From contig NC_055987.1 of assembly GCF_018446385.1 (NCBI RefSeq), forward strand, positions 4,674,705 to 4,738,704: DNA of 64,000 nt, given 5' to 3'. Source of the stretch: Zingiber officinale (lineage: Eukaryota; Streptophyta; Magnoliopsida; Zingiberales; Zingiberaceae). Positions 1 to 64,000 of the stretch are shown in pieces. The stretch's first letter is position 1. Every line of letters starts with the position of its first letter. The notes beneath the pieces were generated by a model. It was given only the letters and a program-made list of their open reading frames with translations, was not told where the DNA came from and did not search any database. A program made the translations under genes and the position numbers.

Positions 1-318
1 ATGTGGTATGCATGTGGCACAAGGGCTACCGCAAAAACACACTATGATTTTGAGGGACTTGTTGGAATCTGTGAACCATTGTTTCTCTTTGGTGTTGTTT
101 TCGCAATAAAATGGATATGAAGAAATAACTGATGATAATTTATCATGACCTTGCTTTAGCCCTATAATATGATGCTTCGTTTTCGTTGAAATGAAAGATG
201 ACACTTTTCACTTTTACAGTTCTTGTTAAGAAAGTTTAGGATATGAACACTTGCCATACCTGCTTAGCATAAACTGCAAACTCGGAGATTGCTCTAGCTC
301 TAGCTCTAGCTCATAAGC
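1..318. other. Unassigned left edge
   Basis: I see no gene here. A short GCTCTA microsatellite of about 3.5 units lies at 291-312. No splice-bounded exon or known protein reads from either strand. Confidence 0.5.
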
Positions 319-658
319 TTTTGGTTCTTGGCACGACACAATAACCTTCTTATGAACACCAAAATCATAAGGTAGACATGAATGTGTATCTTGGTTGTCG
401 TCGAATATAGGACAATGATGAGAATGCGAGAGTACTTGCTTGCAGAGATATCTGTTTTGTGGTGCATGCCAAGTTTGTTAATTATTTTTCTGCTTGTTTT
501 AGAGGAAGGGTAACTACCATCAGGAAGAAAGTAAACTTGCTTCTTGTTAGTAAATCATTCTATTTTTGGAAGAAGATAAACTTGTTCTTTTTTGATTCCT
601 TATTAATTAATTCTTTCCTTTATTCTTTATCATTTTCTAGTAAGTAAATATTATGGCT
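319..658. repeat. Flank segment repeated around the Copia copies
   Basis: A non-coding stretch of about 245 bases (about 319-563) recurs twice downstream. Its second half is at 3541-3632 and a nearly whole copy is at 3633-3880. The tail just before the LTR (about 600-658) also recurs at about 3898-3957. It is therefore the shared flank of two related Copia insertions, which indicates a local tandem duplication rather than two independent insertions. Small ORFs here are not credible genes. Confidence 0.7.
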
Positions 659-772
659 TGCGTACCCTAAACCCTAATCTTTTTTCATTTTCTTTTAATG
701 GACAAAGTTGTATATATATGTTGGTTAACTATTTGAATAATGTGTGGAATATTTTTATGGTAATTGACTTCT
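659..772 (+). repeat. 5' LTR of Copia copy 1
   Basis: A very short LTR of about 114 bases beginning TG and ending just before the primer-binding site. It matches the LTRs at 3958-4059 and 8396-8716. It holds the un-inserted version of the site that carries a MITE in the last LTR. Confidence 0.7.
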
Positions 773-3537
773 TGGTATCTGAGCCAAAAAAAAAATTCCT
801 CTATGTTTCTTTCTTTCTCTTCATTTCTCTTATAATAATGAGTTCGGAGACTAGCATGGATAAGAATGTGTCTTCATCTAGCACATCCAAACAAGTGAAT
901 TCGTCTGTGATCACTCAACCTTTTGGAGAAGGATCATTGTTGAAGATCACAAGCCATAAGTTGGATTGCAAGAACTTTCTTCAATGGTCTCAATCTGTCT
1001 TATTGGTGATCAAAGGAAGGCGGAAACTTGGCTACATCACTAGTGAGATTCAATGTTCAAGCATAGAGGACCCAAGTTCCCAAGTGGGGAACTCAATAAC
1101 TCACTTGTTATGGCATGGTTGATCAACTCAATGGAGCCACATATTAGTCGTACCTATTTATTCTTACGAACTGCCAAAGAAATTTGCGGTTGTGAAGGAG
1201 AATTATTCAAATCTCGAAAACTCATCACAAGTTTTCGAGATAAAGAATAAACTCAAGGATATTCAACAAGGTAATCTGGACATCACTGAATATTATAATG
1301 CATTGCATACACTTTGGCAGGAGTTAGATATGCACTATGTGGCAGATTGGGGTGATTTTGAAGATAACAAGAAGTTTAAAAAGCATCTAGAAAAAGAATG
1401 CTTGTATGAGTTTCTAGATGGACTCAATAAAGAACTTGACGAGGTTTGTGGACGAATTCATGGTTGAAGACCTCTCCCTCCAATTGACCAAGCATTTGCA
1501 GAAGTGCGACGTGAAGCAAGTAGGCGTCAAGTCAAGCTTGGTGTTAAAAAGGGCTCATATGAAAGTCCTATCACTACTAGATCCATAGACAACGATGGAT
1601 TTGTTGTAAAAAAAAAATGTTAGCCGATTCATTGGAGATCAGAAATCCAATTTACGTCTGTAATGTTCTCACTGCAATAAACTTAGTCATACCCAAGAAA
1701 TGTGTTGGGATCTCTATGGAAACCTACAGATGCAAAACAATTGAAACAGAGTCAATCCAAAGTCTTCCAAACAACTATAGAAAAGGAGTCTGACGAATCA
1801 ACCAACTCAGGGGTTTTCTTAAAGAAGGATCGATTTGAGCAGCTGTGTAAACTATTAAATCATTAAAATATACGTAATTCCCATACTGTAGCAAGCAATT
1901 TTGCTCATCAAGGTACTGCTCTTAGTATACAAAAACAAAATCACTGGATATTTGATTCTGGTGCATCCGATCATATGATAGGTAATCGATCTCTATTTTA
2001 CACTACACCATGTGATAAAATCTCTCGGGTAAAAATAGCAAATGGAACTGTCTCCCCTATTGTTGGAAAATAGTCTGCCCATTTATCAGATTCTCTTATT
2101 TTGCATTCTATACTTTATGTTCCCAAGATAGCGTACAATTTGGTGTCGATTAGCAAGCTAACTTATGATCTTAATTGCACTGCTGAGTTTTCTGCCAAAT
2201 CTTGTCAAATACAGGAGCAGGGAATAGAGAGGATGATTGGCATTGCTAAAGAGGATGGTGGACTGCACTACTTTGAGAACGATGATCGTATGGAAAGGAA
2301 AGCTAGAATAATTCTTCTTATGTTTCCAACAAGGATGTAATAATGTGGCATCGTAGGTTAGGCCACCCTAATTTTCATTACCTTAAACGCTTATTTCCGC
2401 ATTTATTTATCAATAAGAATCCTAGTTTGTGTACATGCAACTCTTGTCAATTAGCTAAACACACACGAACATCATTTCCGTCCAAACCATACAAAGAGTC
2501 TCTTCCATTTTCTCTAATTCATAGTGACATTTGGGGGCTTTTTCGAGTACAAAATATCACAAGTACTAGATGGCTCATTACATTCATTGATGATCACACT
2601 CGAGTATATTTGATTTATCTTTTCAAAGAAAAAACAGTGATTGTAAAAATTTATTGCTCTATGATAAAAAATCAATTTCAAAACGCAATCAAAGTCCTAA
2701 GAACAGATAATGAAAAAGAATTTTTTAATTCTGTCGTAGGAGAATATCTAGCAACTAATGGCATAAAAAATCGTCCCCTACATAAGGTTACTAGAGCCCT
2801 TATGTTCATTATGTATGTTCCTAAATATTTTTAGAGCGAAGCTATCTTAACTGCATCACATCTTATAAATCGTATGCTTTCAAAAGTTCTCAAATTCAAA
2901 ACTCCAATGTTTATTCTCCTTCAAACCAATCCATCATTTTGATTTTCCTCTATCCCCTTAAAATTTTTGGGAGTACAACATTTGTTCATGTCCATGCCCA
3001 AAACTGTTCAAAACTTGATCCACAATCAATCAAGTGTGTTTTCACTGGTATTCTCCCACCCAAAAGGGTTATGAATGTTACTCACCTTCACTCCGTCAAG
3101 TGTTTGTGTCGATGGATGTCATGTTTCATGAATACGAACCATTTTTTCCAAAACCCCATCATCAGGGGGAAATGTTAGCTAGAATTAGATGAGTCTTGGG
3201 AAGAACTTAAACCTCAGTCATTAACCTTGTCACTATCTTCCTTAACCAATATAGATGAACCTATGTTGTCACAATTAGAACGAGGATTGGAAACATCAGA
3301 AGAAAATCCTCAAGTTCCTAGGCTACTTGCTCATCCGTGGGAGAATTATTCTCAAGATAGTGACAAACCTTATACCCAACAAAGTCAAGAATCCGATTTG
3401 ATTCCTCCCTTGAGTATTGAACCCTCTGGTAGTAAAGTCAATGAAGCTTTGGGGTCTGATTTAGACATACCCATTGCTTTCAGAAAGGGTACAAGGTCGT
3501 GCACTCAACATCCCATCTCAAAATTTATTTCATATGC
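659..3537 (+). mobile_element. Ty1/Copia LTR retrotransposon fossil, copy 1 (truncated)
   Basis: A broken Copia element with several breaks and no 3' part. A short LTR (659-772) is followed at once by a primer-binding site of the tRNA-iMet type (TGGTATCTGAGCC at 773-785). Recognisable parts in Copia order are a UBN2-type gag (about 840-1470), a protease stretch with the DSGASD-type motif (about 1945-1980), GAG-pre-integrase with LGHPNFHYLKRLF and a CxxC (about 2340-2490), and an integrase core with FIDDHTR (about 2510-2800). The element stops abruptly at about 3537, where its coding sequence runs straight into the repeated flank. Sequence identity with copy 2 is very high, so the duplication is recent relative to the insertion. 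Confidence 0.88.
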
Positions 3538-3540
3538 CAA

Positions 3541-3957
3541 GTTTGTTAATTATTTTTCTGCTTGTTTTAGAGGAAGGGTAACTACTATCAGGAAGAAAGT
3601 AAACTTGCTTCTTGTTAGTAAATCATTCTATTTTTGGTTCTTGGCACGACACAATAACCTTTTTATGAACACCAAAACCATAAGGTAGACATGAATGTGT
3701 ATCTTGGTTGTCGTCGAATATAGGACAATGATGAGAATGTGAGAGTACTTGCTTGCAGAGATATCTATTTTGTGGCGCATGGCAAGTTTGTTAATTATTT
3801 TTCTGCTTGTTTTAGAGGAAGGGTCACCACTATCAGGAAGAAAGTAAACTTGCTTCCTGTTGGTAAATCACTATTTTGGGGAGAATTGATTACTTGATTA
3901 ATTAATCCTTTCCTTTATTCTTTATCATTTTCTAGTAAGTAAATATTATGACCTTCG
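3541..3957. repeat. Second and third copies of the flank segment
   Basis: 3541-3632 repeats the second half of the 319-563 segment, and 3633-3957 repeats the whole segment plus the stretch that abuts the LTR. Together with 319-658 this gives a tandem flank array with a period near 245-250 bases that brackets Copia copy 1. Confidence 0.7.
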
Positions 3958-4059
3958 TGCCTAATCTTTTTCCATTTTCTTTTAACAGACAAAGTTGTAT
4001 ATATATGTTGGTTAAATACTTGAATAATGTGTGGAATATTTTTATAGTAATTGACTTCA
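3958..4059 (+). repeat. 5' LTR of Copia copy 2
   Basis: About 102 bases, TG...CA, followed directly by a degraded primer-binding site. This is unusually short for a plant Copia LTR. Confidence 0.75.
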
Positions 4060-7000
4060 TGGAATCTTAGCTATAAAAAAAATTCCTCTGTGTTTCTCTC
4101 TTTCTCTTCGTTTCCCTTATAATAATGAGTTCGGAGACTAGCATCGATAAGAATGGGTCTTCATCTAGCACATCCAAACAAGTGAATTCGTCTGTGATCG
4201 CTCAACCTTTTGGAGAAGGATCATTGCTGTAGATCACAAGTCATAAGTTGGATTGCAAAAACTTTCTTCAATGGTCTCAATCTGTCTTATTGGTGATCAA
4301 AGGAAGGCGGAAACTTGGCTACATCACTGGTGAGATTCAATGTTCAAGCATAGAGGACCCAAGTTCCCAAGTGGGGAACTCAATAACTCACTTGTTATGG
4401 CATGGTTGATCAGCTCAATGGAGCCACATATTAGTCGTACCTATTTATTCTTACGAACTGCCAAAGAAATTTGGGGTTGTGAAGGAGAATTATTCAAATC
4501 TCGAAAACTCATCACAAGTCTTCGAGATAAAGAATAAACTCAAGGATATTCAACAAGGTAATCTGGATATCACTGAATATTATAATGCATTGCATACACT
4601 TTGGCAGGAGTTAGATATGCACTATGTGGCAGATTGGGGTGATTTTGAAGATAACAAGAAGTTTAAAAAGCATCTAGAAAAAGAATGCTTGTATGAGTTT
4701 CTAGATGGACTCAATAAAGAACTTGACGAGGTTTGTGGACGAATTCATGGTTGAAGACCTCTCCCTCCAATTGACCAAGCGTTTGCAGAAGTGCGGCGTG
4801 AAGCAAGTAGGCGTCAAGTCAAGCTTGGCGTTAAAAAGGGCTCATATGAAAGTCCTATCACTGATAGATCATAGACAATGATGGATTTGTTGTAAAAAAA
4901 ATGTTAGCCGATCCATTGGAGATCAGAAATCCAATTTATGTCTGTAATGTTCTCACTGCAATAAATTTAGTCATACCCAAGAAATGTGTTGGGATCTCTA
5001 TGGAAACCTACAAATGCAAAACAATTGAAACAGAGTCAATCCAAAGTCTTCCAAACAACTATAGAAAAGGAGTATGATGAATCAACCAACTCAGAGGTTT
5101 TCTTAAAGAAGGATCGGTTTGAGCAGCTATGTAAACGATTAAATCATCAAAATATACGTAATTCCAATACTGTAGCAAGCAATTTTGCTCATCAAGGTAC
5201 TGCTCTTAGTATACAAAAACAAAATCACTGGATATTTGATTCTGGTGCATCCGATCATATGACCATGTGATAAAATCTCTCGGGTAAAAATAACAGATGG
5301 AACTGTCTCCCCTATCGTTGGAAAATGGTCTGTCCATTTGTTAGATTCTCTTATTCTGCATTCTATACTTTATGTTCCCAAGATAGCGTACAACTTGGTG
5401 TCGTTTAGCAAGCTAACTTATGATCTTCACTACACCGCTAAGTTTTCTGCCAAATCTTGTCAAATACAGGAGCAGGGAATAGAGAGGATGATTGGCATTG
5501 CTAAAGAGGATGGTGGACTGCACTACTTTGAGAACGATGATCGTATGGAAAGGAAAGCTACTATGACTGAGAATAATTCTTCTTATGTTTCCAACAAGGA
5601 TGTAATAATGTGGCATTGTAGGTTAGGTCACCCTAATTTTCATTACCTTAAACGCTTATTTCCGCATTTATTTATCAATAAGAATCCTAGTTTGTTTACA
5701 TGTGACTCTTGTCAATTAGCTAAACACACACGAACATCATTTCCATCCAAACCATACAAAGTGTTTCATCCATTTTCTCTAATTCATAGTAACATTTGGG
5801 GACTTTTTCAAGTACAAAATATCACAAGTACTAGATGGTTCATTACATTTATTGATGATCACACTCTAATATATTTGATTTATCTTTTCAAAGAAAAAAC
5901 AGTGGTTGTAAAAATTTATTGCTCTATGATAAAAAGTCAATTTCTAAACTCAATCAAAGTCCTAAGAACAGATAATGGAAAATAAATTTTTTAATTCTGT
6001 CATATGAGAATATCTAGCAACTAATGGCATAAAAAATCGTCCCCTACATAAGGTTACTAGAGCCCTTATGTTCATTATGTATGTTCCTAAATATTTTTAG
6101 AGTGAAGCTATCTTAACTGCATCACATCTTATAAATTGTATGCTTTCCAAAGTTCTCAAATTCAAAACTCCAATGTTTGTTCTCCTTCAAATCTATCCAT
6201 CATTTCGATTTTCCTCTATTCCCCTTAAAATTTTTGGGAGTACAACATTTGTTCATGTCCATGCCCAAAACCGTTCAAAACTTGATCCACAATCAATCAA
6301 GTGTGTGACTCACAGGTATTCTCCCACCCAAAAGGGTTATGAATGTTACTCACCTTCACTCCGTCAAGTGTTTGTGTCGATGGATGTCACGTTTCATGAA
6401 TACGAACCATTTTTTCCAAAAAAAACCCCATCATCAAGGGGAAATGTTAGCTAGAATTAGATGAGTCTTGGGAAGAACTTAAACCTCAGTCATTAACCTT
6501 GTCACTTCCTTCCTTAACTAATATAGATGAACCTATGTTGTCACAATTAGAACAAGGATTGGAAACATCAGAAGAAAATCCTCTAGTTCCTAGACCACTT
6601 GCTCATCCGTGGGAGAATTATTCTCAAGATAGTGACAAACCTTATATCCAACAAAGTCAAGAATCTGATTTGATTCCTCCCTTGAGTATTGAACCCTCTA
6701 GTAGTAAAGTCAATGAAGCTTTAGGGTCTGATTTAGACATACCCATTGCTTTCAGAAAGAGTACAAGGTCGTGCACTCAACATCCCATCTCAAAATTTAT
6801 TTTATATGGGAAATTATCGACTAAGTTTTCAACTTTCACTACTACTTTGAATAAAATTGAGATACCAAGAGATATTAAGGAGGCTCTGCTAAATCCAATG
6901 TCGAGGTTAGCTGTTCAAGAAGAAATGGAAGCCTTGGAGAAGAATGGTACATGGGAAGTTCTAGAACTGCCTAATGGAAAGAAAACAATGAGATGCAAGT

Positions 7001-8395
7001 GGGTATTCACGTTCAAATTCAATGTTGATGGTAGTATTAACTGATCCAAGCAAGATTGGTTGCTAAAGGTTTCACCAAACATATGGTTTAGACTACAAGG
7101 AAACATTTTCTCTCGTAGCTAAACTCAATTCAATTAGAGTTCTCTTATCACTAGTAGTAAATCTTGATTGGCCTATGCAATAGTTAGATATAAAAAAAAT
7201 GCATTTTTAAATGGAAATTTGCAGGAAGAAGTGTATATGGATCCTCTTCCAGGTTTTGAAAAAGAGGATAATTTAGTATGTAAATTGAGAAAATCACTTT
7301 ATGGCTTGAAGCAATCACTAAGAGAATAGTTTGAAAATTTTACTTAAGTAGTAAAAGATCGAGGATTTCTCCAAGCACAATTAGATCATAAGTTATTTTA
7401 CAAACACTCTAAGAATGGGAGAAGAACTATTCTTATAGTATATGTGGATGATATAATTATTACGGGAGATGATCATACTGAGATAGAATCATTGAAAAGG
7501 CATTTGGCAAGTTAATTTTAATTAAAAAATTTAGGTGCTCTCAGATACTTGTTAGGTATGGAAGTTGCTCGAAGTAAAGTAGGAATTGTTATTTCTCCAA
7601 GAAAATATATACTTGATCTTTTAAGAGAGACATGTATGTTGGGGTACAAGCAGACACCTATGGAGCCTAATGTTAAACTTGGGCTTGAAGGTGGAAAGGA
7701 GGTTAATCGAGAATAATATCAAGGACTTGTTGGCAAGCTTATTTATCTATCACATACATATCATGATATAGCCTTTGCAATAAGTATGGTTAGTCAATTT
7801 ATGCATGTTCCTAAGAAAAGACATCTTGAGATAGTCTACAAAAGTTTAAGATATCTCAAAGGCACTCCTGGAGAGGGTTTATTTTTTAAGAAAAGAGATC
7901 ACTGAATGATAGAAGTTTATACTAGTGCTTATTGGGCAGGCTCCTCAACAAATAGAAAATCAACCTTAGGATATTGTACATATGTTTGAGGTAACTTAGT
8001 GACATAGAGAAGTAAAAGACATCCAGCAATGACTCGAAGTAGTGCAGAAGTACTTTTTCGAGCACTTGCACATGGCATATGTGAGGAGATTTGACTTCGA
8101 AGATTGTTGGAAGAATTGAAGTTTTCTAATGACTCTCCTATGATCTTCTACTCTGATAATCAAGCAGTTGTTAACATTGCTCATAATCCAGTTCATCATG
8201 ATCGAACAAAGTACATTGAAGTGGATCGTCAATTCATCAAGGAAAAATTGATAATGGGATTCTTTGTACGATATACATTCCAACTAAAGAACAAACTATA
8301 GACATCTTAACAAAAAATCTTCAAAAAATAATATTTGAGAATATGGTAAACAAGCTACAAATGACAAATATTCACATTTCAGCTTAAGGGCGTAG

Positions 8396-8716
8396 TGCCT
8401 AATCTTTTTCCATTTTCTTTTAGGCTCCGTTTGGTATGCATGTATGCATGATAGGATAGAATCAATATTTTCAAAAAGTTTTTAATCAAGCGTTTGGTAG
8501 AGTTAATTAGGGGTAGGATTATGGATGATTAGGGGTAGAATTCATAATACCTTGGCCTCAAGAGGGATTATTTATCATACCTTTAATCTTTTCCTAATTA
8601 ATCCAATTCTATCCTATCATGCATACCAAACGGAGCCTTAATGGACAAAGTTGTATATATATGTTGGTTAAATATTTGAATAATGCACGGAATATTTTTT
8701 CTGATAATTGACTTCA
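8396..8716 (+). repeat. 3' LTR of Copia copy 2, interrupted by a MITE
   Basis: The LTR is about 103 bases once the 215-base MITE and its duplicated TTA are set aside. TG at 8396 and CA at 8715-8716. Confidence 0.75.
8423..8637. mobile_element. Tourist-like MITE (PIF/Harbinger-type)
   Basis: A 215-base element with terminal inverted repeats starting GGCTCCGTTTGGTATGCATG, flanked by TTA on both sides (8420-8422 and 8638-8640), the classic PIF/Harbinger target duplication. The left terminal repeat carries an extra TATGCATG compared with the right one, a small internal duplication. The sister LTR at 659-772 has the same site without the element (CTTTTAATGG near 690), which proves insertion and fixes the ends. 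It has no coding capacity and depends on a transposase elsewhere. Confidence 0.93.
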
Positions 8717-8721
8717 CTTCC

Positions 8722-9100
8722 CTCGGCCAAAAACCTGGAAGATGTAGCAAATATTATCAAGGATTTAACAGCATTTTCCCTTGTTTCAAACGGAGAAGCA
8801 CAATTTGTGATGTGCTATAGTTGTTATCCTGTGATTATGAGTATCATTCCAAGAAATACTCCACTTAATTAGTCTCAGCAGTAATATGGTTTATAGAAAA
8901 TTCATTCTAACAATTTGATCAGACATAATAATGCAGATTATTAGAACTGAAAGAAATGTATAACCTTGCAAGGCTATTATATCATAACCTTGCACTAGAC
9001 GACTTCCGATTCTAGTCAATTCATCTTGTCTGCCTCTATTCTTTCAATTACAGTTTCTGTTATTTTCTCATAAATACAATATCCTGGCTTATGGATTTAG
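8722..9100. other. Non-coding stretch between Copia 3' LTR and carrier pseudogene
   Basis: No gene seen. The last bases (ATGGATTTAG at 9091-9100) look like an old intron 3' end before the carrier exon, so this is probably relic intron sequence. Confidence 0.4.
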
Positions 9101-9530
9101 GTAGTGCAAATCAGATTGCAACAACCGAAAGCATTGAGTCCTGACCTCCTGAAGTAAAAGGGTCCTATACACTGCACAAGGACAATAGTTCGCGAAGAAG
9201 GAATTTTGGGACGCTGGGCTGGAGCAGCACCAACTGTCATGCGAAAAAAAACAAAGGCAATCTGCCATGTTCACAGCTAAGAAGAATGCATGTGATATCA
9301 TTCTCTGGAATAAGCATGAAAGAGATGCAAAAGTTCTTCATCCCTGTCAGTAAATGATTTCAGGATTCCTGGCTGGGACTGCTGGCCCTGTCTGCACTGG
9401 TCCGTTTGATGTTGTCAAGATAAGGTTGATGGCACAAAGTAGATCAGGCAATGCAAAATACAAGGGTATGATCCATGCAATCAGGACTGTATACGCCGAA
9501 GAGAGACTGCTTGCACTTTGGAAAGGTTGC
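9101..9530 (+). pseudogene. Mitochondrial succinate/fumarate carrier-like pseudogene fragment
   Basis: The translation matches the middle and late part of plant mitochondrial succinate-fumarate carriers (SFC1 type). The stretch QIRLQQPKALSPDLL is followed by KGPIHCTRTIVREEGILG and AGAAPTVMR. After a frame change it continues with MFTAK, then MISGFLAGTAGPVCTGPFD, VVKIRLMAQSRSGNAKYKG and AEERLLALWKG, which is the typical carrier repeat. It is dead: TAA at 9155-9157 replaces the expected Tyr codon, the frame shifts in the A-rich run near 9243-9262, a second TAA lies at 9351-9353, and homology ends after LWKG without the expected PRLMR segment. No upstream exons were found; the Copia elements lie just upstream. 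It could not make a carrier, and the ORF at 9354-9611 should not be annotated as a gene. Confidence 0.85.
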
Positions 9531-11407
9531 CGACCGAGTAACAAAAATGTGAAACCGTCACATCAGCGGCCCCCTAGAGCCGGTCCCATGGATATGGAGG
9601 GAGGTAAATGAAGATTCTACGGACGGAGGTTTATGAAGATTTCTCGGCCATGACTGGTTGGTATGTTCTTCCCTTTTTAAAAGCAAGTCGGACAACATAC
9701 ATTACGGATGCTTATCCTGAAAGTTTAGCAAGAAGAGAGATGCACCCACTACAACATGCTTAAGTTCTTTGCAGAAGATCTTCAATCCAGAAAATAGTAT
9801 GACCTTGTCAATTTGGGCAAATCTCTCAGTTTCATGCATCCCAACATTTATCCTGATTCATGAACTAATAATTAAATGAAAAATCTCGAGTGGATTCAGA
9901 CCAACTTGTCATTGTCTTCCTGGCAGGAAAACATGTTGCAGCTGCAAGCAGCAATGCAACAGATATCTTCACAGCATGGGATCCATAAGTAGTCACCATC
10001 TTCAACCTTGGAACACCAAGGAGGGTGTGTACTTTCCATTGTTTCTCATGTCCAACACTGAAACTCACATGTTGGGTACTGCTGGTGATGGTGCTTGCTG
10101 GAAGCAAGATGAGATTCCATTCTCTTCGTCCACATGCCATGCCTTTTTTTTTTTTTTGGTTTTATGAATAGATTTGCATTGAGGCAGTCATTTTGAATCA
10201 CCAAAGACTATCTTAGTAAAGATATTCCCCTTCTTTTCAGATTTATCTGCAAAATATTAATTGCGAATAGATTTTAGAATCTGTGGGAGCAGAAGTGCTT
10301 GAAATCTGGAATGTTGTCAGAGATGTGGACTGGACCAAATGCCACCCTGGTTCCCTTTTTTGTCTACAAGGTGGCTCCATGTTCTTTAATCATGCTGCTG
10401 CCGAGTGCGTGCTGCCCAAATGACCAACAGAAACATTGAAAGGGGTCTTATCTCCTCACAGCCCCATCTTCCACAATTCGAGCAATCCAAATTTTGATAA
10501 AATCTCTCTAAAACCTAATCGTTCAAAGTCATCGATGGCATGGAATCGACCTCAGTGACAACGACCAGCACGCGCATCGGCCCGTGTGGTGCTCGGCAAA
10601 TTGCCCGCCCCGACTCATTCGAGCATGTGAAGTGTTTGCGGAAATGCACGACTCAGCAGAAACCAAAGCTGAGGAGGTTTTAGCTGTTCGACTTGTTCAG
10701 TATCCAGTTTACTTCCCTCCTCATCTCATGGAGTTTGTCTCCTGGATCGAATTGTGGCATCCAACCGTGGCCGCAGAAAGGATGTGCACAGATTTTTGCC
10801 ATGCATCTTTAGTCATATCAAATCCAGGCAGCCACTACGTTCTGCTTCGCCCACTGCTTTGTCTGGCTTTGCTCGGAATTTAGATGTGCATTGCAAACGT
10901 ATACGAGCACATTTAAGACAAGATATCTTGATGAATGATAGATGCACTGGAAAGCTAATCCTTTCTTGCGTGTAGTCCTCTGGGGCTGGTGGACCTGCGT
11001 GTTTGCAAAGTGTAGGGCTTCGCCTGCCAGAAGAGGAAATCTATGGAGCCTAGTTCGGTGGCCAACTTGGCTGCATGAAGACAAAGTGTAGTGCTATCAG
11101 GCTTGGCATGAATTGACTCTTCAGCTTTGCATGTTGCCAAGCTGCTGCTAGACGACCAGCACTTGCTGCATTGGTGGAGCAATCAATCTAATTCGATGAT
11201 GTCAGATTGAGCCATGGCTCGATCTGTTAAACTAGTCGTGTGCGAGTCAAATTCGATCTCCATTGTTCGACCAAAATTGAATTGCACATGTTTAAGTTAG
11301 TTTGACACACTTAAGAGATAAGATGAATTATTTTAGATAGCAAATTATAAATTTGCTTGAACAAGATGTTTTACACCTCTGTCTCAATTGGTTAATTAAA
11401 GTACTGT
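9531..11407. other. 1.9 kb without a recognisable gene
   Basis: Several short ORFs occur on both strands (for example 99 aa at 10584-10883 + and 75 aa at 10955-11182 -), but none has a recognisable domain or splice context. They may be decayed gene or transposon remains. I do not assign a function. Confidence 0.4.
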
Positions 11408-11412
11408 ACCAA

Positions 11413-12296
11413 TGATGTGGTGATAGAGGAAGTTCTACTTGGCACAGGATTAACTATCAAGATGAGGATTAAAGTCAAGATGGTCAATGTCTGGATGTTA
11501 AATGGCCGAACGGGGGATAGTGTGAATGACCGATCGGGTGGTTAGGTCCTGACCGACGGGAGGCATGTCCGAGCAAATCACCAATCCAGCTCAGGATGAC
11601 ATGTAAGATAGTCGATGCTCAATGCAAAGCAACAAGATGTCAAGGGAGGTCGGATGGCTCATCCGAACGGAGGAGGGCATGTTACTATACAACCACCACA
11701 TGGAGGAGGAACTGAGGTCGACAGAAAGGAGTGGTCCCGGCCGAGTGGCTACCCTGCTTGGCCAAATAGCGGGACCTAGTCGTGGACGAAGCGGAGTCTT
11801 GGCGGTGTCCCGCTCGGCCTAGCAACGGGACCACTATAATATCTCTCGACATCCTTTTGAGAGATAGTACCGCTGACACGAGGCATGGTCGACAGGCGAA
11901 TTGTACGGAGGAAGTTTCTACTATCGCGTCAGGGATATACATGTCTTGTTAAGGTATGATGTCAAAAGTACTTTCTTGATAAGGTCCTTTCATGGGACAT
12001 CTGGGAGAGCATATTCATGTCTCGAGAAGAGCACAAGATACCCACCAAGGCTCTATATAAAGGAGGGTCCATCACCGATGAAGGTACGGGTGATCTACTG
12101 TTTACGCATAGTGCTACTGTTGCTCCGCTTCTTCACATTTTTCGATGGCTGATTTGAACGTCCGAGGCTAACGTCGGGATCCCTTCCCTGACTCGGCACT
12201 AACATTATTTGTGTTGCAGGACGAAGCAAGGTCCATAGCCGGTCAGCAAAGCCGCCACCTCCCCAGCTTTCCAACTCATGCTTTCGAAGAGGATCA
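11413..12296 (+). mobile_element. Solo LTR, Ty3/Gypsy type
   Basis: An 884-base solo LTR beginning TGATG and ending GGATCA, flanked by a perfect 5-base duplication ACCAA (11408-11412 and 12297-12301). A TATA box (CTCTATATAAAGG) lies at 12051-12063. Layout and wording resemble the solo LTRs at 25560-26494 and 23354-24142 and the outer Tat element's LTRs. No internal region remains, so it arose by LTR-LTR recombination. It lies 272 bases upstream of the kinase start codon, in the same orientation. Confidence 0.88.
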
Positions 12297-12301
12297 ACCA
12301 A

Positions 12302-12568
12302 CAACCAAATTTTATCTCATTAGATAGAGTTGACTGTATAGATTCTTTTATGTCATTAAATTTTATATTCTACTATATTATCATCTATACTTAAATAAAT
12401 TTTAATTTTTTTTATTATTTATTTTACGTATAAATATCAAAGTAAATAGATAAATAAATAGTATTTCAATTTTGCTTTGCTAATTAAAATTTACTCCAAA
12501 CTAACTATAAATAATTCCTCATCGGCTCAATTGGAGGAAGACCGCAGCGACGCGCTTTCAATTCTCGA
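12302..12568. promoter_or_regulatory. Short upstream region of the kinase gene
   Basis: The 267 bases between the solo LTR and the kinase ATG are AT-rich and change to GC-rich only just before the start codon. I cannot place a certain TATA box. Since the LTR abuts this stretch, the gene's distal promoter is LTR-derived sequence. Confidence 0.4.
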
Positions 12569-13825
12569 ATGGAAAGCGCCGCCACGAGCTGGGTTAGAGG
12601 GCGCCGACTTGGGATCGGCGCCCACGCCGTCGTACACCTCGCCGTCGACAACTCCACTGGCCATGTCTTCGCTGTCAAGTCCCTCGGCTTAACCTCCTCC
12701 CCCCTTGCCTCCCTCCTCTCTCTCGAGAACGAGATTCAAATCCTCAAGACCCTCCGCTCTCCCTACGTCGTCTCCTACCTCGGCGACGACACGGTCGGGG
12801 GGCGCCGCGACCTCCACCTCGAGTTCATGCCTAGCGGCACGGCGGCGGACGCGGCCATGGGCGACGAGCTCCGCGTGCGCGCGTACGCCCGGTGCGTGGC
12901 GCACGCGCTGCGGTACCTCCACGACGTCGCCGGCGTGGTGCACTGCGACGTCAAGGGAAGGAATGTGCTGCTGCACGAAGGCGGAGGCGGCCCGGTGGCC
13001 AAGCTCGCGGACTTCGGCGTGGCGGTGAGACTCGCCGCCGCTTCCGGCGGTTGGGTGCGCGGCGGGACGCCGTTGTGGATGGCGCCGGAGGTGGCGAGGG
13101 GGGAGCTCCCGACGCCGGCGGCCGACGTATGGTCGCTCGGGTGCACAGTGATAGAGATGGCTACGGGGGGAGCGTCCCTGTGGCCAGATTTAGCCGGCGA
13201 AGACGCCGTCGGAGCGATGCTCCGGATCGGCTACGGCGAGGGAACGCCGGAATTGCCGGCACAACTGTCGGAGGTTGGCCGTGATTTCCTAACCAAATGT
13301 TTAAGAAGAGACGCGAAAGAGCGGTGGACGGCGGAGCAGTTACTAAGTCATCCTTTCTTAGCGAAACAGAGCACGGAAACAGAGCCATCGCCGAGAGGCG
13401 TTCTCGAGTGGACCAGCAACGACGACGACGACACCATCAAAGAATTTGAAAGCATCGCGCACAATTACGAAGAGGAAGGCGGTGAGATAATCGCCGGCGC
13501 AAGGGAAAGATTGAGAGAATTGGCATCCGGTGGAGGAGATTTGAGTTGGTGGCCTGAAGGATGGGAGCTGGTAAGGGGTGCAGAAGCAGAGGAGGGGGGA
13601 GAGGAGAACAGACAACAGAGATGCTCTGTTTCTTGCTGTCGCTGCAATGGCTGTAATTTGTTTCAGAGTTGTTGCTGGTGGTGTTGGCACAGCGGTTTGT
13701 TCTTTGGCGTGTACCATTTGTTGTCACATCTACTCATGATTATTAATATAATTCTGCATTCTCTTGATTTGAATTGCAAGTTTTATGGAAGAATTTTGAT
13801 TTTTTCCTCAATCCATTATTTCTGA
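12569..13825 (+). CDS. MAPKKK-type Ser/Thr protein kinase (MAPKKK17/18-like), intronless
   Basis: A single-exon 418-aa kinase. The Gly-rich loop is G15-I-G17-A-H-A-V-V22, the ATP-binding Lys is K37, the alpha-C Glu is probably E55, the catalytic loop is H125-C-D127-V-K-G-R-N132, and DFG is at 148-150. The MEKK-group signature GTPLWMAPE spans 166-174, with the kinase domain ending near LLSHPFLAKQ. The HRD Arg is Cys (HCD), as in several plant MEKK-like MAPKKKs, which suggests activation not dependent on activation-loop phosphorylation. Intronless small MAPKKKs of this type in Arabidopsis act in ABA and stress MAPK cascades; that role is inferred here. The last 70 or so residues are Cys/Trp-rich then hydrophobic and come from sequence that turns AT-rich, so the tail is less certain than the domain. 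The first Met gives the normal short lead into the Gly loop. Confidence 0.9.
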   Translation: MESAATSWVRGRRLGIGAHAVVHLAVDNSTGHVFAVKSLGLTSSPLASLLSLENEIQILKTLRSPYVVSYLGDDTVGGRRDLHLEFMPSGTAADAAMGDELRVRAYARCVAHALRYLHDVAGVVHCDVKGRNVLLHEGGGGPVAKLADFGVAVRLAAASGGWVRGGTPLWMAPEVARGELPTPAADVWSLGCTVIEMATGGASLWPDLAGEDAVGAMLRIGYGEGTPELPAQLSEVGRDFLTKCLRRDAKERWTAEQLLSHPFLAKQSTETEPSPRGVLEWTSNDDDDTIKEFESIAHNYEEEGGEIIAGARERLRELASGGGDLSWWPEGWELVRGAEAEEGGEENRQQRCSVSCCRCNGCNLFQSCCWWCWHSGLFFGVYHLLSHLLMIINIILHSLDLNCKFYGRILIFSSIHYF

Positions 13826-14874
13826 AAAAGAAAAAACTAAGTTCAATTAGGTTGGCCACACTGACTTAATCCAGCTGCGAATCTGTTTGTTCAACAGATT
13901 TGCCATGAGACAGCCATATTTTTCTTTTTAAATAACAAATGAATTGATTAGCAAGTAGAAACCACTGATCTAGTATTCTTGTTAGTTTTGTTGCAGTACA
14001 TTAGTCTCAATTATTAGTTTTTTTATTTAGCATAGATAGCAAAAGCATCAATGTGATGCGTGTGACTTTGTGTGATGACGGATTTGAGTCGTAAAAATAA
14101 CAAGAGTAAGACTGTGTAGAGATACCTTACATTGTCAGGAGTTTCGTGTATTAATGAAAACTTCGTGCCCCGAACTGCTGTTGAAACAAAAGCACCAGTG
14201 ACTTACTAGGGGACTTGAAGGAGCAACTTCAAAAGCACTTGTTATACAAGTGGTCGTTGACAATGACCATTATGTCTAAAGATACACTCGAGCTATTCTT
14301 TTGCAATAAAGGTGAGGAGTATGAATCATCTTCTTTCCTTGCAAGAAACAAAATGTTTCTCTTCTTTTCCTTACAAGAGTGAGCAGTGCTAGTCACTTAA
14401 GTTTGCAATCTAAAATAATTTGTTTTCACCGAAATAAATTACTTATAACTCAAAGAAAACAGTTAATGTTTATCTAAACAAAAATGTAAAATGGTTAAGG
14501 CCCTATGACAAACGCTCGATCAGAGAGATTAAATGACCATAACTTGAACAATAATCTATAAGATTAACAAACCATGGCCTCGCTTGTCCGTCAAATCTAG
14601 CCAATTCGAACATGCACATTAACTCACTCATCAAGGAGAACAAAAGGCACAAGAATGTGTCTATATCAAAGGATATAAAATGATCATGAGAACACTGAAA
14701 AGGCAATTAATTAGTCACAACACCATTCAAAACCTTCTCCAGCTATTTTTACAACAACGGCGGGTCGCCTCCTGTGAGCCAATATACATCCAGCATCAAG
14801 CTCATATACTTTGACAAAGGGCAGGCAGTTTTGCAGATTGATAGGCCTATACAAAGGCCTCAACCAAAAACATG
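13826..14874. other. Convergent 3' intergenic region
   Basis: About 1 kb between the kinase stop (+) and the LIMR stop (-). It must hold both 3' UTRs. It is AT-rich with no further gene seen. The ORF at 14503-14706 on the minus strand has no support. Confidence 0.5.
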
Positions 14875-17800
14875 TCAACTCGAAAGTTGGAATCTGCCGC
14901 TTGGTTTCCTCTTTTTCCACCCCTGACAGAAACCAAAACAAAGCAATCAAACCTATAGCATTTAGGATTCAAGATCTTTCTACATGTAGTGAGTGTAACA
15001 GGATAACTTACGAATGCGGCATAGGCGAAGAGAGTGATAATTGCCAGGATCACAAAACCATACTGGAACACGTTGTACCTGCATCACATGAGATTAAGTT
15101 CTATAATGTCCAAGAGGCGCGTCTAGTTCTATAGATTCATGTATGGTCAGTAGCCTTTATGAAATCAAATGTCAGACTCACTTGTATAGGTACTTGATTC
15201 CCCGTAAAGATTGCAATGTGTGTCCAAAAATTTCTTGAGCAGCAGTAGCTTGCGAATAGTAAGCGAACGCCGTGGCACAGAACTGAATCACACTGCAAAA
15301 GTAATCATCCAAAGTTAAAAACCAAAACGTATGCATACAATAGGAATTCAAGCAATGCACAAAATCCCTATTAATAAAGGTGGAAAAAGAGGGAATTATG
15401 ATTGGCTTCGCCAAATCCTAAGATGCAAACCTGATGGAGCAAAGTAGAATGAGGCCAACATTAAAGAGAAAGGAGTTCATCAAAGTCGCTCCCCACCTGA
15501 ACAAACAACAATTTTGGGAATCTGAACAAACAGTGCAGAAGTCTGAAGATGGGACAAATTGGGAAATTGGGAATATAGTTAATTACTTCATTGGATGGAT
15601 AGTGATAAAAACCAATTTTAGTCCAAGTATCGTCTCCCCAGCAATGACCGCAAGGAGTAGGTAGAAGCAGAAAAAAGCAAATGCTGCAGTACCTAGCAGG
15701 CCTGGTATAAAAGAAAAATGTTTCACAATGCAGGAGTAAAATAGTGAAATAAAGTGTTACTACTAATTGACACCACCTACCCCACACACTATCCAGCTTG
15801 ATAAAAACTTCATTCAAAAACGGAGAAAGAGGTGGGTTGATCAGCAAATATAGTACAATATGTGCAACCCAGGCCACTGAAACAATTAACCTGAAAACAA
15901 TTGCAAAGGTAGACAATATAGCAACCAATAGACTAAGGTGACATATATGTAGCTACCTGAACATAAAACTTGCAATTCTAGTAACTGGATGCAGCAAGAG
16001 AGTGAAAAAAGGAACAAATATCTTGAGCTATTGCCATAAGTTTAAACCGTGACAAAGGACAAGATACCAAAAAATAATTTCCCTCTTTATTTCCCCTTAG
16101 ATAAAGAGTTACACCATTACTGATCTGAACTTATATCAAACCACTATCACAGTTTAAGCTCCCAACCATGCCACCACTCCTAAATTTGATTATTACTCGT
16201 ACAACTAAATATCAAATTTCTATTTTGAATGCATACTCAGGTGCAAACAATAAATAGTTAGGATCTCATTGTTTCTGTTCTGCACTGCTCAGGTATTAGG
16301 CCTAAGGGACCTCGTCACATCTTGCACATGAAGAGCTAAGCATAACATCTCAAGTACTAACCATGAATCCAACTTTGCTCCAATTTGAGGGCAAATCTAG
16401 TTGTTTGACTCTAATAATTTCGATTCTCAACTATCCAATATGTAGACCTCTTAGTTTCCACAACTTATTCAACCACGTACTTCATAGAATCTTAACACAC
16501 TACAATTATGTTCATGAGTACTTAATCCAATAATTTAAGCAGTATGAAAATCACATAATAATTTATCTAGGATTGATAGACAACCACAATCAAGCTACCG
16601 TTCTCTAGTGATTTCAAAAATAGTTGATTACTGCAACAACAAAAAAAACATATTACAGAGCAGAACTACGGCTAAGTATATGCATAAATGAACATGGTCT
16701 AGAAAATCCTTAATCTATCAAAGAGCTAAGCTAGTTTGCTTGCACCATACATCAAATAGACAACACGGCCAATATTTGAAAGCTAGCTAGCAAATCATGA
16801 TGAAAATCAAAAGATGCAATTATCTAATGCATTCCTACTTTTTCCCTACAGCAAATTCCAACAATTAATTAGTCCAATTAAGATAACTAAAACGAAGAGT
16901 ACTTACCCTAGGATACCTAATACAAGTTTTCCAATGTAACCAAGAACTGTAAGAGCCCAAAGGGTCTCTGCCTGTAAAGAACAAAATGGAAATAATTACC
17001 AAGGAGAATTGGCATGATCAAATAGAACTTCTTTTCAAGTATCCTCACCTGCTCTCCTTGGGGATACATTTCTTCCAAAGCTTGCATATCATCTTCCAAA
17101 AGAAACAATTCCTGAAAATTAAACAAACATCAGATGAGAAGCCTGTACCAAAGATACAGACCATAAATCTGCAAAGAAGAGAACTATCTTAGCCAAACTG
17201 CAAAATGAAATATCCAAATGACAATACCCTGTACAAAATGACTTTCATGTGGGCATATTGTGTGTTGCCAGTAGTTAGTAGTTACCTACCTCATTATAGA
17301 GGAATGGTGTATTAGAAATTGTCTTTTAGTCAAATTGTCCCAATACAAATTCTCATGGAATTATGCAACAGAATTTGGAATGGTCAAAACAAACATCAAG
17401 AGTACAGAAGGGGTCATGATGCCCAATCAAGTTTAGGTAAATGGCAACGGAACCATATGCATTACTGTAGAAATGCTTTTAACCAGTTAAAAAGGAATAA
17501 AAGGTTTAAAAGTAGACTTAGTTAAAACTTACCTCTACATCTTCCACGGTTCACACTGATCATGAGATATGTGTACCATGTTTGAAATTGAATGTTATAT
17601 TATTGTGACAATGAAAAAGAGTAGTGTCGCAAACTATAAGTAAATTGAAAACCCAAGTCATACAACTGATTGGTTTTGATACACTAAAGCAAATGCACCT
17701 TCTCAACAGCCTTCACATTTTTGCGCCACTTCCTCCCCTTAGCACCACTTCTCTCATCCTGATGAAGAGCTTGGATAGCTTTCTTTAGTTCTTTAGCTTT

Positions 17801-20800
17801 TTTTGCCAGTTCAGTTGCCTCCTACCAAATTTCGAGCAAATCGCCCATCAAGATATGTGTACAAAGCAACAAGGCCAGTAAATGTTCAAACACCAATGTA
17901 TGGATTAGATGATCTTGCACGATATATAATTAGAATAGAATAAAACCTTGATATACTGAGAACGAGTTATCACAGCCTTGGGGCGCCTTATGAATGAAAA
18001 TATGAGGCTCAGTGGAAGGCATGCAATCCCAACACCACCAAATATCTACCACAAAATGCAAAATATAAGTGATTTGCTAAGAGGGATAAATTACATATAA
18101 AAAATCCCTATTGTGACTTCAACCATACACATGGGAAGAGCCAAGGGTTGATCTACCCAGGCTTTAGCCCAGGGGCCCCACGACCTTGAAAGAGGAAAAA
18201 TGAAGAATGTGAGAGATTGAGGAAGAAAAAAAACTTAATCACGTAGATGGCAGCCCGGGGGCTTTAATTTCTATCAGTCCGGGTAGATTACTCTGAGATC
18301 AGCCTAAGTAGGTCAGGCTCCACCATTGACCATACAGTAAATTATATTAGCAGTGAATTAGTATGAATTGTATCATACACACTACTACATTTTTTGTATA
18401 CTCATTGACTAGAGTCAAACAAAATAAACCAATTTTAAAAATTGGGAGGATTGACCATGAACATACAATGAAAAGTACTGATCCAACAATTGTTGCAAGA
18501 GCAACCACATATTCTGGAAAGCTGGTTCGCATGGTCCAAGTTGTTTCTGACGAAGCAGGTGCTCCATATGCATCACACTGGAGAAAATAATGGATGAGAA
18601 TGAGAATACAACAAAAAGCATTAAACCACCTGTGCTAATCTAAAAACACAGAATCCAAAACACAATCTGCTGAATAATTGGATAATGTCATATATTGCAA
18701 AAGTTATCCAAAAAAAGACAATTCATCTTCTCCAATGCACCCACGTGTAGATGTGAAAAGGACATCATTTGTACACTGCATACAGGATTTTCTTAGCCTA
18801 TACAAGATATCACTATTTTTCTATGTTGATTTTGTAGCACATTGCTATTTACTTGACAGATTCCATGGCCTAGCACAAAATCTAAATATTTCCATAACAG
18901 ATTATTCATCTTCACTCAAAGTGAAAATATAGTTTTGTTTCATTTTGTTAAGTTGTTTCAGAAAAGCAGGTTTATGAGAATTTGATTTCCATAAAATGAA
19001 TATCAAACAAAATTTAGATCACAATTTTTGTTGGTTGGATAGATAATCACTAGATATACCAAGGGGAGGTATTTATCCATATATATCGAGATTTATTAAC
19101 AGATGCACCCATTTTCCCCAGTGATAACCAGAATAATACTGCATTTTACTGGTTAAAGATAACTACCTTACGATAGCTTTCAATTTTTTCTTACCCATTT
19201 GGCATAGTTAATAAACCTGTACCAATATTCTAACTTTAGACTTGAATGTGGATTGAGAAAACCTTTAGAAACATTTGTTAGTTTTAACAAGATGTATGGA
19301 AGTTCTTGAATGTCAGATGAACAGGTAAACGAGGGCCCAGTTCTTGAATGTGGGGGTGGATGTGTGCAAGAGGACATGGCAGGGCAATGATTTAATGTCC
19401 CATACCTACCCTATCTTTGAGGTAGTGTGAAATGGATATGGAGATACTATCCTATTCTCCATTCTCATGGTAAAAACAATAAATGTAGCAAGATAAAGAC
19501 CTCAGAATATCATTATTAGGCCAAGACACATGCACAGTGGCAGGGGTAGGCAAAAGATACTATAATTTTCTCCATCCCCATTTCTGTGGAACTTTCATGC
19601 TTAAACTTTTCAATTCGTCCACATCCTTTAACATGAACAATGAAATGATATGTTGGCTGGGTGATGGAGCACGAGCAACATTTGTGTGTCTCACAACTGG
19701 TGATCACAGGATTGCATTCCTCAGTGACAAATGTCGCAGAAGAGAAGAGAGTATTACAGACTTGAATATTAATTAGATAATCAAAACATTAATAAGGGCT
19801 TCTATTTGGCCTTACATTGACGCGTTCAAACTAAATTTGCTAGGAACCAGAAATAATAAAACATATGGAATATGCACAAAGAAACTTCAATGTCTTTTCT
19901 TATCGTGGGACATGTGAACATACCCACTTTGATTTGCTATGAAATACAACTAACACATATCATGTATATTCCTACAAAGATAATCCAGAGGTTGAAACAG
20001 TTAAAAGACACATAAATTATATAAGATATTGGTAAAGCTAGAGAAGAACACAAATCTCACCAGATGATTTGTTGAGCCTATGCAAGGTTGAGAACTTGAG
20101 AAAGTTGACCAAGAACTAGGGAAGGTAGTTGCGGAGGAAGAGAGGTGTCTAACTGTGAAGTCTACTTTCCCGACCAGAGCTAGACACCATGAGAGATAAA
20201 ACTTAGAAGCTTAGACATAGCAATCCAAAAGTAAATATAAATGTAATCGAGGAATGAATAATAGAAAGCCTCATCCATCTAAAAAAACTTATTTTGATAT
20301 AATACAAGCTACTTTAGCTGTTTAATCTTCTATACGCAAATGACTCAATCTTCTCTATTTTGTGAGTCTTCAAATCAAGGAAACCCCATATTTACAACAT
20401 TTAGTCCTATAATAGAAATTTTTTACTTTAAAACAAAACCACAAACCTTTAATCTGTATTAGCAACACCATAAGAAACAATAAAACTTGCAAGATTCTAA
20501 CCGTAAAGAATTCCTAGCACAAGCCCACAGACAACTGCTGATGTCACAACCCACAGGAGAGCACTCTTCAACCTCTTCCCGACAGTCCTGCATCAAGAAT
20601 CGTTACATCCTCGCTTCAGAACTGACAAATACAAAAACATAAATATATATAAAATGAAAGTAGGGTTTCCCCTTTGAGAAAGACATAATCTGTACTTGTC
20701 TTGATCGCCCTCGTAGTAGAACATAGCGAACGGTATGACCAAGAATACAAGAACAGCATCCACAATGTAGACGGTCAGCCAAAGACTCTTCATTGGGAGG

Positions 20801-21045
20801 GTGAGACTACAAGCACCATTATATATAGCATGCTGACAGGCATGGCGATTGGCGACGTCCGCCGGGAGCATGAGAATGGAGATGGCGGCGACGGAGAGAC
20901 CCAAAACCACTACCATCTTGGGAAAGTAAGCCTGGTTGGCATCGTCGGGGTGCTGATAATTGACGAGGAGGTAGAGATTGACAAGAAGAACCAGCACGCA
21001 CACCACTACCGCCACGATCACAAGAGCCAGGTTGAAATCCCCCAT
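14875..21045 (-). CDS. LMBR1-like (LIMR family) polytopic membrane protein, 14 exons
   Basis: Exons in transcription order: 21045-20696, 20587-20502, 20179-20061, 18577-18467, 18045-17947, 17821-17699, 17111-17049, 16971-16907, 15890-15781, 15701-15587, 15496-15431, 15292-15182, 15078-15012, 14922-14875. All introns are GT-AG with matching phases, giving 511 codons (510 aa), the usual length for plant LIMR proteins such as the Arabidopsis At5g01460 product. The start is MGDFNLALV, with a first membrane span at about residues 6-28. Further hydrophobic spans lie in exons 1, 2, 4, 8-9, 10, 11-12 and 13. A charged cytosolic loop ([17 protein letters not shown], then [18 protein letters not shown]) sits in exons 6-7, and the C-terminus is basic ([15 protein letters not shown]). 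The family is related to lipocalin-receptor/LMBR1 proteins; the plant role is not settled. Every exon reads cleanly, so the gene looks functional. Intron 4 holds a small inverted-end element. Confidence 0.95.
18150..18289. repeat. Possible small inverted-end element in LIMR intron 4
   Basis: GATCTACCCAGG near 18150 faces CCGGGTAGAT near 18279-18288 on the other strand, and both ends continue into related GGCTTTA...CCCAGGGG/CCCGGGGGCTTTA wording. The GC-rich ends stand out from the AT-rich intron. This may be a MITE or a foldback remnant. I could not define target duplications. Confidence 0.35.
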
Positions 21046-21648
21046 CTTTCCTCCTCTCTCAATCAACCTACCTCCAGATCCGCTGCCCTCGCGGATCCAA
21101 CAGAAAAATTAAGCTTGCCCTATCCAATCTGCGTCAAATCGCCACCTTTTTCATGGAGGATAACAACAAAACCCCCAATGGAAGAAAATGATTGCAGGAA
21201 TCGGGAACATCGAACGAATTTGGAGCTCGCTTCTGTCTCCTCGTCCCCGGCGAAGGAGAGGGGCCTCTACGAGATGGGAAGAGGAGGCGCAGGCGAGGAA
21301 CGGAGGCAGGCAAGCGAGGTCTTGGACGAAACGAGAGATGGAAATGAAAGAGAAAGTTCTCGTTGGGGGCCAGGCTGGACAACAGCCCAATTAGGTGTCA
21401 CTGTGGGCCCATTTAATATTTTAATGATAAAATTTTGAACCGATAAAAAAAGTCAACCGGAATATTTTTGTGACGCAACGCTAAATTTTTGAAATTCAAA
21501 ATTGATCTAATGTCAATTTTTTACCCTTTTGTTTTTTAATAAATCAGAAGTTTAATTCTGTTAAATTATTTATATAGCTAAAATAAAAGTAATAATTAAT
21601 AATAAGCGAGGCAGTTAAACTTAAACGAAGATCGATTAAACTAAACAA
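21046..21648 (-). promoter_or_regulatory. LIMR upstream region / ALOG downstream region
   Basis: About 600 bases between the LIMR start codon and the ALOG stop, both on the minus strand. The part nearest LIMR (21046-21390) is mixed to GC-rich and is probably the 5' UTR and core promoter; 21400-21640 is AT-rich. No clear TATA box. The long plus-strand ORF across 20701-21438 is an antisense shadow. Confidence 0.45.
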
Positions 21649-22239
21649 TCAAGAAGCCGCCGGCGACGAACTCCTACTGTCGCCCGCCGCCGTGCTGCTA
21701 CTACTGCTGCCGCCACGTTTATCAGCACCGGCCGAGCTTCCGGCGGCCGTCGAGGCGACGCGTTTGCGCTTCCACCTCTTCCTGTACGCGACGCCGCGCG
21801 CCTTGCCCTGCCGCTCCTTGACTTCCCGGAGGTAGACGCCGACGGCGCGGTCAGCAAAGGGGTTCTCAACCTCGCCGGAGGTACGACGCTCGTCGTGGGC
21901 AGCGCGGAGGCGGCCGACCAGAGCGTCGAGGGAGCCCCAGGCCTGGTTGAGCGGGCAAGGGCAGGGGGGATCCGGCGACTCGGGCCGGCCGAAGTGGGCG
22001 CAGCCCGGTTCGTGCACCTTCGTCTTCCCGAACCGGTCGAGGTACTTCAGGAACTCGATCACGTGGGCGCCGCCGCATTGAGGCAGGCTCACCGGCGGCT
22101 GGTGGGTCCGCAGGTACTGCAGGAACGTGTTCCAGTCGCGCCGCTTCTGGGACTCGTACCGCGACGGCGGCGGAGGGGCGAAGGTCGCGGCCGGCGGGTC
22201 GGCTCGGCCGGTCGGTTCGGATGGGCCGGTAGCGTCCAT
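21649..22239 (-). CDS. ALOG domain (LSH/G1-like) transcription factor
   Basis: A single-exon 196-aa protein. A Pro/Ala-rich lead (1-25) precedes the ALOG domain at about 26-153. It opens with [20 protein letters not shown], continues with [21 protein letters not shown], then the zinc-ribbon insert with H76, C80, C93 and C95, then [17 protein letters not shown] and [17 protein letters not shown] basic nuclear-localisation stretch (YRKRWKRKR, 152-160) follows, then a Ser/Gly/Ala-rich tail. ALOG proteins are plant-specific DNA-binding regulators of organ boundary, inflorescence and meristem phase (Arabidopsis LSH, rice G1 and TAWAWA1). Which subclade this is cannot be told here. The start Met is the first in frame and gives a normal family length. 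It lies in tandem with LIMR on the same strand but is unrelated in function. Confidence 0.95.
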
Positions 22240-23348
22240 GTGGTCAGGGAGGTGCTGTGCTTGGCACAGCCTCGACGCTCAATATATCTTCTTCGAACAA
22301 TTTATGGTTGTTTAAAAGTTTGGTTGAATAAAAATTATGATATTAGAGAGATTGATTAGTTGATTGTTGAGATGATGATGATTGCTGAACTAGAAGAGAG
22401 GAGGGAGTAGTTCGATTTTAAAACAGCATATAGTAATTTATTTTCCATAAAAAATAAGAGAAATTTACTCTCTTTTTATTTTTCCACCCTTTTGCTTGTT
22501 GATGTCTTGCTGAAAATAGCCAATAATAATTATTTTTTACATGTAAAAGAAAAATATGTAGGCATTTTGGAATGAGTAAAAGGCACGTCTCCTTCTATTT
22601 GTGAACCCTCCACCCTTTTTGTTCTTGATTGTGAGCTCTTCCTAATTCATCTTCCATTGACTCCTTCATCCCTCTATTATTCTTTTCAAAGTCTCTTTTT
22701 AATTGTCCTAGTCAAACTCTATTATACTATATGTCATTATAGTATTTATTTTAAAAGACTCCTCTCATCTTCTAGTTATTTGGCTGACGATTATAAATTA
22801 ACCTTGTGATTTATTTTTCATATAATCTGGTGACTGATTATAAAGAAAATGAAGTCACCTTTTATTACAATGCTATAATTATAGTATTTGTTCGTTATTA
22901 TTAATATCTAAATGTCATGTAATATTTAGTTCTTAAGTATGCTCATGACATCTTGTAAGTTTTGTGAAAGGTTTGCAGAATCAAAAAAATCTCAATAACA
23001 AAGTTTTAACTAGTGTAGAGGAGAAGTTTGAAGTTTATACTTCAAGAATAGTATTGAAAACGTCTCCAATAATCAAACCTCTAAATAAGTTTTTTTTATG
23101 CTTTCAATATGTCACATCAATATTACAAAATTTTATTAAAACTCCTCTCATGTTTAGAGTTTTAAATGTGTTTTTTTCCAATTTATGACAAATAATTGCA
23201 TAGATTCATGCATATTACATAGATTTTAAGACAAAAGAACAAGTTTAAGTTTTCACTACCATTCTTAAATTACAAACCTTAAACCTCATCTCTACAATAG
23301 TTTAAACTTTTTTAATCAATTTTTTTTATTCTACCAAGCTTTCACAAA
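22240..23348. other. ALOG upstream region, AT-rich
   Basis: 1.1 kb with no gene seen. A TATA-like GATATATTG (minus strand, about 22272-22280) lies 35-40 bases upstream of the ALOG ATG, so it may be a decoy. The rest is AT-rich. Confidence 0.4.
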
Positions 23349-23353
23349 CCTTA

Positions 23354-24142
23354 TGATCCTGTCCGAACGCTAAATCAACGGATGCTGGGCACATGGCGCT
23401 CTCCTCGTTGCTGATGTAGATCCCCGACTGATCACACGGAGCTCCCACGAACCTGCAAGGAAGTCTGGCCGGGAAGTGGTTCCCGGCGACGACCCTCCGA
23501 CGTTCAAGTCAGGTAAGTGGACAACAAAGAAGTGGCTCCGAATATCGTAGAATGCGTACCTCCGGCGAAGTATAAGGCTTCTTATATAGAGCTGTGAAGG
23601 AGCTCACGCACACATACCGAGGCGAATACGTGTCCTCAGCACATACCTCAGTATGTGCTTGTCAGACAAGCTTACCTGACACCATACTGCTACAGTGTGA
23701 GCACGTCTCTGATGGGACAACGGATCCTTCTGTCGTAAGGTTTAGAGTATGGCCTGGTCATAGAGCATGTCCGTTGTCAGAAGATGTTCCTTGTCCTTTT
23801 CTTTTCTTACTCCATGCCAGGCTTACGGCCGGTCGACACTCACCTCACGCCCGGTCGGTCATATGTACTGGTCTACTTAGGAGATTCCGTGTAATGTGCT
23901 CTGCGGAGATTGTTCGCAGTATGCTACTTTATGCCTTCGGCCGAATGGGCTATCCGCTCGGCCATGTGACTCTGTTCAACCCGAGCGTCGGAATCCCCAG
24001 TTCCATCGGGTCGTCTTTGGTTCAGCTGGGACTCCGTTCGGCCGACCGATCTCCCCTTCTCCGGTCGGACGTCGGACACATTGATCTCCATATGGCATTG
24101 ACTCCCCAGAAAATGGGGTCCCCCATTCTTGCTGTCGGATCA
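23354..24142 (-). mobile_element. Solo LTR, Ty3/Gypsy type, minus orientation
   Basis: A 789-base solo LTR with ends TGATCC and GGATCA, flanked by a perfect duplication CCTTA (23349-23353 and 24143-24147). Orientation is minus: the TATA box (CTCTATATAAG) reads on the minus strand at about 23580-23591, and the minus-strand 3' end reads CGGACAGGATCA as in the outer Tat element's 3' LTR. The 205-aa ORF inside it (23594-24211) is not a gene. Confidence 0.9.
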
Positions 24143-24147
24143 CCTTA

Positions 24148-25554
24148 CATTAGAGATATCTTGAAAACTCAAATATATTTTTTTTCTCTTACAGATAGAA
24201 CTTATGATTAATAATAAAATAATGTTGCATTTTGATTTGTAATTTGTATTATAGAGAGTTATATGATTTATAACGTAGAATTCATAAAAAGAAATTATAG
24301 GAATTTTTTTTTTTAAGAGAATAATAGATGTGACATATTAGAAATTTTTTTAAAAAAAAACCTCATTTAGCAATTGAAGATGTCATTAGATTCCAAACCG
24401 GTCTTTAATCCTCGACTAAATCTATCGTCGATAAAAGTGGAAGTCGGTGTGGGTCAATTTTGATGACCAGTGCTGGAGAATTATTGAAGTGGGGGCCCGC
24501 CCCTTCCCCCCAATAATCAAGGGCACTAGGCGCTTGGTAGGGTATAGCAACAGAGTGGTTATTAGAACGTTGATAGGTGGAAGAATGCGGAAGGTGAGGA
24601 GAAAAGACAAAATTTTAACATCGCAGCATTTACTGCGCTTCTTATTCAATCACTGTAGTCCATTCTAACCCCCACGCATTTAGTCACACTAGTTTCCTTT
24701 AATAATAATAATAATAATAATTTTAATTAAGCAATTGAATAAAATTGAACCACTATAGTAATTTTTTTTCTATGATAAATAAAACTCTGCTCCTCCTTTA
24801 TTCCACTAAAATTAACTTTTTTTAAAAGATTAGTTTAATTTTTTTTTTTGTTTCAATGTTTGATAAAATGCATACAAAATTATGAATGAGGGTAGTAAAA
24901 TCAAAAGGGAGTTTATTATTATTATTTTTTAATTATTTTTTTAAAATAAAATAGTCCTCTAGTATATTTATTTAATCTAAAATGTATTTTTATTAATTTA
25001 AACATTATTATACCAGTTGCTTAATATATATATTTTTAAATTTTAATTTAGTTAAAATTATTACACATAAAAGTATTTTTATATTTAAATATTATTTATT
25101 TTTTTATTAAAATTATTTAAATTGATTCGAATCTCTTCAAAAATTATTAATAATTACATACACTATTATAACAACTATTATATAGTTGTTAAAAAATGTA
25201 GCAGATATATAATTATATAATAACTATTATATCATAACAATTATAGGGAGGTACTACAACATCACTAAACTAAAATTTGATATAATAATTTTGATACATT
25301 TTAAATATTTTTAATTAAATTTAAATAATTTTAACAAAATTGTTATTTTTTAATATAATAGTACGCTATGTACTATAATTTTAATAAAATTTGAACAAAT
25401 TTATTATAACCTTACCACTAATTAAAATAATAATTAGGGCAGCCTTTTTATTTTTGCCGAGCACAATTAGTTTTTTTTTTTCAAAAATCAAGTTACCGAG
25501 CATAATTGCATCATTTTTTAAAGCATATCTCATATTAATTTCGACAGCTATAAA
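24148..25554. other. AT-rich gene-free stretch
   Basis: 1.4 kb, very AT-rich. It includes an (AAT)n run at about 24701-24722 and a near-perfect palindrome at about 25165-25190 (AACAACTA...TAGTTGTT). No gene seen. Confidence 0.5.
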
Positions 25555-25559
25555 ATATA

Positions 25560-26494
25560 TGATGCGACGATAAAGGGAGACTCATCGACGCGAGTCAATT
25601 ATCGAGATGGAGGTTAAAGTCATGGTTGTCAAATACCAAGGTGTCAAAATGTTCGTCTATAGTGTCTGAATGGAGGTCGACTAGAACGACCGGTCTGGAA
25701 ATTAGTATCTGAGCGAGCCAACCGTCTAGCTTGGATAATACGGTAAGATCATCAGATACTTAGTGCGGAATAGCAAGACGCTGAGGAGATTGAAGAGCTT
25801 GTTCGATCGGTAAGAGACTACAACGACTGGTCGGGAAATCAGTGTCCGAGTAGGCCAACCGTCTAGCTCGGATAATACAGTAAGATCGCCAGACATTCAG
25901 TGAGGGACGACAGGATACTGAGGAGACCGAAGAGTTTGTCCGATCTGGAGGGATAAGTTATTACATACAGTCACCGCAAGAAAGAGTAGCTGAGGCTGGC
26001 AGAGCGGAGGAGTCTCAGCTGAACGACTACCTCGCTCGGCCAAGTAATGGGATCAGTATCATATCTCTCGATATCCTTTTGAGAAATAGTGTTGCTGACA
26101 AGAGACATGACCAACAGGTGGATCGTACAATGGAAACTTCTGCATGTCCTGTTAAGATACAGTGTCAAAGGCACTTCCTGACAAATCCTTTCATGGGATG
26201 TATTGGAGATCATGCTCACACCTCGAGGAGCGTACATGTCGTCCACCAGAACTTTATATAAAGGGGGGCCAAAGCACTGACGTAGGCACGCGTTATTCAT
26301 TATTTGCGCTTGCATTACTGTTGTTCCGCTTTCCTTTATAGTTCCGGTGACTGACTTGAACGTCAGAGGGCTAACGCCGAGGACTTCTTTCCTATCTTGG
26401 CATTGATGTTACTTATTTTACAGAGAAGGAGTTGTCTATCCAGTCAATGCAACAATCACATCTTCAACTTTCCACTTTTACTATTTTCGACCGA
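25560..26494 (+). mobile_element. Solo LTR, Ty3/Gypsy type
   Basis: A 935-base LTR related to that at 11413-12296: the same TGATG-type start, a TATA box (CTTTATATAAAGG) at about 26252-26264, and the same downstream phrase GACTTGAACGTCAGAGG. The flanks are ATATA on both sides (25555-25559 and 26495-26499), but in AT-rich surroundings this is weaker proof. Its 3' end is worn. Confidence 0.72.
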
Positions 26495-26654
26495 ATATAT
26501 ATGTGTGTGAATGATAAAACTAATTAATAATCTTAAAAAAATTAAAATTCACAAAAGTGTTACTCCAAAGAATATTTTATAAAAAATATGTGTGCCTTTT
26601 CATAAATGCTGGTTGCTTATATCTATTCTTCTATTAAAAATTTAAAATTTAGGG

Positions 26655-27243
26655 TGATCCGATGGTAAAAATAGGGGGCTTGCACGAGTCGAGGTCAACG
26701 ACACCTGGAGGTCAAAGTCAAGATAGTCAACCTACGAGTCAGGCCAATCGAAGAGGTCACTTGGCCGATCGGCCAGAATAGCGCCCAGGCCGGCGCAATG
26801 ACAACTCGACCGTAGGTCGGGTTTCCGACGCTCATGTGTACGTATAAAAGAGCTGATCCGCCGAGCGGCCTGCCTGCTCGGCTGAACGGCAGATCGACTA
26901 AGGCTGCAGCCCCGTCAAAGTATGTGACTGAGTGACCTTCTCGCTCGGTCCGGTATGCTTGCACTCCCGGACACCAAGATGGCCGAGCGACCCTCCCGCT
27001 CGGCCTAATAACCGACAAAAGACTCAGAAGTGGACAAAAGGGGCAGCTGGTGATATCCTTCTCGAGACATGGGTCGTCGACAAACAGCATGGTCGGCGGT
27101 CGGACTGGACAGAAAATCATACGGTGGAAGTTTCCACTATCATGTCAGAGATATGCTCGGACGATTGCGGTATGGTGTCAGGTACACTTTTTTGACACAT
27201 CCATTATGAGGTATGCGTTGAGGAGCGGGCACGCCTTGAGAAG
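26655..27243 (+). repeat. 5' LTR of the Tat element, first part
   Basis: Matches 51038 onward in the 3' LTR. It ends at AGAAG (27239-27243), the duplicated target of element A. Confidence 0.88.
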
Positions 27244-27351
27244 TGTTGGTGCGGGTAGCACTAACGGTCTAACCCAGGTTTTGATGAATGACAAATAGGT
27301 TAAGTTAGTTGTGTTGTTGTCTGACACTTTGATCAAGTGTGCAGGAAAAGT

Positions 27352-27548
27352 CCAGCTAGGTCGACGGGCTGACCGGATAGCTGGCGAGAAGTCCAAGCGG
27401 GTCGACGGGCTGACCGGACGCTTGGCGAGAAGTCCAGCTAGGTCGACGGGCTGACCGGATAGCTGGCGAGAAGTCCAAGCGGGTCGACGGGCTGACCGGA
27501 CGCTAGGCGAGAAGTCCAGACGGGTCGACGGGCTGACCGGACGTCTGG
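27352..27548 (+). repeat. Five-unit 41-bp hairpin array with compensated stems
   Basis: The unit period is exactly 41 bases (starts 27352, 27393, 27434, 27475, 27516). Each unit has a 7-base left arm, a constant 19-base middle (GGTCGACGGGCTGACCGGA) and a right arm complementary to that unit's own left arm: CCAGCTA/TAGCTGG, CCAAGCG/CGCTTGG, CCAGCTA/TAGCTGG, CCAAGCG/CGCTAGG (one mismatch), CCAGACG/CGTCTGG. The constant middle itself folds (GGTC...GACC). The 3' LTR repeats the array at about 35808-35996, with its first right arm deleted. Confidence 0.93.
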
Positions 27549-27824
27549 CAGGTAAGTGAGGTAAGTCACTGTAGGGGAGTAACTGTGAGGACGCGTTCCC
27601 GGGAAGGGGACATTAGGCGTCGATCCGGCTTAGATCCATTTCAGATGTCTAAGTCGAGATCGTGACTAGATTCCGGTCTCGGAAAGACGGAATCTAAGTC
27701 ATACTCTCTTTATCTATCTGTTGAACTTTAACTGTGCTAACCATTTGTTTTACAGGATATATATTTGCCTCGGACTAACCTTGTTTTGCAGGAAAAAGGA
27801 GTCTTTCTGGAACAAGGTGGTCCG

Positions 27825-27990
27825 GGCGCCCGGAGGGGATCCGGGAGCCGAGAGGTCCGGGCGCCCGGAAGGCGAATTTTATCCAGACACCTCGTCGCTA
27901 CGTAGAGCATCTTGATTTGAGCAGTTACGTCACACTCCAGGCGCCCGGAAGGGATCCAGGCGCCCGGAACAGCATATAAAAGAAGCCCCA
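27825..27990 (+). promoter_or_regulatory. GC-palindrome block and TATA box of element A's LTR
   Basis: Repeated GGGCGCCCGGA / GGGATCC modules, each able to pair with itself, directly precede CATATAAAAG at 27973-27982. The layout suggests a U3 promoter. The same block is at about 36267-36412 in the 3' LTR, and a related block lies inside the element at 32836-32990. Confidence 0.65.
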
Positions 27991-28562
27991 GACAGGAGCT
28001 TCAGAATCAACTTTTTTGAGAACTCTTCTGCTGATCTTGCTGCTCGACGTTCAAGTGCGACGCCAACAACGCTCCGACAAAAGTGCTCTTCCGGTTTTTG
28101 TTTAATTTTCTTTTTGTCGGTATTGCTTTATTATTACTAGCATCTCCTGTACTTTTTCTGTAATCACATTTCGACTTGCTAGTGATTGCCCAACGAAAGT
28201 GGTCAAGGACCACGGACCTTCGAGTAGGAGTCGTCACAGGCTCCGAACGAAGTAAAAATATTTGTGTCTACTTTATCTTTTTCCGCTGCGCTTAAACTCT
28301 TGTTTTTTCGAATCGATATTCACCCCTCTATCGAATCTAACGGTCCTACAAGTGGTAGAGCAGGTACCGCTCTGATTTGGTGCAACCACCAATCAGACAG
28401 GTGAATTTTTTAATTAATTTTAAAACTGGTGTTTCGATAACTTAATATTTAACTAATCAATTTAAATTAGTGCAACACGAATCTAGTTTTTTTTTTCTTC
28501 CCGCACTACTAATCCAAGACCAAGTCTTGGGATATTTTTTTGGTTATTTATCCGTGCACAGA

Positions 28563-30035
28563 ATGTCCCAACAAGAAGGATTCAACACAGTGCGACCTCC
28601 ACTCTTCAACGGGGACGACTTCCCTTCTGGAAGAAGCGCATGGAGGTCTACCTCAAGACAGACTTCGACCAGTGGATGAGCATTACGAAACCTTACAAAA
28701 TTCCAGTGGACAACGCCGGGAATCTAGTGGATCCTGAAGACTGGATAGCAGATCTCAAGAAAAAAGCATCAACAGAAAATAAAGCGATCAACACTCTACA
28801 GTGCGGATTGACAAGAGAAGAACTGAACCGAGTCGGTCCACACAAAAATGCTAAAGAACTATGGGACAAGCTGATCGAACTGCACGAGGGAACAAGCGAC
28901 GCTAAGGTAACAAAACGAGACCCGCTTCTAAATAAAATTTTTAATATAAAAATGCAGGAAGGAGAAACAGCGAATCAACTACACGCGAGGATCAAGGACA
29001 TCCTCAACGGGCTTCATGCAATAGGCCATCATATGGAGAACAGAGACTTAATAAGGTACGCATTAAACGCCTTTCCACGTAACAGTTTGTGGGCATCAAT
29101 AGTGGATGCCTACAAAATTTCTAAGAATCTTTCTAAATTAAAATTGGATGAGCTTTTCTGTGAATTAGAATTGCACGGACAAACTAATGCTGGAGCCGAG
29201 AAAGGTGTAGCCTTATTTGCAGGTTCCTCCAAGAAAAGCAAGCCTGAAGTTGAAGAAGAATCTGACCAAGACTCCGAAAACGAAGAACACCTGGTGAACT
29301 TGGTAAGAAAAATGTTCACCAGGAAAAAGAGGAGCTTCAGAAAAGGATCTTCAAAAGATCAGCTCTTCGGAACAAAAGAACGTGACTTGCTACGGCTGCA
29401 ACAAAAAGGGACATTACAAGAACGAATGCCCAAAACTAAAGTTCGACAAACCAAAACCAACAAAAAGGAAAGCACTCAAAGCAACGTGGGACGACTCCTC
29501 GGACGAATCAGAGGAAGAAGAGTAGAAACATCAGAGCCACCTCGCACTGATGGCCCGCGAAGCTGAAACAGAAGATGATCTGAACCCGAAACAAGCCACG
29601 AGTCCGTACTCATTTCCGAAGGCTCGAATGAGGTATATCTTAATTTAAACAAAAAGTTCTTTAGAATCATTTCTTGTTTAAATAGTAAATTAACCAAAGT
29701 AGAAAATGAAAACAAATTACTTCTTAAGGAAAATCAAAACCTCAAGGAACAATTAAAAAATTCAAATCCAACTCAAGATCTAACACTTGAGGAGGAGAAT
29801 TTATCATTAAAAAATGAAATAAACAATTTAAAGGAGATGTTAGAAAAATTCACAACAAGATCAAAAAATTTAGACTTAATCCTAAATAATCAAAAAGCAT
29901 GTTATAATAAAACCGGACTAGGATATAAGTCGAATTCAAATAAAACCTTCAAATCATTAATAACCCAATACAAGTCAACCAATCTAGCTTGGGTTCCGAA
30001 AGCGTGTCTAACCACGCAAGTAGGACTTAATCAAT
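28563..30035 (+). mobile_element. Gag region of element A
   Basis: Contains a Copia-type gag (28640-29566): LNRVGPHKNAKELWDKLIEL, then NIKMQEGETANQLHARIKD and LHAIGHHMENRDLIRYALNA, the UBN2-type core. An acidic stretch follows, then a zinc-knuckle-type region near 29385-29440 and a Leu/Glu/Lys-rich coiled-coil stretch near 29650-29860. The reading is broken. The region is cut by the solo LTR at 30042, and its low-complexity end resumes to about 31290. No protease motif follows. Confidence 0.82.
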
Positions 30036-30158
30036 ATTATATGTTGGAGCAATCTAGGTGCCCTAAGTTTTGATGTTTGGGCAAAGGTTTAAGTTAGGTT
30101 TATTGTTGTATTTGATATGCATTGTGAGTGTGCAGGATACAGGTACAACAAGGAAAGT

Positions 30159-30405
30159 CCAAGGGTGAGTCTTGGCGGTGTAAGTCCAATCATGTAGTCT
30201 TGGCAACGTAAGTCCAAGTGTGATCTTGGCAAAGGAGGAAAGTCCAAGGATGAGTCTTGGCGGTGTAAGTCCAAGTGTGTAGTCTTGGCAACGTAAGTCC
30301 AAGTGTGATCTTGGCAAAGGAGGAAAGTCCAAGGATGAGTCTTGGCGGTGTAAGTCCAAGCATGTAGTCTTGGCAACGTAAGTCCAAGTGTGACTTGGCA
30401 ATGGA
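30159..30405 (+). repeat. Hairpin array (CCAAG...CTTGG) in the solo LTR
   Basis: About nine short hairpins of the form AAGTCCAAG...CTTGGCAA, arranged as a higher-order repeat of about 85 bases (three hairpins per unit). Arms are mostly CCAAG/CTTGG with different loops. Long minus-strand ORFs across it are repeat artefacts. Confidence 0.85.
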
Positions 30406-30649
30406 TGAAGTCCCGGAGGCGCGACCTCTTGGCAAAGGAAGACCCGACAACAATGACAAGGCCGATGGAAGCTCCAGAAGGCAAGACGTGAAGGATGGGG
30501 AGGCATCCGAGGGACGCAAGGCTGATGGAGGAGGCTAGAAGGCTAGAAGGCTAGGTCTAGGTTGGTCGGGCGAGAACGAGTGCTGAGTGAATGTACTCGG
30601 GGTAAAATCCAAAATTAGGGTTTACTGTAGCAGTACTGTAGCGTACTGT

Positions 30650-30770
30650 AGCAGTCGACTGGTGGTTTCATCAGTCGACTGGTGCACTGTAGCTTGACTA
30701 GTAGAGAGCCGTTGAGAGAGCCGTTGGGCTGGCACCAGTCGACTGGTGCAAGGACCAGTCGACTGGTAAC
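30650..30770 (+). repeat. CAGTCGACTG palindrome block
   Basis: Four copies of the perfect palindrome CAGTCGACTG, some extended to CCAGTCGACTGG, lie shortly upstream of the TATA box of the solo LTR. Confidence 0.85.
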
Positions 30771-31804
30771 GGGAAAATCAGCTTACTGATTTCTTCCAAG
30801 CTCTATAAGAAGGAGCTTGGGATGGCCGGCCAAGGTGACGAAATTAGACTTGGTTAAAGCCTAATTAGTAGTCACCAAAGTGCTCAAGGATCTCTTGTGT
30901 CCAAGTGATCTTGGTTGGAGTTGTGGTGAGGTTTCTCCACCCACAAGGAGGTTGAGCTAGCCGGAGTTTGCCGGGGACTAATCCACCGACGGATTGAGGG
31001 ATCGTCCACCTTACGGACACGCCGTGGAGTAGGAGCAAGTTATCTCCGAACCACGTAAACACCTAAAGTTTTGGGTGAGACGCTATTCACCCCCCCTCTA
31101 GCGGACGTCAAGGTCCTAACATTATATACCTAAAGAAAAAATACATTATATAAATAAACCAAACCAAAATCCAAAATACAAACCTAAATCAAATTCAAAA
31201 TCTAAACAGTTTAAAAAACAACAAAATTATCACCAAGTTAACTATAACTATAAAAAGAATCGACACAAGCCTAAAATCAAAACTTAAATTAATGGCCAAT
31301 AATTCAGGGGGAGGCTCCAGAATAGCTGGCACTTCCAAAACTAACTTACCCGACAGGGTAACCCAAAACTAACAAACCCGGCAGGGCAATTAGAATTAGA
31401 GACCAAGTTTAACTTGAATCATGGTACTGGTGAAATTTTTGGATGATAGTACGTTAGGGAAACTTGGGCATCGCATGTCTAGAAAGATATGGTTTCGATC
31501 TGGTGCATTTGGCCAAGTGGAACTGACCGAAGCTACCCTTAAACGAATCCTAACCAGTTAGACCAAGATTTAGTACTAAGTTCCGTGGATAGGACTATTC
31601 AGAAAACCTCGAAAGGTTGGTTACTTCTAATGATGTCCTTGTGACTCACCAAGCTTAGAAGTTTATCCGAAGAATGCCTATTTGTGGAAACCAAAGCTAA
31701 GTCTGAATCTAACACAAGTTAAAACAAAACTCTGTAATCAAACTAATTTCATCTCACAAAATCATAGGATTCCCTGATTAATAATATAGATCGGGTGAGA
31801 TGAA

Positions 31805-32790
31805 TAAGGCTTAAATTTTAATTTTAAAAGTTTTTTTAACTTAAAAATTATTTTCAAAATTTTAATTCTAAACATAAAAATTATTTTCAAAATATTAATT
31901 TTAAACTTAAAAATTAATTTCAAAATTTGAATTTTAAACTTAAAAATAAATTTCAAAATTTTAATTTTAAACTTAAAAATTAATTTCAAATTTTAATTTT
32001 AAACTTAAAAATTAATTTCAAAATATTAATTTTAAACTTAAAAATTAATTTCAAAATTTTAATTTTAAACTTAAAAATTAATTTCAAAACTTTAATTCTA
32101 AACTTAAAAATTAATTTCAAAATTTTAATTTTAAACTTAAAAATTAATTTCAAAATTTTAATTTTAAACTTAAAAATTATGTTCAAAATTTTAATTTTAA
32201 ACTTAAAAATTATTTTCAAAATTTTAATTTTAAACTTAAAAATTATTTTACAAATTATAAACTTAAAAATTATTTTCAAAATTTTAATTTTAAACTTAAA
32301 AATTATTTTCAAAATTTTAATTCTAAACTTAAAAATTAATTTCAAAATTTTAATTTTAAACTTAAAAATTAATTTCAAAATTTTAATTTTAAACTTAAAA
32401 ATTATTTTCAAAACTTTAATTCTAAACTTCAAAATTATTTTCAATTTTAAACTTAAAAATTAATTTCAAAATTTTAATTTTAAACTTAAAAATTATTTTC
32501 AAAATTTTAATTTTAAAACTTAAAAATTATTTTCAAAATTTTAATTCTAAACTTAAAAATTAATTTCAAAATTTTAATTTTAAACTTAAAAATTAATTTC
32601 AAAATTTTAATTTTAAACTTAAAAATTGTTTTTAAAACTTTAATTCTAAACTTAAAAATTATTTTCAATTTTAAACTTAAAAATTAATTTCAAAATTTTA
32701 ATTTTAAACTTAAAAATTATTTTCAAAATTTTAATTTTAAACTTAAAAATTATTTTCAAAATTTTTTTTTCAAAGTTTTAATTTTAAAAC
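31805..32790. repeat. 33-bp AT-rich tandem array
   Basis: Around 28-30 copies of a 33-base unit (built from AAACTTAAAAATTA and TTTCAAAATTTTAATTTT), with small variants such as TATTTT/TAATTT. Since 33 is a multiple of three, several frames stay open on both strands, giving 11-residue repeats (for example ILKLIFKFKIK on the minus strand, 31986-32444). I regard these as repeat artefacts, not proteins. It ends in a poly-A run at about 32808-32827. Confidence 0.93.
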
Positions 32791-32835
32791 TTAACTCCAA
32801 AACCTTTAAAAAAAAAAAAAAAAAAAATGCAGTCG

Positions 32836-32990
32836 CGCCCCGCCCTAAATCAACCTCGGGCGCCCGGAAGGGATCCGGGCGCCAGGGGCGGGCGCCCCTG
32901 GTATTCCCCTCCGGGGCGCCCGGAGGGGATCCGGGCGCCCCGCCCTAAATCAACCCCGGGCGCCCGGAGCTCCCTATAAATAAGGGGCAG
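32836..32990 (+). promoter_or_regulatory. Internal GC-palindrome/TATA module in element A
   Basis: After the AT array and poly-A, GC-rich modules GGGCGCCCGGA and GGGATCCGGGCGCC recur, followed by CTATAAATA at 32974-32982. This is the same arrangement as in the element's LTR, placed about 150 bases before the extra ORF region. An internal promoter is inferred, not shown. Confidence 0.55.
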
Positions 32991-33136
32991 CAGGCGCCCC
33001 CAATTTTTGCACCACTCACTCTCACTTTTGCCAAGGTTCACTTCGAACCTCAGCGCGAAAGTACTTTTAACTAAAATTTTCTTACGGTGAAGACGCTGTC
33101 GCGATTCAACCGAGGTCGTCAGATCTATATTTATCG

Positions 33137-34411
33137 ATGGCTCCTCGGTAAAACCTCTTCCCCTATCTGAAATTTTATTTGAAATTATCTTTGCAAACTC
33201 TCTTAGAATATCTTTTAAACAGTAAGAAACGAACAAATACTGGTGCTGGACCCTCCAATGCTAGTACAGACCCTAGGTTTCCCACAGACGAACTTAGGAT
33301 TAAGTTTGAGTCCACCATTTATAAGGCCATAAGGACTACCTGCATAGATAGATCGTTCTTTCTAAGGTCATGTCCCTCTGCTTTAGAGGTTATAGGCTAC
33401 TATAACTTAACGAACCTTGTCGAATGTACCAGTCCAATAAACATAAGTCTGTGTGCCGAATTTTGCAATAACCTAGTAAAAGTAGACGATTTCACCTATA
33501 CCACTAGGGCAGCAGGTACTTTTTCCCCTACGACTATCCGAGAGTTTTAGAGTTGCGTCCATCTACTTGCTCCTTTTTGTGCTATCCTCCGAGGATCTAC
33601 CGCTCAAGATCCCTACTCACATATTACTCTCGATACGATTTATTCAGATTTTTTCGGGGAGAGAGATCCCATGTGACACGCTTTAGGTCAAGAGAACTTG
33701 AGTCCGGGACTACGCTCTTTATAGGGTTGTAGTCCTTTGCATTTTACCACTGACTACTCGGGACATCGCTGTGATGCGCCCATTCCATTCGTTCTTACTT
33801 TATGCCCTGATTCATAGGTTAGACATTGACATTAGCTTACACATCTTCTCCACCATCATCTATTCATTTGGATTTGTGACCGACAATCGAGTCCATATAC
33901 CATTTGGTCACATTCGACGCTATATGTCCTCGTTGCACATTGATGTCACTAGGGAGACGTTGCCCATATGACCGAGTTCGATGTTATAGCCGCTCGAAAC
34001 TTTTCCCTAGCCGGTATCCACATAGATAGAGATGACGGGACTATGTCTTGGCGGAGGGGCACACCGGCCGATCCGACGCATTGTGGACGAGTTCATGCCG
34101 CACTATTTCCGAGGAAGCCGCACGGCTCCACCACCACCCCTCCGAGCACCACGACACGCTCCCGCACTCTAGCCGACCGTATGGCCGGACTAGAGAGCTA
34201 TGGCGAGTCTCCAGCAGGAGAACTCGATTTTCATCGGGACATGCGCGAGAGGTTGCCGAGTTACGAGCCGCCAGGGACACCCGATGATGGCACTTCTTCG
34301 ATCCATGGGATCTGGACCACCCCCTTCATCATCTCAGTAGCCTTAGTGATGACCTACTTCTGTAGCTACACTACTTGTAAAATATTTTGGATTTATCTAG
34401 TGGCATTTTAA
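33137..34411 (+). mobile_element. Extra ORF region of element A
   Basis: A broken reading region with a few breaks. The best-preserved part (33179-33550) has IYKAIRTTCIDRSFFLRS and a V-DDFTYTTRA-G-FSPTTIREF ending, which resembles the N-terminal part of the plant transposon-associated domain often named 'putative plant transposon protein'. The later part is Pro/Thr-rich. Extra ORFs between pol and the 3' LTR are known in SIRE-type Copia elements, but here there is no pol. The assignment is tentative. Confidence 0.5.
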
Positions 34412-35698
34412 ACTTACATTGAATATGTTCTATCTTAATAGGCTAGGATCTTTCAAAAATACTTTCAAAAATGATTTTACCAACTTATAGGCTAAACTTG
34501 TTTGTTTTCAAACTTTCCATTTTTAGATTTTCAAAAACAGTTTTGGCCTTAGACTAGTTTTGACTCCTTAGAAAGCATGTACCCATAGGACTAGTTTTTT
34601 AGCATCTCACCAATACCCTAGGTTTACCTTGCTTGTGTTTGACAAACATAGAAAGGGGTGAGATGCATAGGCCAAATGTCTGGACTTAAGATGCTTATTT
34701 CAGTGCATCAGCATAAGTCTGGACGTTAAATACAATTCAGATATTAATCAGATTAAAATTCATCAGTCAAGTCAAACACTGATTGATTATAATTAACTTA
34801 ATCTGACTAACCAAGTGAAAGCTACTATCTTTTGATAGTTAGTTAGTACCTAATTGGTTAGACAGCTGGTTAAAGTTAAGTATTAAATTCAGGGGGAGAA
34901 ATAAAACTACTTTAGTTTTCCAAATTGAATTTTAAACTTAATTTTGAAAATCAAAGTTTAAAAACACCTTGTTTAAAAATTGTGAAATTTTTTACAAAAA
35001 TTTGAAAGTTTGAAAGGTTTTGAACTTTGAAATTTTGATTTTGAAAAACAAATTTTACAAAAACATTCTAAAAATATGATCTTACTTTTGACCAATATCC
35101 TTTGAAAACTAAAAGTAAAGATTTAAATTTAATTTAACTTTACTTTGAATATTGTCCTGAATCTAGTTCTTAAAATTTGATATTTTGATTTCAAGATTAA
35201 ATTTTACGAAAAAATTAGTTTACAAACTAAGCTTCTCAAACTCATTTTCCTTGATTTTGAAAATTGAATCTTTTACAAACTTAGTGTTGAAAAGTAAATT
35301 TCAATTAGTTTTAAAAAAATAGGTTTTTCAAACTTAGTTTTGGAATTTTTGGTTTTGAAAACTTATGTTTGAAAAAGCGTTTCAAAGATGAAACTTGTTT
35401 TGAATATTTAAATCTTGAAATTTAGACCTTATACACTTATGTTTTGGATTGAAAAATTATACTTTTGTCCTTAAATTCTGAACTATGATTGTTTAAGTGT
35501 TATTCAGTAACTCTACACTATGATTGTTTACCCTTGTTTTTTTGATGAATGCCAAAGGGGGAGGAGGGTTAGATGGTTAAGTTAGCTAAACCAATTTGAA
35601 AACACAAACTGACTTTAAAACCACACAAATGCATGTTGTTTCGTACATATGCTTTCACTAACTTAACCAGGTTGTCATTCCATCAAAAAGGGGGAGAT
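34412..35698 (+). mobile_element. 3' non-coding part of element A
   Basis: AT-rich, with many TTTGAAA/TTTCAAA words and no ORF of note. It ends in a polypurine tract with AAAGGGGGAGA before the 3' LTR at 35699. Confidence 0.7.
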
Positions 35699-36782
35699 TG
35701 TTGGTGCGGGTAGCACTAACGGTCTAACCCAGGTTTTGATGAATGATAAATAGGTTAAGTTAGTTGTGTTGTTGTCTGACACTTTGATCAAGTGTGCAGG
35801 AAAAGTCCAGCTAGGTCGACGGGCTGACCGGATAGAAGTCCAAGCGGGTCGACGGGCTGACCGGACGCTTGGCGAGAAGTCCAGCTAGGTCGACGGGCTG
35901 ACCGGATAGCTGGCGAGAAGTCCAAGCGGGTCGACGGGCTGACCGGACGCTAGGTGAGAAGTCCAGACAGGTCGACGGGCTGACCGGACGTCTGGCAGGT
36001 AAGTGAGGTAAGTCACTGGAGGGGAGTGACTATGAGGACGCGTTCCTGGGAAGGGGACATTAGACGTCGATCCGGCTTAGATCCATTTCGGATGTCTAAG
36101 TCGAGATCGTGACTAGATTCTGGTCTCGGAAAGACGGAATCTAAGTCATACTCTCTTTATCTATCTGTTGAACTTTAACTGTGCTAACCATTTGTTTTAC
36201 AGGATATATACTTGCCTCGGACTAACCTTATTTTGCAGGAAAAAGGAGTCTTTCTGGAACAAGGTGGTCCGGGCGCCCGGAGGGGATCCGGGCGCCCGGA
36301 AGGCGAATTTTATCCAGACACCTCGTCGCTACGTGGAGCATCTTGATTTGAGCAATTACGTCACACTCCAGGCGCCCGGAAGGGATCCAGGCGCCCGGAA
36401 CAGCATATAAAAGAAGCCCCAGACAGGAGCTTCAGAATCAACTTTTTTGATAACTCTTCTGCTGATCTTGCTGCTCGACGTTCAAGTGCGACGCCAACAA
36501 CGCTCCGACAAAAGTGCTCTTCCGGTTTTTGTTTAATTTTCTTTTTGTCGGTATTGCTTTATTATTACTAGCATCTCCTGTACTTTTTCTGTAATCATAT
36601 TTCGACTTGTTAGTGATTGCCCAACGAAAGTGGTCAAGGACCACGGGCCTTCGAGTAGGAGTCGTCACAGGCTCCGAACGAAGTAAAAATATTTGTGTCT
36701 ACTTTATCTTTTTCCGCTGCGCTTAAACTCTTGTTTTTTCGAATCGATATTCACCCCCCCTATCGAATATAACGGTCCTACA
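35699..36782 (+). repeat. 3' LTR of element A
   Basis: 1084 bases, closely matching 27244-28350, with the hairpin array, GC block and TATA box in the same order. AGAAG (36783-36787) follows it. Confidence 0.93.
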
Positions 36783-36787
36783 AGAAG

Positions 36788-37061
36788 CGTGTGCGCGCCT
36801 TCCAGGAACCTTATATAAGGACCCCTAGACTTCGATGGAGGTATGCATTCATCTGTACTGTAGCTACAGTCCTCATCCTGTTACTTTGCTTCTCCTTGCC
36901 ACCGCCTGACTTGAGCATCGGAGGGTCATTGCCGGGAACCCCTTCTCGGCTCGGCTTTGTTGCAAGTTCGTCGGAGGTTCGCGCCATCTTGAGGATCAAC
37001 CGAAGACAACAGAAAGTGCCACGTCCCCAGTGTCCATCGACTCGACTCTCAGACATGATCA
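36788..37061 (+). repeat. 5' LTR of the Tat element, second part
   Basis: Resumes with CGTGTGCGCGCCTTCC after the AGAAG duplication. It contains a second TATA-like CTTATATAAGG (about 36809-36819) and ends GATCA at 37061, just before the internal TTGGCGTCGTC sequence. Confidence 0.88.
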
Positions 37062-37106
37062 AATTGGCGTCGTCTGTGGGAATGCACCTGAATTCGAGCC
37101 GAGAAG

Positions 37107-38755
37107 ATGGAGGAAGCTGGACGCCCACACACTGTGACGCTCTCTCAAGAAGAACTCGACGCGCACATCCAGGCACGGGCAGCAAAGATAGTGGAGCAAC
37201 AGCAGAGGGCTCAAGCTAAGCGGGTGGTGCAGCAGGCCACCTCAGCATCAGGCGGGCGAGCGACACAGGATGACCGACCTGAGCAATTTTCTACCTGGGC
37301 ACAGAATAAAGGGCAGACCGCCACACAAGCAGATGCACCGCCAGCCCCGATTCTGTTTCATCGGACCCTATTCCAAACGCCCTTTGATCTCGCCCAAGCC
37401 AACTAAGGGTCATCCGATGAGGCCCCCGCGCGAGATGCCAAAAAGGGCAAAGCGCCTCGGACCGAGTCATCCCCCGAACGGATCAGTCGCCAGTTCTCCG
37501 AAGCGATTCTGTAGGACCCGCTCCCTAGGCATTACGCCCCCTGGCGATCGGAGAGTATAGCGGCACGACTGACCCGGACGACCACCTTGGTAAGTTCGAT
37601 GACGCTGCTACTCTCCACCAATATACTGACGGAGTTAAGTGTCGAGTCTTCCTTATCACATTGTCCGGCTCGACACAACGTTGGTTGCGGAGATTGCCGG
37701 ACGGATCAATTCGAAGCTTCAAGGACTTCCGAACGACATTCCTCCACCACTTTGCCAATAGTCGACGCTACCAGAAGACCAGTGTCAGCTTATTCTCCAT
37801 GAGGCAAGGGTCGAGAGAGACCCTCCAAGCCTACATCCAGCCCTTCAACCAGGTGGCCATGGACATCCCCACGGTCTCATCAGAGACAATGATGCATGCC
37901 TTCACTCAGGGCTTAGTCGACGGGGACTTCTTCCACTCGCTCATCAGAAAGCCGCCCCACGACTACGACCACATGCTGAAAAACGCAAGCAAGTATATAA
38001 ATGTGGAGGAAGCTCAGGCGGCCAAGAGGAAAGAAGCGCTGTCCGAGACTTTAGCTCAAGCCGAGCAGAAGCCGCTGGTCATCCATCAGCCACCGAGAGG
38101 ACCCTGCACTGAGGGAGCACACCCTCATCAAAAAGCAAGGCCGCAGGCCGTCCAACATGTAGCAGCCGATCGATCCAGGCAAAATGGAATGGTATGGACT
38201 CCCATGTTTTGTTCACTCCACCAGTCAGCAACCCACAACACCCGTGATTGTTGGAGGTTCGCCCCGATCGCTCAACTGACGCCAAGAAGCTACCGCCGCC
38301 GATCACCTTCACCTAATCAACGACATCAACCCTATAGTGTCGGGCGACGGGTAGGCAGGGAGTCACCCGAGCGACAGCCTCAGCACCAGCCGAGGGTCAA
38401 GTCCCGAGCCTCGCATGAGCAAGTAAGACCGTCCACTCTGGAGGAGGAAAATAGAAACAACATTGCTAGAGGTGAGATCAACATCATTGTCGGTGGGCCA
38501 ACGGGCGGTGATTCTAATCGAGCAAGGAAGTTGCACGCCATGCAGCTCAGGATTCACGCGGTCTGTTGCAGTCAGGAGCGGGCACAGGGGCCCGAGATAA
38601 GCTTCGGGCCTAGAGATTTAGAAGGGGTTGAAGTACCGCACGACGACGCCCTCATCATACGAGCGGTAATAGCAAATTATACTATCCACCGCATATTCAT
38701 TGACACAGGCAGTTCGGTCAACATCATCTTCAAGAAGGCGTTTGACCAGCTTTAA
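37107..38755 (+). mobile_element. Tat element gag and protease region
   Basis: Contains a retrotransposon gag domain (about 37661-38000: WLRRLPDGSIRSFKDF, then FANSRRYQKTSVSLFSMRQG and AFTQGLVDGDFF) and a retropepsin-like stretch with FIDTGSSVNIIF near 38695-38730. Typical of Tat elements. Reading is broken. Confidence 0.85.
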
Positions 38756-41687
38756 ATTAACTGAGCCGAGCTGCTACCGATGACAACCCCCTGTACGAGT
38801 TCACAGGTAATGAGGTTATGCCGGTCGAACAAACCAAGTTGGCTATCTCGCTGGGAGAAGAGTCGCTTCAGAGGACGCGGACCACTAACTTCATCGTGGT
38901 CGATGCTCCCTCCGCATACAATGTGATATTGGGGTGACCGGACCTCAATGAGTTCTGGGCGGTCATCTCCACTTTTTGTCAGAAGGTCAAGTTCCCCGTA
39001 GAGGATCAAGTGGGAGAAGTTCGAGGAGATCAACTGGCTATCAGGCGATGTTATGTGAAGATGGTCCGAGCAGAATCTAGGTTCGCTCGGAAAACACCGT
39101 GTCTTGAGGTAAACACTATAACCGAGAAGCCTCATACCTTAGTTTATGAGGAAATAGAAGAGGTACAGATTCAGCCTGGCCAACCGAAAGCCACCACGTT
39201 CATTGCGTCCGACCTGGAGGCAGGCCAGAAGGGAGAGCTGATCGCGTGCCTACAGCAGAACCATGACGTCTTCACATGGGCGACCCACGAGCTGCCAGGC
39301 ATTTCGCCAAGCGTCGCGCAACATGAGCTTCATGTCTGGCCATACGCTCAGCCAGTAAAGCAAAGAAGAGGGACTTCAGTGCCAAGTAGAACGTCATCAT
39401 CCGAGCGGAAGTGGAGAAGCTTCTGGAGGCCGGCCATATACGGGAGGTGCAATTCCCGAGCAGGCTTGCGAATGTGGTGCTGGTCTACAAGCTGGGTAAC
39501 AAGTGGAGAGTCTTCATCGACTTTCGGGATCTAAATAAGGCATGCCCAAAAGACTTCTACTCTCTGCCCCGAATTGACTAAATGGTGGACTCGACCGCTG
39601 GATGCGAGCTGATATGCATGCTGGATGTCTATCAGAGATACCACCAAGTGCCGCTCGCCCGGGACGATAAAGAGAAAGTGAGCTTCATTACAGCGGATGA
39701 CACCTACTGCTACAACATGATGTCGTTCGGATTAAAAAATATCGGGGCTACGTACCAGCGGCTGATGAACAAAGTGTTCCGGAAGCAGATTGTGCGCAAC
39801 CTGGAGGTATATGTTGATGACCTACTCATTAAATCATTCCGAGCAGCCAATCTTTGTGCAGATATAGAGAAGACCTGTCGGACGCTGAGAATGTACGGAG
39901 TCAAGCTAAACCCTTAGAAGTGCCTGTTTGGAGCAAAAAGTGGACGCTTCCCGGGCTACATCGTCACCGAGCGGAGCATAGAGATGAATCCTAGCAAAGT
40001 AAAAACACTGCAGGACATGCCACCTCCCAGAAACCTGAAAGAAGTACAACGCCTCACCGGCCGAATAACGGCTCTGTCGCGGTTCATCTCTAAAACGGCT
40101 GATCGGAGCTTGTCTTTTTTCAAGATTCTGCACCGAGCTACTAAATTCCAATGGGACAGAGACTATGACCAGGCGTTTGAAGAATTAAAGGTTTATATAA
40201 ACTCTTTACCTATATTAGCTAAGCCAACTGTCACCGAGCCGCTCCACATCTACTTATCCTCGACCGAGCATACTGTTGGCTTGGCGTTAGTACGACAGGA
40301 CGACGAAGAGCAGCCTATGTATTTTCTGAGTCACATTCTAAAGGATGTCGAATCCCGCTACACTAGTCTAGAAAAGCTTGCCTTCGCACTAGTCCTCGTC
40401 GCTCGGAGACTCCGACCTTATTTCCTCACTCACACGATAATCGTCATGACGAACAACCCTCTGGGAAGAGTCCTTCTCAACCCGAAGGCATCCGAGCGGC
40501 TGATTAAGTGAACCACTGAACTCAGCGAATTCGATATCCAGTATCCCCGCCCCGCGCGGTGATTAAGACGCAGTCCTTAGTATATTTCATCACCGAAGTG
40601 CAGAATCCCAAACCCGAAGCTTTATGAAGAGTATATATGGACGGGTCATCCACCCGGCTCGGGAGTGGTATAGGTATCCTATTGCTTTCTCCTCAAGAAG
40701 AACGGATGTACCTGTCTGTCCGACTGGATTACCGAGCAACCAATAACGAAGCAGAATATGAAGCCCTTATAGCTGGCTTGCAGGCCGCTCGGCATGTAGG
40801 AGCGGGCCGAGTGGTGATCTACTCAGACTCTCAGCTTACCACTCAGCAACTCTCAGGAGCTTTCGAGATAAACAACGCAAGACTCAAACTTTACGCAGAG
40901 GTCTTTGAAAAGCTCAAAGCCAACTTCTGCGAAGTCGTTATACAAAAGATCCCCCGGATGGAAAACCAAGCAGCGGATGAGTTGGCTAAACTTGCAAGTT
41001 CAATATCGTCAATCGTCATCCAACAACCGGTCGAGCAGGTGACCTTAGTGGCTCACATCGACAGGATGGAAGGCCTCACATTCCCAGGCGATTGGAGGAC
41101 AACGATAATGGAATTTTTGCGGTCGAGAGCTACGCCGTTCGATCGGGAAGAGGCCCGGTTGCTAAGAAAGAGAGCTGGTCGATTCACCCTTATCGGGGAT
41201 CAGCTCTACAAAAAAACTTTTTCTCATCTATTACTAAAGTGCGTTAGCTCGGAGGACGTGGAATATATACTAAAAGAAGTACATCAAGGGTCTTGTGGAG
41301 GACACCCGGGCGACCGCTCATTGGCAAGGAAGATTTTGCTAGCCAGGTACTTTTGGACGACCGTCCAGGAAGATGCCGCTCGGACTGTCGCCATGTGCCT
41401 TTCCTGTCAGAAATACCACAACTTCACCCATCGGCCAACGGAGGAGATGAAGACGTCCACGGTATCCTGCCCGTTCGACCAATGTGGCATGGATATTTGT
41501 GGGACCTTTCCCTATGGCGACCGGGCAGCGGAAGCTTTTACTAGTAACGGTGGACTATTTCTCCAAATGGGTCGAGGCCGAACCGCTGGCAAAAATAACC
41601 GAGTAGATGGTCAAGAAGTTCATCTGGCAACATATAATATGTCGGTTCGGCATCCCACGATGTATTGTGTCCGAAGATGGTCGACAG
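38756..41687 (+). mobile_element. Tat element reverse transcriptase, RNase H pair and integrase start
   Basis: Reverse transcriptase core with SFGLKNIGATYQRLMNKVF and YVDDLLIKS (about 39720-39830). First RNase H: SHILKDVESRYTSLEKLAFA (about 40330-40390). Second, archaeal-type RNase H: MDGSSTRLGSGIG through NQAADELAKLAS (about 40637-41000). Integrase zinc-binding and core start: HQGSCGGHPGDRSLARKI, then CLSCQKYHNFTH (about 41283-41500). Element B enters at 41687. Broken in several places. Confidence 0.88.
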
Positions 41688-42773
41688 TGTTGGGGGATCG
41701 GTGGCCGGCTTGAAGGGGGGTTGGATAGACGACACCCCAAATCAATTGATCTTCCGACACTTGTTAGTATGCGCAGCGGAATATACAAAACAAACAAGCT
41801 AAAGAAAATTAAACTAAAGACAAGAGAGAATGCAAACTAAGCTACACGATCATTTACGTGGTTTGGAGATAAAGCTCCTACTCCACGGCGTGTCCTTGAG
41901 GTGGACGATCCCTATCCGTCGGTGGATTACTCCCCGGAAGACCTCCGGCTAGATCACCTAGCTCCTTGTGGGTGGAGAAACCTCACCACAACTCTCACCA
42001 AGGACTCTTTAGAAGCTAGGGCACTGATAGACTACTAATAGGGGTTAACCACCTCTATTTCGTTAGGAATAACCAAGCTTCCAAGCCTTGGTTATATAGT
42101 CGCAGGTTGAAAACCCCGCCTACCAGTCGACTGCCAAAACATGCAATCGACTACCCTATGTGGAAATTCGACTGTTACATCCCAACGGCTCGATACGAGT
42201 TGACTGCTAAAACTTGCAGTCGACTGGTGCAATCGACTGATCCACACTGACCGAACGAACAGAACCATTGTGTTCGCACCCAGTCGACTGCACCAGTCGA
42301 TTGATAAAACATGCAGTCGACTGCTACAATAGCGCTATAGTACTACTACAGTAACACTACAGTAAAACCCTAAAACTAGGATTTTACTCCGAGTATAATC
42401 TCTCGTGCACTCGTACCCTCACCCTTATGACTCATTTGACGCTTCCTTTGCAGCTTTAAACCTCTTGTCTTCAAGCCTACTTCCTTTGGCTCTTGTCCCT
42501 CGGATACATTCAAGCCCGCGGCTCGTCCCCAATGTCATCCTTCGCGTATGCCTCGAAGTCGCTTCCCTTGGCCCTTGTCCTCGCTGCCTTATCCACGGTC
42601 CCTCGGATGCTTCATCCTTCACCGGACCCGAAGCCATCAACCTGAGTCGCATGTGTATCCTGCATACCTGCACACTCACATACACATATCGAATACAAGG
42701 GTGAACCTAACTTAAATCCTTTACCCAAACACCAAAACACATAGTCACACGGATCATTGGGATTGCTCCAACA
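41688..42773 (-). repeat. 3' LTR of element B (minus orientation)
   Basis: 1086 bases, TGTTGG...CCAACA. It contains CAGTCGACTG-type palindromes at about 42120-42330 and a TATA box reading on the minus strand (CTATATAACC, about 42092-42101). Confidence 0.9.
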
Positions 42774-42862
42774 ATCTGCCCCTTTTTGATGTTTGGTAAT
42801 ACGTTTAAGTTAGGGAAAACATAATAGCAAAACAATATGCTAAAACAAATGGACTTACATTG

Positions 42863-43063
42863 CCAAGGCTACACACTTGGACTTACACCGCCGAATGGAC
42901 TTACGTTGCCAAGGCTACACACTTGGCTTACACTGCCGAATGGACTTACGATGCCAAGGCTACACACTTGGACTTACAACGCCGAATGGACTTATGTTGC
43001 CAAGGCTACACACTTGGACTTACACTGCCGAATGGACTTACGATGCCAAGGCTACACACTTGG
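42863..43063. repeat. Five-unit 46-bp hairpin array in element B
   Basis: The perfect-armed hairpin CCAAGGCTACACACTTGG occurs five times, at 42863, 42909, 42954, 43000 and 43046 (period 45-46). On the minus strand it reads GTAAGTCCAAGTGTGTAG then CCTTGGCAACGTAAG, nearly the same as units of the array in the solo LTR at 30159-30405. Here it lies inside the element rather than in the LTR. Confidence 0.93.
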
Positions 43064-43389
43064 ACTTACAATGTCGAAAGAATACATCATGCATTGGAAC
43101 CTATCCTTAGGCTCCCCCTATATCTATGCTCCCCATTGAGCTAGGATTTTACCACATGCTTTTTAAGGACCTATCCCAAGGCTTCCCCTACGCAAAGACC
43201 CTTTCAGGTTTTCTCAACTTAACCTTACTTCTCCCCCTTTACCTAACATCCAAAAAGTTCTCCAACAATATCCCAAATGTTGAAAACTTGTCATTCAAAT
43301 TGACCCTAAACTCATGTATTTATCCTCTATGGATCTCATATACCTATACGAGCTGACTCGGTCACAAACAACGCTGAAAAACAGTTTTA

Positions 43390-43500
43390 ACCTGGTATCA
43401 GTCGACTGTAGGAAGTACCAGTCGACTGGTCGCTACTAGCTGAGCGAACAAAATGCTTCTGTTCGCTGCCAGTCGACTGCTAAAACATGCAGTCGACTGA
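43390..43500. repeat. Internal CAGTCGACTG palindromes of element B
   Basis: Four copies of CAGTCGACTG within about 100 bases, outside the LTR. Confidence 0.8.
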
Positions 43501-44041
43501 CACTCTTTTTCAACATTTCTGACCCAATTTCAGAAATGCACCAATAATTCCACAGACCTCCTAAAATCTCCTAATTTTGTGGAGAGGTCTGTTTTACCCA
43601 TGTCTACTTGGGAAAAGTACATTCAAAAATGTATCTATCACCAATCCCAATATTGACACAAAATCCAAAACTAACTTAAATGGTTCAATAGAACCTTTAC
43701 CTAAAGCCCTAGTTTTGACTTTCCTCTTGATGTATTTGCCCATACTAACCCACAATGCATCCTTAGCATTGGTTTGTATGACATCTATACATCCAAAATC
43801 AATTATCATGCTATATGACCCCAATGCCATATTTCTTTGCATGAAACATAACCCAATTGTGCTAATTTCTTAAGGTTGAGACTCAAGTCTGTTTCCAAAC
43901 TATTTGGCACACTCCATGGCTCCTCTAGACTCCAAAGCAAAACCCACTTGAGATCCATTTGTCATGGGTCTCAACTTGACTCTTAGAGCTCTTAGCCTTA
44001 GTCACCTCCCTAGGCGACTCATCTACAATTGCTAGGCCACA

Positions 44042-45616
44042 TCAGTGCACCTCCGCTGACACTTGGCCTACAAATCTAACCTTCTTAATCTTGGACACCT
44101 TGTCCTTGGTTAATTTATCCTTACCTTTAAATGACTTTTCCTTGTCATTTATTGGTTTCTCCTTGCCATAGTCATATGCCACCCTAACATACAACTTTCC
44201 CTTAGCCTTGGAAACCTCTCCCTTGCCATGATCATTTGCCACCCTATCATATAAACTCTCATTGCCATTGGAGGGACTAGATCGGTATCCCAAGCCTGAT
44301 CTATCATTGTTGGGTCTTTGACTACCCAACATCATCCTTAATTCCTTAGATCCAATATTGAATCTCTTAAGGAATTGTTCTAACTTATCAAGCTTTTCCC
44401 TTAAAGCTTGATTCTCCTTTTCTAGGTTCCTAACCCTAGAGTTAATTTGTCCATATTGGGCATTCCTATACCTACCCTTCCTAGGCATGTGTCTCCTCTT
44501 ATTGGGATTAATGCCTTGGTTCTCCTTAGGTCTACCATTTCTAGGTTTATCATGTATTGGTCTCCTAGGATTTTGATCTATATTAACCATATTCCTATCA
44601 TGATATCTAAATCCAAAATTTTGCATGGGCATACTATGATTATCATTATTTTTCCTAGCATGCATGGAGGAGTTTAAATTTGACTTTAAATTTAAATTAG
44701 GGTTTACCTTACCCTTTACCTTTGGAGCTCCCCCTTGACATGAGCCTCCATTCTTCCTCCACTTCTTTTCCCACATCTTCAAATGCGCCAACTTCTTGAG
44801 CTCTTTCTTCTTTGGGCATTTGGTGTAGTAGTGTCCCATGTCTCCACACGTGAAGCATCTAATGTGCTTCTTCTCCTTCTTTTTCCTACAACTCAAATTA
44901 GATTCTAAATGAATTGAATTGAGTTTAGGAGATACCTCTTTCTTACCTATAGGACATCTACTCTTATAATGTCTCTTTTCATTGCACCCGAAGCAAATGA
45001 TGTTATCTTTTGACTTTGCTTCGGTGGAGGTGCTCATTAGGTTGACCTCCAAGACTTTTTCTTCACTTGTCTTGGATTCTTCTTCAACCCTTGAGGATGT
45101 GGATGCTGTCTCATTTTCCTCATCCACACTTGTGGATGACCTCTCTTCATCCTTTTCCTCAAATGTGACCAAATTCACTTCCTCTTCTTCTTTTGATGTT
45201 GAATTGGTCTCCACATCCAATTGATCATTCTCTGCTCGAGCTTCTTCATCCGTTTCTTCGGATTTTTCCTCCTCTTGTGTAGACAAAGGTTCTTCCCATG
45301 GAACCTTCTTTATCTTGCTCCACAAATCATGGGCGTTCTCATATTCACCTATACGACTCATTATGTTATTAGGTAAAATATCAATTAAAATCGATATTAC
45401 CTTCGAATTTGCCTTTGACCGAGAGGTTTGCTCCTCCGTCCAATGACGCGGTCGGAGTCTCTTTCCTTTCTTGTCATTCGGGACTTCGAACGGCTCTTTG
45501 ACCACTATCATGGTGTCCCAATCCGTGTTGAAGAAGACCTCCATCTTCATCATCCAATATGTGAAGTCCCATAGGCCTCCGCCTTCGAACTTTGGCGGTT
45601 CTATCAAGCCAGTCAT
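44042..45616 (-). CDS. Gag polyprotein of element B (looks whole)
   Basis: A 524-aa reading frame. The N-terminal UBN2-like gag region (about 1-125) opens MTGLIEPPKFEGGG and includes WMMKMEVFFNTDWDTM and ENAHDLWSKIKKVPW. A Glu/Ser-rich acidic stretch (about 125-205) follows, then two CCHC zinc knuckles (CFGCNEKRHYKSRC and CFTCGDMGHYYTKC), a basic Asn/Lys/Arg-rich stretch, a short coiled coil (NLEKENQALREKLDKLEQFL) and a Lys-rich tail. It would package RNA into particles if expressed, using other elements' enzymes; that is inferred from the family. It starts about 40 bases after the primer-binding site, which suits a genuine start. Confidence 0.88.
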   Translation of the reverse strand: MTGLIEPPKFEGGGLWDFTYWMMKMEVFFNTDWDTMIVVKEPFEVPNDKKGKRLRPRHWTEEQTSRSKANSKVISILIDILPNNIMSRIGEYENAHDLWSKIKKVPWEEPLSTQEEEKSEETDEEARAENDQLDVETNSTSKEEEEVNLVTFEEKDEERSSTSVDEENETASTSSRVEEESKTSEEKVLEVNLMSTSTEAKSKDNIICFGCNEKRHYKSRCPIGKKEVSPKLNSIHLESNLSCRKKKEKKHIRCFTCGDMGHYYTKCPKKKELKKLAHLKMWEKKWRKNGGSCQGGAPKVKGKVNPNLNLKSNLNSSMHARKNNDNHSMPMQNFGFRYHDRNMVNIDQNPRRPIHDKPRNGRPKENQGINPNKRRHMPRKGRYRNAQYGQINSRVRNLEKENQALREKLDKLEQFLKRFNIGSKELRMMLGSQRPNNDRSGLGYRSSPSNGNESLYDRVANDHGKGEVSKAKGKLYVRVAYDYGKEKPINDKEKSFKGKDKLTKDKVSKIKKVRFVGQVSAEVH

Positions 45617-45671
45617 CTTGTGCTTCCTTGGCGGTTAGTCCAACGGAGAGCGTCCTCGCTCTGATACCACT

Positions 45672-46747
45672 TGTTGGAGAATCGGTGGCCGGCTTGAAGG
45701 GGGGTTGGATAGACGGCGCCCCCAAATCGATTGATCTTCCGACACTTGTTAGTATGCGCAGCGGAATATACAAAACAAACAAGCTAAAGGAAATTAAACT
45801 AAAGACAAGAGATAATGCAAACCAAGCTACACGATCAATTACGTGGTTCGGAGATAAAGCTCCTACTCCACGGCGTGTCCTTGAGGTGGACGATCCCTAT
45901 CCGTCGGTGGATTACTCCCCGGAAGACCTCCGGCTAGCTCACGTAGCTCTTTGTGGGTGGAGAAACCTCACCACAACTCTCACCAAGGACTCTTTAGAAG
46001 CTAGGGCACTGGTAGACTACTAATAGGGGTTAACCACCTCTATTTCGTCAGGAATAACCAAGCCTCCAAGCCTTGGTTATATAGGTCGCGGGTTGAAAAC
46101 CCCACCTACCAGTCGACTGCCAAAACATGCAGTCGACTGTCCTCTGTGAAAATTCGACCGTTACATCCCAACGGCTCGATACAAGTCGACTGCTAAAACA
46201 TGCAGTCGACTGATCCACACTGACCGAACGAACAGAACCATTCTATTCATACCCAGTCGACTGCGCGGTCGACTGCACCAGTCAACTGATAAAACATGCA
46301 GTCGACTGCTACAATACTGCTACAGTAACGCTACAGTAACCCCCTAAAACTAGGATTTTACTCCGAGTACAATCTCTCGTGCACTCGTACCCTCACCCTT
46401 ATGACTCATTTGATGCTTCCTTTGTAGCTTTAAACCTCTTGCCTTCAAGCCTACTTCCTTTGGCTCTCGTCCCTCGGATGCATTCAAGCCCGCGGCTCGT
46501 CCCCAATACCATCATTTGCGTATGCCTCGAAGTCGCTTCCCTCGGCCCTTGTCCTCGCTGCCTTATCCACGACCCCTCGGATGCTTCATCCTTCATCGGA
46601 CCCGAAGCCATCAATCTGAGTCGCATGTGTATCCTGCATACCTGCACACTCACATACACATATCAAATACAAGGGTGAACCTAACTTAAACCCTTTGTCC
46701 AAATACCAAAACACATGGTCGCACGGACCATTGGGATTTCTCCAACA
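45672..46747 (-). repeat. 5' LTR of element B (minus orientation)
   Basis: 1076 bases. Palindromes of the CAGTCGACTG type at about 46105-46310 lie upstream (in minus-strand terms) of CTATATAACC (about 46075-46084), the LTR's TATA box. Confidence 0.9.
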
Positions 46748-47385
46748 GGCAGTTCGTCGGTCGGCAGCTCAGAGAATGGTGTGAAGGGTACGACATTCAG
46801 CAGCACTTCACCTCCGTGGCCTACCCACAAAGCAACGGACAAGCGGAAGTCACCAATCGGGAAATCTTATGAATTCTTCGGGTTTGGCTCAATCGTGATG
46901 GAGGTAGCTGTGTGGACGAACTCCCGGGTGTACTATGGGCGATCCGTACAACCCCTAAGGAGGGAATGAGAATTACGCCTTTCCACTTGGTGTATGGAGG
47001 TGAGGCTGTCGTTCCCGTGGAGGTCGGAATAGAGTCTGATCGGGTGCAACGGTATGACTAGGATAACGCCGAATGGAGGCAGCTAGAGCTGGATTTGATA
47101 GACGAGACGCGAGCTAAAGTAGTCGGTCGACTAATGACATACCGACAGAGAATGAAGCAGAATTACAACAGGCGAGTGATTCCCAGGGCATTTCGAGTTG
47201 GCGACCTAGTATGGAAGAAGGTGAAGCCGGTCGGCGATGTGAGCAAGCTGGAGGCTCCCTGGGTTGGGCCCTTCAGGATCATCAAGAAGCTCCGATCGGG
47301 TGCCTACTACTTGGAAGATGAAGATGGGCGGCAGCTAGAACGACCCTGGAGCGCTAATCATCTCCAGCCGTACCGAGCTGGGTGA
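46748..47385 (+). mobile_element. Tat element integrase end
   Basis: Integrase resumes straight after element B with AYPQSNGQAEVTNREIL near 46820-46870 and ends with a C-terminal domain containing FRVGDLVWKKVKPVGD and GPFRIIKKLRSGAYYLED (47095-47385). Confidence 0.88.
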
Positions 47386-47504
47386 AAGGTGCGCCAATGT
47401 AATTCATTTTATATTTTCGTTCTTCGGTACCCTTTGACTACAAGAATGAAATCATGAAATACAAAAGGTATACCAAATACGCGCCAAACGGTCGAGCTCC
47501 ATCA

Positions 47505-47823
47505 GACCGTCGAGCGGTGACGTTAAACGTCAGAGTCGAACCGGCGACTATAAACCCCCCGGCCTGAAGACCGTCGAGCGACGACGTTAAATGCGAGAGT
47601 CGAACCGGCGACTATAAACCCTCCGGCCTGAAGATCGTCGAGCGGCGACGTTAAACGCCAGAGTCGAACCGGCGACTATAAAGCCCCGACCTGAAGACCG
47701 TTGAGCGACGACGTTAAACGCCAGAGTCGAACTGGCGACTATAAACCCTCCGGCCTGAAGATCGTCGAGCAGCGACGTTAAACGCCAGAGTCAAACCGGC
47801 GACTATAAAACCCCGCCACAAAT
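47505..47823 (+). repeat. 64-bp tandem array in the Tat element
   Basis: Five units starting at 47505, 47569, 47633, 47696 and 47760. Each reads GA(C/T)CGTCGAGCG, CGACGTTAAACG, AGAGTCGAACCGGCGACTAT and a CCCC-rich end. Tat-lineage elements are known to grow such arrays between integrase and the 3' LTR, and these can seed satellites. Confidence 0.92.
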
Positions 47824-48051
47824 CGTTGAGTCAAACATGGGCTTAGGCCCTCCCGAATGGGAAGGGGCAAGCCTAAATACAAAGGCTGAGCGGTTGATCA
47901 AATATCGCAAGGTTAAAAGCACGCGAGAATACGAGGACGGATGGAAGAAGAAGTAGTCGACTCGGGCATAATCAACGAAGAAACAAACAGAACCGAAAAA
48001 TGAAAATTCATTAGTCAAAATATGCCAAAATGGCAAGCACAAATTCATTAG

Positions 48052-50606
48052 TCAAAATAGGCCGAATGACAAGTACATTTCTTCGACTTCATTCCAGATA
48101 ATCAAAGACCTCATCCGGCATCGTGGTGAGGAGCCAACACGGTCTTGGACAGGGATGCTGAAGTCTTCAGGAAGACTGCCCTCGGTCTTTAGATGATCGA
48201 CCGTAGCAGTGATGGCCAACTCGAACGTATGGATAAACCGATCACATGCCTTCTTTACAAATTCCTTCGAGCGGATATACTTCTGCTTCATAACAGCAAA
48301 TCGGCTCGGCTTAGCGCCCTGATATTCCTTGAGGGCAGCATGGGAGGCCTCGAGAGCAGCTTGAGAAGTTTTCAGTTCCTCTCGCAGAGTGTTAACTTCA
48401 ACCGAGTGGCCATTCCGCTCGGCGGTGAGTAAATCGGTCAGCTCCTTGACCTTTAACTCCAGGGCCCAAGCCTCGACATTCTTGGCATCCAAGTCAGCTA
48501 TTGCCCTAAGCTTTCTGGTAGTGGCTAGGTCGATCATTCGATCATAAGATTTTACCTTAGTTTCCAGCTGCTCCAACATACTCCGTCGATCAGATGAGAT
48601 CTTTCGCTTGTCCTCTAGGAGTCTCTGGGATTGGGCTAGCTCCTCTTGCAGCTCGGCGTAGGAGGGCCCCTGAGCAGGAGCTCCTCCAGAGAGTTTGAGC
48701 TTCTTGAGCTCATCTTCCAAAAAGGCAAGGCAGTTGCATACCGCCACACTCTCCACCCAGCACTACAAAGGCAAGGACATGTCAGAGCCGAACGAAAGTA
48801 GGATATGGGAAGCAAAGGGGAAAACTTACTCCTGTAGCATAAGACATATGGTTGTTGCAGAGCAGCCCCCGGGGCATGGTTGTAGCCCTAGCGCGGGCAT
48901 CCTCCCAAATCTTAGCTAGAGGCCTGCGGATAAGTATTTGGTGCTCCGGAGCCGTGGGCTAATCGGCGGGCGACAAGAGCTCCTCAGTCGGAAGCTGCAA
49001 GAGGGCCTTTATAGATCGTCGACCGCTCGGGGCTGACTGAGCAGATGCCGACGGACCAGAGGATTGACCGATCGGCGTAGTCTTGATCCCTGATTGTCGA
49101 ATTCTCTTGTGGGTTGGGGGTAGAACTCTGAGGAGCTGAATGGCGATCGGGTCAGAAGGAGGGTCGCATTGCGAAAGGGTTCGATCGGAGGAGTTCGCTT
49201 CATCCGTGCACGGAACGGCTGCAAAAGAAGGGGCCTCAGCTTGTTCGGGATCGCCGATGCCCAAAGCAGCTAATCGAGAAGGGGCATCCGATCGACGACG
49301 TTTGCGGATGGCCAAGGTTTCTTCATCACCTTCCGACGACGAGCCACCCGCTCGGACGGTAGGATGCGTCTCTGAAGGGGCGTTCGCTACCTCTTTACCT
49401 TTGGTCCGAACGCCAGCCCCCTCACCAACAGCTGGTGTTTCTTCACTTTCGTCCTTGTGAGACTCGACCAGCGCAATGCCGAGTCGCTCAATTTCTCTGG
49501 CCGCAACTACCTCGACCTCGGCGGCCTTAAGCTTCATCAAGCCGATACCTACCGACTTCATTAGGACGTCAACTGCAAAAGAAAAAGGGTAAATCAGTTA
49601 GACTCAAAGAAAGTGGTGAAGGGAAATTCCTCACCAATGCCGCCCGGGAGGCCTATTCGGATTGGGCTCAACTCAAACATATACAAGACGCCCTCAGACA
49701 GTAGCTTGTGGATATTGAACTTCAAACCGGCCAGCAGGTTGGCCGTGTGGAGGTACTCCGGTCGGGTCCTATATTTTGTCAGCTTGGGCGGAGGTGGAAC
49801 GACGGTCTGCCACTTGGTTCGGAAGCGCGGCCGCTCGGGAAGGCACAGGTAGAAAAAATATTCCTTCCAATGTTTATTGGAGGAAGACATCTTATCAAAG
49901 AAAACCAGGCCGATCAGAGATTGAAAAAGAAAAGTGCCGAATTCAGATTGCTTGGGGTAATAAAAATATTGAAAAATTTCGGGCTTGAGGGGAATACCAT
50001 GGACCTTGAACAAGACGACCACGCCGCACAGAAGACGAAAAGAATTAAGAACAAGTTGGGCGAGCGAGATACGGAAGTACTCACACATTTCAACGAAGAA
50101 CGGGTGGATGGGGAATCGAAGGCCAGCTACGAACTGGTCTCGGAAAAAGGTGATGGTGCTAATCGGCGGGTCATGGGGCCGATCGGACGGCTAGGCTAAA
50201 ACTATCTCATGGTCAGGGGGAAGGTCAAAAGCACCAATCAAGGTGGCGGCATCGCCCGAGTCGAACTGACTCCGCATAGTGTGGTACCAAAGGTCAGGGG
50301 ACGGGGCGAAAGAACTAGCCATAATTGGAAAATAAAAATACAAGGGGTTCGTCGAGAAAAGCGACGGAGAAAGCACAGGCAGAAGCAAAAAAGGGGGGCT
50401 AAGGAAGGCAAAACGAAGCAAGTGCAAAGATGAAGGAGGATCAAAGGGCTTACAGGAATAGAAACCTGGGGGAAGGTCGAAGATCGCCGGGACGACGGAA
50501 TGCTCGCAGGAGCGCTGGGAGCAAAGGAATTCGCTAAAGCACGCAAAGGCAGCAGCGATGGAACAGAGGTCGGCGTTGAGGCTTTATAAAGATTGGGCTC
50601 GGCCAA
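48052..50606 (-). mobile_element. Antisense extra-ORF cluster of the Tat element
   Basis: Reading regions on the strand opposite gag-pol, in minus order: a start region near 50191-50427; 49594-50088 with the 'putative gypsy-type transposon' domain (CEYFRISLAQLVLNSFRLLCG, then VVLFKVHGIPLKPEIFQYFY); an Arg/Ser/Glu-rich part (48959-49561); and a long coiled-coil part (48052-48756: ELQEELAQSQRLLEDKRKI, later LKELTDLL-type heptads). Extra ORFs, some antisense, are known in Tat elements. Their function is unknown. It is broken here; I do not propose a product. Confidence 0.7.
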
Positions 50607-51037
50607 CCATAGTCGTCCGATCTAGGTCGCGAGGATCGAAGCTTGCATCCAGCCACATAATTTGAACCACCGCATGTCCCGTCGGAACTGACGCTCCAGC
50701 CATACGATGACGGCGACAGCGCCATGTGGCGTCCGCTCACAGGGGCGCATTTAATGAGCTCAATTACGCAGGCGTGACCGCGTGCTCAGCCTTAATGCCG
50801 AGGATTTACATGAATTCCGAGGAGATCCTTAAGACATCGGCATTGACCGCCACCGGGTCGGCAAGACAATTAGCGACCAGCATAGTGCCTCAATGGGTAG
50901 GTCGCCAAGCGGCTGTATGTCACATTTATAGTGTCCGGGCGGAGAAGTACTTACGTCAACGGCAGAGCGGGCCACCAAACTGATAGTCCAGTCAGTCGGA
51001 CTTGCGACCTCCTTCGACTATGCTTGAAGGGGAGGCA

Positions 51038-51903
51038 TATAGTCTGGTGGTAAGAATAGGGGGGCCTACAAGAGTAGGGGTCAACGACACGTGGAGGTCA
51101 AAGTCAAGATAGTCAACTTACGAGTCAGGCCAACCGGAGAGGTCACCTGGTTGATCAGCCAGAATAGCGCCCAGGCCGGCGCAATGACAACTCGACCGCA
51201 GGTCGAGTTTCCGACGCTCATGAGTATGTATAAAAGAGCTGATCCGCGGGGCGACCTGTCTGCTCGACTGAACGGCAGATCGACTAAGGCTGCAGACCCG
51301 TCCAAGTATGTGACCGAGTGACCTTCTCGCTCGATCCGGTATGCTTGCACTCCCGGACGCTAGGATGGCCGAGCGACCCTCCCGCTCGGCCTAGTAACCG
51401 ACAAAAGATTCAGAAGAGGACAAAAAGGACAGCTGGTGATATCCTTCTCGAGACATGGGTCGCCGACAGACAGCATGGTCAGCGGCCGAACCGGACAGAG
51501 AATCGTACGGTGGTAGTTTCCACTGTCATGTCAGAGATATGCTCGGACGGTTGCGGTATGGTGTCAGATACACTTTTCTAACACATCCATTCTGAGGTAT
51601 GCGTTGAGGAGCGGGTACCCCTCGAGAAGCGTGTGCGCGCCTTCCATGGACCCTATATAAGGACCCCTAGACTTCGACGGAGGTATGCATTCATCTTTAC
51701 TATAGCTACAGTCCTCATCCTGTTACTTTGCTTCTCCTTGCCATCGTCTGACTTGAGCGTCGGAGGGTCGTCACCGGAAACCCCTTCCCGGCTCGGCTTT
51801 GTTGCAGGTTCATCGGACGTTCACACCATCTTGAGGATCAACCGAAGACAGCAGAAAGCGCTATGTCCCCAGTGTCTATCGACTCGACTCTCGGACAGGA
51901 TCA
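51038..51903 (+). repeat. 3' LTR of the Tat element
   Basis: 866 bases matching the split 5' LTR, preceded by a purine tract (GAAGGGGAGG, 51026-51035) and ending GGATCA. Two TATA-like boxes (TATAAAAGAG near 51230 and CTATATAAGG near 51652) are retained. Confidence 0.9.
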
Positions 51904-51908
51904 TATGG

Positions 51909-52238
51909 TAAAAATTTATTTTATTAAATTTAAATATATATTTTTTACTACACAATATCGTATCTTTATTTTTTTTAAAATTTTTTTATTATCTTTGAAA
52001 TAGTAAACATGTAAATTGGAAAGTGAGAAATTGAGGAAAATAATATTTTAATATTTTAGGAATAAATTTTATTTTTTTTTTAAATTAAAAAAAGACTGGA
52101 ATAAGTAGGGTTGAATTTTAATATTTTTTGTTACTGTTAAAAAAATTTTAAAAATCTTTGTTTATGAGCCATTGACTACGAAGCCGTTGCTGTGGATGGC
52201 GAACACTGCGACCATTCCGAAAACTGATCCTCCGCCAA
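51909..52238 (+). promoter_or_regulatory. Short region upstream of the ENGase gene
   Basis: About 330 bases between the Tat 3' LTR and the ENGase ATG. AT-rich to about 52160, then rising in GC. No certain TATA box. The Tat element therefore sits directly upstream of this gene. Confidence 0.5.
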
Positions 52239-55200
52239 ATGGAGCACTTGCGCGAGATCTACAAGTGCCTCAAAACCCTAGTCGATTTCCTCCTCTGCCG
52301 TCGCGACCGCCTTCCGAAGCGCGACCCCAAGCCATGGGATCCTCCCTTCGACCCGTCGCAGCCCTCTCCCCCGATCTCCTATCCCATCACCAGCCTCGAA
52401 GCCCTCGCCTCCCGCTCCTACCTCCGCTCTTTTCATTTCCCCTTCAACCGCGCCTCCGTCCCACTCCCGTCCTCCGCCGCCTTTCTTCCCCCCCGCCGCA
52501 GGATCCTCGTTTGCCACGACATGATGGGCGGGTACGTCGACGACCTGCGAGTGCAGGGGAGCGGCAACCCCGGAGCATACGCGATTTGGCATTGGTACCT
52601 TATGGATGTCTTCGTCTACTTCTCGCATGACCTGGTCACGCTGCCGCCGCCGTGCTGGACCAACGCTGCCCACACCCATGGCGTCAAGGTATTCTCTCCC
52701 GATGCTCCTCATCCCCTTTATGTTGTTGTTTGGTCTAAAATGCTCCAGCTCCACTATTCTTGATAATTACGGTGATTATTTTCTTTATGAGCTATACCTT
52801 ACTATTTTATTCATGTTTTCGCTTCAGATAAAACAGTGGTTGACTGATCAGCGATATTCTATTTAATTTTGCTCAAAACACATAGGTTTCTATGTCTCTG
52901 AGATTCATTTTTCCTTCATCCAGTCCTTTTTTTTTTAAAAAAACTTTCCTATCCTCTGTTTGCTTATTAACCTTTCATTTATCAAAGTGTGGAAGTTTCT
53001 CTTACCTAAGTTCATTCAGTCAGCTTGATTCACATGATGCTGCTTTCTATTCTGTTAAAAATTAACTTATTCTCTTTGCTTTGTTGCTTGATTTAACCGA
53101 TATGAAGGTCTTAGGAACTTTCTTGGTTGAATGGGATGAAGGTAGAGTAATTTGTGATACCTTGCTTTCGTCAAAGGAGTCTTCCCAAATGTATGCTGAA
53201 CGACTTACAGAACTAGCTAGTGCTTTGGGATTTGATGGTTGGCTGGTTAGTCTCATCTTCCCTTTCCTTTTTTTTTTTTTGTGCGCATGTCTGCAGAATC
53301 TTTGTTTTCAGATAGTTTTTTCCTTGGGTTTGGAGTTCTTGATTTTTTGGCTTTGTATCTTCTCCAAGAATTGCTTTTCTAGGAGTTGAATTCGATGTTG
53401 ATTTGTAAGTTTGGTTTTGTGTATTGACCCATATACAAATGATACATGATAGTAAGACTTTTCAGGTCAATATAGAAGTCAATCTGGACAAGAAGCAAGT
53501 TAATAACTTGAAGGAGTTTGTCCATCATCTGTCGTGTACTATGCATTCCTCAGTTCCTGGGTCTTTAGTCATATGGTCATTTCACTCACTAAATTTTAAA
53601 TTCTCTGATAATACAACTCCTCATTACACTTTCTTAGCGAACTGTATTAGTGGTCAGAATGATTTGTAAAATGCAGGTATGACGCTGTAACTATTGATGG
53701 TAAACTTGCCTGGCAAAACAAACTGAATGATGCCAACAAGCCATTTTTTGATTTATGCGATGGTATTTTTGTCAACTATACTTGGCAGGTAGAATTTTAT
53801 TCAATGTTAAACAAGTGAACTTCTTCATACTCTTTTACCTTGAACTTAGATCCCCCAATCCTGCAGGAAGGTTACCCCAATGTTTCAGCTGTCAATGCAG
53901 GCAAGAGAAGGTTGGATGTTTACATGGGCATTGATGTTTTTGGCAGAAACACCTTTGGTGGTGGAGAGTGGAATGTATGTAACAACACCTTGCCAAAAAT
54001 CATTTTCTTTAAAATTTTCCATTATTGCAGATAAAAGAATTTCCTTAACACAATTTGTAGGTGTAATATTAATTTGAACATATTTAACTTATGCCTGCCA
54101 CTTTGTAGGTTAATCAGTTTTTATTGTCATGGTTCTAGGTAGTTTCTTTCTACAGCATGTATAGGTTTACTTTACTAAGTCATGAAGCTGTACTTATTGT
54201 TACAGAACCTAGTACCACTTTTTAACAGTTCACTAGGATTTAGATATGGTGATCATCACCAATAGTATCACTACATCAATAACAACCAAAGACTAAGTGC
54301 ATAAACAATTTAGTGGAAAAATCCTTTGAAAAATGAAAGAGTGAAAAAACCACGGGTGAAAAATATTCCACTTATAATGGGAGAGTGCAAATTTTTTTCT
54401 CTCTCATATATATGAACTAGACTACCAGTGTACAACTGTAAAAATACCTAATCTAAAACCACATCATTGTATTCAATCTTGAAGATGGAATCCCAATGAG
54501 GATTTTGCTATCATTCCTTCGCATGCCTCCAAAATTTTGGCCTACTGAAATCCTCAAACAATTTCTCTTGATTGTTGGTGTATGAAGCCTCCAATTGCCC
54601 TGGATTCTTCTTTCTGATGGCCTTGCAAAGTCCTTATATAAATCTTCCGGAAGACAAAATCAAGTTTTTTCTCATGAGACATGCTAAACGTGCTGCTTTG
54701 GACAGTGGACTGGCTTCTACACTTGTATGATTAGAGTTAGAGGAGTAAAAGGAAATGAATGCATGCTGATGATTATATTTCGCATATTTTTTTAACTAAA
54801 CGTTGTAGCACCTTATTTGGCTGAGTTAAGTGTCTTGCCTTGTGGGATCATGCCTGCGGTAGTCACCTTAGTCATGATGAACAGAGCAGAAATATAGAGG
54901 AAATGCATAGCTGCATGGCTGTAACAATTCATTTTCAGTTCTAAGGGCTGCCAGAGACTAAGAATGTACTTCATGTGAGATGCACTGGCAAGTTTTAATT
55001 GCTTTAGAGGACTCTGTGATTCACTGCAGTTAGATAATAGACTTGGATTTGGGAGTCATTTAGAAAGTTCACATGCACTCCCATCCGAGCCACTTTGGAA
55101 TTGCTTGATATAGCCTTCACACACCGTTAGGGTTATTGGATCAGAAAAGGTCATTGCTTTCTATATTGACATATTTCTTAATTTTGCACATCATTTATAT

Positions 55201-58200
55201 GCACATAAATGTGTTCCTACGTTATTTATAGCAGTACAATTATCAAGATAAAATCTGATTTTTTTTTTCCTTTACCATGACAGTCAAACATAGCCCTTGA
55301 TGCTCTAAAGAAGGATGATGTTTCAGCTGCAATATTTGCTCCCGCATGGGTATACGAAACTAATCAAAAACCTGACTTTCAAACTGCACATAATCGGTAT
55401 AAACTTCCCACTTTAATTGTATAGTTCATTGCTTCGTAAATATATATTTTCATGTGAAAAGTTTTAGAATTTTAACTTAACTGGTAAGGAAGATGGTATA
55501 TCTGTTCCCCATGGGTTTCCCCTTTCAATTCCATTGCTGTTAACATATCGAATAATGGTGATTCAAGAAGGCTTCCCACATTGTTGTATATGAATTACTG
55601 ACTTGGCTTGAATAAATGAAAGCAGATACAACCCTGACGTTGGAAGAAACGTCTTGATAAACTAAAACCTTTAGAAAATTGAAATGTCTTAGTGTGCATG
55701 CAGTAAGCTTTATTGAATTATTTTCAATTTATGCTTCATATTATTTTTTCAATTCTTTGGGTAGAGCAGAGGGAGTGGGAAGATAAATGGGAAGAATACA
55801 AAGACCATTATGACAAGGATCTACATCTGATAGGTATGAAGTCTTCCAAAAGATCAGTGATTTTTAGGCACTCATGTTGCTTCAATAAAATTGTTAAGTG
55901 ATCTTGATACTTCAGGAAGAAGTTGACGAGTGGTGGGTTGATGATCCATGATGAGATGATCATGGAAGGGTCTTGACATGAGTCTGTGCTGTATTTAATG
56001 AGAAGCAACATTCGCTGAAGCTAAGAACAATTATAGGCTACCAATAGCAAAAAAACAATGAGATGCAAGAGCATCCTCATATAGTTGAGGTAGGCAAGAA
56101 GGAAACCAAAGTAGACTAGAGATTGAGATAATGTTGCTGCTGCTACTTGATTTGGAGACAGATAAAGTTTGTGGGAGTCACCATTGGAGGAGGAATAAGG
56201 TGCAAGTGACAGAGGTAGTGATGGCATGGATGAGGAAGTCTCTAGGAAAGAGGAGGAAATATAGATGAGCATTGCAACTTGTTGCAGATGATTGTACCAC
56301 CTGGTTGGATGATCAAAAGTAGACAGGTGTCACCTTAAGTAGGTTTAGCCAAGGGACACGCCAAAGTCGAGGGAGTCACTATTGAACTTGTTGAAGATGA
56401 TAAGGCCTTAGGCTCTTGACATGTTTGCCTGGAGTGGATGTTGGAGAGAGGACACCAAGCTTTATGTAACATGAGGTTGTCAGAAAGAGAATGATTGATG
56501 CTGCTAAAGGCAAACACAAGAAGCCATTTCAGAATCATATAGGATTTCTTATATTGTTGCCCAAGGATTTGCCTCTATGTGGGGTTGATAAGGGATTATC
56601 TTGTCGAAGAAAGAGGAAGGGAGAGTGTGGTGGGGCAGAGTAGGAGAGCAGGGAAGGAAGGCTATACAACTATGCTAACCCTTTGGTTTCCCCCTCAAAG
56701 GAAAATTCATGGATCATCTTTTTCTTGTTTCCTTTGAACATCTACATGAAAGATTCTAGTATAACACTTAATGACCAATAGCCAACATGGGATTAGACAA
56801 TTAACCTAACTAAAAGTATATAACCACTAGCTTTAACACATCAGTTATCACTGTGCTTCATACTCTAGCTTAGGAGAGGTCAGATATGACATTAATAAAA
56901 TGAATTAAAATTTTCACATTCAATTTATTCGTTTTCCTTAAGTTGTAGTTTTAGGAGGAGTCTTGAAGGTCACAGGTTCGAGTCGCAGAAACAACCTCTT
57001 GCAATGCAGGATAAGGTTGTGTACAATAGACTCAATATGACTTGACTCTTCCCCGGGACCGCACATTAGTGGGAACTTTATGCATCGGGCAACCCTTAAG
57101 TTGAAGTTTACATGGGTCCTTGAATTGTGCAGCTGGTGGGGCCTTGTTGAGCAGTCATGGGGGATCCTTCAGCACTACCCAAAAGAGTTGCCCTTCTTTT
57201 CGGACTTTGATCAGGTGAGCATCGATTTATTTGTTTTTACATAGTTCAAAGCTCTCAAATTGACTAGCATATTAAGTTTTATACTTGAACTTACTTATTA
57301 AATGTTACCCATCCTTTGTTACAAGTAGAACATGAAAATTTACAAGATGCTCTAATTAACTTCGGCAACAAAACAATATAGCTAAAATTTTATGCTGGAA
57401 TCTGATTTATCAAGGAACATGATTTTGAGCTTGGGAAGCTATGATAGTTGGCTATTTTGTAGCAATCTGAAATGACTTTTGCAAGGCATTTACCATTATA
57501 GAGGATATGATTTGTACTGATATTTTTTTCTTGTTATGACATGCTATTTTTGTGTTGTACATGTAATTTAGACATCAGACACATTATGAGCAGTAACACC
57601 TGCAAAAAAAAAGAAAACAGTATCTAAAAAAATTTAAAATAAGGAAGTAGTGGTGGAAAATTTCAAACAAAAATGTCAAGTGATTACTTCACAACAAGGC
57701 TCTTAATGCAATTTATAATCGTATTTTTTTACTAGCTTATCATGTAAAGGGGTAAGGCAAGCACAAAGATAAAGCATCAAAATGTACAATGCCCCACAAC
57801 AGTACAAATGATAGAGAAAAACCCATCTGGAAAGTGTCTTGTATCACCTACTAGGTGACAATTTTAAGTGTGAGAAAGCACCACAGAGAAGTAAGGAAGA
57901 CTGTGCCAAAGATAGATATGGAATATGATTGACCATGAGTGAGAGAGATCACTGGTGACAAATGCAACCCTCTACTTGTCTGCCTGTAAAATGACTTGGG
58001 GTGCTAGTGTAAATACCAGTTTTAAGTTTTCTTACCCAGAATGATTATTGATTTGGGCTTAGGAATCTTACAGTTTGTCTATTTTTGGTAAAACTAAACC
58101 TTTTTTAATTTCAATGTTCAAATATTTTTTTTCATAGAATAGATTCAGTAAGTTTTTGAGAAGCTGGAGGTTTCATATACGAAAATATGAACATGGATCT

Positions 58201-61200
58201 TTATTTTATGATATATGCATATGCCTATACTCATCCAACTCCATCATTATATGACAAAGATTTAGTTATCTAAACATATCAATCTACTTTGGCAAATTTT
58301 GTTTTTAGTTTTTTGTTTTTTCATCTTAACGACTCAAAAATGGATTTTTAAGATCCAACTTGCTATTTCCCTGTAGCCTCATGTTCTTTTTTTGGTTGAG
58401 ATCATCATAGGTTGCACTTGCCTTTGTATGCTTTCTGCTTGATTATACAATGTATATGAATTATGATAATAGCAAACAATGTGTCAGATATCTCTATTTT
58501 GGAAAAAAAATAAATATGGCCACTAGTGTAGGATTGAAATGTTAACATATTTTCTTAAGGGTCTATCACACACCATCTATGATAGGATTATGTAATCACG
58601 TTCTTATTCTTGAAAAGTTGTTTCATGATGATTCCTATTGAAGGATTCAGTTAGCATGTTTTATATGCTTTTGCTTTTCAGTTTCATCATCTCAAGTGAC
58701 AATGCATTGAGTAGTTTTTATCCTTTTTGACCGACGTATTAAATTTATTGAAATACTCTTTGTTATTAGCAAGGATTCAGATTTATCATTGAATCTTTTG
58801 TTATTGTTCTGTATGTGCATCAAATTCTTCTTTATTTCATTTGTCTGATATACTGTTGATTCTAGGGTCATGGCTATCATTTCTCCATTGAAGGTTTTCA
58901 GGTAGCTAAAGATCCATGGAATAACATATCTTCACAAGGCTTTCAGGTACTATTTATGATCCTAACATGCTCCATAAAATTGCTTGTATGCCTGATTCAT
59001 TATGTTTTCTTAGTTTATTTCTTAGGTCTCCAAGCTTTTTCAGATTCTGTCATGATATATTTATATATGTTGTATTTTTTTTCGAACACCTTTTTTTTGT
59101 GCTACTATCATAAAACATGATAAGAAATATAAATAAGCTATGGCTTCTTAGAAAAGGTTCACTCTTGATTAGAAATCGTTACATGAGGCATGAGACAACA
59201 TAAACCCATATTTGGCATAAGATTACTATTGGTTAAAATGACACCTTTTCATCACAATTTTTAAACCATGAAAATCTTTCCTATAACTGTTGTGGGAAAT
59301 TGAGTGGCAAAAATTATTCTGAACAATATCTATTTCTTTTATCTAATTACAATACAATTTACCATTCCACTTTAAAGAAATATTGGAATTTCCTTTGTTT
59401 TTATGTAATCTTTCTTCAAGCATGGCAACTCTTTGAACACATTTTTAATTTAATTCAACTCAGGACATTGTTTTTATGATGTATTTTACATTTATATTCT
59501 ATTTCATATTTGGATTTATATTCTGGTCATTCTTCTCGAGAGAATTTATTCCTTGATTCCGAGAAGTTCTATAAATAGAGAAGCAATGTAGTCGAGGAAT
59601 AATGGAATATTAATAACTTATTACAGTAATATTAATTAATTACATTATAACAATATAAATAAAGTAATACAAAACATTAATTTAATAATTAAAATCATTA
59701 CTATAACAATTTAATTTGATCAACTAGAATGTTAGATCTCGTCCTCTTTTGCCATTGGCATTCTTCGTGCGGGTCTCTTCACTATCAAAATCATGCCACC
59801 ACAGTTCTACCAAATACATAATTAACTTTTCCATTTATTGTTGTTTTAGCACTATTGCCTTTTTCATGTTGCCAAAGTTATGCCAAATTAATCCCAAGTA
59901 AATCACGTGTGCTGCTCAGTTATTTTAACTGTTTTGCTGAATCATATTATAATCCAATCTCATAGCTGTGTAATATTGGATCCGTATTATTCAACATCTT
60001 GGTTATTTTATAATTTTTCTCTTCTTATAGTTACCTTGTTGTTATTGATTTTTTTATCCTATTACTCTTGTTGACTCACTCAAAAGATACTTTGCCTACA
60101 TCTTGTTAATTATATAAATAAGAAGCTTCTAAACTTGATTTAATTCAATTCAACTATGCTATTGTTTTCCTATTCCTTTAGAAAGTATATTCCAATTAAT
60201 TGTAGTAGCTAGCAATTGTGGAGGTTGAAACCGATTTTGTATCCTTGTATTACGTCTATCAAGCATTGTCTACAATTACTAAGGCAAATTTGTATATTTC
60301 TTAAAACAGCCTATTCTTGGTAATCCTGTTAACCATAATAGCTCCAGTACCATTGAAGCTTTTATCAAGTAAGTTTTATGTATTTTTAAAGCAAAAAAAG
60401 TTCATTTGTTCAGCTACTTCAGTGTTGTGATTATAACTGTATATTTGCACATTTTAATCAACATGATCCATTTTTACATACATTTATTATTGTGCTGCTG
60501 CTGTTAGCATGTTGCATTTAGGTGGAGGAGCGCTTAATATGTTCCACAGAGCCTTTCCAGAACTGTGTAATCATAGCAATTCGAGTTATAGTCAAGTTTT
60601 GTGACTCAAGTTATGGTCAAAACTTTTGGAATCTTTTGGCAAACATCATCACTACTATGCTGCAAACTCACGAGGTCAGACCCAAGTGGACCGAAATCAA
60701 AGAAACTTAGCTAGTCACCAAGACTATAACCCTAATAATCTATTGATTAATAAAACTACCAGTCGATCAAAACAAATAGGAGAGTTTCCATTAGTTTCAA
60801 AATAGAGAACTCAAATTCAAACATTTATAACAAAAGACATTCAAGATCTTTCATGGTAACGTTCTTGACTCGTAACTTCTATTGTAGAAATGTGTAGGAA
60901 AAGCAATTTTCTTCTGCCTATACTTTTTGTAAATTTCCTCTTTTTTTTTTCTTAAAAAAAAGAAGCATTTATGTGCTAGTAGCATATAAATGTCATTTCA
61001 AATTCTCATCCTTTTCTACGTTTTTTGCCCTTTCTCAACCTAATTTTGCAATTCTTATTCTTTTATTTTGCTAAAAATATTCAACATACAACATGTCTTC
61101 TTATTATTTTGATCTGTTATTATTAGTTTCAAGGATGCATCTTATTCTGGAGGAGGAAATATTACTGCTAAAGGAAGTCTAATGGATAACTCTTTTTTCT

Positions 61201-62087
61201 CTGCAAAGCTCTTCCATGGACAACTTCTATTGGATGATCAACCCGTGTACATATCATATTCTGTAAGCTGCATCTTCTCCCATAGTAATTGTTTTCCTAT
61301 TCGTTGGAATCTCCTCAACAGAGTTTTACTAATTTTCAGGTGTTGAATTATTTGATTTTTCATGCAGGTAAAAGTAGATGAAAATTCTCTCTTTGGATTA
61401 CATCTTGAATTGTTATCAGAAACCAACGGAAGGACGTGTGTCCTTATCGCAAGTGATTCTGAATCTTTCACCAATGCAGGCCTAGAGTACAATATAATCA
61501 TCAAGCCCCAAATAAAAAGTAAGGTGGAGGATGCATTGGCTTACCCACCTTGGTTTATACATGAAGCTGTCTTGACACTGGGCGACTATACATTAGCTGG
61601 CATTTATATGGTATCTACCTTGAAAAGTCGTGGCCTGATTACCATACAAAACAACAAAAGTTCATCTCAAGAAGGTACCTTACCAGAAACCTCTGGATCT
61701 TCACTCTACTATGCATCACTAGGTCACATCAGCATTCGAAACAAAGAGGATGGCGCGGAATATCCACCAGCAGATTTATGGATCACTCGAGCTCAGAATA
61801 TTCTGTGCACCTCAGATTCTCTTGGAAACAAAATGCTCAACCTGAAACTAACTTGGAAGCTCAATGAAGGATCCACGACATCATTTCAGAGATATAACAT
61901 CTACGCTCAAAGTGGCTCAGGCCTGCAGTACCTGGGTCCTGCTAGAGCTGAAGTATTTTACGTTTCAGATCTTAGTGTTTATATTGGAGTCACAACCCTC
62001 AGGTTTATCATTCAAGTACGTGGCCTTGATGGAACATGCCAAAAGCTTGCTGAATCTCCTTATCTGGATTTGACTCTTGAGGATTAA
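52239..62087 (+). CDS. Cytosolic endo-beta-N-acetylglucosaminidase (ENGase, GH85), 11 exons
   Basis: Exons: 52239-52688, 53108-53245, 53466-53575, 53677-53788, 53867-53974, 55284-55396, 57133-57214, 58866-58946, 60310-60368, 61127-61262, 61368-62087. All joins are GT-AG and in phase, giving 702 aa. The GH85 domain runs from about residue 60 to 400: LVCHDMMGGYVDD, AYAIWHWYLMDVFVYFSH (from 113), LGTFLVEWDEG, then the catalytic motif DGWLVNIE with N198 and E200, matching the Asn/Glu pair that drives substrate-assisted catalysis in this family. VYMGIDVFGRNTFGGGEW and SAAIFAPAWVYE follow. The rest is the usual C-terminal beta-rich part. The enzyme cuts the chitobiose core of free high-mannose N-glycans in the cytosol; no signal peptide is seen, as expected. 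The ATG at 52239 is chosen as first in frame; a start slightly upstream is not excluded. The gene looks intact. Confidence 0.95.
53975..55283 (+). other. ENGase intron 5 (1.3 kb)
   Basis: A patch at about 54240-54470 (GTGGAAAAATCC, AAACCACGGGTGAAAAA, TTATAATGGGAGAGTGC) resembles wording common in plant Copia LTR leaders, so an old LTR fragment is possible. No reading frame supports more. Confidence 0.3.
55397..57132 (+). other. ENGase intron 6 (1.7 kb)
   Basis: Contains the SINE at 56952-57095 close to its 3' end. The 55700-56700 part is richer in G and holds short ORFs without recognisable domains; old transposon sequence is possible but not shown. Confidence 0.45.
56952..57095 (+). mobile_element. 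Au-like SINE in ENGase intron 6
   Basis: About 144 bases with a tRNA-type B box (GGTTCGAGTCG) and the Au-SINE phrases CAACCTCTTGCAATGCAGG, GTACAATAGACTC, CTTCCCCGGGACCGC and GGGAACTTTATGCATCGGGC. Flanked by a 14-base duplication TTAAGTTGTAGTTT (56938-56951) / TTAAGTTGAAGTTT (57096-57109), one difference. It seems 5'-shortened, lacking a clear A box. It ends 37 bases before exon 7. Confidence 0.88.
58947..60309 (+). other. ENGase intron 8 (1.36 kb)
   Basis: AT-rich intron, no gene or clear mobile element seen. Confidence 0.5.
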
Positions 62088-63748
62088 ATCATATCGGGGC
62101 TTGCTCAGCATTATAGTTGCCACTTTGGTATTGACTGGCAACAGAGTGGTGTAGCTTAATCAATGTGAAATATCAATTCCTTTGCGCAGTTAGATGTTTC
62201 TTGGTATGTTTCTGAATTTTATAGGAGCCATGTTGAATAGTATGACACAACACAGTTCACCTCGTCTATTTAATTAAATGGTTATACCGAATTAATTTGT
62301 TACCAATTTTTTTTAAAAAGGGACAGTTTGATGTACGAGGTTTTTATCATGCAGGATCTTCGGGAAGGATTCATTGTATGCAGTCTTATTTTATTTTTGA
62401 TAAGAGATTATTTTCAAAATTTGTACCGTGATATTTTAATCATATGATAATAATTTTTAAAGTTCTTCAATTCGTTATCAATTTGTCTTCTCAAAATGCT
62501 CTTACCGCTAAAAGATTATTAAAATGTGTGTTTCTAAAATTTGAAAATTCGTAGTAACGAAATTCTATTACCTGATAGTTACGATGCAGACAACTATAAA
62601 TGGGGCTAAGTGTTTGTTATGTTATTATCTCGTAATTTGACGATGCTAATAATTAAATGATAAAAAAAAATAGATTTGGAGAGAGATTTTAATAAATATT
62701 TATAAAATCAACTATAGTTTATGGATGAATAAACAAGGTAATTAGCTCCATGCCGTGTTGACTAAATGGTTGGATGATTTTTTTTGTTTCGCTTGCAAAA
62801 TCAGTAGCTTGCTACACGTAGCAGCGCGTAATTGTTACTAATGTTAAATTTTAAATTCCAAGGGATTATAATTTTTAACTCGGATTAAAATACACGACTT
62901 ATAATATATCAAATAATTTATAACTAATTACAGATAAAATCTATAACATCAAGATTTCAGATAAAAAATATCATTTATAACGTCAAGATTTCAAATAAAA
63001 AAATATCATTTAAATTTTTATTGGAGGTTACTAATAATTTTAGTTTTAGATTTTTTTTATATTGTACTCGTAGCTACTACAATTTTATAATAGTTATAAA
63101 ATTGTAGTTACAATTGTAATAATTATAAAATCATAGTTATTATAATTATATAATAGTTATAATTATTGTACAATTGTAATTGCTACTTAGTTATAACAAT
63201 TATAATTTTGTAATCGTTATATCAATATGTATTAATTTAGATGGAAAAAAAAAGAGATAGATAATAATATGAAAGGTGAATATGTTCGTCCCAGTGTCTT
63301 CGTCAATCTGTCCCAAGATAACACTGAAGAGGTAAATCATGAACGACTACTGACTTTTGGAATAATGATTAATACATAAGGGAGATATTTATCTCGACTT
63401 TACCTTAGATTCAAACATCATGAATATTGCTACTGTATATAGTGGTGGAGGATAGATGGGTAAATTATAAATGCAATGAGTTTTGATTAAAAAAAAATCA
63501 AAATAGGTATCATCTCGACGATTAAAAAAAACACGCCCTTTATTTTCTCCTTTTTCTTATTTGAATGGATGAATCTAAATAAATAAAAACTAACTAACTA
63601 TGTCTAAATAAATAACTAAAAGCATCGACTACTCCATGACTCAGATCGTCAGATGCAAATTTGGAGCCCATTGATCTGATCCGTCTCCTTCCAGGCTCCA
63701 GCCGGGGTTCAGCGTGGCATCTGGTCGAAGGAGCGGCGGCCTCTCGAG
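62088..63748. other. Intergenic region between ENGase and the last gene
   Basis: 1.66 kb, AT-rich, no gene seen. 63060-63240 is a dense mix of ATAATTATAA/TTATAATTAT palindromic words built on TTATAA, TAATTG and CAATTG. The last 100 bases before 63749 turn GC-rich and are probably the next gene's 5' UTR and promoter. Confidence 0.5.
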
Positions 63749-63957
63749 ATGACGATGCGGCCGTTCCGTGGCCATGGTATCGCCCTCGCCCTTCTCCTCC
63801 CTCTTCTCCTCCTCCTCTCCTTGGAGCCGCAACTCTCACTCGGAGGCGGAGGCGACGGAGTTTGCGAGCTCAGCGTCCGCCGCCAGGACGTCATCTACAA
63901 CTACAGCTTGGCGTCGCCCACCTCCAAATACCCTCACGGCGTTCTCAGCGAAGACGG
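63749..63957 (+). CDS. First exon of a signal-peptide protein, possibly Atg27/MRH-like (runs off the window)
   Basis: Start MTMRPFRGHG, a strongly hydrophobic Leu run (about residues 11-32) that reads as a signal peptide, then CELSVRRQDVIYNYSLASP and YPHGVLSEDG, with a donor GG|GTACTC at 63957-63958. The wording after the signal peptide fits a plant secretory-pathway membrane protein family related to Atg27/mannose-6-phosphate-receptor-homology proteins as I remember it, but only about 70 residues are visible and I hold this loosely. A second in-frame Met at 63755 is an alternative start. The rest lies beyond 64000. Confidence 0.55.
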
Positions 63958-64000
63958 GTACTCCTCCTTTTAACAATTGCTTTTCTACCCTCCAACTCTC

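Follow-up and report, generated by a model that had tools for sequence, protein, structure and literature searches.

The long terminal repeats (LTRs) of a ginger retrotransposon carry a row of short hairpins whose outer arms differ from unit to unit and change in pairs. Our results suggest that this array is a variant of the palindromic repeats of Sireviruses, a class that is itself known, in which every unit has its own covarying arms. Once inserted, the stems decay like neutral DNA, and compensation arises between lineages. The array was found in a stretch of 64,000 nucleotides of Zingiber officinale (positions 4,674,705-4,738,704 of contig NC_055987.1, hereafter the window), where positions 27348-27552 hold five 41-bp units in the 5′ LTR of a Sirevirus-type Copia element. 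Each unit consists of AAGT, a 7-base left arm, GGTC, an 8-base loop, GACC, GGA and a 7-base right arm. The corresponding hairpin has a 7-bp outer stem specific to the unit, a near-constant GGTC/GACC inner stem and a loop of 8 nt; on the 3′ side, a GGA bulge of 3 nt separates the two stems. The hairpins of both LTRs, with predicted folding energies, are as follows:

27352-27384, plus strand: hairpin of unit 1, arms CCAGCTA/TAGCTGG, -16.0 kcal/mol, z -1.87
27393-27425, plus strand: hairpin of unit 2, arms CCAAGCG/CGCTTGG, -16.4 kcal/mol, z -1.51
27434-27466, plus strand: hairpin of unit 3, arms CCAGCTA/TAGCTGG
27475-27507, plus strand: hairpin of unit 4, arms CCAAGCG/CGCTAGG, A.A mismatch in both LTRs, -12.2 kcal/mol, z 0.07
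27516-27548, plus strand: hairpin of unit 5, arms CCAGACG/CGTCTGG, -16.8 kcal/mol, z -1.28
35807-35995, plus strand: array of the 3′ LTR, one truncated first unit followed by four full units
35840-35872, 35881-35913, 35922-35954 and 35963-35995, plus strand: the four full units of the 3′ LTR array

Named by their variable bases, the arm types of the 5′ LTR follow each other in the order GCTA, AGCG, GCTA, AGCG, GACG. A preliminary description, made from the sequence of the window, had stated that each right arm pairs with the left arm of its own unit. This holds for units 1, 2, 3 and 5, the outer stems being perfect in four of the five units, and fails for unit 4 with its A.A mismatch. The final unit of the 3′ LTR array reads CCAGACA/CGTCTGG and contains an A.C mismatch. 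The array is rich in GC (0.66) and in CpG (observed/expected 1.17). One more hairpin of like layout, TAGATTCCGGTCTCGGAAAGACGGAATCTA, is located downstream in the U3 of the 5′ LTR (27668-27697, plus strand).

Judged by its sequence signatures, the host element is a Sirevirus-type Copia LTR retrotransposon. Its landmarks are:

27239-27243 (left) and 36783-36787 (right): target-site duplication AGAAG, flanking the element
27244-28350, plus strand: 5′ LTR (TGTTGG...CCTACA), pairing with 35699-36782
27821-27834 and 27856-27869, plus strand: two TCCGGGCGCCCGGA palindromes between the array and the TATA-like site
27975-27982, plus strand: TATA-like promoter box, about 420 bp past the array, assigned by consensus match
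28353-28361, plus strand: position of the primer-binding site, differing from the Sirevirus 9-mer TATCAGAGC, which is exact in sibling copies
28487-29566, plus strand: reading frame with Retrotran_gag_2 (PF14223, copia-type gag), residues 79-223, E 3.1e-15
35689-35696, plus strand: terminal polypurine octamer AGGGGGAG; next come AT and the TG of the 3′ LTR at 35699
35699-36782, plus strand: 3′ LTR, pairing with the 5′ LTR

The array opens the U3 and starts about 100 bp into the LTR. As in Sireviruses, AGGGGGAG stands 10 bp before the 3′ LTR together with an AT/TG attachment site, further polypurine octamers occur at 31306, 34891 and 35556, and the polyC-rich integrase signal TTCACCCCCCC precedes the 3′ LTR end, also in sibling copies; the octamer and AT/TG signatures are given for Sireviruses in the accessible part of PMC2829016. 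At loci longer than 2.5 kb, AGGGGGAGAT directly precedes 24 of 122 TGTTGG[TA]G sites. The 9-mer TATCAGAGC was found exactly in 15 and with at most two edits in 3 of 97 LTR-end-like matches of other loci, the remaining 79, which include 3′ LTRs and chance matches, having none. A pol domain was absent from the four frames of the element that were scanned. An empty target site is seen in a paralogous repeat near 51625-51629. The two LTRs differ by 20 substitutions in 1083 aligned sites (K2P 0.019), which dates the insertion to about 0.7 My ago at an assumed rate of 1.3e-8 substitutions per site per year.

Further repeats were noticed in and around the element. An LTR of another family (TGTTGGAGC...CCTAACA; 30042-31121, plus strand) is nested in it, with TTATA on both sides; short hairpins (AAGTCCAAG...CTTGG) form a separate array within this LTR at 30155-30413. 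Similar AAGTCCAAG...CTTGG hairpins make up an array at 42848-43078 (minus strand), which belongs to a minus-strand element with an LTR-like pair at 41688-42773 and 45672-46747 and lies outside the LTR, in the part of the linker that immediately precedes the 3′ LTR. GGGCGCCCGGAAGGGATCCGGGCGCC palindromes resembling those of the LTR recur in the internal region of the plus-strand element (32850-32975, plus strand) ahead of the frames 33152-33550 and 33953-34411, neither of which matches Pfam. Also within this element, an AT-rich unit of 33 bp is repeated about 29 times in tandem (31833-32765, plus strand), and a GC-rich unit of 64 bp forms about 5 tandem copies at 47504-47815.

The covariation of the arms is strong and extends across the genome. 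Genome-wide counts refer to a 3.09-Gb assembly holding both haplotypes, and many of the sampled loci lie at the beginning of a single chromosome (C1). A strict unit pattern with four free bases per arm gave 60,264 matches, compared with 0 for the reversed control. At stem pair 7, next to the core, A..T was found in 34,271, G..C in 21,207, A..C in 2,797 and G..T in 1,081 units; 55,478 of 59,356 units (93.5%) are thus Watson-Crick paired, against 52% for independent sides. In 212 distinct exact-core units, picked blind to their arms, a mean of 6.58 of 7 pairs is Watson-Crick, versus 4.22 when the right arms are reshuffled (1000 shuffles, maximum 4.52), and arrays in other copies therefore pair as well. 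Among 91 distinct 33-mers, 89.6% of the cells pair versus 74.2% after shuffling, and the covariation score of 0.564, as against 0.272 for shuffled arms, was reached in 0 of 500 shuffles, with slid controls at or below 0.134. The comparison of genomic copies with a shuffled null, as proposed in the preliminary description, thus comes out in favour of covariation. Two other measures on the same 91 units are less extreme: a two-sided change is present at 7 of 7 pairs, which 8 of 500 shuffles equalled, and the further pair types were reached by 18 of 500 shuffles. Chance or a plain tandem repeat is ruled out by the shuffles of the 212 and the 91 units.

Related repeats show the same behaviour. A second unit family, CCT[A/G]G...C[T/C]AGG (n = 185), contains A-T in 89, G-C in 85, A.C in 7, G.T in 2 and other combinations in 2 units, and pair 2 of the inner stem (n = 299) is G-C in 280, A-T in 11, G.T in 7 and A.C in 1. 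Related arrays hold ordered, differing hairpins, for example TCAAGTA, CCAGATG, CCAAGTA, CCAAGTG, CCTAGCA and ACCAACA. Loops vary between families, and GGTC...GACC plus a GGA or AGA bulge is constant in the relatives. Neighbouring units share the same arms in 5 of 114 cases, versus 16 in within-array shuffles (29 distinct related 41-bp arrays; p 0.0005, a value that ignores common descent).

The two LTRs of an element allowed us to separate changes in resident copies from changes between lineages. We used 29 same-strand LTR-pair candidates, one of them spanning about 15 kb. A polypurine tract (PPT) before the downstream LTR only confirmed 18; among the 11 others, two show either PPT-like matches ahead of both LTRs or a degenerate match, and for others the sequence analysed was too short. 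A unit was counted if its first mate had 5 or more of 7 pairs, a threshold that favours paired units; overlapping detections, 20 units with indels and one unit whose mate was of a different type were left out. In all 29 candidates, 972 of 1008 stem pairs are unchanged, 35 are changed on one side, 1 is changed on two sides and unpaired, and 0 are compensated. The 18 confirmed pairs gave 603 unchanged, 20 one-sided, 0 two-sided unpaired and 0 compensated among 623 stem pairs. Before filtering, 37 one-sided, 2 two-sided unpaired and 1 two-sided paired changes had been counted, and the sole two-sided paired case came from the unit with a mate of a different type.

The units that do not differ between mates fall into 12 perfect types and 12 distinct mismatched types, and the perfect types are linked by 7 single-pair compensated steps. 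When compensated steps and mismatched types among these units (7:12) are set against compensated and one-sided changes within pairs (0:35), Fisher's test gives p 0.0003, which is a rough index only because the unit types are related. In the GCTA type, pair 4 shows one-sided changes in 714 (G.T) and 461 (A.C) units genome-wide and the double change in 59, where 44 are expected from independent one-sided hits on some 7,540 parental units, a number estimated from 22 of 100 among the matches listed. CCAACTA/TAGTTGG, whose 59 copies fit independent hits, was consequently dropped as a type of its own. Since 59 is near 44, resident copies decay without repair of pairing, and since all within-pair changes but one are one-sided and 0 are compensated, pairing is kept in transposing lineages and is not restored in resident DNA. 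This rules out that pairing is actively repaired once an element resides in the host DNA. The inheritance of mismatched units shows that one bad hairpin is tolerated.

With 12 perfect arm types present in both mates, conversion between two or three unit types, which the preliminary description had named as a refuting case, is not a sufficient account of the pattern. Another view is that a dozen old unit types arose a single time each and were spread by recombination, in which case the present arrays would be silent on current selection. It fits the dominance of a few arm types, their conserved order GACA, GCTA, AGCG, GCTA, AGCG, GACG and the existence of hybrid units with left and right arms of different types, of which at least 12 and at least 11 occur in two sets of matches listed. 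We consider it quite improbable as the whole explanation: the old types still needed paired changes to arise, as seen in the 7 single-pair steps, and hybrids are rare, with 0 among the 24 types that both mates share unchanged, and the two noted in the pair candidates (L125 and L112) are not identical in the mate.

Complementarity could also arise with no function at all if template switching during reverse transcription copied one arm onto the other. Compensation between lineages that is absent within LTR pairs fits a process of the transposition cycle, and the absence within pairs would follow because both LTRs are copied from one template. Copying across the hairpin, however, would tend to erase the GGA bulge, yet the bulge side is constant, by choice of anchor in exact-core units and also in looser units among the matches listed. 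Mismatches are moreover inherited uncorrected, in 12 distinct types, and the divergence of the arms beside a constant core requires another cause, so that we give this mechanism little credence. The arms covary across 12 types, and the preliminary view that paired changes point to a kept fold is borne out to the extent that the pattern suggests it.

The question of which molecule folds was approached through mismatches and energies. An excess of G.T would indicate a fold of the sense RNA, because the symmetry of the stem gives G.T and A.C matching contexts. Pair 7 has 2797 A.C and 1081 G.T mismatches, about three quarters of the A.C among the matches listed belonging to one subfamily; the AGTA type has 150 A.C and 104 G.T at pair 5; G.T exceeds A.C at pair 4 of the GCTA type (714 versus 461) and in the inner stem (7 versus 1), and A.C exceeds G.T in the second unit family (7 versus 2); the inherited distinct mismatched types include 6 G.U, 2 A.C and 4 others, which is not significant. 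With such mixed counts, no consistent preference of G.U over A.C was found across unit types and stem pairs. The predicted energies of single units range from -12 to -17 kcal/mol, with z from -1.9 to 0.07, and two units fold equally well or better in antisense (z -2.4 and -2.5). For the whole array of the window as a single RNA, the predicted energy is -86.6 kcal/mol (z -1.18), and the lowest-energy model joins bases of different units and does not consist of five separate hairpins; this predicted fold is weak evidence for RNA. An Rfam scan of positions 26000-47000 of the window gave 0 matches above the gathering score.

An alternative is a cis-regulatory array acting as DNA, in which transcription factors would bind the GGTC/GACC dyads upstream of the promoter and the outer stems would aid hairpin or cruciform extrusion. 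The place of the array in U3 upstream of a TATA-like box, its high GC and CpG content and the lack of a G.U asymmetry are in line with this, as are the GGTC/GACC also carried by Sirevirus motifs of Osr8, Osr10 and Vitis in the accessible part of PMC2829016. We nevertheless regard it as rather unlikely. Arms as short as 7+4 bp, interrupted on one side by a 3-nt bulge and joined by a loop of 8 nt, would probably make a poor cruciform, and a dimer binding the duplex needs no arms that are variable in their letters and complementary. We infer that such arms cannot be a duplex site read by sequence; free letters with kept complementarity matter only where one strand folds back on itself. For this reason, and because the short bulged stems would be weak as cruciforms, RNA is favoured. 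A reading of the core as a W-box was set aside, the 41-bp family being mostly without TTGAC in the loops.

Palindromic repeats in this part of Sirevirus LTRs are not new, and the function suspected in the preliminary description can hardly be called undescribed; packaging, dimerisation and RNA stability, which it named as examples, are candidate roles. The accessible part of PMC2829016 (Bousios et al. 2010) describes clusters of palindromic repeated motifs (RM) upstream of the TATA box, with proposed cis-regulatory and small-RNA roles; the motifs include CGGTCAGACCG (Osr8), CGGTCTGACCG (Osr10) and CGGTCGACCG (Vitis). Like these boxes, the ginger palindromes cluster in the first part of a Sirevirus LTR, before the TATA, are rich in GC and CpG and, as in the three named motifs, have a GGTC/GACC core. 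RM boxes are given there as 10-20 bp long with one consensus per element, whereas the ginger units are longer hairpins, in which the outer arms covary and are particular to each unit, and in which GGA bulges out on one side. By position, the array (27348-27552) lies as RM clusters do, in the upper half of the LTR and upstream of the TATA-like site at 27975. Of the CGG-CCG core signature, the right side (GACCGG) contains CCG and the left side of the window units reads AGGTC or GGGTC; as the signature is thus only half present, the array is not a strict member of the RM class. The TCCGGGCGCCCGGA boxes downstream fit the signature better than the array units do. The RM class has at least eight copies of one consensus per element; the ginger element has five units in each LTR, one of them truncated in the 3′ LTR, with differing arms.

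A palindrome-rich cis-region of the maize Sireviruses Ji, Opie and Giepum is said to have been described by Bousios et al. in 2016. As far as the accessible parts of PMC5311732 and PMC10760457 go, the palindromes of maize Sireviruses are small-RNA hotspots with predicted hairpins and, as in ginger, are LTR palindromes predicted to fold, in a region of high sequence variability. Their reported motif CACCGGACNNNGTCCGGTG is one sequence, unlike the unit-specific arms of ginger. Hairpins in the genomic RNA of Ty1, also a Copia-type element, were tested by compensatory mutations; in contrast to the ginger array, these structures are at the 5′ end and form no tandem U3 array, according to the accessible part of PMC5454406. 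A literature of partial coverage, which lacked the main maize study, yielded no account of Sirevirus LTRs with arms that covary and are specific to the unit. Combining Sirevirus with compensatory change gave only a review on frameshifting, and as other structured LTR-retrotransposon RNA with compensatory mutations this partial search returned, by title, Ty1 RNA dimerisation alone.

It has been argued before that elements keep LTR palindromes despite their cost because the structure has a function. The explanation that we tentatively favour, at a little less than an even chance, is a palindrome-rich Sirevirus U3 in which each repeat forms its own hairpin and the fold, acting as RNA, is kept by selection that the element undergoes in the course of its life cycle. 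Such selection is proposed because it explains both compensation between lineages and decay after insertion. Against this explanation stand the mixed G.U and A.C counts, the predicted fold of the whole array, the good folding of antisense units, the empty Rfam scan and the inheritance of mismatched units. It would preserve the fold of a single strand, and the GGTC...GACCGGA core would be kept by sequence. The hairpins would stand in a row in the U3 at the 3′ end of the genomic RNA, within its 3′ untranslated part and shortly past the polypurine tract. The ligand may be borne by the constant inner stem, bulge and loop, and the outer stem may be a clamp with free letters; as a first guess, the reader of the hairpins may be Gag or a host RNA-binding protein. 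A more specific version, which we think unlikely, is a multivalent RNA platform on which ordered hairpins with unit-specific clamps would show one bulge-and-loop ligand repeatedly at this place in the genomic RNA. The differing clamps of neighbours would then perhaps limit mispairing of hairpins or recombination between repeats.

Paired changes of the arms at the level of lineages, with none in resident copies, are evolutionary evidence suggesting that the fold is kept beyond the sequence. If the multivalent platform were true, plant retrotransposons would possess a structured RNA element of a new class. One ginger assembly contains about 60,000 strict units, so that the family offers a rich natural data set for asking which strand and which step of the element's life cycle needs the fold.
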